From positions 68,715,549 to 68,779,548 of the forward strand of contig CM055099.1 in assembly GCA_029204225.1 (NCBI GenBank): DNA of 64,000 nucleotides. Direction: 5' to 3'. The notes beneath the pieces were generated by a model. The model was not told the DNA's origin, did no database searches, and saw only the letters and a program-made list of their open reading frames with translations. A program made the translations under genes and the position numbers. The DNA is from Diphasiastrum complanatum. Lineage: Eukaryota > Streptophyta > Lycopodiopsida > Lycopodiales > Lycopodiaceae. This document shows positions 1 through 64,000 of this stretch, in pieces (positions within the stretch are counted from its first letter, which is position 1; each line of letters opens with the position of its first letter).

Positions 1-217
1 TGAATGTAGGTCTGGTGTACAGTACTCAGACTGTGGGAGGCCGTACTTTCACACGTGTGAAGCCTTCTTCAAGGATTTGGGCCATTTAGTGAGGTTCAAG
101 CATAGATTTTTGATGGATTTTGATGGTTCAACTTGTGCTAATCTTATGAAATCATAATCTATTGTTTCCCTCATCATTTCAAGTGTTTTAGGATCCTTAT
201 TTGCTGTAATTTTTACA
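1..217 (+). repeat. 5' LTR (partial) of copia element 1
   Basis: This is the last 217 bases of a 5' LTR. It is identical base for base to 5467-5683, the end of the 3' LTR of the same element. It ends in ACA directly before a primer binding site. The 3' LTR is 682 bp, so about 465 bases of this copy lie left of the window. Zero differences over 217 bp point to a recent insertion or recent gene conversion. Confidence 0.95.
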
Positions 218-229
218 TGGTATCAGAGC
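218..229 (+). promoter_or_regulatory. Primer binding site, initiator tRNA-Met type
   Basis: TGGTATCAGAGC follows the LTR end with no gap and is the complement of the 3' end of plant initiator methionine tRNA. It is the usual minus-strand primer site of plant copia elements. The untranslated leader continues to 1028 without another feature that I can name. Confidence 0.93.
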
Positions 230-1028
230 CTAAAGGCTGAAATGAGCTAAATCCTTGGTTTGCATTCAATTTGATCACAATTTTTGATCCAAATCTTGTG
301 TAGATTGGATCTTAGCATCTAGTATTGATTCTAGAACTCAAAGTGAGTCAAATACATTGGAGATTGGTGTTGTGTGACTTAATTTGCAGGTGTTTAGGTG
401 TCTAAAACCAGAGGCAAAGTTGAATTCAATTCACATTACCAAGATAGCAAGTTTTGCTTGCTCCAAGCATTGATTTCTAAGCGAGTTTTGGAGGTGATTT
501 CATAGAGAAGGCTTTCTAGCATTCAAGGAGAGGGAAGATCAGAGTTTTGGGGACTCTTCAAGGCTGTTCTAAGGTGTAGTAGGCACCTCCTAAAGTGATT
601 TAGGTTCAGTCCAACCATTGCTTGACTTATGCACCAAATTAGATCAATTTTTCATCAATTTTGATCATTTTTTGCTTGTGATTGGATAGTAGATTGTGTT
701 GCATCCTCATTAAGTTCCATTTAGATCTTTTACAAGTGATTTTGGAAGTATATTAGGTTGCTGAAATTCACTCTTGATCAGATCATTTGGAAGCTTTAAT
801 GTTCTTTATAGAAAGAGGGGCAATTCTACTAGTATTGTCTACTTCAATCAAGCAAGTGCATTGTTTCTAGTATTCTGTGATTTGATTTTGTTAGAGATCA
901 TTCTTAGATCTTTATAGGAAGTCTATTACTGATCTTTTCAGGTCCCTAAGAAGTGGGATAAGGTAGACCTTCAATCAAATCAATAGAAATAACCTTCATT
1001 TGTGTCAAGTCCTTGATTAGGAGACTAG

Positions 1029-4000
1029 ATGGCATCTATAAATGCATATCTTTTGGATACTAATGAAAGGCTCAACAAAACTAACTATTCCATATGGAAA
1101 GTTAGAATGGAATCTATCATGATCATGCAAGATCTGATGGAAATTGTAAATGGTAAGGAGGGTGAACCTATTCATCCTCAAGAAAAAGCCAAATACATCA
1201 AGAGGTGCAATGTTGCACTACATTGCATAAAAATGAATGTTGCAAATGAACTCTTAAGAGAGGTAGGAGATTGCACTTCAGCTCAAGATGCTTGGGAGAC
1301 TTTGCAAAAGGTCTATGAATCCAAGAACCAAACTAGAATGTTAGCTTTGAAGAATCAAATCTATAGAAGCTATCAAAAGAAAGGAGAGAGTGCACATACT
1401 TTTGTCCTAAGAGTAAAGGAATTGAACAAAGAGCTAGCCTTTATAGGTGACCCTATCAAGGATGAAGAGCTTGTTCAACTCATATTGAATGGACTAAGCT
1501 TTGAATTTGACAATTTGGTTCAGGGATATGCAATTATGGGTAAGCTACCCATACTTGAAGAACTCCAAGGCACACTCATGGCCGAGGAATCAAGAAGGAG
1601 CCAAATGCAAGAGAGGATGGATAGGCTTTCCATCCAAGGTGGAGATGACCAAGCTCTCTTCACCAAAGGCAAAGGCAAGTCCAAAGGCAAAGGATCAACA
1701 TTCAAGAAGTCTACAAAGCTTGAGGATCAAGAAGGACCCCCAAAGGCATCTCCATCAACCACCAAAGTCAAGAAGGACAAATCAAAGGTGAAGTGCTACT
1801 ATTGTAGCAAGATGGGGCATTATGCCTCGGAATGCTTCAAGAGGAAGCAAGATCAAAGCCAAGCCAACATGAGCAAAGAGGAGGAGGAGGAGAGTTCACA
1901 TGAGGACTCTCTCATGATGTCCATATTTTCTTCAACAAGCTTCAAAGGAGAAGATCCTTGGTGGATTGACTCGGGTGCTAGTTCACACATGACTAGTAAA
2001 AGGGAGTTTTTCTCTTCTCTCTTATCTTATGATGGACCTATAAAGTCTATCTATATAGCAAATGATGAAGCTTGTAAGATTGAAGGAGCTGGTAGCATTC
2101 CCCTTTGCTTAGGATCTTCCAAAAAGATCAACATAGAAGGTGTTTTCTACATTCCTACAATAACAAAGAATCTACTAAGTGTTGGCCAAATGGTAGACAA
2201 TGGTTTCAATGTTGACTTTGCTTCAAATGAATGTTTTATCAAGAAGAAGGGTAAGATAGTGGCTAAGGGCACTAGACTTGGCAAACTTTATAAGCTAGAT
2301 GCATTTGTGGATACTAATGTTGTCATGTTGGCCGAGAAGAGCAAGATATCTACCTTTACTTTATGGCACAAAAGACTTGGACATGTCAACTCGGGTTCCA
2401 TGGAGGCTATGATCAAGGAGGAGTATGCTTTAGGCCTACCAAGGTCTATTGGGAAGGAAGACAAGGTTTGTGAAGCTTGTGCCTTATCCAAGGCACATAA
2501 GAAGGTGTTTCCTAACTCCATCACAAAGTCATCTCATCCTCTTGAACTCATACACTCGGATGTGCACATTGCTAGCACCAAATCTAATGGAGGTTCATCC
2601 ATGTTTTTAACCTTCATTGATGACTACTCAAGATATTGTTGGGTGTTCTTACTTTCTTTCAAGTCTCAAGTATTTTATACTTTTGTAAAGTTCAAGTTGT
2701 TTGTGGAAAAGCATCATAATCATAGCATCAAGATTCTTAGAAGTGACAATGGTGGAGAATTCATCTCCAATGAGTTCAAGGCCTTTTGTGAGGAGGAAGG
2801 GATCAAGAAAGAGACTTCTTGTCCTTACACTCCTCAACAAAATGGAGTTGCTGAAAGAAGGAATAGAACATTATGTGAATGTTCTAAGGCTTTAAGATTA
2901 GATGCTTGTTTGCCCAAATCCTTTTGGGGTGAGTCTCTTGTATGTGCAAACTACTTGATGAATAGGGTGTCTTGCAAAGCAATTGAAGGCAAAATTCCTT
3001 ATGAGATGTTGTATGGAAAGAAACCCAATCTTAATCACTTGAAAGTTTTTGGGTGTATATGTTATGTGCATGTGCCATTGGAAACAAGAGCCAAGGAGGA
3101 TCCATCTTCCACAAGAGGGATCATGCTTGGATATGCAAGCTCAAGCAAGGGCTACAAAGTCTATCTCCCATCCTTGAACAAATTTGTTGTTTCAAGGGAT
3201 GTCATCTTTGATGAACATCATATGCATATGCTTGAAGAAGGCTCAAGTGCTCCAACAATCAAGAAGAAGATGGCCGAGGAGCAAGATCTTGGTTTTGAGG
3301 AGGAGCTCATGGAGGAGCAAGCACCAAACCCACCTATCACACCAAGGAGATCTTCAAGGGCAAAAGTGGAGCCATCAAGGCTCACATATCAAGGCAAAGG
3401 ACAGCAAGTTGAGGGTATCTCATCCACTTCTTATGCTTTATCTAGTTTTGAAGAACCGTCTAATGTTGAAGATGCATTGAACTCCAAAGAATGGTATAAA
3501 GCTATGTTGGATGAGTATGATGCCTTGATTGAGAATGAAACTTGGTTGCTTGTTGAGAGACCTCAAAGGAATGTAATAGGATGCAAGTGGGTCTTCAAGC
3601 TTAAGTTGAATGCAAATGGGAGTGTTAACAAACATAAAACAAGATTAGTTGCAAAAGGTTATGCTCAAGAGAGAGGGATAGACTATGAGGAAACTTTTGC
3701 ACCCGTGGCCAAGATGGTCACAATAAGACTAATCATTGCACTTGCATCACATTTTGGATGGATTCTATGTCAAATGGATGTCTCTAATGCTTTCTTGAAT
3801 GGTTTTTTGGAAGAGGATATCTATATGGAGCAGCCACAAGGGTTCATCAAGCATGGAATGGAGAACAAAGTATGCCATCTCCAAAGAAGCATCTATGGCT
3901 TGAAGCAAGCCTCGAGATCTTGGAATTCAAGACTACATTGCTATCTTATTTCACTTTCTTTTGTTCAAAGTGAATATGATCCCACTCTTTACATTAAGTT

Positions 4001-4987
4001 TGATGATGTTGGTATTGTACTTTTACTCATTTATGTAGATGACATCATCATTAGTGGAAATAGTGTTGATGGTATTGAAAAAGTCAAGATAGATCTATCC
4101 TTAGAGTTCAAGATGGTAGATCTAGGGTGTCTTCACTTCATCTTAGGCATAGAAGTACTTAGAGGGTCTGATTTTATCTTTATAAGTCAAGTAAACTATG
4201 CTCAAAGTCTTTTGAAGAATTTAAGATGGAACTATGCAAAAGTGTTGACACACCAATGGAGCAAGATGTAAAAGTGCCAAATGAAGATGATGAAAGATCC
4301 TTCATGGACATCACTTTGTTTAGGCAACTTATAGGTTCCTTAATGTGGATCACTATAACTAGACCAGATCTTAGCTTTAGTGTATGTAGGTTGAGCCAAT
4401 CCATGCAAAAGCCATTGAATATCCATTGGAAAAAGGCTAAGAGGATTCTAAGATACATCTCGGATACATTGGATTTTGGGATTCTATATAGAGGAGATGT
4501 GATTAACCTTCATGCATTTAGTGATTCAAATTTTGCAGGGGACAAGAGGGATAGGAAATCAACAAGTGCCTATTCAATTTTCATAGGAGAAGGTGTGGTT
4601 TCATGGCTTTCAAAAAAGCAAGAAACTATATCTCTATCTTCAACCGAGGCCGAGTACAAAGCTTTGACAACCACTACAAAGGAGGTACTTTGGATCAAGA
4701 GATTATTGGTGGAACTAAAGATCATGGATTCAGAGGAGGCACCAATCATCTACAATGACAATATATCAGCCCAACACCTTGCATCTAACCCAATCTTCCA
4801 TGCAAGATCTAAGCACATTGAGATATGCCATCACTAAATGGTGCAAGCCAAGGAGATTGCTTTGGAGCATGTTCCAAGCAATGAATGTGTAGCTGATCTA
4901 CTTACTAAACCACTTCAAAAGACACCTTTTATGAAGTTCAGATCATCACTTGGAGTGATTAGTAAAGCAATGATTGAACCAAGCTAG
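1029..4987 (+). pseudogene. Ty1/copia Gag-Pol polyprotein with one frameshift and one nonsense codon
   Basis: This would encode the single polyprotein of a copia retrotransposon: particle protein, protease, integrase, reverse transcriptase and RNase H. Visible in order are a Gag domain, a CCHC zinc knuckle from about residue 256, the protease motif DSGAS with Asp314, the GAG-pre-integrase LWHKRLGH near 445, integrase Asp511/Asp573/Glu609 (the last two 35 residues apart), RT with Asp917 and YVDD near 1002-1005, then RNase H. The frame breaks near 4213-4225, where one missing base moves it to the 4226-4837 frame. There a TAA at 4835-4837 interrupts RNase H; the frame then runs on to a natural-looking stop at 4985-4987. 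The two lesions contrast with identical LTRs, so the copy is young but dead, or was copied in trans. Confidence 0.93.
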
Positions 4988-4990
4988 ATA

Positions 4991-5001
4991 GTGAGGAGGA
5001 G
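4991..5001 (+). promoter_or_regulatory. Polypurine tract of copia element 1
   Basis: GTGAGGAGGAG lies just before the TG that opens the 3' LTR and just after the polyprotein stop. This is the expected plus-strand primer of an LTR retrotransposon. Confidence 0.8.
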
Positions 5002-5683
5002 TGTTAAAAATTCACAATTCTAGCTTGACTAGTTTTGGTCATATGACTTGTAAATAGTTAGATGGTCATGATGTGGCTTGTCACACGTGCCAAATAGCAT
5101 AGGATTCCATTCATAAGGATGTTCTCAAGTAGACCTAAGTGTTAGAACCTTTGGAATGAGTCCAAATTATGCTTAGATACAAGGGAGAAAAAATAGGAGC
5201 TATTTTTGGTAATTTTTGCATTGTTGAGGGATCTCCAAGATTCCAACCCTAACTTGGTAGGGATGAAAGATCCACCAAAATTAGCATTAGGGATAGGTTT
5301 AGGGCTACTCATACCTGCCCAAAACCGTGATGGATCATGTATATATAGGTGATGATATCTCACCAAAATCAATCAAGCAATTTCATGATTTTTCTCTCAT
5401 AATGGTGCAATTGCTCTCTATGTTCATAATTGTTTGAGTACTTGTGATTACTAATGATTATAGGATTGAATGTAGGTCTGGTGTACAGTACTCAGACTGT
5501 GGGAGGCCGTACTTTCACACGTGTGAAGCCTTCTTCAAGGATTTGGGCCATTTAGTGAGGTTCAAGCATAGATTTTTGATGGATTTTGATGGTTCAACTT
5601 GTGCTAATCTTATGAAATCATAATCTATTGTTTCCCTCATCATTTCAAGTGTTTTAGGATCCTTATTTGCTGTAATTTTTACA
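5002..5683 (+). repeat. 3' LTR of copia element 1
   Basis: A 682-bp LTR starting TGTTAAAAAT and ending TTTTTACA. A TATA-like ATATATA stretch sits near 5339-5347, and the last 217 bases repeat positions 1-217 exactly. A CACACGTGTG palindrome occurs about 36 bases downstream of the start of that shared part. The five bases after it are GTTAT; the matching 5' flank is outside the window, so the target duplication cannot be tested. Confidence 0.93.
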
Positions 5684-7455
5684 GTTATGAGATATAGATC
5701 CGGATCCCTCAATGGTATCTCATAAATTCCAAATCAGAAACCCGTAAGAACTATTTCTCTTTTATTTTAAAACCTCTACTTTTTAGAAATTTCTTAAATA
5801 CAAGACAATTGGATTGAGATTCGTATAATGCCTTCCAGTGTAGAACTAGGTTCTGAAAGACTGTTTAAGTAATATGAATTCATGCTAAGAGTAGGTGATT
5901 AACATAGACATATAATCAAGTATTGTGTTTGACAATTACTGGCAGAGTTAACAGATCTGTTCTCATAGATCTATTGGTTAGCTTAAAAGTGATTTGGATA
6001 TGGATCTAAATGTGGTGTTATACTAGTATAATTGAATTTTTCATCTAGACATTTAAGATTTCTAAATCATGAGCAATTTACTTGAGTAGTTGATTTACTC
6101 ATGTGGAAGTTAATTGGTAAAACGGACAGTGTAAAGAGCATTCACCGAAACTGTTGGTTTTGTGTGTATTGATTATAAGACACATAATTTATGAGTCATT
6201 CAGATTCATTAAATTGTGTGCATAGGATACTTATTTCTTAGATAAGTATTTCTCAGTTGAGAAATAGACGTTATTCATTAGTGATAGTATCCCAGTAAGC
6301 TCAATTGGATACCGGATCCTAATGGTTCCAAGAATGTTAAACTGAATTTTGGGAATTCAGCAGAACTTTGTAATCTCTAGACGTTGTTCTAGGAGATTGT
6401 ATAAAGTTTATATTGTTAGAGATGAATGTTATAATAGTCTTTATTTACTTGGCTGATTGTTGAATTTGGAACTCATAATCTGGTAGAGAATCGGATTGGA
6501 AGAATATTCTTGAGATCCAGTATTTTTCCTTGTGGGAAAGATTTCAGAATGATTCTTATATTTCCTGAGTTGTATGTTGTACATATACTCCAATATCTTT
6601 TAGTGATTAAGTATGGTATTAGAATCATGAGAATTATGATTGATGAATCATAAGATTCTAAATGTTTATGATTGACGGATCATAAATTGATACTTAAAGG
6701 TCATTTGAAGATTATAAGAAAATGTGAAGATTCTTAAGATAATGAGTAATTCTTGATCAAATGGGTGAGTCAAGGATTTAGATCTGTTATTTGAACTCTA
6801 AATTCCTTTACTCCAATGCATACTTGAGATTGTATGAATCTCACAGGCCTTTCCATTAAGTAATTGTTCACTTATGAGGAATTGCTTTCTTTACAGATTG
6901 ACAATGTAGTCTATAAGTGCTTGTGTACAAAGTTCAGTCTAAATCTCCAGTTTTGTAGGAGACATATAAATCTATTAAGATACGGATAGATGCTGATTTC
7001 TTGCATATGATGCTAGAAATGGGGCTGTTAACTCATTAGAGTAACTGCAATACTCTGGTTTGAGTTATGATTGTCTGAGACTTGATGGATCTCCTTAGAT
7101 GACTGAATTGTGGTATTTTAGAATATTTGAATATTCAAAAAATATTTGTACCAAGAAGCATTATTTTCTACAATAAATTGAAATGGAATTTCTTTAAATT
7201 TTGGATTTGATCTCTGAAATAAAGAGGTTAATTCACCTAGTGGTTCATGTAATTAGGATTACATGAAGGTGATGAACTTTGTTTTGGAGTAGATCAACCC
7301 ATTTGGAGGATTTATAGTTCAGTGTATCTTTTGGAATTTGAGTTAGTATTCAAGAGTAGGAGCAAGCAATTGAAATATTGTTGCATCTTTGAGTACTTAT
7401 TCAAATGGAAAGATCGGACTAAAAATAATGATTCATAGATAAGATTTGCAAGATT
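5684..7455. other. AT-rich stretch without a recognised gene
   Basis: No open frame of useful length and no recognisable protein fragment on either strand. The only structure noted is a short inverted repeat near 7243-7266, TTCATGTAAT against ATTACATGAA. Confidence 0.6.
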
Positions 7456-7490
7456 CATTATAGGAGTTTTGAGCACCAAAAGGGTCTTTT
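7456..7490 (+). repeat. Left terminal inverted repeat
   Basis: It matches the reverse complement of 16960-16994 at 26 of 35 positions by eye, including CATTA, AGGAGTT and CCAAAAGGG at identical spacing. Most mismatches are transitions. A weaker similarity lies further in, AAAACTCCCGTCGGG on the left against AAAACTCCGACCGAG on the right, at unequal distance from the ends. Confidence 0.55.
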
Positions 7491-7872
7491 GTCAAGATGC
7501 TGTTTTTGACTTTTCAACTATTCGACGTACATTGGCCCAGTTATATATTTACACCTGTGAAAGACCGTAACGTTGTTGCCGGTCGATTTCTTTTTTGGAA
7601 CTTTCCGGTCATATTTCTATACAATTCAAAACTCCCGTCGGGTAGGGTCCTGACTTGTGATTGGACCGTAATTGCTGCTCGTGAGTTTTCGAAGTGCTTG
7701 GGACCTAAACTTGTGGTTAAAGTAAATCTATTTTGATCTAACCATAGTTAGACTAACATATATGATTTACGAAAGACCACCAACATTTATTACAAATTTG
7801 ATAATTTATTTTCATACTGATTTAACTATATTTTGTTTCAGACTCTGTTGTTCATCTTCTTTTAGCTTTGCA

Positions 7873-9270
7873 ATGGCTTCCGAAAGCCGTAGACCACGAA
7901 GCAATATTGTATCAGTTTCTGTTTGTAATGAAAAAGACTCTGATGGCTCTTGGATACCACGTATCTATAGAAAATTTCATTGGGTTCTCATGCATCCCTC
8001 CTCAAGAGGTGTTTTTGGTAAAAAGAGAAAATCAAATATGGTTATAGGAATTTTTGGAAAGGTAGAATTTTAGACTTCAAAGTTTCACCCGGTGGTCGAT
8101 CCATTTCAGAGGTCTTGATTTAACATGTCTACATGCATAAGGAAATTAGAGTGGAAGGCATAAGTTCAAATGACAGACTCAAATACAATTGTAAGTTTTG
8201 GAGAATTTTTTGCTTTGAGCTTTGCATTAATCATTTAGACGTGTATCTGAGTATTTGAATGACATATAGTTTTATGGATTTGTGCAGATTTGTATCCATC
8301 AAACATAATCGAATGGCAACCTATACAATCCCTTGTCGACATCATGGACATTATTCATTCTGATATTGATCTTCTGCAATACAAGAACCACTCCACGAGA
8401 TCACTTTTGGATTCTTGTATTTTCTTCTATGATTCATTTTACACACCATCCAGTTTAGGAGGAAAATTAGAGACGATATCATTACCCTCTTTCTCAAGCG
8501 AAGAATGGATTCCTCCATATTCCCCCATAGCAGAGAGCTTCCGATCAAGGTTTCTTATGGACATTCAAAACTGTATGAAATATAGCACAGGTTCAAAAAA
8601 TAATAGATTGCACTGGTTTTTGCCTATTGCAATTTTTGTTGAATGTAATATTCGTAAAACAGTGACAATGTTTATTTGTAGTGATTTAACAGACAATATG
8701 TTATCAAGCCTCCTTGATGATCATTGGGATAAAAAGAGGAATGGCAATATCGAGTGCATAGTTAATAGATCGTCAATGAAATTTAGATATCTTATAGAAA
8801 AACAAGTGCTTTCTTTAACATTTTATTATAGAAGATGGTCCAAAGTTGGCAACGGATGGAAGCATTGGATCAGGATTTTACAGTGAATCATCAAGATCAA
8901 ATAGAAATTCAAGTGAGGAAAAATAATTCTACTCTTACAACAATTGAGGTGGAAGAAGATTGGACACTCGATCACATTCGATCAGAGCTTACATTGCTGC
9001 AATATGATATTCCTAAACACTTCTGTTTTTGAGTCAACGAGAGATTGGTAGGTGTATGTGTATTTATTCCAGTACACATTTGAAATGACTTTCAATAATT
9101 TTATTTGAACATGTTTTAGTGTTTTCGGTATTGCAATATTTCATTTGACATAATCTCAATGTTGATATTGTTTAACAAGTTTCTTTGATGTACAGGTAAG
9201 GCCAAGACAAGAAAGTCGCATAGAGTGCAAGGACTTAAATAGAAGCATAGAAATTGTTGAAACCACATAA
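7873..9270 (+). pseudogene. Unknown protein with C-terminal ubiquitin-like domain
   Basis: Three exons are supported: 7873-8190 (ends in phase 1, donor GTAAGT), 8288-9047 (acceptor TGTGCAG, ends in phase 0) and 9196-9270 (TAA). About 384 codons result if lesions are ignored. Lesions are a frameshift in an A-run near 8020-8024, TAA at 8121-8123, a frameshift near 8810, TAG at 8829-8831 and TGA at 9030-9032. The last ~73 residues, from 8901, look ubiquitin-like: strand IEIQVR, then TTIEVEEDWTLDHIRSEL, which lines up with strand 2 and helix 1 of ubiquitin. No C-terminal Gly-Gly is present. The N-terminal ~300 residues match nothing I know. It converges on the H3-Ulp1 gene, with 250 bases between stops. 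Exon joins rest on phase agreement, not on transcripts. Confidence 0.55.
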
Positions 9271-9520
9271 ACATTGGGATGATAGACGAGCAACATCAAT
9301 GTAGTTTTTCAAAAAAAAAAAAAGAATACAAAGAAGTCTCAAATGACTTCAAGATTTCATCAAGCAATTTGTATTTAGTATTTTGAAAAATGTACATTGC
9401 TTTTGAAATCGTTATAATATATTTGTGGCATTCAGTAATAGCCCACTTTCTATTTGCCTATCTATTAATCTATGGATCATCATGTGATGATATATTTCTA
9501 TGTGTCTGTCAGAACTATAT

Positions 9521-11349
9521 TTACATTTCAATCAAAGGTGCCTGAGGCATATCCTCGAGCACTGTAACCTCATCCACGGATCCTCTGGCAGGTTCATCCG
9601 AGGCACCTTCATGCTTGTAGGGCCTTGCACATGATAGTAAAATTTCCAGCATTTCATGCCGATACTGATGAATCGCATTTGTTGATACCTCAGGATATTG
9701 GAACTGCAAAAAAAAATATCGAGTGTATGTATGTATTAGCCAATGTTTTAAAATATATAAATTCACAAAGTTAACAATATATCATCAGAATACTGGAACA
9801 TTGAAAAAAATACCTCACGGATACTAGCATCTGGAGGTTGCACCATATACCAATCCAAGAACGATTTACCATCCGCAGCTAAAAGCATAAAAAAAAATCA
9901 CAACGAAAAGTTGTTAAAGTATAATTCAATATATTTCTAAACTACATGCCATCATGCAAATAAAATACGTAAAAAGATTCCTTTTACCTTTGCATCAACA
10001 ACCTCTATGTTGGTATTTACAACCAACCCATCCGGCCTGGGCAATAGCCCCACCATCCTTTTGTACATGGATTTAATCATGGAATGGGTGGCATGCAAAG
10101 AATTCATTGTCATGCACACAAGTGTGCAGCTTCCAGTCGAATCCACTTTCATGGATATGATGTGCACACTCCAATGTTTGCTGCCAGAAAGAGACAAGCA
10201 ATGAATTACTAGAATCTATAAGAGTTTCCAAAAGAAAAATCTTACAGAAAACAGATATTACAAGAAGAAACTATCTTACTTTGAACAGTATGGGATAATG
10301 AACATTGATGCCTCTTTGCTGGTGTGCCTGAAGAGCCTTCTGGCTTTCCTCTCTTTATTCAACAGATGCCCAAAAAATGGAGATACAACAAAAATCTCCT
10401 TCGTGACTGTATATGTATATTTATGTAGATAGTATGCACAAGCAGATTCAACTACTGTGTCTGAGATATATGAGGTCTTTTCTTTTAGCTCCCTACAATG
10501 CGGGTCTTTGATATGCATTGCAAAATTAATATCGTCTATACAGAACATAAACTCCCCTCCGAGATCATCTATTTTCTTGGCTATATACAGGTCAAAATCA
10601 ATGTACCTCTCAGAATAAAAAAATGTGTCTTTAGGTTCATTCGGAAGTCTGATATGCAACTCTTTATCAGTTGCATCAACATCAGAAACAATCATGTCTA
10701 CCACTGTATTTAGGTCATCCTCATGTATAGAAGGAGAATCGTGTTATTGAAGATCAGGGGTTACGGGAGGACTCTCAACTAGTGGAATTGCGGATGTACT
10801 AGCCAGATCTTTTCTAATGGGAGGAGGTGAGGGTGAAGAGCTGGGAGACCTGGGCTTGGGTTGCGAACGCTTGGGCTGTGCTTGCTTTCTCTTTTTGCGG
10901 GGTGGGACAGGCCCTTTTTCAAGAGGAACTTGCCTCTGTGTGAATCCTGACTTAAAAATGCTGTCATAGGTGTTTCAAAGCCTCATGACAAGAAGCATGT
11001 CCTTGGGCATCAGTGTCACCCTCTTGCCATGAATGGAGCACATCATCAAATCCTCAAACAATTTTGTCTAGAAATCCTCGTATGCAGTATGGAGGGCCTC
11101 CAATGCAGTGATATTCCACCTCACTGCATAGGGCAGATGGGTGGTCATGTCTTGTGTAACCTCTCTCATAGCCCAATAGAAGGCTGCTTTCGGGATCAGA
11201 AGTTTGCTGCTCCTCTGCAAGGCCCTGATGTCCCTCAACCATGGACAACTAGGTCTACCGCATCTTTGCGAACGTACGGGTTTAGATGTCTGGGGACGGG
11301 ACGGATGAAAGAAACTGGTAAGCCTAGCGGTTTGTTTCATCCAAGCCAT
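9521..11349 (-). pseudogene. Histone H3-like domain fused to a Ulp1/C48-like peptidase domain
   Basis: Exons 11349-10280, 10180-9969, 9878-9814 and 9703-9521 join in phase to 510 codons including the stop. Residues 1 to ~125 are a divergent histone H3: start MAWMKQTAR against H3 MARTKQTAR, then LLIPKAAF, REVTQDM and KRVTLMPKD against KRVTIMPKD. A Pro/Ser/Lys linker with PPRKKRK, a likely nuclear signal, follows. From ~215 on the pattern is Ulp1-like: a hydrophobic IIPYCS before HW (His359, Trp360), then MNSL where the family has the catalytic Asp before Ser-Leu (Asn383 here), then VQPP where the Gln precedes the active Cys. No Cys is seen at the expected place. In-frame stops: TAG 11070-11068, TGA 10977-10975, TAA 10746-10744. 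The frame is otherwise unbroken. The H3 call is firm, the peptidase call moderate. Confidence 0.68.
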
Positions 11350-11418
11350 TGAGGCCGAATATCTATACTACGCGAGGATAGAGACACAACAGAAGAGACA
11401 CTGAGAACTCTAACCGTG

Positions 11419-11572
11419 ATATCGCTACGACGTGAGAGAGTGGTAGAGTCAGGCGGGGAGAGGCAGGGGCTCACGTGATGGCGATATTGAGGAAGTCAAG
11501 CTGATATCGCTACAACACGAGAGGGTGTAAGGAATGGGCATGGAGAGGAGGTCGCTCGTGTGATGGCGATAT
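11419..11572. repeat. Four copies of a ~20-bp motif, alternating orientation (left cluster)
   Basis: Copies are at about 11419 (forward, ATATCGCTACGACGTGAGAG), 11470 (reverse, CTCACGTGATGGCGATATT), 11504 (forward) and 11555 (reverse). The shared core is ATATCGCYAY followed by a CG-containing segment and GAG. Orientation alternates strictly and copies lie 34-51 bases apart. Confidence 0.75.
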
Positions 11573-11689
11573 CACGAATGCATTTCGTATGGATGCAATC
11601 AAACGTGCTAGCAAATTATGCGAAAACCTGTACAATCCCCGAGAATGGACTTATAGGGGAGAAAAATTGGCACTTGTGAATACCAGTGA

Positions 11690-12050
11690 CATGTGGCCCA
11701 GTCAATAGCTGACATGTGGAACTACACGTCTGTATACGCACGTGTGAAACTGCACGTCTGGATCAACACGTGTGGGAAACCACGTGGAGACACGTGGCCA
11801 AATGGATCAGTGACATGTGTTCTTGCACGTATAGGCTCACACATGTGGTCACGTGGCCCAATCAGTACCTGACGTGTGGGACCTACACCTCTATATCCGC
11901 ACGTGTGAAACTTGCACGTGTGTCCACGTGGTCCAATGGTTTAGTGACATGTGTTCTGGCACGTGTGATCTTGCACGTATGGGCACATGGGCGAATGGCA
12001 GATTGACGTGTATTGTAGCACGTGTGATCTCACACGTGTGGACGGTTGTA
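11690..12050. repeat. Array of CACGTG / ACATGT palindromes in ~30-bp modules
   Basis: At least fifteen CACGTG, CACGTGTG or ACATGTG words occur in 360 bp. Five diverged copies of a ~30-bp module can be aligned, starting near 11690, 11790, 11850, 11925 and 11984. Each reads roughly CACGTGGCCCAAT, a variable stretch, then TGACATGTG. CACGTG is the plant G-box core. The open frames across this stretch are by-products of the repeat, not genes. Confidence 0.75.
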
Positions 12051-12213
12051 CTACGCGCCATAGATCTGATCTGTTGTTGGATCGACGAGTGTACGGCTTG
12101 GATTTTCTTGGTTTTAGCTAAATAAATTTTGTTTGATCAGTTAAAACATTTTGCTAAGTTTTGGATTTTCACTCCCTGTATCTCACAGTGTGTGAACAGT
12201 TCTTTTTATTTGC

Positions 12214-12365
12214 AGTATCGCTACCATGCGAGAATCTTTCAAAGATTCTAGACGATCTAAGATCCCTCGCATCATTCCGATATCAGGTCATTCGCCAATA
12301 TCGCCATCACGCGAGGAAGTCCTGATTGTCTTTTAACTCCCTGCCACCCCGCGTCGTAGCGATAC
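12214..12365. repeat. Four copies of the ~20-bp motif (right cluster)
   Basis: Copies of the motif at 11419-11572 are near 12214 (forward, TATCGCTACCATGCGAG), 12265 (reverse, diverged, CTCGCATCATTCCGATAT), 12297 (forward, ATATCGCCATCACGCGAG) and 12350 (reverse, CGCGTCGTAGCGATAC). Both orientations occur, and the last copy ends ~26 bases before the ATG at 12392. Confidence 0.7.
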
Positions 12366-12391
12366 TCAACCATATTGGTCATACTTTCTAG

Positions 12392-13523
12392 ATGGCCGCG
12401 TCATCCTCTAATACTTTTGATTCTGCTTTGCACGCCTTCCTCGTTGAATCCGGTGTTGGTAACTACATAGGTCACTATAAGACGTATTTCAATATGTCTT
12501 TTGATATTGAGAGGTTTGGATCAGAACATAAATCATATTTTCCAGTGTTGTATAAGGAGTATTATGAAAGTCTGAATCAGTCTATGTTGATCATGGATAA
12601 TCTACGATTCATCCATTTCCATGACCTAGTACTTGCCCAACCATCTTCAAAGCAAAGCCACGACCAACGATTCACAAAAATCGTGAGTGATTTTAAACGT
12701 GTGGTCAAAGAATTCGAGGACTTCACAAATCTCGACGGTGATGATGATCTACGTGCTTCTATTGATTACAAAGACGGAGATGAATGGATGGATGGGACTG
12801 AAGCACTGTAGTCAATCATGTTTGAAAGCAGGGCATACCAGGCAAATTTGCCCAATGAGGAGGAATTTCTGAAAATCCAGAGCATATATGTGTCACAGTC
12901 TTTGGAAACTAGTCCATCCAGTGCTTCGACGACCATTGTTGCTGGTCATGATCTACATACTGCTGCACTTATTGAAGCTGATGAGCGTGATCTGGTAGGT
13001 AAATTTGGTTTTATCTTAATGAGATTTTTATTCAAATATAGTCATTTTGTTTTACAAGACATGTGACCTTTGCTCATATTTACAAGCTACTGTTGAGGTG
13101 GATGCCTTTGCAACAAGGCAAGGATATTTGAGAGAAGGTCAGGGATCACAACAAAGGGATTCATCCCTATCCAATTATTTGAAGTGCTTTGTAAATAAAG
13201 AGATTTGCATTCATCATAGCAAATTTTCTTCAGATGCTGCGACAATAATAATGGCAATTAAAGTGTTATCCTATTTCTCGAATGGGCATAAATACCCTCC
13301 GAATACATATAAAATTATTTTTGTGAAGAGAGACATTGCCATAAAAGTGTTTGGCTATGTAGCTGAGGAAGTTCTGAAAAGGTCTTCCTCCTTAGCTATT
13401 TTCTCTGGATACATTGACTTGAGCAAAAGAAGATCGATTGATTTTCTAGATCCATATGATAAAAAAAAATTTCTTCATGACCACACAGCAAAGCTGATCA
13501 TTAAAGACAAAGAGAAACAATGA
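12392..13523 (+). pseudogene. Unknown acidic protein of the TIR unit
   Basis: Two exons: 12392-12998 (donor GTAAAT, phase 1) and 13087-13523 (acceptor after TTTACAAG; stop TGA). They join in phase to 348 codons including the stop. TAG at 12809-12811 interrupts an otherwise open exon 1. The N-terminus, with FLVESGVGNYI and a following helix-rich stretch to about residue 60, has the rhythm of a SAM-like or other small helical domain, but this is weak. The middle is acidic (DGDDD, DGDEW). The C-terminal ~120 residues are lysine-rich with no motif I recognise. It starts from the shared regulatory region and converges on the transposase-like gene, with 73 bases between stops. Confidence 0.5.
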
Positions 13524-13596
13524 TTTTGCCTTGCATTGTACTACACATGATGCGATATAATACATATACATTTTTCGTCTGATATCATGAAATTTA

Positions 13597-16304
13597 CTAT
13601 GGGTTGACTCTTGCATCAATATTATTTTCGTCTACAAATTTGCACGCCTTTCTGAATTTCTGATAATTTGTTGATATAGTTTTATATCGGATTTGAATAC
13701 GCTTGTAGAACCATTGAAATAGCTGGATGATGTAACTATTTTTTTGAGATGTTCCACCGTGTTGTGTATTTTGATGAAATGCTGCTCTGGCTTGCCAATG
13801 CGATTTTTCCATTCCTTGTGATGACCAAATACTTAGACTGCCATAAGCTTTTGCAAAAAATGATGCATGATGTCGTGAAATGTGCTGCAATATCAGAGAT
13901 ACAAATATTGTCATATTAATCATTTTAAATTTAGCATATGTGCAATGAGATTATAAATCAAAGAGTTAGTTATATTGAAAAGAGATTTACCATATAATGC
14001 ATAATATGATCTTCACCCCAGACGTCTTTAACTGCATCCACAAACTAAATTGTTGATTTCTCAATTAGTAGGACATCAGTATCAGATAGTTTATTTTTTC
14101 TGAGCAATTTGACCATGCTGTCAAGCTTTGTCCAGACTTCAACTTTTTTAATCCTCGTTGTTCCTTTTTCTTCAAAATCCTTTGTGGCATTGAGTACATC
14201 TATCCAAATTGAGTACTGGACTTTAGTTGGTTTTCCAGAATGATTTGATAATAAACGACGAGCTTTGGATCCTCCTATACTTGGTTTGCATGGGATGTTT
14301 CCTGTTTTTCCTTAAAGCTTCTCATCCTTTTGTATTTTAGCGTGTCCTTTATGAAGTCCCGCTTTTGATAAAACTTCTTCCAATCGAGCTATTGCCTTTT
14401 TGGCTAATGACTCTGGCTTAATATTCCAAGCAAACCAAATATGAAGCTATATCAATTTTTCGATATTCTAACCTCTCCATGTAGTGTACAAATGTGAACA
14501 TTTTTAAGCAGAATCGGTAATACTGGTTTCCAAGTCGGATCTTCTATATCCCTTGAAACTCTCGTGCTCTTCGACATGTCATGTGTAATTTTCATGCAAT
14601 AGAGGCATGGATTTTTTGAATTTGCTCCATGTGAGACGTGGAACAAGCATTTCAACGACTTCAGGTCTCCAGCCAAATGCCATTCCACCTTAAATTCACC
14701 TATTCCAAGAACATTGAGTGGTGTGTCGCTCATATGATTCTTAATTATCTCTGGATATTCTGTTTTACTAAAAATCCAAAATAGAATGTCCTGATCTTCT
14801 TTTAAAACGTAAAATCATGAACTAATTTAGGAGAATTGAACTCAGACCTATAATAACAGAACAATATTAACTTAAAACACAAAACCATTAATTCTTGAAA
14901 TGAATTAGTTGCTAGTACTCAATAGAATAGATTTAAACCTGGAAAGCTGCCAACCACCAAATATTATTTTCGGACTGCACACTGAAATCAAGACTCTCCG
15001 AGTTTATCGTATTGCTTAATGCTCCATTCATAATTGTAACACTAACCCTTTCCAGCTTTTGTCCCTTTATTACTTCTGATTCATCTAACTTGAGAACTAA
15101 TATCAATTTTTCAACACTTTCATTTGTGATTCCATAAAACTTTACAATAAATCTCAGTAAATGATTCAGATCTACAAACATATTGTTGGTATAATCACAT
15201 GACAAAGTGCCATGTTTTGAGTTATAAATTTCATTTATATGGTAAGGAATACCAATGATGTTTTGCAAATCCTTGTTTAACACATCCCTCTCTAATTTGA
15301 TTTGAAAGGGCCGAGGAATAGGAAATTTTTTTATATGTACTTGTCCAAATGCCTCTTTGATAATTTTAAACATTGTGTCATATGCATCCCTGCTAATACC
15401 AGAATAATCACATGCCCCTTGTATCAATTTTCGGTCAATGATCTTGCCGACTTCGCCCATAAGGGCCTCTGCAATCTTGGACTTGATTTGAGAATATCGT
15501 TGATTTCCAAGTAGACTCGTTGTTGACTTGGCTGTAAGTACTACACTCAAAGACTTTCCAATCATGTCCTTGTCTTTCAGATTTTCATTGGTGACTAAAG
15601 CTAATCTACAAAAGAAAAATAAGATTTAGAAAAAAAACAATTCACAACCATTGAGTGCTAGATGAAACAAAACACATGAATAGTTTAAAACATAATCTTA
15701 CTTGAAAGCATATATTCTTTTTTTCCGTTGGCCCCCACTTGTTGAAAGCTCATCAATACTTTTTAAAATAACTCTTTTTTGCTTATTGTTCAGTATTTTC
15801 TTCCGTAATGTGTTTACTTCTACATGTATTTGACAATATGAGGTACGCAATGTTTGTACAATTAGTTTCATATTGTTGGTTGAGGTTTAATATAATATCT
15901 TGCAAACGAGAATTATCTATCTTCAAGATTTCATTCTCTTCTTTTGTTTGCAAAAAAATAGTTCCTCTTTCTCGGTAGTCAGTAAGCAAACCATTCAACA
16001 TATTTTCCAAACAATGGATTTTTTTCATTGAATTTCTAATGCCATAACTTTTCAATCTTTCACAATAACCCAATAGACCATTGTGTCCTTCACACAAAAA
16101 CAGTATGAGTTGTGTGATCGATCTAAAATTTGGATGTTGCATTGAGCTTGGATCAATTGGATACAAACTTCCATCAACCCATAGATCACAATGTTTCCTG
16201 TCTTCCGTCCTTTGGTGAGCTGAAAAGGTGGATCCTTTCAGATTTTTTCTCGACAGTGGAGCATATTCTGTGGGAAGATCAATATGGAGATGATATTTAG
16301 ACAT
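13597..16304 (-). pseudogene. Transposase-like protein, RNase H-fold type suspected
   Basis: Exons 16304-15702, 15605-14939, 14790-13991 and 13884-13597 join in phase to about 786 codons once two frameshifts are allowed: near 15872 (one base gained or two lost) and near 14464 (one base lost). In-frame stops are TAG 14449-14447, TAA 14314-14312 and TAG 14047-14045. The N-terminal part has a coiled-coil stretch. The rest has the order expected of an RNase H-like transposase: KLDES (~15080), GDLK (~14664) followed by CLYC (~14600), CTLHGEVR, and later QGMEKSHW (~13810) with an acidic residue. Spaced D...D...CxxC...E in large repeat-family eukaryotic proteins supports this, but I cannot name the superfamily. 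It is the best candidate for the mobility enzyme of the unit. Confidence 0.5.
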
Positions 16305-16959
16305 CTTAATAATCGATAGATTAATCTAGTAGAAAACCAACTTGTTATATATCTTGTAAGCTATTAAAACTCGTCTTAATTAAAAAAAAAAAATTCATTG
16401 AAAAAGTTTGAAATGACCTTGGCGCTCTTTTTGATCCATCACACTCCATATTTCTTGCTTGATATGCAAAATCAATGCTTCGCAGTTATGAGCAAAATAA
16501 GCAAAATATTTTTTCAATAGATGTGTGTTGAAATCGCAAATTTTTGAATTGCAAAAGTTTGAAATAACCTTACCACTCAATTTGATCCAACACACTCCGT
16601 ATTTTCAAAATTGCAAAAATTTAGATTCACGTTGGCGCTCATTGTGATCCAAAATATTCAAAGTTTCTTACCATGATTTTCAGATCGATAAGACTGTTTT
16701 TCATTGATGTGAACGCTTTGAGTAGATGAAAAGAAAACTCTGATGTGCAATACGATTTGCATTTACATGAGAAGTTATGTTAGTTAATGGTAGAAAATAG
16801 AATCTTGAAGTATGGACCCCACGCATTGCGGCTACCCAACTTCCAGTTAACTACATACGTTACTAGTGAGGTCAAGTCATCGAAGTTGTGTGGGCAAACC
16901 AAAAACTCGGTCGGAGTTTTAAAATCCGACGATTTTTTCTCTCTTACGTGGCATTTCTT
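16305..16959. promoter_or_regulatory. Right-end noncoding region of the TIR unit
   Basis: This should contain the promoter of the transposase-like gene that starts at 16304. It holds three diverged direct repeats (16400-16660) and a short inverted repeat GTCGGAGTTTTAAAATCCGAC near 16912-16932. No coding potential is evident. Confidence 0.4.
16400..16660 (+). repeat. Three diverged ~50-bp subterminal direct repeats
   Basis: Copies near 16400-16455, 16551-16600 and 16611-16655 share the order CAAAAGTTTGAAAT, CCTTGGCGCTC or ACCACTC, TTGATCC and CACACTCC. Repeats just inside the inverted repeat are typical transposase-binding regions of DNA transposons. I found no matching set at the left end. 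Confidence 0.6.
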
Positions 16960-16994
16960 AAACAGCCCTTTTGGGCCTTGGAACTCCTGTAATG
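16960..16994 (-). repeat. Right terminal inverted repeat
   Basis: The reverse complement begins CATTACAGGAGTT and contains CCCAAAAGGG, matching 7456-7490 at 26 of 35 positions. It lies just outside the promoter region of the transposase-like gene, where an element end is expected. Confidence 0.55.
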
Positions 16995-17545
16995 AAGGAA
17001 TAATTTCATGTTTTCTTTTTCCCGTTCTGAGGACAGAACCTATTTAAGAGAGGAAGAATGTTACGGCCATATTCGGTTAAGGACCTAGAATAATCCTAAT
17101 ATGGTAGTCCGGCCCTCCAGTATTCGAGATTATTGGTCACGCCTGGATTTTATTCCACATCGTGGCCTGTTGGGGACTAATGACCTTGAGAGGACCCAGA
17201 CACTCTAATTGAGACATATGGAGTAGTGCATGTACGTGTGACTGATATAGGCAGGAGGTATGCATGAAGAGTTGTGACCTATTTATAGTTGACCTGCATG
17301 GGAATTGCATGTGCTCATGCACACGATCCTACTCTCCATATATTGAGGTACTGATTATTCCGTTGACGACTTGGTCTAGGTTACCTGATGAGCTCTTCTC
17401 CTCTTGATGTCACATTGGCATGGCTTGGGGGCTAGATCCAGGAGGATTCTCCAGGAGGGATCCAGGTTTGGTTGGGTGGTTTTGCTCCACAGTCTCTCTT
17501 GTGTTTTCCTATCCTCATCTTAGGAGTTTGTCCCCAGTGGTCTTT
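16995..17545 (+). repeat. Gypsy 3' end and LTR-like segment
   Basis: A purine-rich run ending at 17058 is followed by TGTTACGGCC, the look of a polypurine tract and LTR start. The preceding stretch, with Leu-Arg-Thr-Glu-Pro-Ile readable near 17028, resembles the tail of a gypsy polyprotein. A TATTTATA box lies near 17279. No second LTR is present, so the right limit is only the point where RT coding begins. Confidence 0.4.
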
Positions 17546-18260
17546 ACACCAATAGTCGTAGTACCAAGAAGAACGGCAAAATGCGCATCTGTGTAAACTT
17601 GAAAGCGTTAAATGCAATCACCAAGAAAGATCATTTTCCCTTACCATTTACGGAAAGTGTTCTAGACAGAGTAGCAGGAGCAGAAGCCTACAGTTTCCTG
17701 GATGGTTTCAGTGGCTACAATCAGGTGAAAATAGCACCGCAAGATCAACACAAGACAACATTCACCACGGAATGGGGAACCTATGCCTATAAGGTGATGT
17801 CGTTTGGACTTTGCAATGCCCCAAGTACCTTTCAACGAGTTATGCAAGCGGCATTCAAAGAATATTTGCAAAAATTTCTGGAGATCGTTCCTGGTGGTGG
17901 CAGATCGACTATGATCCTTATCTTTGACAGGTCCATGGCGATCCCGTGTCTGGATACTATATGTCTGGACACTTTTCTGGATTCAAGGATATCTGATTTT
18001 CGCGACATTTCTTCAACACATGTGTTCCGAGTTAGCACGACCAATCTACAAACTCACAATGGAACCACATTGGACAGAGGAAGCCCTGCAGGCTTTCCAG
18101 AAGCGTAAATATGCATTGCTCTCAACACCAATATCTAGTTCAACTTTCCAAAAGAATTTAGGCTCAAAAACCTCTGGGCTTCGCCCAAAAAATTCTATAA
18201 ATCCTTACCAGGCAGAATGGCCTATGCCTAGCCCCTTCCATAGTACGTTTTAGTCCCATA
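17546..18260 (+). pseudogene. Ty3/gypsy reverse transcriptase fragment
   Basis: The frame from about 17550 reads a gypsy RT: VVVPKKNGKMRICV, FLDGFSGYNQV, FGLCNAPSTFQ. It breaks before the YxDD box. After ~17880 the sequence is scrambled, and the frame of 17924-18253 picks up the thumb/connection region (RPIYKLT and AFQKRKYALL). The RT catalytic YxDD, RNase H and integrase are missing. The start has no true ATG context; it is the middle of a former polyprotein. Confidence 0.85.
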
Positions 18261-18773
18261 TGGTTGCTACGTACTAACCAAAGCACTGGGTAGAGATAGA
18301 TTCACACTAGGTATAGATAGATATAGGTCCCTTAGCCATATGCTGGGAACTTGGGAATTAGAAGTGCAAATATCATGTATCATGTATGGTTTGAATTGAG
18401 TGAGGGTCTCTAGTTGAAAGGTTACAATAGCAATTCAAGCTAGTTGTTCAAAACCGGACGTTTTGATTGGTCCAAAGGCAACGGTTATTGGGTCACATAA
18501 ACAGACTTATGTAAGCAGGTCTGAGACGCGTTCTTCTGGAAATGTACTTTAACACGATATATGATTATTCAGCGTGTTGAGCAGCGATGCCTGTTTTGCA
18601 TACACATTTTGGATTTGATACTGTGTGTGTGCGTTTTGCTTATTCCATGGTTATATGCGCTATTTCCTTTGGTGACATGCTTGATACCTAGCTTTGTTAG
18701 TAATCCATCATCTGCTCAAGCAATAGTATAGCAACTGATCTTTGTGTTGTTAGTAATTCTACAACTTATTTAT
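18261..18773. other. Intergenic, nothing recognised
   Basis: Unique-looking sequence between the gypsy fragment and the STOP1 locus. No gene, repeat or RNA signal is seen. Confidence 0.5.
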
Positions 18774-19310
18774 TTACCAGATGCTCATATGAGCTAAGTA
18801 AACTTTCAAGTTCCCACTAAATTCTGCATTGTCAATTGATGATCCAGCTGCAGAAAGTTGACCAGGCAGTGATTCAAATTTGTAGATTGTGATCATACTG
18901 ATGTCTGTCTCATTCAATTTTAACGAAAAACGTTTTTTCCTCAAGAAAAGCCTAATAGTAACATCTCTGGTCTCAAACAAACCAACTGCAATGTCTGGCA
19001 TGCTTCCTGTGTCAGCTTCACTCACATATGTGTAGGTAAATCTTTCGGATTCAGGGACAAGAGAAAAGATGTGATTTTCGTCATGCTAGTGTGACTTCTA
19101 CACAATCTGCTTGTAGTTTTTGTCCCAGGACTTCATGGAGATCCATTCTCAACAACACCATCTTCATTTTAAATCTCAACAAGTGGAAATCTTCCCCATT
19201 GATTCTATCAATGAAATTTATAAAGGAGAACCTAATTTCCATCTGCATGAAAAGTGAACGCATGTACTCTGTGCTGTCTACAGTTCCTATTACTTCGACC
19301 CTGCTTTGAT
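18774..19310 (-). pseudogene. Unidentified coding-like fragments downstream of the STOP1-like gene
   Basis: Two minus-strand frames, 19263-19081 (extendable upstream to ~19310) and 19025-18774, read as ordinary protein, with GTVDSTEYM, FINFIDRING and IRLFLRKKRF. They are in different frames with stops between, so they could be two exons or a decayed gene. I recognise no family. The strand agrees with the STOP1-like gene, but a link is not shown. Confidence 0.3.
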
Positions 19311-19344
19311 ACCCTATAGCAAATTGAAGCCAGTCTGATCATAA

Positions 19345-19455
19345 ATAATTGAAGTAGATAATCAATGAAGCAATCTGGATACAATTATGAGAGAATGTAG
19401 TATATATAAGTAGATAATCAATGAAGCAATCTGGATATAATTATGAGAGAATGAA
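19345..19455 (+). repeat. Two-copy tandem duplication (~56 bp)
   Basis: The block AAGTAGATAATCAATGAAGC continuing through CTGGATACAATTATGAGAGA occurs twice in a row with one or two differences. It is noncoding and lies downstream of the STOP1-like gene. Confidence 0.85.
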
Positions 19456-19822
19456 CAGAAAATTTAAGCCAGGATATTGAGAGCAGAATACGGAAAACAA
19501 TAGTATTGAACTACAGCTTACACAATTGCAGACTGCAAAAGGAGTACAGAATTCACCCTGTCTCTGTGAAAGGCTCTCTATGAAAAGCTGCCTGTATAAT
19601 TGTCATTCTTTAGCTCCATCTAATGCATAGAGTTCCAGTAAAACCAGCAGAGGCTTAATTATTTCCCTCCTGAACTATTCCACCAAGGATGAAGATCCAC
19701 TGAAACCTCCAAAAGCAAGAGAGAAACACTGTCAGGCTTTTGGCTCAAACAGCCTTAAGCAATACCCAGGGGCCAGACCCAAGCGTGGTTTGATCCCCTG
19801 CTGGCCAGTTGACACACTTGAC

Positions 19823-21493
19823 TCACTTTGTAAAGCCTTGACTGCAGATATTAGTAGTCCCATTTCCAGAGGCACTCTGAGTTTCCGTTCTTTCCATTCC
19901 ACTTCCACCCATATCAATTTCATGAAGAGGCGTTGCAGGCGCATGCCCTACAAAGAGCCCTACATGTCCTAGAAGCTTGTCTTTCCTAGAGAAGGTGGTA
20001 CCACATGAACATTGCCATTTGTCACGTCCACAATGTTTTTCATGCGTCTTTAGATCTGCAGCCACAGAAAACTTTTTGGTCCTGCACTTGGTACATGTGA
20101 GCATCTTTGGGCAATGACTTCTTCTGTAGTGATTTTTCACACACAGCATCGTCTTCAAAGGAAGAAATTTTCTATGGTTTTTGTTCCTTTTGCAACCAAG
20201 ATATGGGCAAGAATATCTTCTTGGCTTTCTTAATGATGGGTCCTGGGAGGACTTATCTGGTTTTGTGAGAGCTGCAACCGTCTTATACTCATCTCCATGG
20301 CCCCTCATGTGCATTCTCAAGTTTGCGTCCCTCTTGAAACCTTTTCCACATATTTCACAAAAGTGAGTATGCTCTGCTAGAATCTCAATGGCTTCTAATT
20401 CAATCAACTCATAAGAACCAGGAGGTAAATTCTCAGCTTCTCCATCATCTTCATCTTCCTTATAGACACCTCCAGAATCCTGATCTTTTGAAGATGAATT
20501 AATCTCCATTGAAATGCTCGACACGAAAGGATTTCCAACACATAGAGCTATATTTTCTTCCTCAAGGTTGATAGTCCCATCCCCACTTGTACCTAAACTG
20601 ACAGCAAAAGAACCTACAAGAGAGTTGCCAGCAGTAGTTTCAAGCGAGCTTCGAATGGTGCAGCTTGAAGCATGGCCTCCATGTGCTTCAAACAACTGCC
20701 TACCAATCTCTGGTGATCCATCTAATCTAGTCTTGACTACAACGGATTCAACCCCTGAGTTGTTTTCTCTTCCTCGATCTACAGAGGAATTGAATCTACC
20801 GTTGCCAGCAGAGATTCCGAAAGCAGTCCCAAGTGAACTCGGAGGTCCATTGTACTGAAAGAAAGCCATGTCTGGTGAGGATGTTGATCCAAAGTGACTC
20901 CTCTGATCGGACAGAGGATGCTGAAATTGTTGATGTACTTGTGGCAGCCACCCTGCAGCTGCTGTTACCAACTGAGAAATAACTGTTGCAATTCCTGCGG
21001 CTGTTGTCATCTGCTGTTGGGTTGCAGAAGCATTGGACATATCCCCTTGCGCAATGAGCTGCACAAGTGTCTGCAAGTGCCCTATTTTCTGCTGGAGAAG
21101 CAAGAGTGTCGTCATGAGTGCTTGTGAGGAAGCATCAGCCACCGGTGAGGGGGCCCTTGCTGATTCCTGCAACCCGTGCACCAATTGGGCACTCAAAATG
21201 GGACCGGAACTGCCCATACCAAAATCCACGAGCTGGTGAAGGCTTATCGGTTTACTAGCAGCATTTGAACCTACGAGTCCTTGGGGCTGTTGACGGGATT
21301 GCGGGATAAGGTTTTGACCAGCAGCCTGTGCATGAGAATGAGATAGAGATGCACCACTGAAACTAAGGCCAGTGGAATCAGAAGGTTGCTGGTTATGCTG
21401 AAAGGAACTATAAGTCGTAAGCTGCTCACCCAAGAAGGAGAACTTGGAGGCATCGCCGCCATCAGAAGAGTATCTAGAGGTAGAAGGATTCAT
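19823..21493 (-). CDS. STOP1-like: STOP1/ART1-type C2H2 zinc-finger transcription factor
   Basis: A single open frame of 556 residues. The family are nuclear regulators of proton and aluminium tolerance in plants; that role is known for the family and inferred here. The N-terminal ~370 residues are Ser/Gln-rich with a leucine/glutamine helix ([18 protein letters not shown]). The zinc-finger region begins at Cys379 with [18 protein letters not shown], the conserved first finger. It is followed by [46 protein letters not shown] and [18 protein letters not shown], the order seen in STOP1 proteins. Arabidopsis STOP1 is ~499 residues, so this one has a longer N-terminus. No lesions are seen. The start is the first Met of the frame and no intron is needed in the coding part. 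Confidence 0.93.
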
Positions 21494-22139
21494 CTTTCAA
21501 ATCGTGAGAGTTTCTTCAAAGTAACTGCGCACGCACAGCAGTTCAAACTTCAAACGAGTGGGGGCGAGGCCTTGTACAGCGAAATGGCGGATACCACAGA
21601 AACAAGATCTGGAGATTACTACATGTGAAATAGCATATGAATGCCTTGATTGCCAGTAAAACGGAAGTTAGAGGCATCCAAGTTGTAACAGAGTTTCGAA
21701 GAGGAGTACGATTTACAATTTAGATTATTGAACTAGCTAGCTTGCAAAGATCCCACGAGCAAAAGTAGCGAAAACCAACCCCTGGAATAATTGTCAGATT
21801 TCTTTTCCCTCTGATAAACTTGATTAGAAAACAAACATTAGCATGCGCTTCCTCTAAGCTTGTGGTCATATACTACTAGAAAAAAGGACTGAAGAGATTA
21901 TCTAAGGGGTCTTTTTCTTCCTTGATCTGGATTTCTATGATTAAGAATGATTCGCGGTCAGATTTGAGTATGTTTTTGGCACAAACAGACAATATCAGCC
22001 AATCTGACTAAATCACAAAGCCCACCTCCTTATCTACCCACTGACCTTACATAGCTGGCATGAATGGACAATGATGAATAAACGGCCTCCGCAATATGGT
22101 GGAAAAGTTGTCTCAATGGATCCTGTCACAACCAAAAGA
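21494..22139. promoter_or_regulatory. Upstream region of the STOP1-like gene
   Basis: Noncoding sequence directly upstream of the start codon at 21493, expected to hold the 5' UTR and promoter. No clear TATA box or intron boundary could be fixed by eye. Confidence 0.35.
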
Positions 22140-22750
22140 ACCTTTACCAGGTCTCAAGAATGCTACAACAGCCAGTCATTCAAGCCCCTCCATCTAGATT
22201 CGAGATCAGAGACTTCAGTCACGACCATACTTCTTCTTCCAAGTCCTATGAATCACAGGTTCCGATCCACGATAAGGAACCTCATGATCCCCCTAACACC
22301 ACGCTAAAGGATCCAAGCAGCATATTAATCATTTGTTACAGACATCCACGAATTCATAAGAAAGAAAGAATGCATGGATAGTTTTGATCTAATAGAACCA
22401 AGCGAACGAGGTGAAAGATACTAGACAGAGGGTCTCTTCGCAATCATGACTATACTTCTTCCTCTAAATCCTACAATCCACAGGATCCAAGCAGAATGAT
22501 AATCATGTACTACAGAAGTCCATGAAAACAAAGGAACAAAGTATGCATGGATAGTTTCGTTCTCATAAAACCAAGTCAACAAGATGAAATTGCATAGTAA
22601 ACAAAACGTTTCTTCGCAGTCACAATCATTCACCTTCTTACTCCAAATCCTACAATCCACAGTATCTCCAATCCATGATAAGGTACCTCATACACGACCC
22701 TAACCAAGTAACATGACAATCACTTGTTACAGACGTGCACGAAAGTAATC
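22140..22750 (+). repeat. Three tandem diverged ~180-bp repeats upstream of STOP1-like
   Basis: Units start near 22195, 22434 and 22612. Each contains, in order, TCTTCGCARTC or a variant, ACTTCTTCCTC, AATCCTACAATCCACAG, an AATCAnTnnTTACAGA segment and, in the first two, ATGCATGGATAGTTT. They lie 0.7-1.3 kb upstream of the STOP1-like start. The small open frames across them are not genes. Confidence 0.75.
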
Positions 22751-23707
22751 AAAGTGAGTAAGTCGTCCAATCCCCACTATTTAGGACAGAATCAATTGCA
22801 ACGCAGTAACAGCCACCTTGCAGCTGAAAATGATGATAAGCAAAAAAAACCAGGGCACTGAGGGCAGTATTAAGTAAGAGACGAGGTGGGTACTGGGTCC
22901 ATTGCCCGTTGGTAAGCGGAAATGATCGCTGAAGGCCAAATACGCACAAAAAGTTGTCGTCTTGGAGGTTCATGGATCCATGATACAAGCGGAGAGAATT
23001 ATTGTCCAGTTTGGGACGCCCCAAAAGGTGAACACTAAAAAGGCATCTGTGGACGATCTGGACGGCCGTCCGCCGTCGAGGGAGAGAGAGCGAGAGCACG
23101 CAGCTCTGACAGCAGGCTCAGCCACAAACCTGGGCACTGTACTGGGTAGCTTACAATCAAAGCATACTCGACTACCTAGCAATATTGTTGTCATTTATTG
23201 CCAACCTTTGAGGAACTATTCATGCATGATGAAAATTGTTAAATTGTGCAACATATGGGCTGAAAATGTTTTTCTAGGGATTGTTTCCTTTGATTCTCTA
23301 AATGAATCATGAACTAGATAATGGGTGTTTAGAGTGTTGCCCATTTACAATACATGCCCAATGCACAAAGCAATTAAATACGGAGGGCTCTCACACCCTC
23401 CATTTGTTAATTGTTGTAAATAAACAAAAGTCATACATCGCTTTGCAATGACACTTCACAGTCAAGTGAAGCTGACTCAGTCGGTAGTTAGGAAACTAGG
23501 CTAATAGTTAAGCTAGGTACACGTAGACATGATGCTTTTCTTGATAAGCTTAGGGACACATATGGAAAAATGGCTTCTTGGTAGTTCTCATGGTTATTGT
23601 ATATGATGGGTAATCAATAGAAGATTAATACGCTTTTTGTGATTCTGATTTGTCTGATTTGACCTGTATCTTCATTGCTTTCATTTGCGCTTTGATAATT
23701 TTGATAA
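22751..23707. other. Intergenic, nothing recognised
   Basis: A G/C-rich patch near 23060-23100 with a GAGAGAG run may belong to a distal promoter or a UTR intron. The remainder shows no gene or repeat. Confidence 0.4.
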
Positions 23708-24415
23708 TTGTGTGTCTATGATTGCTTGTCCTATTTTGTACACGATCAATTGAGCATTGACACCAAAATACTATTGGCTAATATGTACACTAATCCTATC
23801 CATTCATCTTGGACCCAACTTGATCCAAGGGTCCTAGATCCGGAATCCCTGGGACATTCGAAGTACTTTCTTACTTTCATAGATGATTTCAGCAGAAAGA
23901 CCTTCTTATACACGTTGAAGACCAAAGATCAAGTGGTAGAGAAGTTCAAGGAATTTGTCACGCTGACAGAAACACAGACATGGAAGAGGGTAAAAAGGGC
24001 CAAATCAGATAATGGAAGATAGTTTATGGGGGATACATCAGGAACACACTATGTCATACTCCCCTCAGCAAAACGGGATTGTTGAGCGCAAAAAACGGAC
24101 CCTTATTAACATGGCCATGAGCATGTTGTATGACAAAGGATTACCAAGATTCCTGTGGGCGGAAGCTGTTAGCGCAACTGCTTATTTCCAACAGAGTACC
24201 GAGCAGAGTCTTAAGGGACAAAATACTAGAGGTTGTGTGGTCAGGAGAAAAGCCCTCAGTGGGGCACACGAAGATATTTGGGAGCAAGGCGTATGCTCAC
24301 ATCCCGGAGAAGTTGAAAAAGTCAAAGACGAAGGACTATGACATAGTGATGGATATTAGATCTCTTCGTCCAAACATCACTCAACACTTATTACCGAAAG
24401 CAACTGAAAGGTCTT
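23708..24415 (+). pseudogene. Copia integrase fragment
   Basis: Readable pieces are LGHSKYFLTFIDDFSRKTF and then, after a frame change near 24010, YSPQQNGIVERKKRTL and FLWAEAVSATAYF, the copia integrase catalytic core and its C-terminal part. A SDNGR end and a shifted continuation show a frameshift in the conserved SDNGGE region. No Gag, RT or LTR belongs to it. It was already a fragment when the following gypsy sequence joined it. Confidence 0.85.
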
Positions 24416-24469
24416 TTTGCCCCTAAAAAGAAAAAAAAGTTTTCTTTGCCAGATGTTGTTGTATTGTCT

Positions 24470-26125
24470 ATTGATTTATAGATCTTGGTGCACCTGAAAT
24501 TGATGTTACCATCGCAGGATGTTTGATTGAAAAAGTGCCGATAGACTCTGATTCCAGCGTGAGCATAATAACAGAAGACACAGCTCATGCTTTGGTGCTT
24601 ACTGACATTCAACCGACACAACAAAATATCAAGTTAGCTGATTCGACGCAATGAAAACTTGTTGGATAATTGAAGGATGTTACTGTTTACATTCAAGCCA
24701 AGCCTTTCACAATGAATTTTATAGTTATCAAACTACTTGGTTTGTCATCTTATTTTGTGCTAATTGGACGGCCCTGGCTTTATCAATCAAACGCAAATGT
24801 TCATTGGAAATCTAGAGAGTTGAGATTTCAAATTGGTGAGACCACTAATCGAGGTAAGCCAGCAGAACAAATAATTACTTGGAGTCGTGACAAATATGAA
24901 GGTGAAACTCCTTTGTCTGACACCAGTTTCACCTCAGAAGATTCTTCTTATGCCTTAAATATTTATTCCAGTGCATCTGACATCGAAGTGCAATTTTTTG
25001 AATGCTATGAGAATACTGACAAAGAAGAATTTTTTGATGCCTGTAATGCTGAAGGGGATGTTTTCAATAAAGAAATTAAAGTTGCAAACACGAACTCTAA
25101 AGAGTCTGATGATGATTCGAGAGACGAATCTGAACACGAATTTGGTAATAAGAACCAAGCTGACGACAAGAATATATCTATGGAGTCAACCATGCGCGAA
25201 ATTCATGGCCATACCAAGGCCAGTATGACAAAAGGTATCATTCCACCAGATTCTACTAAACTAATTGAACTTGCACCTGGCAGATTTGTGCATGTTTCAA
25301 AGTCACTTGGAGAATCGAAATTAGCGAAATTCACAGAATTATTGAAGCAGTACCAAGATGAATTTGCTTGGTTGCTTGATGATTTGAAAGGTATACCTAC
25401 AGAATTCACAGAGCACCGTATTGATTTTAAAGAAGACGTTGTACCTGTTTGACAGAGACAATATCGTCTCAATCCAAAGTACTCCCTCATGGTTAAGGAC
25501 GAACTCAACAAGCACCTTAAGGCAGGTATTATCTATCTCGTCTTAAGCAGTGAATGGGTTTCACCTATTGTTGTTGTTCCAAAGAAAAATATCGGCAAAA
25601 TACGAAGATGCTAGGATTTTCGCAAGCTCAATGTTGCCACAAAGAAGGATCATCTTCCTCTGCCCTTCATTGATTCTATCTTCTCTAGTTATAATCAGGT
25701 TGGAGTGAGAAAGGAGGATCGTTCAAAGATCGTGTTTACTATGGATTGGGGCACTTATGCCTATAGCAAAATGCCCTTTGGTCTTTGCAATGCACCAGCG
25801 ACTTTTCAGTGAATTATGATGTTAATTTTTGCTGCCTTCCTAAGAACTTCTCTTGAAATCTTTATTGATGATTTTTGTGTATATAGTGATATAAAGACAC
25901 ATCTACAAAAGCTGAAACTTACATTTAACGGTGTCGAGATACTTATTTATCCCTTCATCCAGAAAAATGTTTTTTCGGTATGAAAGAAGAAATTTTACTT
26001 TGACACAGAATATCAAACAGAGGAATAGAAGTCGATAAAGATAAAGTTGAGCTTATAAAGAATCTCCAGATACCAACCAATCTACATAAACTAAGAGCTT
26101 TCTTAGGACATGTCTATGAAGATCC
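24470..26125 (+). pseudogene. Ty3/gypsy protease-RT fragment
   Basis: A retropepsin-like stretch (PIDSDSSVSIITED near 24538, Asp-Ser-Asp where Asp-Ser/Thr-Gly is usual) is followed by FVLIGRPWLYQSNA, a charged acidic linker, GFxxLL-type pre-RT sequence (DEFAWLLDDLKGI) and RT motifs SPIVVVPKKN, DFRKLNVATKKDHLPLPF and FGLCNAPATFQ. IFIDDF replaces YxDD. Several stops interrupt it (25450, 25612, 25810). It ends at LRAFLGH near 26110, fused to other sequence, so RNase H and integrase are gone. Confidence 0.88.
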
Positions 26126-26234
26126 AACTCAGTCCGATGCTTCAACCAGAGCTTGAGCTGTGACAGTAGGTGACACTGGGGCATCTGATGAAGATGATGA
26201 TTAACCTGATAACCAGGCCCAGTGGTTCTGCACC

Positions 26235-27212
26235 ATGACCAGCAGAGCCAAGAATTTAGTGGCTGAAATATATGAATTTGATCGCTACAGTCAGAAGAAC
26301 ATTTTGGACCTTATTGAAGCAGAGCGAAAGTTTCAAGACTCTCTGAAGGAGTCTTACGAGAAGATCGACTCGTTCGAATCAGATAAAAGCCAACTGATTG
26401 AACGAAATCGTTCTCTCAAAACACAGCTTCAGAATGCAATCAACAAAGCTGATTTTTTGAAGCAGATCAATAAGACGATTGAGACCAAGCCTGTCTATTA
26501 TCAGACTAATATTGATTCTTTAAAAAAACAATTGTTGGATGCAAACAAACACAATGTCGCTCTCCAGAAACATTTGCAAGAGGAGCGAGCGGTACGAATA
26601 AAGACAGAAGCCATGCTTTCTCTATGCAGCAATGCAGGCTCTATCACAATCAACCTCTCAAAATTGAACTAGCTCCAAGGCCAGATGCTCGAAAATTTTT
26701 GAGTGCAGTTCCTGCAACCGCTTGAGGCTGCAAAGGCACTTGTCAAAGAAGAGTTGGCTGAGTTGAAGGAATCGTCTAGTGAAGCCACTAACACTTGCAG
26801 CGGGCCCGACTCTCATAAAGAATATGCCCAAGCCCTACTACACATTGATGATCTGACGCAACAACTTCAAGTTGTATCTGCCTGCTCGGGAGTCACTGAC
26901 CATCCAGAGTATCTGGAGGCAGTAGTGAAGATCAACAAGCTCGAACAGGAGTTGTCAGATCTCAAGCAGCTGTTGGAAAACCAGAAGTTACTTGCTAAGT
27001 TACAAACTCAGGATTTGGCAATAGTAGCTACTCAGGCAAAGCAACCACGTCAAAACCAGTCAAAGGTATGTGCTGAAATATTCAATGCATTTGCTGATCT
27101 ATTCTGGAAGTGGTGTCCACAAGCATTTTGCATTGAATTACAATGGCGTGTGGATTATATGATGCCACAAGGCGCAGTAGGCATCGCCTTCGACGACTGG
27201 AAGACACCATGA
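26235..27212 (+). pseudogene. Coiled-coil ORFs downstream of the gypsy RT
   Basis: Two neighbouring frames, 26235-26672 and 26703-27212, encode highly helical, charged heptad-rich protein (for example NIDSLKKQLLDANKHNVALQ and KINKLEQELSDLKQLL). A DEDDD acidic patch lies just before the first. No retroviral domain is visible. They may be Gag or an extra ORF of the element that owns the LTR at 28190. Two closely spaced stops between them suggest one former protein. No host family is recognised. Confidence 0.6.
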
Positions 27213-28176
27213 AAAAAGAACAACTTTCTCTAGTTATGGGCCCAATTATCTATCAAGGAGAAAGGATGTCTCTATTGGGGCATAATTCAGGAGAAATTCC
27301 AAGTCGTGCCTTTCGGTTCAGCTGAGTTATACATAGACTCTTCTGCTATGTATGATCTCGAATACATTTGTATTAAAGGATTTTAATTTTTGCAAAATGA
27401 AAACACTAAACGACATTTTTGGAAGCGAAAGTCATAGTTCCAATTGTACAAACCAAAAGATATTGCAAATCTAGGCGCTTTTGATGAGGCAGGTTTGTTT
27501 ATCAATGTAAATATTGCCTATCCTGAACTTTTCAGTCTTTACGTGGATTGGGAGCGAAATCTTACTGATTATTTTGCGGAGATTCGACACAATCTGCAAG
27601 ATCAAAGGAAGTCACTTCATTATAAACAATTTTGTACATATTCATTTTAGCAGTTTGGAACTTTTGCAGCAAAGACATTGTTTTTTGTTCAGAATCTTTA
27701 TGTTAAAAGTTCTTTTATAAGATTTTCAGCTCACTATTGTAAGAAAATCACACTTCATAGTGATTTAGATGAAGATGTAAAGTTAACTCAGAAGCTGTTC
27801 GATGGAATGTTGATTGAGGCTCAACAAAATTTGGAGTTAGCCCAAAAACTATATGAAGAATTGAATCCTTCATGAATATTCATTCTTGCTTATGACGTGG
27901 TGAGGTTTCTATGTGATGTTGAATCCAGATCTTTGAAGTTTTGAAGATGTTTTGAAGTTCGATTCTAGTTCTCATCAATAATTCAAAGATCAAATCAAAT
28001 CAATCTATTCAATTAAAGAAATAGCAAAGGCACATATTCTCTAAGTTGAAGAAATATCTAAAGCAAGAAGCATATGAAGAAATATCTTATCGTCTTAACG
28101 AAAATCTGAAGAACAAAATGTTTCGCGAATGATCCTCGAAATAAAGATTATATGTTCACGAGGACGTTTCACATTT
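27213..28176 (+). pseudogene. Further degenerate ORF of the same element
   Basis: The frame 27444-27875 reads across a TAG at 27648-27650 and encodes DEAGLFINVNIAYPELFSLY and later AQQNLELAQKLYEELNPS, helical and Gag-like in composition but not identified. After 27875 the sequence is AT-rich leader-like DNA up to a polypurine tract. Confidence 0.4.
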
Positions 28177-28562
28177 GAGGAAGGGGATATGTGATGCCAC
28201 AAAATTGTTAAATATGGAATATCAACCTAAATATGGCATGATATACTCAAAATGAAGATATGAGCTGGATAAATATAAATCATGAAGAGGCCTAAGTCAT
28301 TTTTTGAGAATATATCTCCTAAGTACTTGCCTTGTATTTAAGTACGAGACCTTTAAAAGGGAAGACATTGCCTTGGATAGCCTGTATTAGGTCATCCACG
28401 TGAAACGACTAGATATGAATCAACATGTTAAACTAGAGTAATATTAACTCTTAGTCAAATATACCTTAGTATGGTATAATTGAACATATACTCAATCTAA
28501 TTGTTAACTAGACCTTTTCGCAGGAGCGACGCACCTGTCGTTTTAGAATGACGCTTCTAACA
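28177..28562 (+). repeat. Polypurine tract and 3' LTR (limits approximate)
   Basis: GAGGAAGGGGATA precedes TGTGATGCCACAAAATTG, the usual polypurine tract and LTR start. A right end at ~28562 is suggested by CTTCTAACA but is not confirmed, since no partner LTR is in the window. Confidence 0.45.
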
Positions 28563-29240
28563 ATTCCATACGAGCGAAAAATAAAGTGTATGTATAAAAA
28601 ATGTTTTTTTACTCGTTTATAGGATACAGTTCAATAATGACTTCAAGTTAATGCTAGTAAGGTGCTTGGCTTCAAAACTTCTCTTGGATTCGGCTAGTGA
28701 TTAGTAGGTCGAAAAAGCAGCAGGAAGTAATTTGTTTCCTAAACAAGGCATACGAACTGATTTTGTCATACCATTGCTATAATTTAAAATCATCTCCCTA
28801 CTTGAGGTTGTACAAAATGATTCACTACCATAAATGATTTAACTAACTAAGCTCTACCACCATTTGCTTGAAGGTAAGAGCAAAACCCTACATAAAATTG
28901 AGATGAATATAAACAAGAAATCAATTAAAGTGGAATGCTACAACAAGTCCACAAATGAGGCCCATTGCTCTTTAATACATCAACCTTTGTAGCATAAAAT
29001 CAAAGCCAGGCATGTTGATGCAGTTGTTTCCACTTTGCGCATGTCGGATCGAGTTGGTATACAAAACAAAAATAAAGAAAATCAAATTTTCTAGAACATG
29101 AAGGGTGCGATTGGCATGTCAACGGTTCCATTGAGAGAAAGCTGAATCAAAAGTCTGTAAAAAAATAGGCCAGAAAGATGTAATGGCTAAAAGATCAGCA
29201 ACCAATCAATCACCAAAAATGAGCATGCATGATGGAGGCA
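28563..29240. other. Intergenic, nothing recognised
   Basis: AT-rich DNA between two retroelement remnants with no readable protein. Confidence 0.45.
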
Positions 29241-29244
29241 ATCA

Positions 29245-29990
29245 ATATGCTTAGTGTTGGTCTACTCTTAGAAAATGCATGGATCTAGATAATGTCCTTT
29301 ATGTACCATCAACCACCAAGAATATGCTTGGTGTTGGTCTACTCTTAGTGTTGGTCTACTCTTAGAAAGTGGTTTGGATGTCCACTTTAAGCATGGTGTT
29401 TGTTTCATCTTGAAGAATGATGTTTGCATTGCAAAGGGATTTAAACATGGAAGATTGTTTAAGTTAGAAGCTAGTGTTGCTTTTGAGAGGGTGAACTTGG
29501 CAAAGGAGGAGATCACTCAAGAGGAGATCTTGGCAAAGTGTGATCTTGCTTGCATTGAGGACGAGCATCAAAAGGAGGAAGATCTTGAGGATCAGCCTCA
29601 AAGCATGAGAATTCCAAGGGAGTCCTCAATGACAATGGCCAAGTCATCAAATTGCATGCTCAGCTTGGGTGGTATGCATCAAGAGGATGATCAAGGATCT
29701 TCACTTGCTGTATTTTTCAGAGAGCCCAGTCCTCTTTTTTGACAACCCAGTAGCCCAAAAGTTGGCAACCAATCCTATCTTTCATGCTAGGAGCAAGCAT
29801 ATTGAGGTGGCATATCACTTTGTGAGGGAGCAAGTCATGGCAAATGAGTTGGAGCTTCAACATGTGTCCTCAAAGCAATGTGTAGCTGATATCTTCACCA
29901 AAGCATTGGGAAAGGACTTGTTCATGAAGCATAGGACTTCACTTGGAGTATTTTCAAAGTCTATGCTAAAAAAACTAGTTGAAGAGAGAG
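29245..29990 (+). pseudogene. Internally deleted copia element, pre-integrase and RNase H pieces
   Basis: The first part reads the stretch before the copia pre-integrase domain (VLYVPSTTKNMLGV, KHGRLFKLEASV). It jumps at about 29660-29740 to the RNase H end of the polyprotein (ATNPIFHARSKHIEV, HVSSKQCVADIFTKAL), ending at the stop at 29993-29995. Integrase and RT are missing. A 19-base word, GTGTTGGTCTACTCTTAGA, is repeated around 29255-29365, marking local duplication. It belongs to the LTR that follows. Confidence 0.85.
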
Positions 29991-30619
29991 TGTGAGAAAT
30001 TTCAACTAGTTTTGCTATTTTAATAATTGAGGCCAGTTTCATATTAGTCTTAGACTTAGACTTTTCAAATTTATTTTAGTCTACAAGCATTTGAATAAAC
30101 ACTTTTGAAAAGTGTCGGAAACTATAGAACACGAGTCTAGGAGAGATTCATTTTGAGTAGTAGATACATTGAATCTAGTCACAAAATAGTTTTTCATTAT
30201 GGAGGGAAACCAAAGTTTCAAATTAGGTTTGGACCTGCTATACAAGCATGCAAATCATGGGAAAAGATATAGTCTCTCTCTTTCTCTTATCTCACTTTAT
30301 GCTTATACATGAGTTCTCTTGGGTTCATCTATCCATTGGTGCACTATATTGGTGATATCTTGCAATCTTGTGTGTAGAATGCTTATTTTATGCTATTTTT
30401 GGATCCACACATGTGAAATACAATAGCTTACTATTTTTGTATGGAAAAAAGTTCTTCATATCTTGTGTTTGATGTTTGATCAGGTTCTTATTGGTTTTGC
30501 ATCTCTTTCATTGAGTGGATGTTGATTTTTCCACATTGGCAAGATTGGTAGAGTTGATCTATTTCTAACCAAAGATCAAATTACGGATTTGGATCTTAAT
30601 TAATCCCAAATTCTTCACA
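29991..30619 (+). repeat. 3' LTR of the deleted copia element
   Basis: It starts TGTGAGAAATTTCAAC just after a GAAGAGAGAG polypurine tract and ends AATTCTTCACA, so the termini are inverted repeats. A related LTR lies in reverse orientation at 39554-40203. It contains a CACACATGTGAAATAC word near 30403. Confidence 0.75.
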
Positions 30620-33600
30620 AGATGCTCTACTTCAGGGGTCTCACATTGATAGTAATATTTTTCTTTTCAAAAAATGTACAATGTCCTTGTCATGATTTGA
30701 ATGACATGTCACATAGTGGCACATGTGTTGGGACTTGATTTTGTCAATGACAGCCTTGCCATGTAGGATTGCCCCAAGAAGAAAAACTCTGTGTATAGTA
30801 GCTACAGTGCAGGGATAATTTAATACACTTTTACTTTCCTTTGAATACTCTATCTTTCTAATAAGTTTGTGGGTGTTTGATAGCTTATGGTCATTGGTAG
30901 CATTCATATAGATGTGATTATCGATACTAGAGTGATTTGGAAATCCACCAACTTGTCTTATAATTCTATAATCCTAGTAGACAACAAGACCTTGCAATGT
31001 ATTTTACAAAATCATCTTATTTGATGCCATGGTTATTGTGCATCAAAAAATATAAAGATTAAATTTTGAGCTATAGCATGTACCTTTCATAAGTTTTCTT
31101 GTATGTCTTTTCAATATTAGTTGAACTAATAAAATCACAAAAGCCCAAGTATATTTTTGTGTAGAAGGTGAGCTAATATTAAAGTTGACACGTATTGGGA
31201 CAATACTCAATCCAACCTAAGAGAACTTGCATACAAACCGAGTATCCTTCAATGAATGGGATGTTGGTGAAGGCATCTTTTTTCCTCCTCAAGAGTTCAA
31301 CTCCAATGACCAATTAAGAGAAAAAATAAGAATTATATTACCCTCATATATATATAGCATCAATTTCTTCACAACCCATCCTAGTTCATCCATAACAATG
31401 GTCCTTTATAAATCTTAACCCTATCATAGTGTTTATGAAATTGTATTTTAAACTTTATAGAATTTAATCATCATTGCCATACTTTTTCACTTTTACATAC
31501 CGTTCTAAAAGACACCCAAAACATGAAGTCTCAAAGTTTTTGTAATATCTACATTAAGACATGGTATACATGTAGGTAGGCTAGAAAAACATGGTATAGA
31601 CATAGGTAGGCTAGAAAAACATTATGAGTTCCAAGATTTTTTTTTCAAACTATCGCACCTACCCTACATTCTTACAAAATGTTCAATAAAACTTCCATTA
31701 ATGTCTAAAGGAAAAAAAATAGACTCATTCGTCAATCCTTCATACCACCACATTATTTTCTTAGCAACATGGGATCATAAACAATCATATTTGAGTCTCT
31801 TGTGAGCTATAGTCTATGTTCATTGTGGTATTTGTCATGTTACTTGTCTTGGGTAAATAGCTTTTAATTTTATAAATAATTTTGAGGCTGCTTGACTTGA
31901 ATTGTGCTTTGGAGATACATAAGCTTAGGTATGTATTTATGTGCAATGATATCATCTTAATTTCATATCAATTACATACGGACATGTACATGCTTGATCT
32001 AAGATTTTTATGTCTTGACATTGAAACAAGAATCGCAAGTCTAAGTTGTATTTTTACCAATAATGTATAAGCATCAATTGGGCATCTATTAAGCATCTAT
32101 TGTACGTTCTTTTCCCTATAACATCATATAGAAATATTTCAATAAAAAACCTATGAAGATTGAACTTTTGTTGCAAATAATTGTAGCTTTGTTAAGTTTG
32201 AGTGAATATAGATTTTAGCAAGCATGAAAAAGCAAACAAATATTCATGCAAGCAATCATGGAAAAGCAAAGATTATGTTGCATAACTAAAGTACAAGCAA
32301 CTATGGATTTATTAGTGCATATGATTATTATCTAGTGCAGTATTGAAAAAATGGTAAAATTTATTTATTATGAAAACATTAATAACATATAACTTATCAA
32401 CATGGACCCACTTGAATATGGCTTTATCTCTCTTCAAAACTCATTGGTTCTCTCATTGGTTCTTTGCTATTTGGTAGCTTTCTTTGCAATACTGTTCTAT
32501 TTGTAGCATTCAAGTAAACAAATACAACACAGTTTCTATTATTGTACAAATGTGTCAACAAACTCAACGTTGCATGCAAAATGTTTGAGTGGAACAACAA
32601 ATTGTGTGTGTAAAGGTGTAACTTGTTGATGAGAGTATTTTCATTAGCACAAATAAAAAACAAATCCACCCACATCGATAAACATTGATGATCTACAATT
32701 CTATCAATGTAATAGACATGTGTGATACGATACTCAATAAAGATATTAGTGTTTGACAACGTGGGTTGGCATGTCAAGAAAACATGACATGGAGAGAAAC
32801 AATGTCAAACTAGAATCTAAATAGTGCAAAAGAAAAGGTTATACAATAAGCTACAGCATAATAAGAGCAAATATTTGTCATATTGAAAAAAAAATCTAGT
32901 AGAAATAAATCATGATGGTATTATATTATCGACTACCAAAATCTCGATAGAAATTCAATATACCACATCCTTAAAGTTACATTGCTTTAGCTAATATAAA
33001 TATGTGACATCTGCTCACAAAATACAAGAATGCAAGGCTATTTTATATATTTTCATTTTCTTTTCAACCAATTACATATGTATCATGTGATACATTTGAT
33101 TCACCAAAAGAACATGGCTGCCACTAGTGTGATCATGTAGAGTGACATTCAATGCAAGACCCTTTAACTTTGTAGCATCACAAGACCATGCAAGAGAATG
33201 AAACAATTGTGAATCAAGTGTGGTTCAACAAAATGGAGAACATATAAGGGTTTATGAAAATTTTATTGGTTTTGAATTGGATTTTATCCATTTGGGGTGC
33301 CAAAGTCGGAATCTTTTCTAGCTAACATTATAGTTTCTTGATATTGTAAAGGAAAATATGGCTTTTCATGCTAAGATAATCAATTTTCATGTGAAGCACA
33401 AAGTCCAAAAGCTTTGATAGACCATCATAAAAAAATGACCATTTTCTATCAAAAGATCATGCAAGAGCTTTGTGTTTTGGTGTTCACAGTAAATGATTTA
33501 GTTTCAAACATAAACAAGGACTATAATGCTTGTTGGATAATAACATCAATTTGTTTGTGTGCTTTGCCTACAATCATAATGTGTCCATAAACCAATTCAA

Positions 33601-33730
33601 TAATAGCAACAAAATTGTGCTCAAAGTTACATAAAACTAGCATACAAATGTGCAGCATTGATGAAAACAATAATCATTTATCAAAGCTACTTTCACTCTT
33701 GGAAGTTCAAACAGTTTATTCCAAAAAACA
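30620..33730. other. AT-rich stretch without recognised genes
   Basis: Three kilobases with only short frames. Part may be introns or the 3' side of the broken minus-strand gene at 33731-36554. A ~31-bp tandem duplication (TAGGTAGGCTAGAAAAACAT) lies at about 31560-31622. Confidence 0.45.
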
Positions 33731-36554
33731 TCATTTGAAAAGCAAGTCATAAGGTTGTTGATTGCCTAACATCAAGTTCAATAGCCTCATCATCCACAGA
33801 TGGGCATCATCTCCTAATCTTTGTACACACACAAGAAAACTCCTAAAATTAGGATCCTCCTCAGTTATTCTTGTGATGGACTCTGGATACACCGGCAAGG
33901 ACATGTGCTTAGCAATACAACACATGTTAATAACTAGTACATGCAAGACAAGTAGAATGTAATATTTCAATTGTGAAACTAGAAAACAAAAAATGTACCA
34001 ACCCAAGGGTATCGAGAAGGTGTGAACCTCATCTCCAAGGATATCATCCTCGTCTACCAATGGCATGTCAAGCTTTCCTTTCCCTACATCTTTTAGTGGC
34101 ATGAGATACTCTTGCACCAAAACACCATCATAATCAAGAGACAAGCAAGGCCTACATGACTGCCTAGCTGCCTTTATAACTACACCAATCCTGCATTCCA
34201 AATCAATAATAGTTCCTCTTGGAGGACAGAGATACTACATGAGAAACAACATAAATGGTGTAGAATTCTCTAGGGTGCCTCCATGGCTCTTTTGTACTTT
34301 TATTAATAGCTTGTTCACAATTGGGAAGATGATGACAAAGTACTTCACTCTCCACAATCAAATTCAACATGCTACTAATTTCTTAGAGGAGATCTTAAAT
34401 GTGTGTGGGCAAGAATTTTTCCTATGGAGGAGAAAAATCACAAGGATATCCATCTACAACAAAACAAGACATAAGATTGTGTAAGAAAATGTATAAAAAC
34501 TATAGTATGAGAAGTACAGACAAGAACTTAGAAATTGTCACCTTGATCTTGGTGTCCACGGTTTGTGACATTCTCCGAATGGGCTCATGCCAATCACAAC
34601 AAACCTTCGAGAAATGGTCAACAGACCCATAGCCTTGGCATGCTGTTCTACTACACTCACAAATCCAAACTTGCAAAAAGAATGACCCATCCAAAATCAT
34701 CTACAAGTGCAGATGACAATCCCAAAGAATACAATGAGTGATCATCTATCATGACATTCCATGATGGAATCTTTTCACAAACTCCAATCACACCATGTCT
34801 AGTGGAAATATCAATACATATTACATTTACAAACCATGCACATGTTGAATTTCACACGTGGGGGAATGCCACAAAAGTGTGATTTTGATCTCCTAAGACT
34901 TTGGCACATAGATCACACATAGATTGAAAATCAAGATCTATTCCATAAATCGAAGTCCATAAATCTAAGGCAAGAGCACATTACACCATGCATAAATCAT
35001 CAAGACAAGTAGATTCACACATGTGGATGCTTGTACAACTGAAAAACTAAGTGTGGAACTGCCCTCCTCTCAAGTAGAGAGAGAATCCAACTGAGAAAAC
35101 TCAACTAGAGAGAGAAACTCGAGATTGATCAGAATAGTGTAGAAATCTCATAACTCCAAAAACTTACAATACAAATGAATTGATGCTCATATATATAGGT
35201 GCTTGAGCTAGAGGGGAGTGAAACATGATTGGACCCCTTTTTTACCTCCTCTAAATCCTATTGGTTGAGTGACATATAGGCCCTGGATCATGATTGGACC
35301 ATTTTGATAGATTTCTAGCTTTTTATTGATGACCAACTCTCATGCCAACATATGGAGATGTGTCACTCACCAAATGTAATCTTGACACATGTAAGTAGCC
35401 TAACCGAACTCGGGCTACATCACTTTTGACTTTTGGCCTAATCATAACTTGACATGTGTACTTGCACAAATTGCCTCTAATGCCAAAAATGGCCTAATCA
35501 ACAACTAACATGTGTATGGTCTCTACTAAAGTTTGAGTACCCCTAGATTAACATGAATAACATGATTTTGACTATTTTACACATGTGGGAACATGATCCA
35601 CACGTGTGAGATTTTCACATGAGCTAGAAATATAAAATAACCAAGCTAGATTTTGCCAAATTTTCACAGCACAATCCATGCCTTTTCTTTTGCATCCCCT
35701 TGAAATATTGTGCTTGAAAAACTCTCTAATTGCTTGAAATTCATGCATATCTGTCCTACCCTTCTCAACCAAGCTATTGAGTGATATATAATCACAAACC
35801 AAGATTTCCAACTCTTTAGTAGGCTATGAATGCCAATATTGTGGAACGATAGACTCCAAAGATATATATACAACATCAAAAATACATTTATGTATCTTAC
35901 TCTCTCGTGCACTTATGCCAAGCAAGTCAAACACTTTAATATTGTCCCCTTCACCAACATCTAACAAGTGAACCAACACCAAAAGACAATTAGAGCTCAT
36001 ATTTCAAAGAAAAACATGATACTATTAAAATCAATTCAAATGCAAAGTTCAAGAAGTGTGCAAAACAAGAACAAACATAAAAACTCACCAAGGTTTATCA
36101 TTCTCCTCTTTTTTGGTCTACCAAGTTGTCCTTTTCTTGTTTCTTGAGGCACATTGTCCACTAGCTCTTGTTGGCTACTTTGCTATTATCATCAGAAAAG
36201 GAGCTTTCCGAAAGTAGTATACCACTCTTGTTCCTTTTCATAAAAAAAAATTTCCTCATCATAGTGTGTTGCCGTTATGTATACATACATGTGACAATTA
36301 TAACAATTGTGAAGGCAACAAGCGTGAAGTAGCGCAGTTACTACAAAGTACTGAAATGAACTATGACGTGGTTTGCATCGTGGACAGGGCAGAGGAAGAG
36401 CTCCATTTTGAATGGTAACAGTAGACAATCGTCGCGACGATCGTCGAAGACGTTGAGCAAGTCGAGTCGACTGGCTCGCCCTTGAGAAGATGTCGATGTC
36501 GATGGAGTTGATATCAGGATGTCGACTAAGTCCATTTGGTGAAGTCAATGACAT
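33731..36554 (-). pseudogene. Unknown multi-exon gene with AT-hook-like motif, broken by an LTR
   Basis: Coding-like minus-strand blocks lie at about 36554-36360 (Arg-rich, CG-rich), 36182-36102 (contains GQLGRPKKRRM, AT-hook-like, ending at a GTGAGT donor), 35918-35640 (acceptor TTGTTAG, joins in phase; KVFDLLGISARESKIHKC, VKIWQ, one TAG), 34790-34500, and 34201-33731 (QSCRPCLSLDYDGVLVQEYL; an intron is likely near 34015-33910). A minus-strand LTR at 34844-35619 sits inside it, and copia sequence at 36677 lies just upstream. I recognise no family. Exon limits are estimates, and the blocks could belong to more than one gene. Confidence 0.35.
34844..35619 (-). repeat. Solo-like LTR inserted in the unknown gene
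   Basis: The reverse strand starts TGTGAAAAT at 35619 and ends AATTCAACA at 34844. A TATATATA box lies near 35191-35200. The 34844-35180 part is the inverted counterpart of 37496-37821. No polyprotein is attached, so it is a solo or truncated LTR. The exact ends are uncertain by a few bases. Confidence 0.55.
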
Positions 36555-36676
36555 GAGCGTCGACTAAGTCGATCCTACTTCTGCTTCAAGTTGAGGTAGT
36601 GCACAGACGGTTTGACTTGTGCGAGTAAGACTGCATGTCGTTGTAGAGAGAGAATATTTACATTGTATACTTCAAC

Positions 36677-37495
36677 TCAGAAAATGGATATAGGTGAGTA
36701 GGAGTTAAGATTAAGTCCAACACATAGAGCAAAAGTTTCATCGTAATCAATTTCCTTGGTTTGCAAGAAGCCTTTTGCTACAAGCCTAGCTTTATACTTA
36801 TATATTGATCCATCCTGATTATACTTCAATCTATACACCCACTGGTGATCAAGTGGTTTCTTTCCTTGAGGAAGATTAACAAGATACCAAGTATGATTTT
36901 CCATGAGAGCATCATACTCCACTTTTATAGCATTCATCCAACTTTTTGATTTACAAGCATCTTTAGAACAAGTTGGTTCATCAAACATTAAAATAAGGAA
37001 AGTGTATGAAGTAAAAGATGAAATGCCTTACCTTTGATCACCTTTGCCATCATAAGTGAGCCTCAATGGCTTGGCCCTTGTTCTTGTGGATCTTCTTGGA
37101 GTCCTTGGATATTGAGGTGGATCCTCAAGCTCTTGATCACTTTGAAGATCCTCCTCCATCCTAGCATGGTCTTTGACATCAAGATGATTAGTAGCATTAT
37201 CATCCTCTTTACAAGCATGTACTTCATAAAAATTAACATCCCTACTCGCTAAAACGTTTTTAGTGATGGGATTGAAGACTCTATACCCTTTGCTATTTTT
37301 ACCGTATCCCACAAAGATGTCTTCTATGGAAGTTGCATCATCCTTCTTTCTTGTATTCAAAGATTGTTGTGCATAGCATGTGGATCCAAAATCTTTAGAT
37401 CCTTGAGATTTGGATTTTCTCCAAATAGAGCTTCATATGGTGTGATTCCTCCAATGTCTTGGTTGGGCAATCTATTGCATAGGAAGTTAGCACAT
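36677..37495 (-). pseudogene. Copia integrase-RT fragment
   Basis: From 37495 leftwards it reads the integrase C-terminus (PYEALFGENPN), then the linker (NSKGYRVFNPITKNVL, TPRRSTRTRAKPLRL), and the RT beginning (WMNAIKVEYDALMENHTW, DHQWVYRLKYNQDG, ARLVAKGF). It stops before the RT catalytic core. Blocks 37360-37028 and 36988-36677 are in one frame; the 37495-37361 piece is shifted. The right edge coincides with an LTR piece of opposite orientation. Confidence 0.88.
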
Positions 37496-37821
37496 GTGAT
37501 TATTTTAAGTTTTTGGAGTTATAAGATTTCTACACTATTTTGGTCAATCTTGAGTTTCTCTCTCTAGTTGAGCTTTCTCACTTGGATTCTCTCTCTACTC
37601 GAGAGGAGGGCATTTTCACACTTAGCTTTCAATTGTACAGTATCCACACACGTGAATATACTTGTCTTGATTGTTTATGCACGTAGTAATGTGCTCTTGC
37701 GTTACATTTATGGAATAGATCTTGGTTTTCAATCTATGCGTGATCTATGTGCAATCACCACATCTTAGTAGATCAAAATCACACTTTGTGGCATTCCCAC
37801 ATGTGTGAAACTCAACAAGTC
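37496..37821 (+). repeat. Truncated LTR with degenerate primer site
   Basis: It is the inverted relative of 34844-35180, ending GTGTGAAACTCAACA. A TGGTATC word near 37826, five bases further on, resembles the start of the initiator tRNA-Met site. The upstream half of this LTR is missing. Confidence 0.55.
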
Positions 37822-38048
37822 TTGGTATCCATTGCCAATGTAAGTAAAGTCCATTCCAATGCATTTAATTAAAAGGTAAATTATTTTGATTAATTCGTGG
37901 AATTAATTAAAATACAGGCTAATAAATGTACAGCCTATGCTTTGTGCTTGATTGATTGTGAAAACTTTCTAACTTACACTTTTTATATCAGAGTGTAGAT
38001 TAGTGCTACTAGAAGGGCGAACATATTGAAACTTATGCCATTTGTAAG

Positions 38049-38885
38049 GTGAGGATGGAGTCCATTTTGTGGCTCCAAGATGTGATGGAGATTGTGCTAG
38101 GACTTGAGGAGGAGCCTCAAGTCCAAAAGTGCAAAAAGAGGGCTAGGATGGCCCTACCCATCATAAAGATGAATGTTTCCAATGAAGTGTTGTGGGAGAT
38201 TGGCTCATGCACCTCATCCGAAGAGGCTTGAGGCACATTGAAATCCATCTATGAGGGAAAGAACACATTGAGAATCAATCAACGTTCCTTGAAGGATGAT
38301 GGAGAGGTGAAAGCAGACTTCACAAAGTACAAGCCAAGAGGAAGGGGCAAAGAGCAACATCAATATTTCAAGAAGGACAAGTCAATCGAAGGAGAGTGAT
38401 GATGAGTCATCACAACCATCAACAAGCTGCAAATCCAACAAAATGTGCTTCTTTTGTGGCAAGAAGGGGCATTTTGCTTCTAATTGTTTCAAGAAGAAGG
38501 ATGGTGATGTGGGAGCAAGTGGGACTAGATGTGGTAGTCTTTTCAAGATTGATGCTAATCCTTGTGAAAGTGTGACCAAGAGGAGCTTGGACCATCTCAA
38601 GGAGGAGAAAGCAAGTGATCTACCTCAACCTATGTTCCAAGATGGTAAGGCTCATGAAGAAGGTGCTTTCGCAAAAGCACATGGGGAGCTATTGCCAAGG
38701 AGGTCTACTTCTCAATTCTTTTATCTTGTTCATTTGGATGATTTCATTTCATCATGTAGAAGCAAAGATGGTGCAATTTCATGTGACTTCTTATTTGAAG
38801 ACTTCAATTGGAGGTATCTCTTATCAAAGGTGCTTGATATGAAGATTGCAATAGTTGATACTTTGGGGATCTTTAGATCCATATA
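38049..38885 (+). pseudogene. Copia Gag fragments
   Basis: The stretch reads MESILWLQDVMEIV and NVSNEVLWEIGSCTSSEEA (Gag), then after stops and deletions a CCHC zinc knuckle (CFFCGKKGHFASNC near 38445). The remainder to 38885 is Gag/Pol debris in one frame with no identified domain. The Gag start resembles that of copia element 1 in this window but is clearly diverged. Confidence 0.8.
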
Positions 38886-39305
38886 ATTTGCCAATATTCC
38901 TTTGCATATAAGGATTAAGGATCATCTAATCTCAATCAAGAGGATGATGGTACGATTCTCAAATCTACCAAAAATCCAAGTGTATGATGGAGATTTGCCA
39001 AGGCTCGAGGAGGAGTCTTCTCGACACTCCATAGTCATGAATGCTGGAAAATTCAACTTCAGTCAAAGATCCATCAAAGAAAAATATGTATCGAGCAAAA
39101 ACCAAACTGTGAATTATGGACAATATTAAAAACTTGCAGAAACCCTAATGGACAAAATTGGGCAAATTACAAGAAATGGGCAAAGTACGCAAATGAGTCA
39201 GTAATCCCGAGAAACCAAAAGCCAAAATCCGGGCCATGCATACTACAAGAAAAAATCAAATAAAACACCAAGGAAATGGAGGACCGAGGGAAAAAGAGGA
39301 CACCT

Positions 39306-39381
<76 letters not shown>

Positions 39382-39553
39382 GTAGATACCTCCTCTAGAT
39401 GTTGACAAACAAAAGTGGCATCTTGGTTGGTTTTGGAAAGGGGCCTTAAATGGCACCAACCCCTACACCCTCAAGGAGGCCACTTGATGTACTTGCCAAT
39501 GGGTGTTGGACAAATGGACAAAAGGGCCCAAAGGGCATGAAAATTGACAAGGC
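38886..39553. repeat. Noncoding stretch with (GA)n microsatellite
   Basis: A perfect GA repeat of about 67 bases lies at 39311-39377. The flanks hold no readable gene. Confidence 0.85.
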
Positions 39554-40203
39554 TGTGAAAGATCTCAGATCCTTAAGATCTAATCTACTTGAATGATCTT
39601 TGGTTAGAAAGAGAAATACACTACCAATTTCACCAATGTAGAAAAATCAGCATCTACACACAATTTGAGATGCAAACACTAATAGAACTTGATCAAACTT
39701 GAATGAAATGATTATGTACTGTTGCTATCCATACAAAACCAGCAAGCTACTGTATTTCACACGTGTGGATCCAAAAATAGCAAATATAGATCATTCTACA
39801 CATAGAATTGCAAGCAATCACCAAGATAGTGCACCAATGGATAGTAGAACCCAAGAGAACCATGTATAAGCATGAAATGAGATAGAGAAGAGGGAATATG
39901 ACTCTCTCCATGAGTTACATCCTTTTATAACAGGTCCAAACCCTATTTGGCCACTTGACTTTCCCACCAAAATGCTAACCCTACCAATTTTGGGTCTAGA
40001 TTCAATGTACCCAACTTATTCACATTGAATCTACTCAAACTCGCATTCTATCTTTCCCACACTTTCAAAAAGTGTTTATTCAAATGAAATTTAGACTAAT
40101 GAACTTTGAAAAGTCAACCTCTAAGTCTAAAACAAGTTTTGACCACAATATGCCAAATATGGAAATATTGCAAAATGTGATGAAACTAGTTGAATCTTTC
40201 ACA
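39554..40203 (-). repeat. Reverse-oriented copia 3' LTR
   Basis: The reverse strand runs from TGTGAAAGATTCAAC (40203) to GATCTTTCACA (39554). It is related to the LTR at 29991-30619 and is preceded on its own strand by the polypurine tract GAAGAGGGAG (40213-40204). Only a short internal remnant lies to its right, to about 40260. It contains a CACACGTGTG palindrome near 39756. Confidence 0.7.
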
Positions 40204-40639
40204 CTCCCTCTTCAACTAGTTTTAGCATAGGCTTGATGTCATCTTATGGCAAGATGGAGATGGAAGCTCATTCATGGAGTATCATGGTGGATACAAGGCA
40301 ACAAAGGACAAAGGAGGAGAAGACATGCAAGCAAAAGTTGATCACTCACATTTATTGTTTGTTTGCTGTATTTTTTTAGAGAGTTCAGAGTTGGAAGCAT
40401 GATGGAATCATCTCACTTACATTCTATTTGATTCTTCATGTTCTAGTGACATTTTTACATGTAAAATTGATGTAAGAAATAATGAGGCATCCCAAGTGGA
40501 CACTATTCTCTATATCAATTATGGTTGTTTCTATTTTGAGCATTACATGATCATTGAAAGGAGATCTATTCTTAGGAAGAAGATCATTAAAGTTCTATTG
40601 GCAAAAACTATGCTAGGAGCATTGGAAGCTAGGAAAGCG

Positions 40640-41170
40640 AGTTTTGAGGTACATAATTGGAACTCGAGATTTTGGCATATTGTATGAGGGATCATCACCT
40701 AATCTTTTTGGATTTTCAGATTCGGACTATGTTGGAGATGTAATGGATAGGAAATCCATTAGTGCTTATTGTATTTTCATAGGTGATGGAGCTATATCAT
40801 GGATGTCAAAGAAACAAGCCACTATCTCATTGTCATCTAGTGAGGCCGAGTACAAAGCTCTTACACATTGCACAAAGGAGATGGTATGGATCAAAAGGAT
40901 GATCAAGGATCTTCACTTGCTAAATTTTTAAGAGAGCCCAATCATCTTTTATGACAATCAATCAGCCCAAATAATGGCATCCAATCCTATCTTTCATGCT
41001 AGGAGCAAGCATATTGAGATACAATATCATTTTGTGAGGGAGCGAGTCATTGCAAAGGAGGTGGAGCTTCAACATGTGTCTTCAAGGGAATGTGTAGCTG
41101 ATATCTTCACCAAAGCATTGGGAAAAGACTTGTTCATGAAGCATAGGACTTCACTTTTGACCATGAATGA
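40640..41170 (+). pseudogene. Copia RNase H fragment
   Basis: It reads RYIIGTRDFGILYEG, AISWMSKKQATISLSS, SEAEYKAL and, after a TAA near 40930, HARSKHIEIQYHFVRERV and CVADIFTKAL. This is the C-terminal RNase H part of the same copia family as 29245-29990. It is truncated at both ends and lies in the opposite orientation to the adjacent LTR at 39554-40203, so the two come from different insertions. Confidence 0.88.
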
Positions 41171-41273
41171 GTGACATAATGAACCTCCAATAGCTTCATT
41201 TCCATCAGCAAAACCAGCCAAGAATGCTAGTACAAATCCAACATCAAAACAATGTTCACCAATGTAGCTAGTT

Positions 41274-42062
41274 TTACCATATCTTGACAATTTGCACACA
41301 TCCACATAAAAAAAGCTCAAACATGAGATAGAACAAGTAAAGTAAACTTGAACAACACTTCCTTGCTGCTCCTTTGACCTTACTTGAGTCTTCAATATGC
41401 TGCAAAAACAGATCCATAACACCTTTGCCAATCTCTCCTTTGATGCTCTTGACTAGCTCCAAATTGCCAACTTCCCTTTTGACTAGTTGAAGCGCTCCTT
41501 GATTCTTTTGAGCACGATCCATAATACTCATATGAGTATTAAAATTTACAGCATTCCGATAACGATGTGGCAATTTGTTGTATGACTCGAGCTCTTGTAG
41601 TACCCATTGTTGTGGATCTTGAGCAGCCACACCAACAGGATGAAGTCCAAAAGCTTGAAGTGGAAAATCGTTTGGTGTTGGAACAGTTGGTTGCAACCAA
41701 ATAAGTTGATCATCGCATGCTTGTTGCTTTCCCTTGTTGTTTTGCATTGTCTCCAGATGATCATAACTACCTTGACCTGGATTTTCATATGTTGAAGCAT
41801 TTAGGAAAGAAGAAGGGTTTTGACCTTGATAAACATCTTGGTTTTGTAGGGTAGTACTCATCACAGATTCAAAGTGCGACATCATCAACTCTAACATCTT
41901 CTCCCAACGTCGAACTTTCCTGCATTTGCTGCCATCTTTGTTTATTCACTTCGGTAGTGTCTTGTATAGCAGTTAAAACTTTGGTTAATATTTCCTCTGT
42001 TCCAAGCGGATTCTCATTGATAGGAACTTCTTCGGTATTACTTGTTTTTTCGGTGCCATTTT
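41274..42062 (-). pseudogene. Hypothetical protein with helical N-terminus
   Basis: A 207-residue frame (41897-41274) contains WEKM-like helical sequence just upstream in another frame, then LMMSHFESVMSTTLQNQDVY, a Gln/Pro-rich middle (WLQPTVPTPNDFPLQAFGL) and a charged helical end (GNLELVKSIKGEIGKGVMDL). An upstream frame (from about 42058) reads ILTKVLTAIQDTTEVNKQRW before a frameshift near 41925. No family is recognised. It may be an accessory protein of a transposon; its 3' end abuts copia debris. Confidence 0.35.
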
Positions 42063-42399
42063 ATTGAACTCAACGTAATAATCACTTTTGCTTTTTACTA
42101 CGTTGAAATCCGATGTCACACAGAAGAGAGATGGAAATTTGAAAATTTGGTAGGAAACAACATAAGATTGAACTTAGAAATAGGGGTCTTATAAAAATGT
42201 GAAATGTATATGATTTTTTTTTTTGAAATCCATGAAACACTTGTGCTCGTAGAAGATAGAGAGCCGTTAAAAACTTAAAATTTGACGACAATTTTTCTCT
42301 TGGGTCACTGAGGTGGATGAACCATGTGCTCGTTAAACAATTAAGACCGTAAAACAAAATAGAAAAAACCTGGGAAGGGCTCGTGAAGAGGAGGTCACG

Positions 42400-42610
42400 G
42401 TCTCGGCTAAGGAGTCAAGCTGAGGAACAAGACGCTCGGTCGAGAGCTGAGGACAAATGCTCGGTCGAGTTTTGATGTGTGGCCCCAATAGTGCATTCGG
42501 CTCGGTCGAGAGCCGAGGACAAATGCTCGGTCGAGAGCTGAGTCGCGAAATGCCCGGTCGACTCACGAAATGCTCGGTCAAGAGTGGACGCACGAAATGC
42601 TCGTTGTGGG
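42400..42610 (+). repeat. CG-rich minisatellite, TGCTCGGTCGAG words
   Basis: About eight copies of GCTCGGTCGAG or close variants occur in 210 bp, in larger units that include GAGGACAAATGCTCGGTCGA. The CG content is well above that of the neighbourhood. No gene is indicated. Confidence 0.8.
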
Positions 42611-42664
42611 CAGAGATAGCAGTACTTTCTCGAGTAGAATTAAACAAATTAACCTGCTGCGGAA

Positions 42665-42835
42665 GGATTGGTCATAGATTGATTGCTAGCCACAAAATCA
42701 GAGTAAATTTGCAAAGATCAGGTGCTCGGATTGGTCGTAGATTGATTGCTGGCCACAAAATCAGAGTAAATTTGAAAAGATCATGTGCTCGGATTGGTCG
42801 TAGATTGACTGCTGGCCACAAAATCAGATGGAAAT
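42665..42835 (+). repeat. 63-bp tandem repeat, nearly three copies
   Basis: Units start at 42665, 42728 and 42791, exactly 63 bases apart, each with ATTGGTCRTAGATTGAYTGC and CCACAAAATCAGA. The unit is a multiple of three, so an open frame crosses it with a 21-residue repeat, but a gene is not otherwise supported. Confidence 0.9.
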
Positions 42836-44354
42836 TAATGGTAAAAAGCAAAAGTGGAAGATCCTTTGTAGAAAGAATGTGGATCAGCGATGCTTGGCTT
42901 GAATGCAAGAAGAAAAACTGAATTTCAAAAGATAGAGCAGCGTGTACACTAAGTTCTAGACTTCCTGTTACGTTGTGCTTGTGTGGGAAAGCTGAGAGCG
43001 AAAAGTAAATGCATGTTCACCGGGTGATTCGTCAAGATGTTAGTTGGTAAGCCAAGGCTGTCGTAAAGCGGAATAGGGTATGAAGTGTTTCGCTCGAAAT
43101 ATCAACAGCAAAAGAAGGCCTACTTTGTGCCTAAATCCGCAAACTGCCAATGCATTGCATAGCTTTTTCTCAGAAGCATTTGCGGCTGTACAGGTAATTG
43201 GCAATATCATTGATTTGGTTGGATGATGCTAAGCGGTGAAATTTTTCTAAAAAGCAGAATACCAGTTCTGGTTTGAGGTCAAGATCCATTGAATGGGATG
43301 GTAGGCAAGAATAACTCCAATGTATCAGATCATTAAAACAATACTCAGAGATGCTGGAAATAAACTTGCTATGCAGGAGTTCACGATCCTTCTTGTTGGT
43401 GGTTCGTCATTCAAGAAAACGATGAAAATAACGGATCTGAGAAAGACAGTCAGTCACAGGAAAATTTTGAAAGACAAGCTGACAATGAACGTCTTAGTGT
43501 TTAGGACATCATCCATTATTTTGAAAGTAGAACAGAGGCCAATAATTCTACTAGCAAAGAAATCTCATTGGAGGTGTCATAGGATGTCCTCGGGCTAAGA
43601 GGGTAGATGTGGGGAAGGTTAGAGTAGTTTTAGGTTAGGTTTAGGCTTTAGGGTAGTTTTTTTTCTTTCTAGTTAGGCCCTAGGATTAGGTTAACTTAAT
43701 TTGGCCACGATATCTCTTTTGTTTTTTGGCTTTTCTTTTTTTAACCTAATCTGCAAAGATAGGATTAGGGCTGTACGAGGGTAGGGTTAGGTTAGACTTT
43801 TTCTTAGATGGACCTGCGAAAGCTTCAAAATGAAAACATTGAAAAAAACTTACAAGGAAACAAAACTTCAAGAATGATGAATTGAAGTGCTTATCTCCCA
43901 AATTTTCTACTCAAACTAAGAATTGACCTCTTCCACAAGATTTGTCATATCTATTTCAATTTTCAACCAAATTGGCAGCAAATTGGCTCAGATTCAAGCT
44001 AAGAGTGAGATCTACAATCCTATAAAATTATAGTCACAAAATTCGACCAAAAGTATAGCAAAAAATGGAGGAAAATAGACTGCAAAAACTATCACTAACT
44101 AAAATTAAAAAGAAAACACTAGAATGGCCATAACTTGGTCATTATAGCTCCAAATCAGAAAATCTTAGTATCTCCAAAAACTTAAAAGAGAGATCTATTG
44201 ATCTCCAATAAGAAACTACACAAAAATTGAAGATTAAATGGTCAAACGTCGAATCAAAACTTGTTGGAAATTGAAAAAAACAAGAAAACTAAAACAAGAA
44301 ACTCTACCAAACTTAACAAAAACCACCAAATCTGATGGGGAAAGGGTCTAATGC
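42836..44354. other. Intergenic or retroelement leader, with telomere-like patch
   Basis: At about 43615-43690 the sequence holds TTTTAGGTTAGGTTTAGG and TTTAGGG words, like a degenerate plant telomere repeat. From ~43800 to 44354 the sequence is probably the leader of the reverse gypsy element whose primer site follows. No gene is seen. Confidence 0.4.
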
Positions 44355-44925
44355 TCTGATACCAAAATTGTCATGTGCCAATCTTAGCATTCAAACATCT
44401 AATCCATTCATTAAAACATCAAATTACAATGGAAATACAAGAAATCAAGAAACTAGTCAAAATCAAGAAGATAGCTAAATGTAGCAAAACTTCACCAAAA
44501 TAGGCAAAGTAAGGTATCATTATTCATGAGTATTGATCATTCACAAGATTAAGCCTAAAACTAGAGCATGATCATAGCTCTCATGTGATTGTAGGCACAT
44601 GAACCATCAATACTCTCAAGAAAGCTCTCAAAGAGAAGCTTCAAGATCACCAAGAGTTCAAAAATCATAAAAGTAGAATAGTCAAATTAGCACGACCTCC
44701 TCTAGTTATAGTGGGTCTTTAGTGCTTCTAATTAACATTTGGGGCCTTATTATCTTAATTTAGGCCTTACAACCATTATTATAATTCCCACCAGTACAAA
44801 TGTGGCGTGGTTGTTTGCGTCTTTTATTAACAATTCCAATGACTAGTTCTAGTCTAGTTTAGCTCCATGGCTATTTTGGTAATTCATTACTAAGATCATG
44901 GGCCAATTACATACAGCACATGACA
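44355..44925 (-). repeat. Reverse gypsy 5' LTR with initiator-Met primer site
   Basis: The LTR occupies 44925-44369 on the minus strand, from TGTCATGTGCTGTATG to GGCACATGACA. It is closely related to the LTR at 61088-61649. On its own strand it is followed by a TTTGGTATCAGAGCAT primer site (44367-44352). Pol sequence is missing to its left. Confidence 0.85.
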
Positions 44926-45824
44926 GGAGAGCATGTGCATGAGCCAGGATGTATCTCCAGGCCAGGAGATGTGCGCTAGGGAGAGCCGAGTGCAATGGCT
45001 AGTGGTATGGGACGCCAATTATCGTAGGAGGGCATGATTATGTCGATAGCTCCAGTGCATGGGGGTGGGTCAGTTGTGACCCTACGAATGGGCAGTTATA
45101 GTGCATCGTCACTGGTATGGGGTGTGTGGAACCTTCAAGGCAATAGATGATCCTAGGGAGTTGTAACACCTGCCCTAACTGCTTGCTACCCATTGCCTGC
45201 TGCCCAACCTCCTGCCCGACCCAGAGTAGTCTTTTGCTACCCACGTGTTCTCAATATCATATGTCCCATAAGTTTTATAGTATACGATATCTGTTTCCAT
45301 ATATACGAAAACCAACACATTTTCTCTTGTGTGCGTGTGTGCTCGCGAAAAGGTCCAAAATGCCCAAAAAATGCTTGTGATGGGCTTTTAAATTCCAAAC
45401 ATTTGGACAGTGTGAAGAATTGCCAAAAATTGGCAAATCTAGCTTGATCAAAAACCATGTAGTATAATGTAAATTTGTACATAAGTGGATTCCACACATG
45501 TGAGGCCAAGATGACACATGACAATCCACTCCTAATGTATGTTAGGTCAAGTCCATAGAGTTGGTCATGTCATTTTGGTAGTGATTCCTAGTTTATAGGA
45601 CCTAAATCCTAGATTTAAGGTGAGAATTGACCAACTAGCTATCTACCAAGCATGACTCTAGGGAATAGACTAGGGTTTCAATTTAGGAAAAAAAGTCTGA
45701 GTTAACCTCCTTATTACATGCTGGAAATCCATCTAACTTCACAAAGGAAGTCGAATTTGCCATGTATTCCAAGCTCCCATAGTGAGAAGATAGAATATCT
45801 TTGGAGCTCATTGGCAATCTCAAG
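44926..45824. other. Intergenic with possible LTR debris
   Basis: No protein is readable. A GGATTCCACACATGTGAGG word near 45488 resembles the palindrome seen in several LTRs here, so part of 45440-45800 may be LTR debris. Confidence 0.4.
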
Positions 45825-48540
45825 CTAGTTCACTATGTACATTGAGTTTTTGTTGATACTCAAGGGCGAAGGACAATTTCCCTGGGTGGATGGCACAGAA
45901 GAAATGCCTACAACAACAGGCAAGGATCTATGTGAATGGAGGGAGAAAAATGACAAGGCAGTAGCCTTGCTATCATCTTTCATTGAACATAGTCTCACAC
46001 TTGACCTGGCTACACTCTCCAAAGCTAAGGAGATGTGAGATGCATTACTCACTCACGTACTTGTTGAGAGCCTTACCCAGATCATTCCAGACGACAAGAA
46101 CCCTGTTCACGAAAGATCCCGCCATGAACCTCAAAAAGACAAGAGAACATCTTGATCACAAAGATGGTTCTGACCAGTCCCTCTACGACAACAAAGAAAA
46201 ATCAAAGAAGCAATTTAAGCCTAAGAGGGAGTCCAATCAGAGGTAGAATCATGACCAACAAGCAGAGGGAACAAGCAACGGCAACTGGAAGACCAAAGGG
46301 AGGTCGAAACAACTCTACAGCCGCATACATCCAGAATAGAACAGGCAAGTCTGGTGTCCCACACACGACACCACATGAGCTATGGTGGGGTAGAAAGCCC
46401 AACTTGTCTCACGTCAGAATTTTTGGCTATGCAGCTTATGCACATATTCCTGATAAGCTTTGTAAAAAGCTTGATGAGAAAGCCGAGCATGGATTTCTGA
46501 TAGGTTATGACAACAACTCGTCATACTACATAGTCTACATGCCAGACACAAACACTGTGAAAACAGTGAGAGATGTCAGATTCAATGAGAGCAGGACAAT
46601 GGCCAATGACGATCCTGTCAGCTACGAAGTTCTGGAGAGACAATACTATGAACTGCCACCAATGACAGAGGGAGCAGAGGACGAACACGAAAACAAAGAT
46701 TTTTGAGTCGTCTCCCATTCGAACGACAAATCTGACGAAGAAAGATTCGAGAGGTAGCCTACTGTCGCAGTTCCTTTAAACGAAAATGATTCCGGACCAA
46801 GCAGAGCAGACAAGGACAAAGGCATAGCTATTCCAGGAGGATCTCCCAGAAGGTCGACAAGACCACAAAGAGCACCAGCAAGATATGTGCCAGACAGCTC
46901 AGCTTCCACATCAAAAGAGTTCTGCAGGTTCAGTGGCGAACCACAGACTTTCGAGGAGGCTATTGAAGGTCCAGAAAAGGACAGATGGATCCAAGCCATG
47001 AACGAAGAGATGGAGTCCATGAGGAAGATCCAGGTATGGACGTTGGAGCCATTACCACATAAGCGCAAGACTGTCAAATACAAATGGATTTTCAAGCTCA
47101 AATACGGACCAGACAAGAATGTGATGATATACAAGGCAAGACTGGTAGTGAAAGGTGTTTCTCATAGATACGGTATTGACTACTCTGAAACCGTCTCTCC
47201 TGTCGTCAAACATTCGTCCCTACATCTGTTATTTGCATATGCAGCAACTTATGACCTCAAGATCCACATTGTGGATGAGAAGACAGCCTTCTTGCATGGC
47301 GAATTAGACGAAGAGGTCTACATGGATCAACCCCCAGGATATGTCTCGAATTCACTTCCTGACTATGCATGCAGAATGCATAGAAGCATCTACGGTCTGA
47401 AACAATCAGCCTGACAATGGTACAAGAAGAAAGATCAAGCCCTGAAATCATTAGGATTCAAGCCTCTGTTGGCTGATTTCAATGTATATGTTAGAGTTAC
47501 ATATGGGCAGATCATCATAGTGGCTGTATATGTGGACGACACTCTAATACTTTGCAGGAGTGAGCAGCCAATTGCTGAAGTAAAGACAGACATCTCGAAA
47601 CATTTTGAGATCATGGATCTAGGAGAAACCAGGTGTTACCTAGGCTTACAAATTGAAAGGGACTATGAGGGAGGTAAGTTATACCTTCACCAGTCCAGAT
47701 ACACCCAGAAGATCCTAGAGGACTTTGGAATGCTGAACTACAAAGGAGAAAATACTCCAATGCTCACAGGGATGGTGCTGACGAATGATGACTGTCCAAA
47801 GATTGAGGAAGAGAGAGAACAGATGCAGCTCACACCTTACAAGAAGTTGATAGGATCACTGATGTACCTTGCTGACAACACATGTCCTGATATTGCTTAT
47901 GTAGTATTCAGGATGAGCCAATTCTGCACGAATCCAGGCTCGACACATTGGAAGATTGCAAAATGAATTTTGCAATATCTTCAATTAATGAGGGATTATG
48001 GCTTGTGTTATTGTTGTGATACAAGTTTCAGGATACTTTCCTACAGCGACGCTAGCTGGGCATTTCTCAAGGATGACTGTAAAAGCTTCTCGAGAGGATG
48101 CACCATCGCATCAGGAGCAATAGTGCTCTGGTTCAGCAAGAAGCAGACCATTGTAGCCCAGTCATCCTGCAAAGCAGAATATGTTGCAACAACAAAGATG
48201 GCCAATGAAATAATCTGGCTAAGGCAGTTCCTGGACGAATTGGAAAAAGCAAGGAATGAGCCCCTGGTCTTGCAGATGGACAACACCTCTGCAATACACC
48301 TGACAAAAGATCCCGTGTTTCATTCCAAAACGAAACATATTGCGATCAAGTACCACTTGATCAGGGATCTAATTGAAAAGAAGATGTTGTAGACCACCTT
48401 CATTGGAATGAAAGACATGGTTGCTGACATCTTCACTAAAGCCCTGGACAAAGGACTCTTTGAGAGACAAAGGAGCAGTCTCGGGATCATAAAGTTATCA
48501 TGCTTTGAGAGGGAACTGAAGAAACAAAATGTTTCTAACT
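45825..48540 (+). pseudogene. Copia polyprotein with Gag joined to integrase C-terminus
   Basis: Gag begins near 45835 (LILKGEGQFPWVDG). By 46152-46706 a single frame runs from a basic Gag linker straight into the integrase C-terminus (AAYIQNRTGKSG, ARIFGY-type VRIFGYAAYAHI), so the zinc knuckle, protease and integrase core are lost. RT follows at 46887-47966 (YKWIFKLKYGPD, AFLHGELDEEVYM, YVDDTLI) with a TGA at 47412. RNase H follows at 47970-48392 with a TAG, extending to about 48540 (MVADIFTKALDKGLF). This copy cannot make its own protease or integrase. Confidence 0.88.
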
Positions 48541-49311
48541 AGAAAGCCTTGCTAGCTTTCAACCCTCAGCCTGACAAAGTTGTTCGTGAACACGAAAGTC
48601 AGGAGACACGAAGCATGAAAAGTTTCGCGAACACAAAAGTCAAAGGAAGCGAAGACAAACGATTTGTGAATACAAAAGTCAAAGCAGACGAAGACAAACG
48701 GTTCGCAAACACAAAAGATTCATGAATGAGAATCTTTTGCGGTCCAGTACGAGAGAAGACAAACGACCAAAATGAAACCAACGATGGAAACGAAACCTTC
48801 TCTTGCCCTCCACGCTCCAAAGAATACCAGCAAGATCATGCAAGTACCCAGAAGTACAGATATATGATCTGATGGTATGACGTCAGCAAATACATTTTAG
48901 GTCATGGCTAATCTGCAACTCTTGTAATTCTCTGATTAGTTGTAGATGCTTAATCACTCTAATCTCAGATTTACATAGAGCAACCATACTTACTAGATGA
49001 AAGTTGACATATAGATCAACAGATTACACATACAATGTAATGAAGTAGTCTGATGCTAGTAAGCAATCAAGATGAAATATAGATAACAAGTCTACCTGCG
49101 TGCGAGACGAGCTCTGTGATCAGGATCCATAGAGATTCAACTGTTCGCTAGTAAAGCGAGACGATTACTCGTGAGAGAACCGCGTTTCTCCCACGTCAAC
49201 GCACTGCATGGATTTGCATGTAGTGCTTGAAGAAATCAGAAAAATGATGTTTTTATTCTCATCAGAAAACGAAACAAAGCCTTGATGGTGAAAGGCACAG
49301 GTGAAGAAACA
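48530..49311 (+). repeat. Probable 3' LTR of the preceding copia element
   Basis: It starts TGTTTCTAACTAG after a purine-rich tract. An end near 49311 is suggested by AAGAAACA, inverted to the start. Within it, 48590-48720 holds short direct repeats (CGAACACAAAAGTC and GAAGACAAACG words). Immediately after 49311 the sequence again resembles the LTR start, so boundaries are uncertain. Confidence 0.45.
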
Positions 49312-49375
49312 TGAAATTTCTACTCACAAAGCATTGCTAGCTTATGAACCAAAACCTATAGATATACACGGACAT

Positions 49376-49445
49376 TGTTAGAAATGGTGAACTCCTGCAA
49401 CTTTGTCGGAGCACGAGCAAGACACGAAGGTTGAACAAGAAACCA
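49376..49445 (+). repeat. Truncated 5' LTR of the next copia element
   Basis: About 65 bases starting TGTTAGAAATGGTGAACTCC match the start of the LTR at 51206. It is then joined directly to Gag coding sequence, so the rest of the LTR, the primer site and the leader are deleted. Confidence 0.8.
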
Positions 49446-51205
49446 GTTAGATCAACATGTTGAGAAGATCAGAACGATCTTCGCTCAACTCGTTGCATCA
49501 GGACAGGAGCACCAGGTCCCAGCACCACAGCAACTGATGTACTTCATGAAATCTCTACCGACGTCCTATCAACCGCTGAAAATGCTCATACTGAGTCTAC
49601 CAGATATGACATTCGACAAAGCAGTCAGTCTTGTCACTGATGAGAGACTGATGAGAGACGAAGGAGAGGGAAGTAGTGTTAGAGGAGATCGAGTCGATGA
49701 GGCAAAACGAGACATGGACATTAGAGCCACTGCCAGAAAACAAAAAATAGTCGACTACAAGTGGGTGTACAAGAAAAAGCTAAAATCAGATGGCACTATT
49801 GGCCACTACAAGGCAAGGCTTGTCACAAAGGGCTACACGCAGAGATATGGTGTCGACTATTTCGACACATATTTGCCCATGGTGAAGATGACAAGCATAA
49901 GACTACTCCTTGCATACGCCACACTATACAATCTGAAAATTCACCAGATTGACATGAAAATAGCCTTTCTCCATGGAGATCTAGAGGAGGAAATCTTCAT
50001 GAAGCAACCTGAAGGCTATGAAGATCTCGACAATAGACAATATGTCTGTCGATTGCAGAGATGCATCTACGATCTAAAACAGGCATCACGGGCCTAGTAC
50101 AAAAAGCTTGATGGTCTTCTGAAGTCTCTAGACTTCAATCTTACTCAACCAGACTGTAATGTCTACATCAAAAGAGTAGGAAAGGATTTTGTGATATTGA
50201 CCATCTTTGTGGATGATTCGCTAATGATCGAAAATTCCTTGATGGTGATCAAAGACACGAAGAGTCAAATTTTTGAAAGCTACGAAATCACAGATCTTGG
50301 AGAAGCAACAAAATGCCCAGGACTGGAGATCAAAAGAGATCGAACAAATGGCAAAATGCACTTGAGTCAGTCAGAATATGCCAGAAAAGTGCTGAAGTAG
50401 TACCACATGATGGACTGCAAAGAGAAAGCCACACCAATGAAAGCTGGAGCCAAGCTCACGAAACAAGATTGCCCAAAAATAGAAGAGGAAGAATAGAAGA
50501 TGGCAGGTATACCCTACCAGAACTTAATCAGGAGTCTGATGTACTTAACAGTTTATACCAGACCGGATCTGGCCTTCTCTGTCTACGCACTGAGCCAATT
50601 CTGTTCCAATCCTGGTCTAGCACATTGGCAAATGGCCAAACGAATCTTACATTATTTGAAGGGTACCCAGAATATTGGATTAACCTACAAAGCTAGAAAA
50701 AAGGAGAAAGGATTTGAGCTGCATCAATACAGTGATGCGAGCTGGGCAAGCTACAAGGATGACAACAAGTCCATTACTGGAGGATGTACAATAGCATGTA
50801 GAGCTACAATAAGCTGGATATGCAAAAAGCAAACCCTGGTAGCTCAATCCTCTTGCAAAGCTGAGTATGTCGCAGCCTCGAAAGTGGCGAATGAGGTAGT
50901 GTGGCTGTGAATGATGTTGGAGGCAATCAGAATACCACAAGAGGGGCCAAGCACGATGATGATGGACTCCCAGAGTGCCATTTATCTGTTCCAGAATCCT
51001 GTCTTCCATTCAAAGATGAAGTACATTCCTTTGAAGTACCATCACATTCGAGATTTGATCTCAAAAGGAGAGCTCCAGGTCCAATTCATAAAATCAGAAA
51101 GTATGATTGCAGATCTCCTCACAAAACCGCTCGACAAGCCACTCTTTGCCAAGCAAAGAGAGGCAATTGGATTGAACAAACAAAGTTGCAAGGTTCAAGA
51201 GGGAG
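49446..51205 (+). pseudogene. Copia polyprotein with in-frame Gag-to-RT fusion
   Basis: One open frame (49537-50097) passes from Gag (MYFMKSLPTSYQPL, FDKAVSLVTDERLM) directly into RT (IVDYKWVYKKKLKSDGTIGH). Zinc knuckle, protease and integrase have been removed without loss of frame. RT continues with AFLHGDLEEEIFM and FVDDSLMI, and RNase H with SQSSCKAEYVAASK-like and YHHIRDLISKGELQ. Stops are TAG 50096-50098, TAG 50398-50400, TAG near 50494 and TGA 50908-50910. Confidence 0.9.
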
Positions 51206-51793
51206 TGTCAAAAATGGTGAACTCCTGCAACTTTGTCGCAGTATGAACAAGACACGAAGGTCGAACGAGAAAAATTCGCAACAGTCAACGTGTCTTTGAC
51301 TCGAAGCACGAACGATTCGCGAATCAATCTTGAATCGTAAACACACCTCTAGGACTGCAAACCGCAAAAGGAGTGCAGAACGAAGACAACGAAGAGAACA
51401 AAACAAACAAAGAGAAATCCTTCGCGCTATCAACTGACAGCTCAACGGGCTTCATGCCCAACTAAAATGAATAGCAACGATGGAGAGACTAACTAACTAG
51501 TTGATTAGTGTTAACTAGTCTTGTGATTCTACGTTTAGCTATATTGTAAACTCCACATAGTGGAGGTATAAACGATCCTCTCTGGATCGTAACCAAGTAG
51601 AGAAAATAGGAGAGAGATAGTGAATACAAAGATTTGTAAGAAACAGAGAGAGACATAGCGAATAGAGTAAGAAAGCAAAAACACCATAGCTGTGCATGAA
51701 AGTCTGCCAACGAGCAGAACACAGCGAAAGAGCAGAGAGTCAACCCGCCAACAAACGAGACACTGACGATCTTGCTCTAAAACCAAACTGACA
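51206..51793 (+). repeat. 3' LTR of the Gag-RT fusion copia element
   Basis: It starts TGTCAAAAATGGTGAACTCC after a CAAGAGGGAG polypurine tract and ends CCAAACTGACA, with inverted termini TGTCA/TGACA. Its first ~65 bases match 49376-49440. Confidence 0.75.
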
Positions 51794-52229
51794 ATATAGT
51801 CGTTCTATTTCGTGTATCTCTTGGCCTTGTGCTGTGTCCCTTGATTGCTAGAATAAAACATGTTCTGTGATGCGTAGTTGAGTGTCTGGGATCCCGTAAG
51901 AGCTTCTGCATGAAAAGAAAATTCAAAGACAAAAAATTGTTCACGAATCAGAAGAGAGGACGAACACGAAACAAGGAAAAAAAAAGCTTTCGTGACAGAC
52001 ACTGCCCATAGACAAAAACCGTAAACAACCACCCCTTGTCCATTACGAAGTCGAAGACCAATCGCAACCACAACCGCAACCGCAATGCACCACAAGGGTC
52101 AATGTTACGGTTATAAGCGAAGACCATTTGTGCAATGTGTAAGTGCTTTGTACTCGCCCTCACTAGATGACAATGAGATAATGGCTTGTTTCTTCTCGGC
52201 ATCCATGATATAGCTCCATCACCTATAAA
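51794..52229. other. Intergenic, nothing recognised
   Basis: No readable protein. A short CAACCGCAA repeat lies near 52064-52085. Confidence 0.4.
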
Positions 52230-52602
52230 AATTCAATGAGCACTTATGGATTTCCTATCCATTTTATCTCCAGCAAAGTTCGAATTTGAAATCCAAACAA
52301 GTTAGGTGATGATCCCTCATACAATATGCCAAAATCTCGAGTTCTGATGATGTACAAAAATGACATCTCTACCAATAATCACCTTATTAGTAGAAGGAAT
52401 GTAAACCTTGTAGGCTTAACTCACCTCACTATATCCAACAAATATATCTTTCCTTGAGAGTGGATCCTCTTTTGTCCTATCATCAAGAGTTATATTGACT
52501 AGCAAGACCATCCAAAAGTTTTAAGAAAGTTGACACTCAACCTCTTCTTGAATAGCATCTCAAAAGGTGTTCTTCCATCCAATATAGCACTTAGCCACCT
52601 AT
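52230..52602 (-). pseudogene. Copia integrase C-terminus, left half of a split gene
   Basis: The minus strand reads WLSAILDGRTPFEMLFKK and then degenerates. It is the direct continuation of the integrase fragment at 58815-58562, interrupted by the copia element between them. The last five bases, CCTAT (52598-52602), are the left target-site duplication. Confidence 0.8.
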
Positions 52603-53656
52603 TGTTGGGAGAGAGGAAGAAAGAATAAATGACAAACACGAACGAGAAACAAACTCAAACAGAAAATGTTCGTGCGCAACAGAATGAGTTAAATGACTCT
52701 CTCCCTAAGCATGACTACGCCTATCAGAATGAACAAAAATTTAGTGATCGAAATCACAGTCATTCTAGATTATGTAGCCAAACATTTAATGGATGCTAGA
52801 TGAAAAATTTGTCGAGAATTGCATGACAAATTATCTGTCACGAATGATTATCGAAGAGCTAGACTGTGCTCGACTGACAATGAGTTGCAAATTATTCGCG
52901 AAAGACAAGACTAAAAGTTAATCATCTATTACCAGAAAGAGCAACAAGAAAGATCAGACAGAATGAAGAATAAACATAGCAATATTGACAGATCTAAAAC
53001 GCAGAACAAATGAACTATGTCAGATTAAGTATATCAAGTATACAAGTCAATAATGCGGTAGAGCACAAGACTGTAGCGGACGAAACCTCGTGTCCTACAA
53101 AGCTTATTTCTGTCTGTAATGAGGAATGAAAATCTCCTTCACTTGTTCTAGACTTATCTTACTTCATCAAAATTCATCATCGTAGAATACGTAGATGGTA
53201 TCCAGTATATATAAATAATATTATAGGTGTGCAGATGCGAAAGTACAGAGTGGATGTGCTGTCTGTAGGAGACCATGGGTGGCTGCAATCGTTGTCCAAT
53301 CTGTTAGCGCAACTGCATGGGGTGAGCATAAAAAGGGTGCGACGTCAGCCAGTACGGAAGTGAACGTTGGTGATGATGCAAAAGTGCGTCACTCTTATGA
53401 ATGGCCTTAGGATAAGATTTACAAGACGCCTTATTTGTTAGGACACCTTTGGCATTCAGTAAGGTAGTGTCCCCTTTTCGCCTGTCACAATGACCAGTGT
53501 AAGAACACAGTGTCGCGATTCATTTGTCTTTTCTTATGTCTATGCGAATTTGTGTGTAGAAAATGCAGACTGCGTGACAACGTTAGAAAAATATGCAGCA
53601 TGAATGGAGGCAGATTAAAATTGGGATTTAGGAGAGTAGGAGGAATAAATACAACA
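52603..53656 (-). repeat. 3' LTR of the nested minus-strand copia element
   Basis: A 1,054-bp LTR, TGTTGGGAGA to TACAACA in window orientation, matching 57503-58561 with scattered differences. On the element strand it is preceded by an AAGGGGGGGG polypurine tract (53657-53666). Confidence 0.93.
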
Positions 53657-53666
53657 CCCCCCCCTT

Positions 53667-56600
53667 AATCTGGATCCGTGAATGCCTTGATCTTCAGACT
53701 TAGCAATGCACAAAATCTGTTGTGTGCATTAACACTGAGTGCTTTCGTAAAAATGTCCGCAACCATGTCCTATGTTCTGCAGTACATCAAGCTCACCTCT
53801 CTGTCGAGAACCTTGCCTTGATGTAGTGATATCTTATCTCAATGTGCTTACTCCTAGAATGAAATCTAGGGTTGGCCGATAAGGCAATAGCACTTTGGTT
53901 GTCACAAAACAAAATTGTAGGGCTCGGATACAAATTGATGTCTGACAGCAAATCTCTCAACCAAAACGCTTCCTTAATAGATTGAGAAGCAGCAATATAT
54001 TCTGCTTCAGTAGAAGAAAGTGCGATAGAGGTTTGCTTACGACTGTTCCACGAAGTAGGATCGCCATTGAAGAAGAATGTAAATCCAGATGTGGACTTGC
54101 GATGGTCTGCATCTCCTGCCCATCTTGCATCAGAATATTTACTGAGCTGATGAAGATTGTCATTGTTGACATCTCCATAGCAGATGCACTGGTCCGTGGT
54201 AGCTCGAATATATCTCATGACTCGAATAAGAGCCTTCCAATGGGTAATTCCAAGATTAGCCATGTATTGGCTGAGTGAGCTGACAACAAAAGAGATATCT
54301 GGCCTTGTACAGACCATTGCGTACATGAGAGATCCGAGTATCGATCGATACGGGTATTCTCTCATTTGCTCCTCTTCCTGCTTTGTCTGGGGACATTGGT
54401 CATTTGACATATACAGGCCTGGATCCATTGGTGAGTGAGCTAATTTACAATTCATCAAATTGTATCTGTTAAGAACATTATGAAGATACCTTTGTTGAGT
54501 GATGTAAATCAGTCGATTTGCTCTGTCTATGTGGATTTGAATTCCAAGACAGAAGTGAGCTTCGCCTAGATCAGTCATGTCGAATTCTGAGAACATCATC
54601 TGTTTTGAATCCTTGACCATATTGGCATTGTTGCTGAAGAGCAACGTATTATCAACATACAAGGTGACAATAATGAAGGATTGCAGCACTGAATTTGAAT
54701 AAACGTTGCAATCAAGAGTGCTTGGTTTAAATCCTTGTTCAATGAGGAATGTGTTGATCCTCTGAAACCAAGCTTTGGCAGACTATTTCAAGTCATATAG
54801 TGCTTTATGGAGTTTACAGACATGATTCTTCATGCCTTCCAGAACGTATCCTTTGGGCTAGATCATGTAGATATCTTCTTGTATAGCTCCATTCAGATAG
54901 GCTGTTAGTACATCGAGTTGATGTACTTCGAGGTTGACAGTTGCAGCATAAGATAGGAGCATTCAGATCGATGAATGTTTGACGACTGGACTAAAAGACT
55001 CATTGTAATCTACATTCGAGATCTGGGTGAATCCTCGTGCTACCAGTCTAGCCTTCCTTCGATCAATCGCTCCATTGGCGTTATATTTGATCTTAAAGAT
55101 CCATTTGCAATCAATAATATTGCAGCCAATAGGAGCTTCGACTAATGACCATGTCTGATTCTTGATCAGAGAAGAATACTCTTTGTCCATAGCTTCTCTT
55201 CAGAGATAAGATTCTGGTTGGCTAAGTGCCGTTTCGACTGTCATCGGTTCCTACATTAAAAGACAGGCAGACTCAAGAGTATACCTTGTGGGCTGTGTGC
55301 ACACTCGGCTTGATCTTCTGGGAGGATTCGATTGATGAACTACTCCTGGGATATGTTGCTGGGTAGCAGCAACATCTTTGTCTGATTCGCTGTCTCAAAG
55401 TGGGTCGACGATAGACATTCCTGAGCCAGAAGCTCGGATTGTCATGTCAAAGATAGGTGATGAAGGTTCTTCTTGAGCAATATCCTTGCCTTTGAGGTCG
55501 ACGAACTGATCCTCGATAAAGACTGTATCCTGACTATACAAGGTTTGCTGGGTATCAGGATCGTACAGCTTGTAGGTGTTATCAGACGAAGTATATCTGA
55601 TCAAGATGGTCTTTAGACCTTGGAAGTCCAATTTCTTCCTTGTGTCCTTTGGGATTTGCGCCTTGTGGGGTGTCTTGTCTGAGAGGGCTTTGGTCAAACA
55701 TCTGTTCTGGATGTAAGCTGCAGTGGAGACAGCTTCAGCCCAGAACCTCTTGGACAACGATGCATGTGCTAGCATACACTTAGCAGATTCGACCAGAGTT
55801 CAGTTCTTCCTCTCAACTAAGCCATTAGACTGAGGACTGTAAGGAATGATAAATTGCTGCTTAATGCCTTGCTTTGGCAATACTCCTTAAACTTGAAAGA
55901 GATATATTATCCATCGTTATCTGACCTTGGGGCCTTGATCGTCCTTCCAGTCTCCTTTTCTGCACGCTCCTTGAAGATTCTGAAGCAGTTGAAGGCTTCT
56001 GATTTCTTCTTTATGAAGTACACGATCGTTTTTCTCGAGAATTCATCAATAAAAATTATAAAATACTTGGCTTCCTTCAGCGAAGGATTTTTCATCGGGC
56101 CACAAATATCTGAATGTACAACATCCAGCAATCCTCTAGCAACATGCTGATGGCTTGACTTAAATGGCTTCCTAGTCTGTTTTCCAACTAGATAGTCTTG
56201 ACAGACATGTAGCTCGATTGTTTCGTGAAGATATTCGAGATCAAGAACAATAGATTGTCTAGACATTTGTTGTATAACAACATAATTTAAATGACCAAGT
56301 CTATAATTCCAAAGTAAACCTTTATTTGATTGAATTGAAGTACCGAGAGCCTGACTAGAGGCAGAAAAGCAATGACTTCATTTATACAAGTATCCATGCC
56401 TCTTTCCGAGTGCTAGGATCTTGCCTGTCCTATCAACTACTTTACATTGATCACATTCAAATTTTACTCTGTGTCCTAGATCTGTGATTTTGCTTACAGA
56501 GAGTAGATTTGTGGATAACTTAGGTACATACAGAACTTTGGAGAGTAGCCTAGATTGATCATTTGCAAAGTATAATCTTACAGTTCCTTCACCTTTAATA

Positions 56601-57502
56601 GTTTGTGTGCTATTGTCGCCAAGGTGAACAAATTTTTGGGTACTGTAAGGTGTATAGGACTCGAAACAGCCAATCAGACTAGTCATGTGTTAAGTGGCTC
56701 CGGAATCCAGAAACCAAGAACTGTCGCCAGATGCTCCTTGATGGTTGGTCATGAAGGCATCATGATCCGCTTCTTGAATGGGCTGTGGAGCTTCTACAGC
56801 TGCATTTTCCACTTGATTTGACTGCCCTTTGCTGTTGTTCTTCGCTTGAAGTATTCGGTAGTCTTGTATTTCATGGTTATTTCGTTTGCAGTATCTGCAG
56901 AACAGCTTCTTCTTTGTCCACAAATTTGACTGTTCCTTGTGCTGAGCTGGTTTCTTGTCTGGCTTTGATAGCTTTGGGACTTTCTTCTTCCTCTGCTTTG
57001 TCGTGCCCTTGTTGGTGTACAAGGCGTGAGAATCAGCTGAAGAACTTGAGGCTTCGTTCCTTCGCATGTCTTCCTGCAACAACATAGTGATGACTCTAGA
57101 AAGAGTCAACTCTGGATGAGTCGTGATGATCATCGCCCAACTGTCGTAAGAACTTGGCAAGCTTGTAAGTAGTTGCATCACTGCATCTTGATCGTCTATG
57201 ACAGATCCGACAGCGGTCATTTGCCTTAGCAAGTTCTTGAATTGATTAATGTGATTCTGCAGAGAATCACCATTCGTCATCTTGAGGGAGTAGAATTTCT
57301 TCCTAAAATGTAGCTTGGAAACTACATCTCGCACTTTGTATAGCGTGCTCAAGATGTCCCAGACTTCTTTCGATGTCTGAGCCTCGGATACATGGACGAT
57401 CGGTATATCCGTGATGTTGAGGATGATCAGCACGAAAGCTTTTTCATCTTTCAGCTTCCATCTGGCGATTGCCGCGTCGTCCGCTTCGGGTTTTCCTTAT
57501 GC
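53667..57502 (-). pseudogene. Nested copia Gag-Pol polyprotein
   Basis: From right to left: Gag (57433-56690) with a damaged zinc knuckle (CRYCKRNNHEIQDY, final Cys replaced), protease (WFLDSGAT), pre-integrase region, integrase (SDICGPM, FIDEFSRKT; 56266-55907), integrase C-terminus and linker (55775-55395), RT start (55190-54963), RT end and RNase H (54689-53793; HSRSKHIEIRYHYI). The polymerase motif reads YVDN, not YVDD. Frame changes occur between 55907 and 55775 and again before 54689, with several stops. The Gag N-terminus and primer site are missing: coding begins almost at the 5' LTR edge. Confidence 0.92.
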
Positions 57503-58561
57503 TGTTGGGAGAGAGGGAGGAAGAATAAATGATGAACACGAATGAGAAACGAACTCGAACAGAAAAAGTTTGTGCGCAGCGGAATGAGTTAAATGACTCT
57601 CTCCCTAAGCATGACTACGCCTATCAGAATGAATAGAACTTTAGTGATAGAAATCACAGTCATTCTAGATTATGTAGCCAAACATTCAAATGGATGAAGT
57701 GCTAGATGAATAATTTGTCGCGAATTGCAAGACAAATTATCTGTCGCGAATGATTCGTGAGGAGCTAGACTGTGCTTGACTGATAATTAGTCGCAAATTA
57801 TTCGCGAAAGACAAGAATAAAAGTTAATTGTCGATTACCAAAAAGAGCAACAAGAAAGATCAGACAGAATGAAGAATAAACATAGCAATATTAACGGATC
57901 TAAAATACAGAACAAATGAACGGTGTCAGATTAAGTATATCAAGTATACAAGTCAATAATGCGGTAGAGCACAAGACTGTAGCAGACAAAACCGCGTGCC
58001 CCACAAAGCTTATTTCTGTCTGTAATGAGGAATGAAAACCTTCTTCACTTGTTCTAGAATTATTTTACTTCATCAGATTTCATCATCGTAGAATACGCAG
58101 ATGGTATCTAGTATATATATATAATATGAAAGGTGTGCAGATGCAAAAGTACAAAGTGGATGTGCTGTTTGTAGGAGATTGTGGATGACTGCAATCGTTG
58201 TCCAATCTGTTAGCGCAACTGCATGGGGTGAGCGTAAAAAGGGTGTGACATCAGCCAGTACTGAAGTGAACGTTGGTGATGACGCAAACGTGCGTCACTC
58301 TTACAAATGGCCTTAGGATAAGATTTATAGGGTGCCTTATCTGTTAGGGCACCTTTGGCATTCAGTAAGGTAGTGTCCCCTTTTCGCCTGTCACTATGAC
58401 CAGTGTAAGAACACAGTGTTGCGATTCATTCGCCTTTTCTTCGTCTGTGCGAATTTGCGTGTAGAAAATGCAGACTGCGTGACAACGTTAGAAAAATATG
58501 CAGCATGAATGGATGCAGATTAAAATTGGGATTTAGGAGAGTAGGAGGAATAAATCCAACA
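57503..58561 (-). repeat. 5' LTR of the nested minus-strand copia element
   Basis: A 1,059-bp partner of 52603-53656, ending CCAACA, followed by CCTAT (58562-58566), the right target-site duplication. The visible differences between the two LTRs make it much older than copia element 1. Confidence 0.93.
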
Positions 58562-58834
58562 CCTATTGCATAGAAAGTTAGCACACAACAAAGCGTGATC
58601 CTAAAACGGTTTTGGAAGATTAGCACCTAACCTCATGGCTTTGGCACTTTCACATAAAGTCCTATTCTTCCCTTCGGCCACTCAAATTTTCTTGTGGTGT
58701 CCTTGGAGTTGTGTACTCCCTCTTGATCCATGCTCATCACAAAAAAGCCTTAAACTTGGTAGATATGTACTCTTCGCCATTACCACTCCTTAAGATCTTA
58801 ATCCTTGTGGGAAATTGGTTCTCCTTTGCATTCT
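58562..58834 (-). pseudogene. Copia integrase fragment, right half of a split gene
   Basis: The minus strand carries KREYTTPRTPQ-like integrase sequence and then ALLCANFLCNR, which continues in frame into WLSAILDG at 52602. The join across the nested element is exact once one CCTAT copy is removed. It is cut on its right by gypsy sequence near 58835. Confidence 0.8.
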
Positions 58835-61031
58835 TGAACTTAACATAGAACTTAAACTCGGCTCAAAGCCAGTCAATATTCCTCCTTACAGGTTATCACA
58901 ACTAGAAAGGGAAGAAGTTCACAAACATGTCCAAGAATTACTTGATCAAGAGTTCATTAGTTTGAGCAAATCACCCTTCACCTCACTTGTTCTTCTCGTT
59001 AAAAATGGTGCTTTTCGAATCTCCATAGATTATCGAGCACTCAATAAGATTACCATCAAGAATAGATTCCCAATTCCTCGGGTTGATGACTTATTAGATG
59101 CCCTTAAAGGAGCACAAGTGTTTTCAAAGAATGATCTCCATTCTGGGTATCATGAAATCAAGGTAACCAGAGGATCAACACAAGACTGCTTTTCGTACAG
59201 ACATGGGGCATTATCAATTCAAATTTATGTCTTTTGGTTTAACCAATGCACTGGCTACATTCCAAGCATTGATGAATCGAATATTTGGGCCATACTTGTA
59301 TAAATTCATCTTGGTGTTCTTTGATGACATATTGATTTATAGCCGAAACTTAAAAAAACATGCTCAACATCTGGAAGTGGTTTTGAAATTGCTGCAGGTA
59401 TATAAGTTGTTCGCCAAGATGTCAAAATGTGAGTTCGCCCAACAAGAGATTGAGTATTTGGGGCATATGGTAAGGTGGATCAACGTAAGGCCGAAGTGGT
59501 TAAAAATTGGAAAGCCCTAAAACTTTGCGACATTTAAGAGGATTTTTGGGATTTGCATCTTATTATCGACGGTTCATATTCAATTTTTCAAGGATAGCAA
59601 CAACACTCACACACTTGTTGCGGAAAGGAAAATTCAAATGGAGTGAAGATGCTCAGAGAAGCTTCGATCAATTAAAGGAGGCCTTGGTGAATGCTCCAGT
59701 TTTGGTACAACTAGACTTCAGTTTACCTTTCAAGGTGACTGTTGATGCAAGTGGAAGTGGATTAGGAGCCATACTAAGTCAGAAGGATGGTGTGATTGCA
59801 CGAAAAGTGACCGACAAGGAGATGTCATATCCTACGCATGACAAAGAGATGTTAGCTATAGTTCATACCTTGAAAAAATGGCGACACTACTTTTATGGGT
59901 CTAAATTCATCATTAAAAGTGATCACCATAGCCTTAAGTATTTCTTAAGTTAGAAGCAGCTTACGGACAAACAAAAGAGATGGTTGGCACAAGTTCAAGC
60001 ATATGACTTTGTTATTGAATATCTAAAGGGTAGGGAAAACCAAGCTGCTGATGCTTTATCATGGTTGTGGAGAATGCAAATGTGTGATACAGGCGAATCC
60101 TTAGAGGAGTATATAACTGTTCTCCAAGATGCAGAGGAGAATTGCATGTCCAACCTCACAGGGGTTATGTTGCATAATAGAAAAAGGCATACTGAATCCC
60201 CTCATTTTTTTGGAAAATGACTGGAAGTCCGTCATTTTGGATGAGTATACTAAAGATGTAGCTGTGACGCAGGGTAAATCAATGGTTGGAATGTTATTTG
60301 AGGCATTTTGTAGCAGACCAACAAACAAAATGGATTGATTGGTTGCATTTGGCAGAGTTCAATTACAACTCAACACCCCACATGTTGATTGGAATGACAC
60401 CGTGTTATGAATTGTATGGATATAAACCTACAATGCCAATTGACATGGAGTTAGCGGACATAACAGTGGCGGCAGTAGCTTATGAACTGCAGATGCAAAC
60501 CATCCTTAAGGCAAATCATGATCACATGCCAACAAAAGATGAAATATTACGCGGACAAGCTTCGATTGTTTAGGGAATTCCACAAAGGGGATTATGTGTA
60601 CTTACGATTACAACCCTATCGCCAATCAATATTGCAGAAAACCAAGAGCGAAAAGCTATCTCCAAGATTCTATGGGCCATATCAAATACTCAAAAGGGTT
60701 GGTGAACTAGCATATGAACTGGATTTACCAACCATAACAAAAATGCATAACGTGTTCCATGTAAACCTATTGAAAAAATATATCGAAAAAATGTTCAAAA
60801 ACAATGGTTGAACTACCATCAATCAATGAAGAGTGGAATTTGGAAGTGGAACCAGAGACAGTGGTTGGTTACCGAGATAAAGAGTTACAATATGGGAAGC
60901 AAATACAACAATACTTGATTAAATGGAAAGGATTACCTCCAGAAGACAACACATGGGAAGATCATTCCTACCTAAAGAGATGGCCTACAATTTTGGAGAC
61001 AGCCAGAGGCCTTATGGAGCATGAGACTTGA
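58835..61031 (+). pseudogene. Chromodomain gypsy (chromovirus) polyprotein, 5' and integrase-core deleted
   Basis: Starts within pre-RT sequence ([13 protein letters not shown]). RT motifs are [25 protein letters not shown], then after a frameshift near 59200 [16 protein letters not shown] and FFDDILIYSR. RNase H follows (TVDASGSGLGAILSQ) with a TAG at 59953. At about 60225 the sequence jumps to the integrase C-terminal part (FVADQQTKWIDWLHLAEFNY, KLSPRFYGPYQILKRVG). A C-terminal chromodomain (60804-61031: YLIKWKGLPPEDNTWE) identifies a chromovirus; such domains direct integration to marked chromatin. Gag, protease and the integrase catalytic core are absent. Confidence 0.92.
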
Positions 61032-61077
61032 TGAAAAAACTACATGGTCTTCATTTTTTAGGGCAGAAAAGCCTAAA

Positions 61078-61649
61078 GTAGGGAGAGTGTCATGTGTTGT
61101 ATGTAATTGGCCCATGAGCTTAGTAATGAATTACCAAAATAGCCATGGAACTAAACTAGACTAGAACTAGTCATTGGAAGTGTTAATAAAAGACGCAAAC
61201 AACCACACCACATTTGTATTGGTAGGAATTATAATAATTTTTGTAAGGTCCAAATTAAGGTAATAAGGCCCCAAATGTTAATTAGAGGCACTCTAAGACC
61301 CACTATAAATAGAGGAGGTCGTGCTAATTTGGAGACTATTCTACTTTTATGAGTTTTGAACTCTTAGTGATCTTGAAGCTTCTCTTTGAGAGCTTTCTTG
61401 ATAGTATTGATGGTTCATGTGCCTACAATCACATGAGAGCTATGATCATGCTCTAGTTTCAGGCTTAATCTTGTGAATGATCAATAATCCTGAATAATGA
61501 TACCTTACTTTGCCTATTTTGGTGAAGTTTTGCTACATTTGGCTATCTTCTTGAATTTTGACTACTTTCTTGACTTCTTGTATTTCCATCGTAATTTGAC
61601 CTTTTAATGAATGGATTAGATGTTTGAATGCTAAGATTGGCACATGACA
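61078..61649 (+). repeat. Polypurine tract and 3' LTR of the chromovirus
   Basis: GTAGGGAGAG (61078-61087) precedes a 562-bp LTR (61088-61649) running TGTCATGTG to CACATGACA, with perfect 9-bp inverted ends. A TATAAATA box lies near 61303. The same LTR occurs reversed at 44369-44925. Confidence 0.92.
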
Positions 61650-61871
61650 TCTCCATCCACCAACTCCTGAGTAGACTGAATGAATGGCAAGAGGAAAACC
61701 CCACCACTATATAGGCATAGCACAATGGGTCCCATCAAGCACGGTCCTGCCGGCGACACGTGACCACCTAGGATGGTGACACGTGGCACCCAAACATGTC
61801 AAAAACTCAAGTCCTGAGTCATGCCCCTTGCAAGGTCATCACTGAAGGGCGTACCGTTATGGTACATAACA
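61650..61871 (-). repeat. Truncated LTR of the minus-strand gypsy element
   Basis: On the minus strand it begins TGTTATGTACCATAACGG at 61871, after a polypurine tract with seven Gs (61890-61872). A TATATAG box lies near 61706. Its other end is cut by the chromovirus LTR at 61649. Confidence 0.6.
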
Positions 61872-62041
61872 TCCTCCCCCCCATAAAAACTTCCTTTTAT
61901 GGGGAAAAACTAGGGAATCTAAGCCTTAAATCATCTTCCTTATCTCAGGTGTCCTCGTCATCTGACTTATCTTTCCGATAAATTAATTGTTCAGAAATCA
62001 AACAATTTCTCAATTGATGTCGTCGAGTGTCCATGATCCAT

Positions 62042-64000
62042 TTATGGTTCATGGGGTACAAAAGCAGTCAAATCCTCCAATAGCACTAGATCATCTGCGG
62101 GAATGAGACTATCTTTTCCACCAAGTCGTTCCTTTAAACGATTAACATGGAATATAGGATGAACTTTAGTTCCAATAGGGAGTTCTACTCTATAAGCAAC
62201 CTTACCAATCTTGTTAAGAATTTTGAAAGGACCGCTAAAATGTGGAGATAACTTCGGCCATTTCCCTGTTCGAAGTGTCTTAGAGTCTTTTGGGATTCTA
62301 AGATACACCCAATCACCGATCTCAAATTCTCGAGGAGCGCGGCTTCAGTTAGCATAAAATTGGGCTTGATCCTGAGTTGATTTAATGATTTCCCTAGCCA
62401 CCTGCAACATTTCTGCATATCCTACAAGAAATCCGCTGCAGCTTGAACCTTGAGACCTTTGATTCCAATGGAGATAGGGGAATGGGGCTGAAAGCCGTAC
62501 AAGAGCATAAAAGGACTAAAACCAGTGGCAGAATGCTTCATACTATTGTATGGGAACTCAACCAGTAAAAGATACTTTTCCCACTCTGATTGTCACCTGG
62601 AAATATATGCACGAAGCATATCTTCCATGGACTGGTTGAAATGTTCAGTGTGACCATCGGTTTCTGGGTGATTTGTAGATGATAGACTTAAGGTAGTGTC
62701 CAGTCTTTCAAAGACCGCCTGCCAGAACTTGCTAGTGAACTTGGAATCATGATCACTTACAATATCGTTCGACAAACCATACAACATGAACAACTTTTCA
62801 ATGAAGATTTGAGCAAGTTCAGAAGCTTTGACAGTAGTTTTTGTTGGAATAAAATGTGCCATTTTGGTTAGCATGTCAACTACTACCCAAATAGCATCGT
62901 GACCCTTCCCTGACTTGGGAAGTCTGACCACAAAATCCATGGAAATACTTTTCCATTTCTTGCTGGGAATTTCCAATGGATGCAACAGACCAGCTGCTTT
63001 GAGTCTTTCCTCTTTATTTACTTGGCACTGTTCACACTTTTGAACATATGCCTCGACATGACCTTTCATTTTTGGCCAATAAAATTCTCTCTTAACAAGG
63101 TCAAATGTCCTCTGTATACCAAGGTGTCCCACACTGGGGCTATCGTGGCACTCGTGCAGGATCTGGGCCCTTATATCCGTGATATCTAGCACACAAACTT
63201 TTTTCCTACAGAAAAGCAAACCATTCCTAATGGAATAATCATCAAGTATCTTCTCTTCGCGAGACTTTTTGGAATCCTGCTTTCCAAGATTATTTCTCAA
63301 AATAGAGCTTCCTGCCAGGACTTCTTGCCAAATATGACCCAAAAACTCATCGGTTCCGACAAAGATCTCGTGGAGAAAGATACAACTCGGATTGGAATTC
63401 AACAAAACATAACTGATTAACTTTCCCAATCCGGCTCAAAGCATCAATGATACAATTCAATGTACCTCGACGGTACTTAATGTCGAATTCACACTCTTGA
63501 ATGAGTTCCGACCACCGAGCCTTGCAACCCCTAAGATCCGAGGCATCACAGATATACTTAAGAGATCCATGATCCATCATAACCACAAATTTAGATCCAT
63601 ACAAATAATATCTCCAGATCTTTAACGCATGGATGACAGCAAAAAGTTCCTTCTCATAAGTAGAATATCTACTTTGAGCTGGGTCCAATGTTTTGCTCTC
63701 AAAAGCCACAGGTCTACCATCCTAGCAAAGGACTACACCCATCGCATAGTCACTAGCATTTATTTCCACCAAGAAAGATCCGCTAGGGTCCACTATGTGT
63801 AAGATAGGGGAAGTAGACACTAACATCTTCAAAGCTTCAAAGCTTTGATTAAGTTCATCGGTCCAGACAACAGGTGGACTAATTTTTAAATGCCTTCCGG
63901 CCTAACACCATCCAATCAGTCCATTAAGTCGTCCATCCGAGGTAAGGGATAATGGTTCTTAATTGTCATTTTATTAAGCTTTTTGTAATCGACACAAAGA
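62042..64000 (-). pseudogene. Gypsy polyprotein with RT-core deletion, continues beyond the window
   Basis: From right: RT start (CVDYKKLNKMTIKNHYPLPR near 63995-63940), then a jump over the RT catalytic core to the RT-RNase H connection, RNase H (63709-63347; KTLDPAQSRYSTYEKEL), integrase (63429-62593) with an HHCC finger (CEQCQVNKEER), catalytic Asp in SMDFVVRLP, Asp in VSDHDSKF and Glu in DGHTEHFNQ, and the C-terminal part at 62308-62042 (GKWPKLSPHFSGPFKI, HVNRLKERL). Several frameshifts and stops. The 61872-62041 stretch is 3' noncoding. Confidence 0.88.

Follow-up and report, generated by a model that had tools for sequence, protein, structure and literature searches.

A transposon with an H3 gene has a published precedent: in the fungus Pyrenophora tritici-repentis, a hAT element contains an H3-like gene (H3L) of unknown role (PMC3538342). 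In plants, some Arabidopsis VANDAL elements possess an Ulp1-bearing anti-silencing gene that acts on non-coding motifs of related elements (PMC13317346). Three other groups of DNA transposons enter the comparison. Spy (PHIS) elements have a PIF/Harbinger-like transposase and insert in AAATTT with no target duplication (PMC4482050), Kolobok elements have 5′-RR ends and a TTAA duplication (PMC9587614), and CACTA/En-Spm elements are transposons with terminal inverted repeats (TIRs) that carry an accessory gene beside the transposase (PMC4158355).

Here we analysed a 64,000-nt stretch of the Diphasiastrum complanatum genome (C8:68715549-68779548; hereafter the window). Positions 7456-16994 of the window are one decayed copy of a high-copy TIR DNA transposon family, and this element inserts without target duplication. 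Like the Pyrenophora hAT, it is a TIR DNA transposon spreading an H3-like gene in many copies; the fungal element, however, has a hAT transposase and a separate H3, whereas in this plant element H3 is fused to Ulp1, both in the window family and in a diverged family (famB). No hAT family appears in the Pfam tables for the window gene, nor among the families listed for the relatives of gene 4. With VANDAL elements that carry Ulp1-bearing VANC genes (KIU/Kaonashi), the element shares its nature as a plant DNA transposon, an Ulp1 accessory gene and non-coding motifs; VANDAL elements differ in being Mutator-like and devoid of TIRs, and their anti-silencing has been demonstrated, whereas here we infer it only (PMC13317346). 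The available part of the VANDAL paper contains the word "histone" 0 times and mentions no H3. Among the open-access papers listed by our searches, we saw none that describes an H3-Ulp1 fusion borne by a transposon, a transposon lineage that retains H3, or the transposase group to which gene 4 belongs.

The element and its copies

The inverted repeats that bound the unit are identical at exactly 26 of 35 positions, as the sequence-only reading of this DNA had claimed, and the words CATTA, AGGAGTT and CCAAAAGGG stand in register. Over 31 nt, the left and right end regions match at 25/31 positions at best, a score attained by 0 of 200 mononucleotide shuffles (maximum 22). Open frames between the repeats show the four genes in the proposed + - + - order (Table 1), with the outer genes reading inward and genes 2 and 3 diverging from a repeat-dense stretch, also as proposed. 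The non-coding sequence that separates genes 2 and 3 contains 11 CACGTG palindromes, compared with a mean of 0.09 and a maximum of 2 in 500 shuffles; six other 10-kb stretches contain 10 to 12 of them in five cases and 4 in copy L017. The intron phases had been said to agree at every testable join. Within the subset of joins inspected, two read cleanly and the exon 2-to-3 join of gene 4 is not clean in the window copy. All four genes are broken in this copy: gene 1 has a stop, gene 2 has three in-frame stops, gene 3 has a stop and has lost ~397 bp, and gene 4 has frameshifts and stops.

Table 1. Features of the element (positions within the window)
Feature	Position	Strand	Basis and remarks
Left terminal inverted repeat, starts 5′-CATTA	7456..7490	+	26/35 identical to right repeat
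Gene 1, approximate span, broken here	7873..9330	+	Open frames; relatives in famB, famC
Gene 2, histone H3-Ulp1 protease fusion	9521..11349	-	Open frame; Pfam; three in-frame stops, Cys stretch lost here
Ulp1-like part of gene 2	9521..10743	-	L017 Pfam match; catalytic His/Cys motifs in other copies
H3 part of gene 2	10975..11349	-	Pfam; tail MAWMKQTARLTSF in window, MARTKQTARLTSF in 6/11 rows
Non-coding stretch, 11 CACGTG palindromes	11601..12060	.	Between genes 2 and 3; tandem repeats
Gene 3, acidic protein	12392..13523	+	~397 bp missing at 12705/12706, one stop; famB relative
Gene 4, transposase-like, several exons, broken here	13600..16304	-	11 relatives; Asp, Asp, CxxC, Glu motifs
57-nt repeat, three copies near right end	16397..16666	.	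84% and 72% identity to first copy
Right terminal inverted repeat, finishes TAATG-3′	16960..16994	-	Genome matches

The host assembly (1.74 Gb, 5176 contigs) was searched for further copies with the same ends, as the sequence-only reading had suggested. All of the 40 best left-end matches (out of 839 first-look candidates) start at window base 7456, and all of the 40 best right-end matches (out of 851) extend to 16993 or further. The 40 best matches to the transposase exon, out of 2735 first-look candidates, are all 96-100% identical, and the 40 best to the H3 exon, out of 527, are 92-100% identical. These lists include the window copy itself and its segmental duplicate L009 (C8:68213448-68223440), an inverted duplicate of window 7233-17222, flanks included, that lies ~0.5 Mb away and is 99.88% identical. 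Among 20 10-kb stretches fetched around the transposase exon, the left end is present in 8, the right end in 15 and the H3 exon in 10 (inverted in one); parts are absent from others owing to insertions, deletions or the 10-kb fetch limit. Judged by equal structure, L010/L011, L017/L021, L018/L019 and L022/L026 are duplicates of one insertion each, as are the window and L009. Left and right ends are also paired at two further places, 9881 and 9894 bp apart, which we counted as one insertion because their flanks are identical. The window copy is shorter than the 9.88-kb copy because its gene 3 lacks about 397 bp. That the inverted repeats surround unrelated genes by chance has next to no probability: this is refuted by the ends shared among many copies, by the end pair 9.88 kb apart elsewhere and by the empty sites described below.

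Several observations concern the surroundings of the element. Short left-end-like sequences (CATTAGAGGAGTTTTGAGCTCCAAAAGGGCC, CATTAGGAGAGTTTTGAGCTCC) lie beside copies L010 and L011 (at 2099-2131) and also L030 and L032, and are probably non-autonomous relatives. Within the window, positions 1029-4834 contain nearly complete Copia-type open frames of 1080 and 221 codons, and much of the remainder consists of other retroelement pieces, both by our reading of the frames. A 557-codon open frame at 19826-21496 on the minus strand has zinc-finger-like motifs and is reminiscent of plant STOP1-type factors. Rfam and tRNA scans gave no matches.

Target sites and the transposase-like gene

Following a further suggestion of the sequence-only reading, the flanks of five insertions were joined without the element and searched in the host genome, and matching empty sites were found for all five. 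Target duplications, which the same reading had proposed to look for, are unexpectedly absent from four of these insertions (0 bp in the window, L014, the C1:63916820 copy and L017), and the fifth (L024) has 1 bp. The best empty-site matches cover 309/309 bases for the window insertion (two read, gapless), 199/199 for the C1 copy (two read, gapless) and 299/300 for L017, length unchanged (two read, gapless); for L014, most of 40 listed matches equal the query part in length, and three read base by base are gapless. For L024, 39 of 40 listed matches have 299 bases for 300, and the two that were read lack one C at the junction, which indicates that this insertion gained one base. No repeats adjoin the ends in the flanks of the copies read. 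The four duplication-free target sites are CC/AAC, ATT/CAA, TAT/TCT and TTT/AAG. By our reading of the sequence, the joined flanks of L014, L017, the C1 copy and a C4 copy each form one continuous Copia-type protein frame.

Bases 3 to 5 on the left side of the junction disagree with the empty sites read in three of the five insertions (window, L014 and C1), the rest being ~95% alike. These differences may reflect flank damage upon insertion, or chance.

The gene 4 product had been called transposase-like; it has relatives and three conserved acidic motifs. The read-through protein has 11 relatives with E values of 1e-113 to 2e-55 (8000 best candidates scored), and a profile search listed at least 40. 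An organism is named for two of the relatives only, the fern Adiantum nelumboides, in alignments that cover just 13-14% of the query. All 11 relatives share D404 (KLDE), D501 (DLK) and C521/C524 (CxxC); the third acidic motif is GMERSHW in two of the 11, the others ending earlier, and GMEKSHW in the window gene. This motif order fits a D-D-E transposase, and we infer from it a catalytic role for gene 4 in cutting and joining the ends. Pfam matched no transposase family in window gene 4 and none among the 25 of 33 weak families listed for the 11 relatives; one gene 4 relative, P0007, gave six weak families, none of them a transposase. A solved-structure search with the gene 4 profile returned no relative, its one match at E=0.43 being a designed protein. 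A viral origin found no support: IMG/VR contigs gave 14 pattern matches to the transposase profile, 0 of them confirmed, and Pfam matched no capsid or polymerase in the four gene models.

Mutator-like and VANDAL elements make target duplications of about 9-11 bp. With 0 bp in four insertions and 1 bp in one, no duplication of 3 bp, 9-11 bp or TTAA was seen, and these were rejected. Mutator-like/VANDAL membership was rejected on the absence of duplication and of any MULE from the Pfam tables (25 of 33 of the relatives' families listed). Kolobok does not fit, because this element has no duplication and its ends begin with CA. Spy (PHIS) is alike in its duplication-free insertion, seen here in four of five cases; it was rejected because the four targets are not AAATTT and no PIF/Harbinger-like transposase was seen.

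It is unlikely, in our view, that the element is a very diverged CACTA/En-Spm or Kolobok-like member that has lost its usual target duplication. CATTA does resemble CACTA, and a CxxC follows the second Asp of gene 4; similar motif orders occur in other transposases. The 0-bp outcome in four of five insertions speaks against such a membership, as does the failure of Pfam to match a transposase in the window gene or among the 25 of 33 families listed for its relatives. CACTA/En-Spm elements share with this one the TIRs, 5′-CA.TA ends and an accessory gene beside the transposase, but their ends are CACTA...TAGTG, not CATTA...TAATG (PMC4158355), and the missing 3-bp duplication and the missing Pfam transposase also set this element apart from them. 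The suggestion that the unit is a new type of transposon stands in part: no Pfam transposase was found, and ends and duplication length fit no superfamily tested, a comparison that extends to those superfamilies only. A distant tie of gene 4 to a known superfamily is conceivable in the face of the Pfam results, the ends and the duplication length.

The histone H3-Ulp1 fusion and genes 1 and 3

Gene 2 had been read as a fusion of an H3-like and an Ulp1-like domain. Pfam recognises both in copy L017 and is silent on Ulp1 in the window copy. Read through its stops, the window gene contains an H3 fold (PF00125, E=5.1e-19). In L017, read through one stop and with exons joined, gene 2 is one protein matching Histone (5.5e-23) and Peptidase_C48 (1.2e-5, 25.7 bits for a cutoff of 20.7), and a solved-structure search with its H3 part gave H3 and H3 variants as best matches. 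A single 382-codon open frame in L028 spans H3, the linker and the start of the Ulp1 part. In the window gene, the stretch with the catalytic Cys is absent and Ulp1 has no Pfam match; the 288-aa Ulp1 piece of L012, taken alone, gave no C48 match in Pfam and no protease in the solved-structure search. L012, L014, L017, L021 and L024 each have the catalytic His (HW) together with the catalytic Cys (SCG or NCG). Elsewhere, Cys has become Tyr (L010, L011), His has become Arg and Cys Tyr (L013), His has become Asn (L028), or His is kept and the Cys stretch absent (window, L009). Judged from these domain matches and motifs, gene 2 is a real fusion of an H3 fold and an Ulp1 protease.

The N-terminus of a normal H3 reads ARTKQTARKS. 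Across the 11 H3 tail rows (window, L009-L015, L017, L021 and L028), Lys4 is retained and position 9 is Leu in every one, and ARTKQTAR is exact in six. Between ARTKQTAR and the first helix, 8 of 10 rows have no Lys, and the remaining two (the window and its duplicate) have one.

A search of 5.8 billion proteins for H3-Ulp1 relatives returned five proteins, all with a Pfam Histone match and none with C48. Two of them, P0004 and P0005 from Haematococcus lacustris (799 and 847 aa), have a C-terminal H3 fold preceded by sequence that we take, from its motif, to resemble TnpB/Fanzor nucleases; a solved-structure search with P0004 gave histones only, among the 60 of 180 matches listed. They possibly represent another mobile element with an H3. 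P0002 and P0003 (835 and 819 aa) also have a C-terminal H3, which in P0002 is 40% identical to that of the element over 153 columns and has RW..TALEALH and IHGKRVTLMPKDM in common with it.

Neither gene 1 nor gene 3 has a Pfam match. The label "ubiquitin-like" given to gene 1 thus found no Pfam match behind it; what remains is a weak ubiquitin-like hint at the end of the protein and a PB1 hint (E=0.19) in a diverged relative.

Diverged families and possible roles of H3

Using P0007 as query, we obtained 117 matches in 51 scored stretches of the same genome (19,995 first-look candidates) and read three of these loci, termed famB, famC and famD. We count famB and famC/famD as two lineages besides that of the window family.

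All four genes, whose co-occurrence elsewhere was a point on which the sequence-only reading had made its case depend, are present in famB (L063+L060+L062, C23:32422200-32436499). Its transposase is 47.5% identical to that of the window family over 880 columns, or 58% over the 702 codons compared, its gene 1 36% over 337 columns and its gene 3 27% over 287 and 40% over 132 columns. The H3-Ulp1 gene matched in four pieces; the locus also holds another, partial transposase and a fragment of gene 1, and is thus rearranged. Read over frameshifts, famB gene 2 matches Histone at 3.5e-12 and C48 at 20.5 bits, just below the 20.7 cutoff. Its histone core is retained, as are the Ulp1 motifs with His (QHWSLN) and Cys (QQKDAFSC). 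The H3 tail, MMARTKSIARVTNYY, retains Lys4, and position 9 is Val, as read from one copy. The left end of famB reads CATTAGAGGAGTT; a right end was looked for at the locus and not found.

The famC element (L061) has 38-nt inverted repeats that are 97% complementary, with ends CATTAGGG/CCCTAATG, and its flanks (30 and 23 bases) show no target duplication. Its transposase is 33% identical over 748 columns (a value of about 39% was also obtained), and its gene 1 40% over 105 and 31% over 194 columns. Its H3, matched by Pfam at 1.2e-26 across a frameshift, is unfused, with a stop after RRLRRERN and a long proline-rich front part; no Ulp1 match and no recognisable ARTK tail were found in famC. The gene in the gene 3 position resembles gene 3 by eye only, with no match at E 0.01. 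In famD (L064), we found a transposase and an H3 resembling that of famC, and nothing within its 10 kb that matches genes 1, 3 or Ulp1.

Codon position 3 differs most in all eight gene comparisons between the window family and famB or famC, and position 2 differs least in seven of the eight, the exception being famB gene 3. In the famB transposase (702 codons), the differences at positions 1/2/3 amount to 0.30/0.20/0.56; in the famC H3 (61 codons), they amount to 0.43/0.25/0.66. The alignments were built on amino acids, a procedure that biases positions 1 and 2 towards agreement, especially in short, weak alignments. For the transposase, the position-3 excess is hardly in doubt. Within the recent burst, the same test detected no constraint: shared variants number 58:57:63 and singletons 222:211:218 at positions 1:2:3 (17 copies pooled, 7 to 17 per segment, with duplicates L009, L011, L019, L021 and L026 removed beforehand). 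The variant counts indicate that window-family copies decay freely after insertion.

Gene capture is common in plant transposons, and H3 and Ulp1 could be pieces of host genes taken up by transduplication and without function for the transposon. All compared window-family copies decay freely, which suits this idea, and the fungal hAT with its captured H3-like gene is a precedent (PMC3538342). We nevertheless consider such capture quite improbable: H3 occurs in two diverged lineages, whose transposases are ~58% and ~39% identical to that of the window family, with a position-3 excess, and in famB the histone core has been kept along with the His and Cys motifs of Ulp1. From its presence in the diverged families with this excess, H3 looks like a kept part of the transposon lineage rather than random cargo.

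Our main reading, to which we assign a probability of roughly 0.75, is a dead TIR transposon in which gene 4 would act on the CATTA/TAATG ends without stagger, gene 2 would serve against silencing and genes 1 and 3 would be accessory. Having bound the CATTA/TAATG ends, the gene 4 protein would cleave them and connect them to target DNA; joining with no or almost no stagger would leave no target duplication. The H3 fold of gene 2 would become part of a nucleosome on the element or imitate one, perhaps where the CACGTG palindromes cluster. The tail of this H3 would be able to carry the active Lys4 mark and, with Leu at position 9, unable to carry the silencing Lys9 mark, while the Ulp1 part would strip SUMO from silencing proteins. 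Genes 1 and 3 would supply accessory proteins. Taken by itself, the anti-silencing role of gene 2 is a tentative proposal. It does not cover an older role of H3, which may have been different, since famC has neither Ulp1 nor an ARTK tail; such an older, common role may have been, for example, targeting or assembly of the transposition complex.

Alternatively, H3 could serve transposition itself as a structural or targeting component, by guiding the complex to particular chromatin or aiding its assembly, and not act against silencing. That famC has an H3 not joined to any Ulp1 suggests an older role independent of the protease, and four of the five examined insertions read as lying in retrotransposon coding sequence, in a sample chosen for repeats. 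Such a role would not call for the altered Lys9 in the tail, and we regard it as rather unlikely.

Returning to the anti-silencing proposal, the mark is evaded by an H3 that has lost Lys9. A Met or a norleucine there even traps the methylating enzyme (PMC5030085); the available part of that source makes no mention of Leu or Val and does not directly support trapping of methyltransferases by Leu. A bolder suggestion, possible though doubtful, is an undescribed plant DNA transposon superfamily with CATTA ends and no target duplication, in which an H3 variant is a core, long-kept component that became oncohistone-like in one branch. There, a fused H3 with Lys4 kept and Lys9 exchanged for a hydrophobic amino acid (window family, Leu; famB copy, Val) would escape or trap the H3K9 methylation machinery, and this would keep the element active.

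Plants silence transposons largely through H3 Lys9 methylation. If the proposal is true, an H3 of the transposon's own, long kept and altered at Lys9, would attack the silencing mark directly, and the resistance of transposons to histone-based silencing would become testable with one protein. It is unusual for a TIR element of high copy number to insert without duplication, which is relevant to how strand transfer works. Finally, the transposase relatives are mostly unnamed, with two from a fern, and the repeat annotation of seedless plants may therefore miss a whole group.
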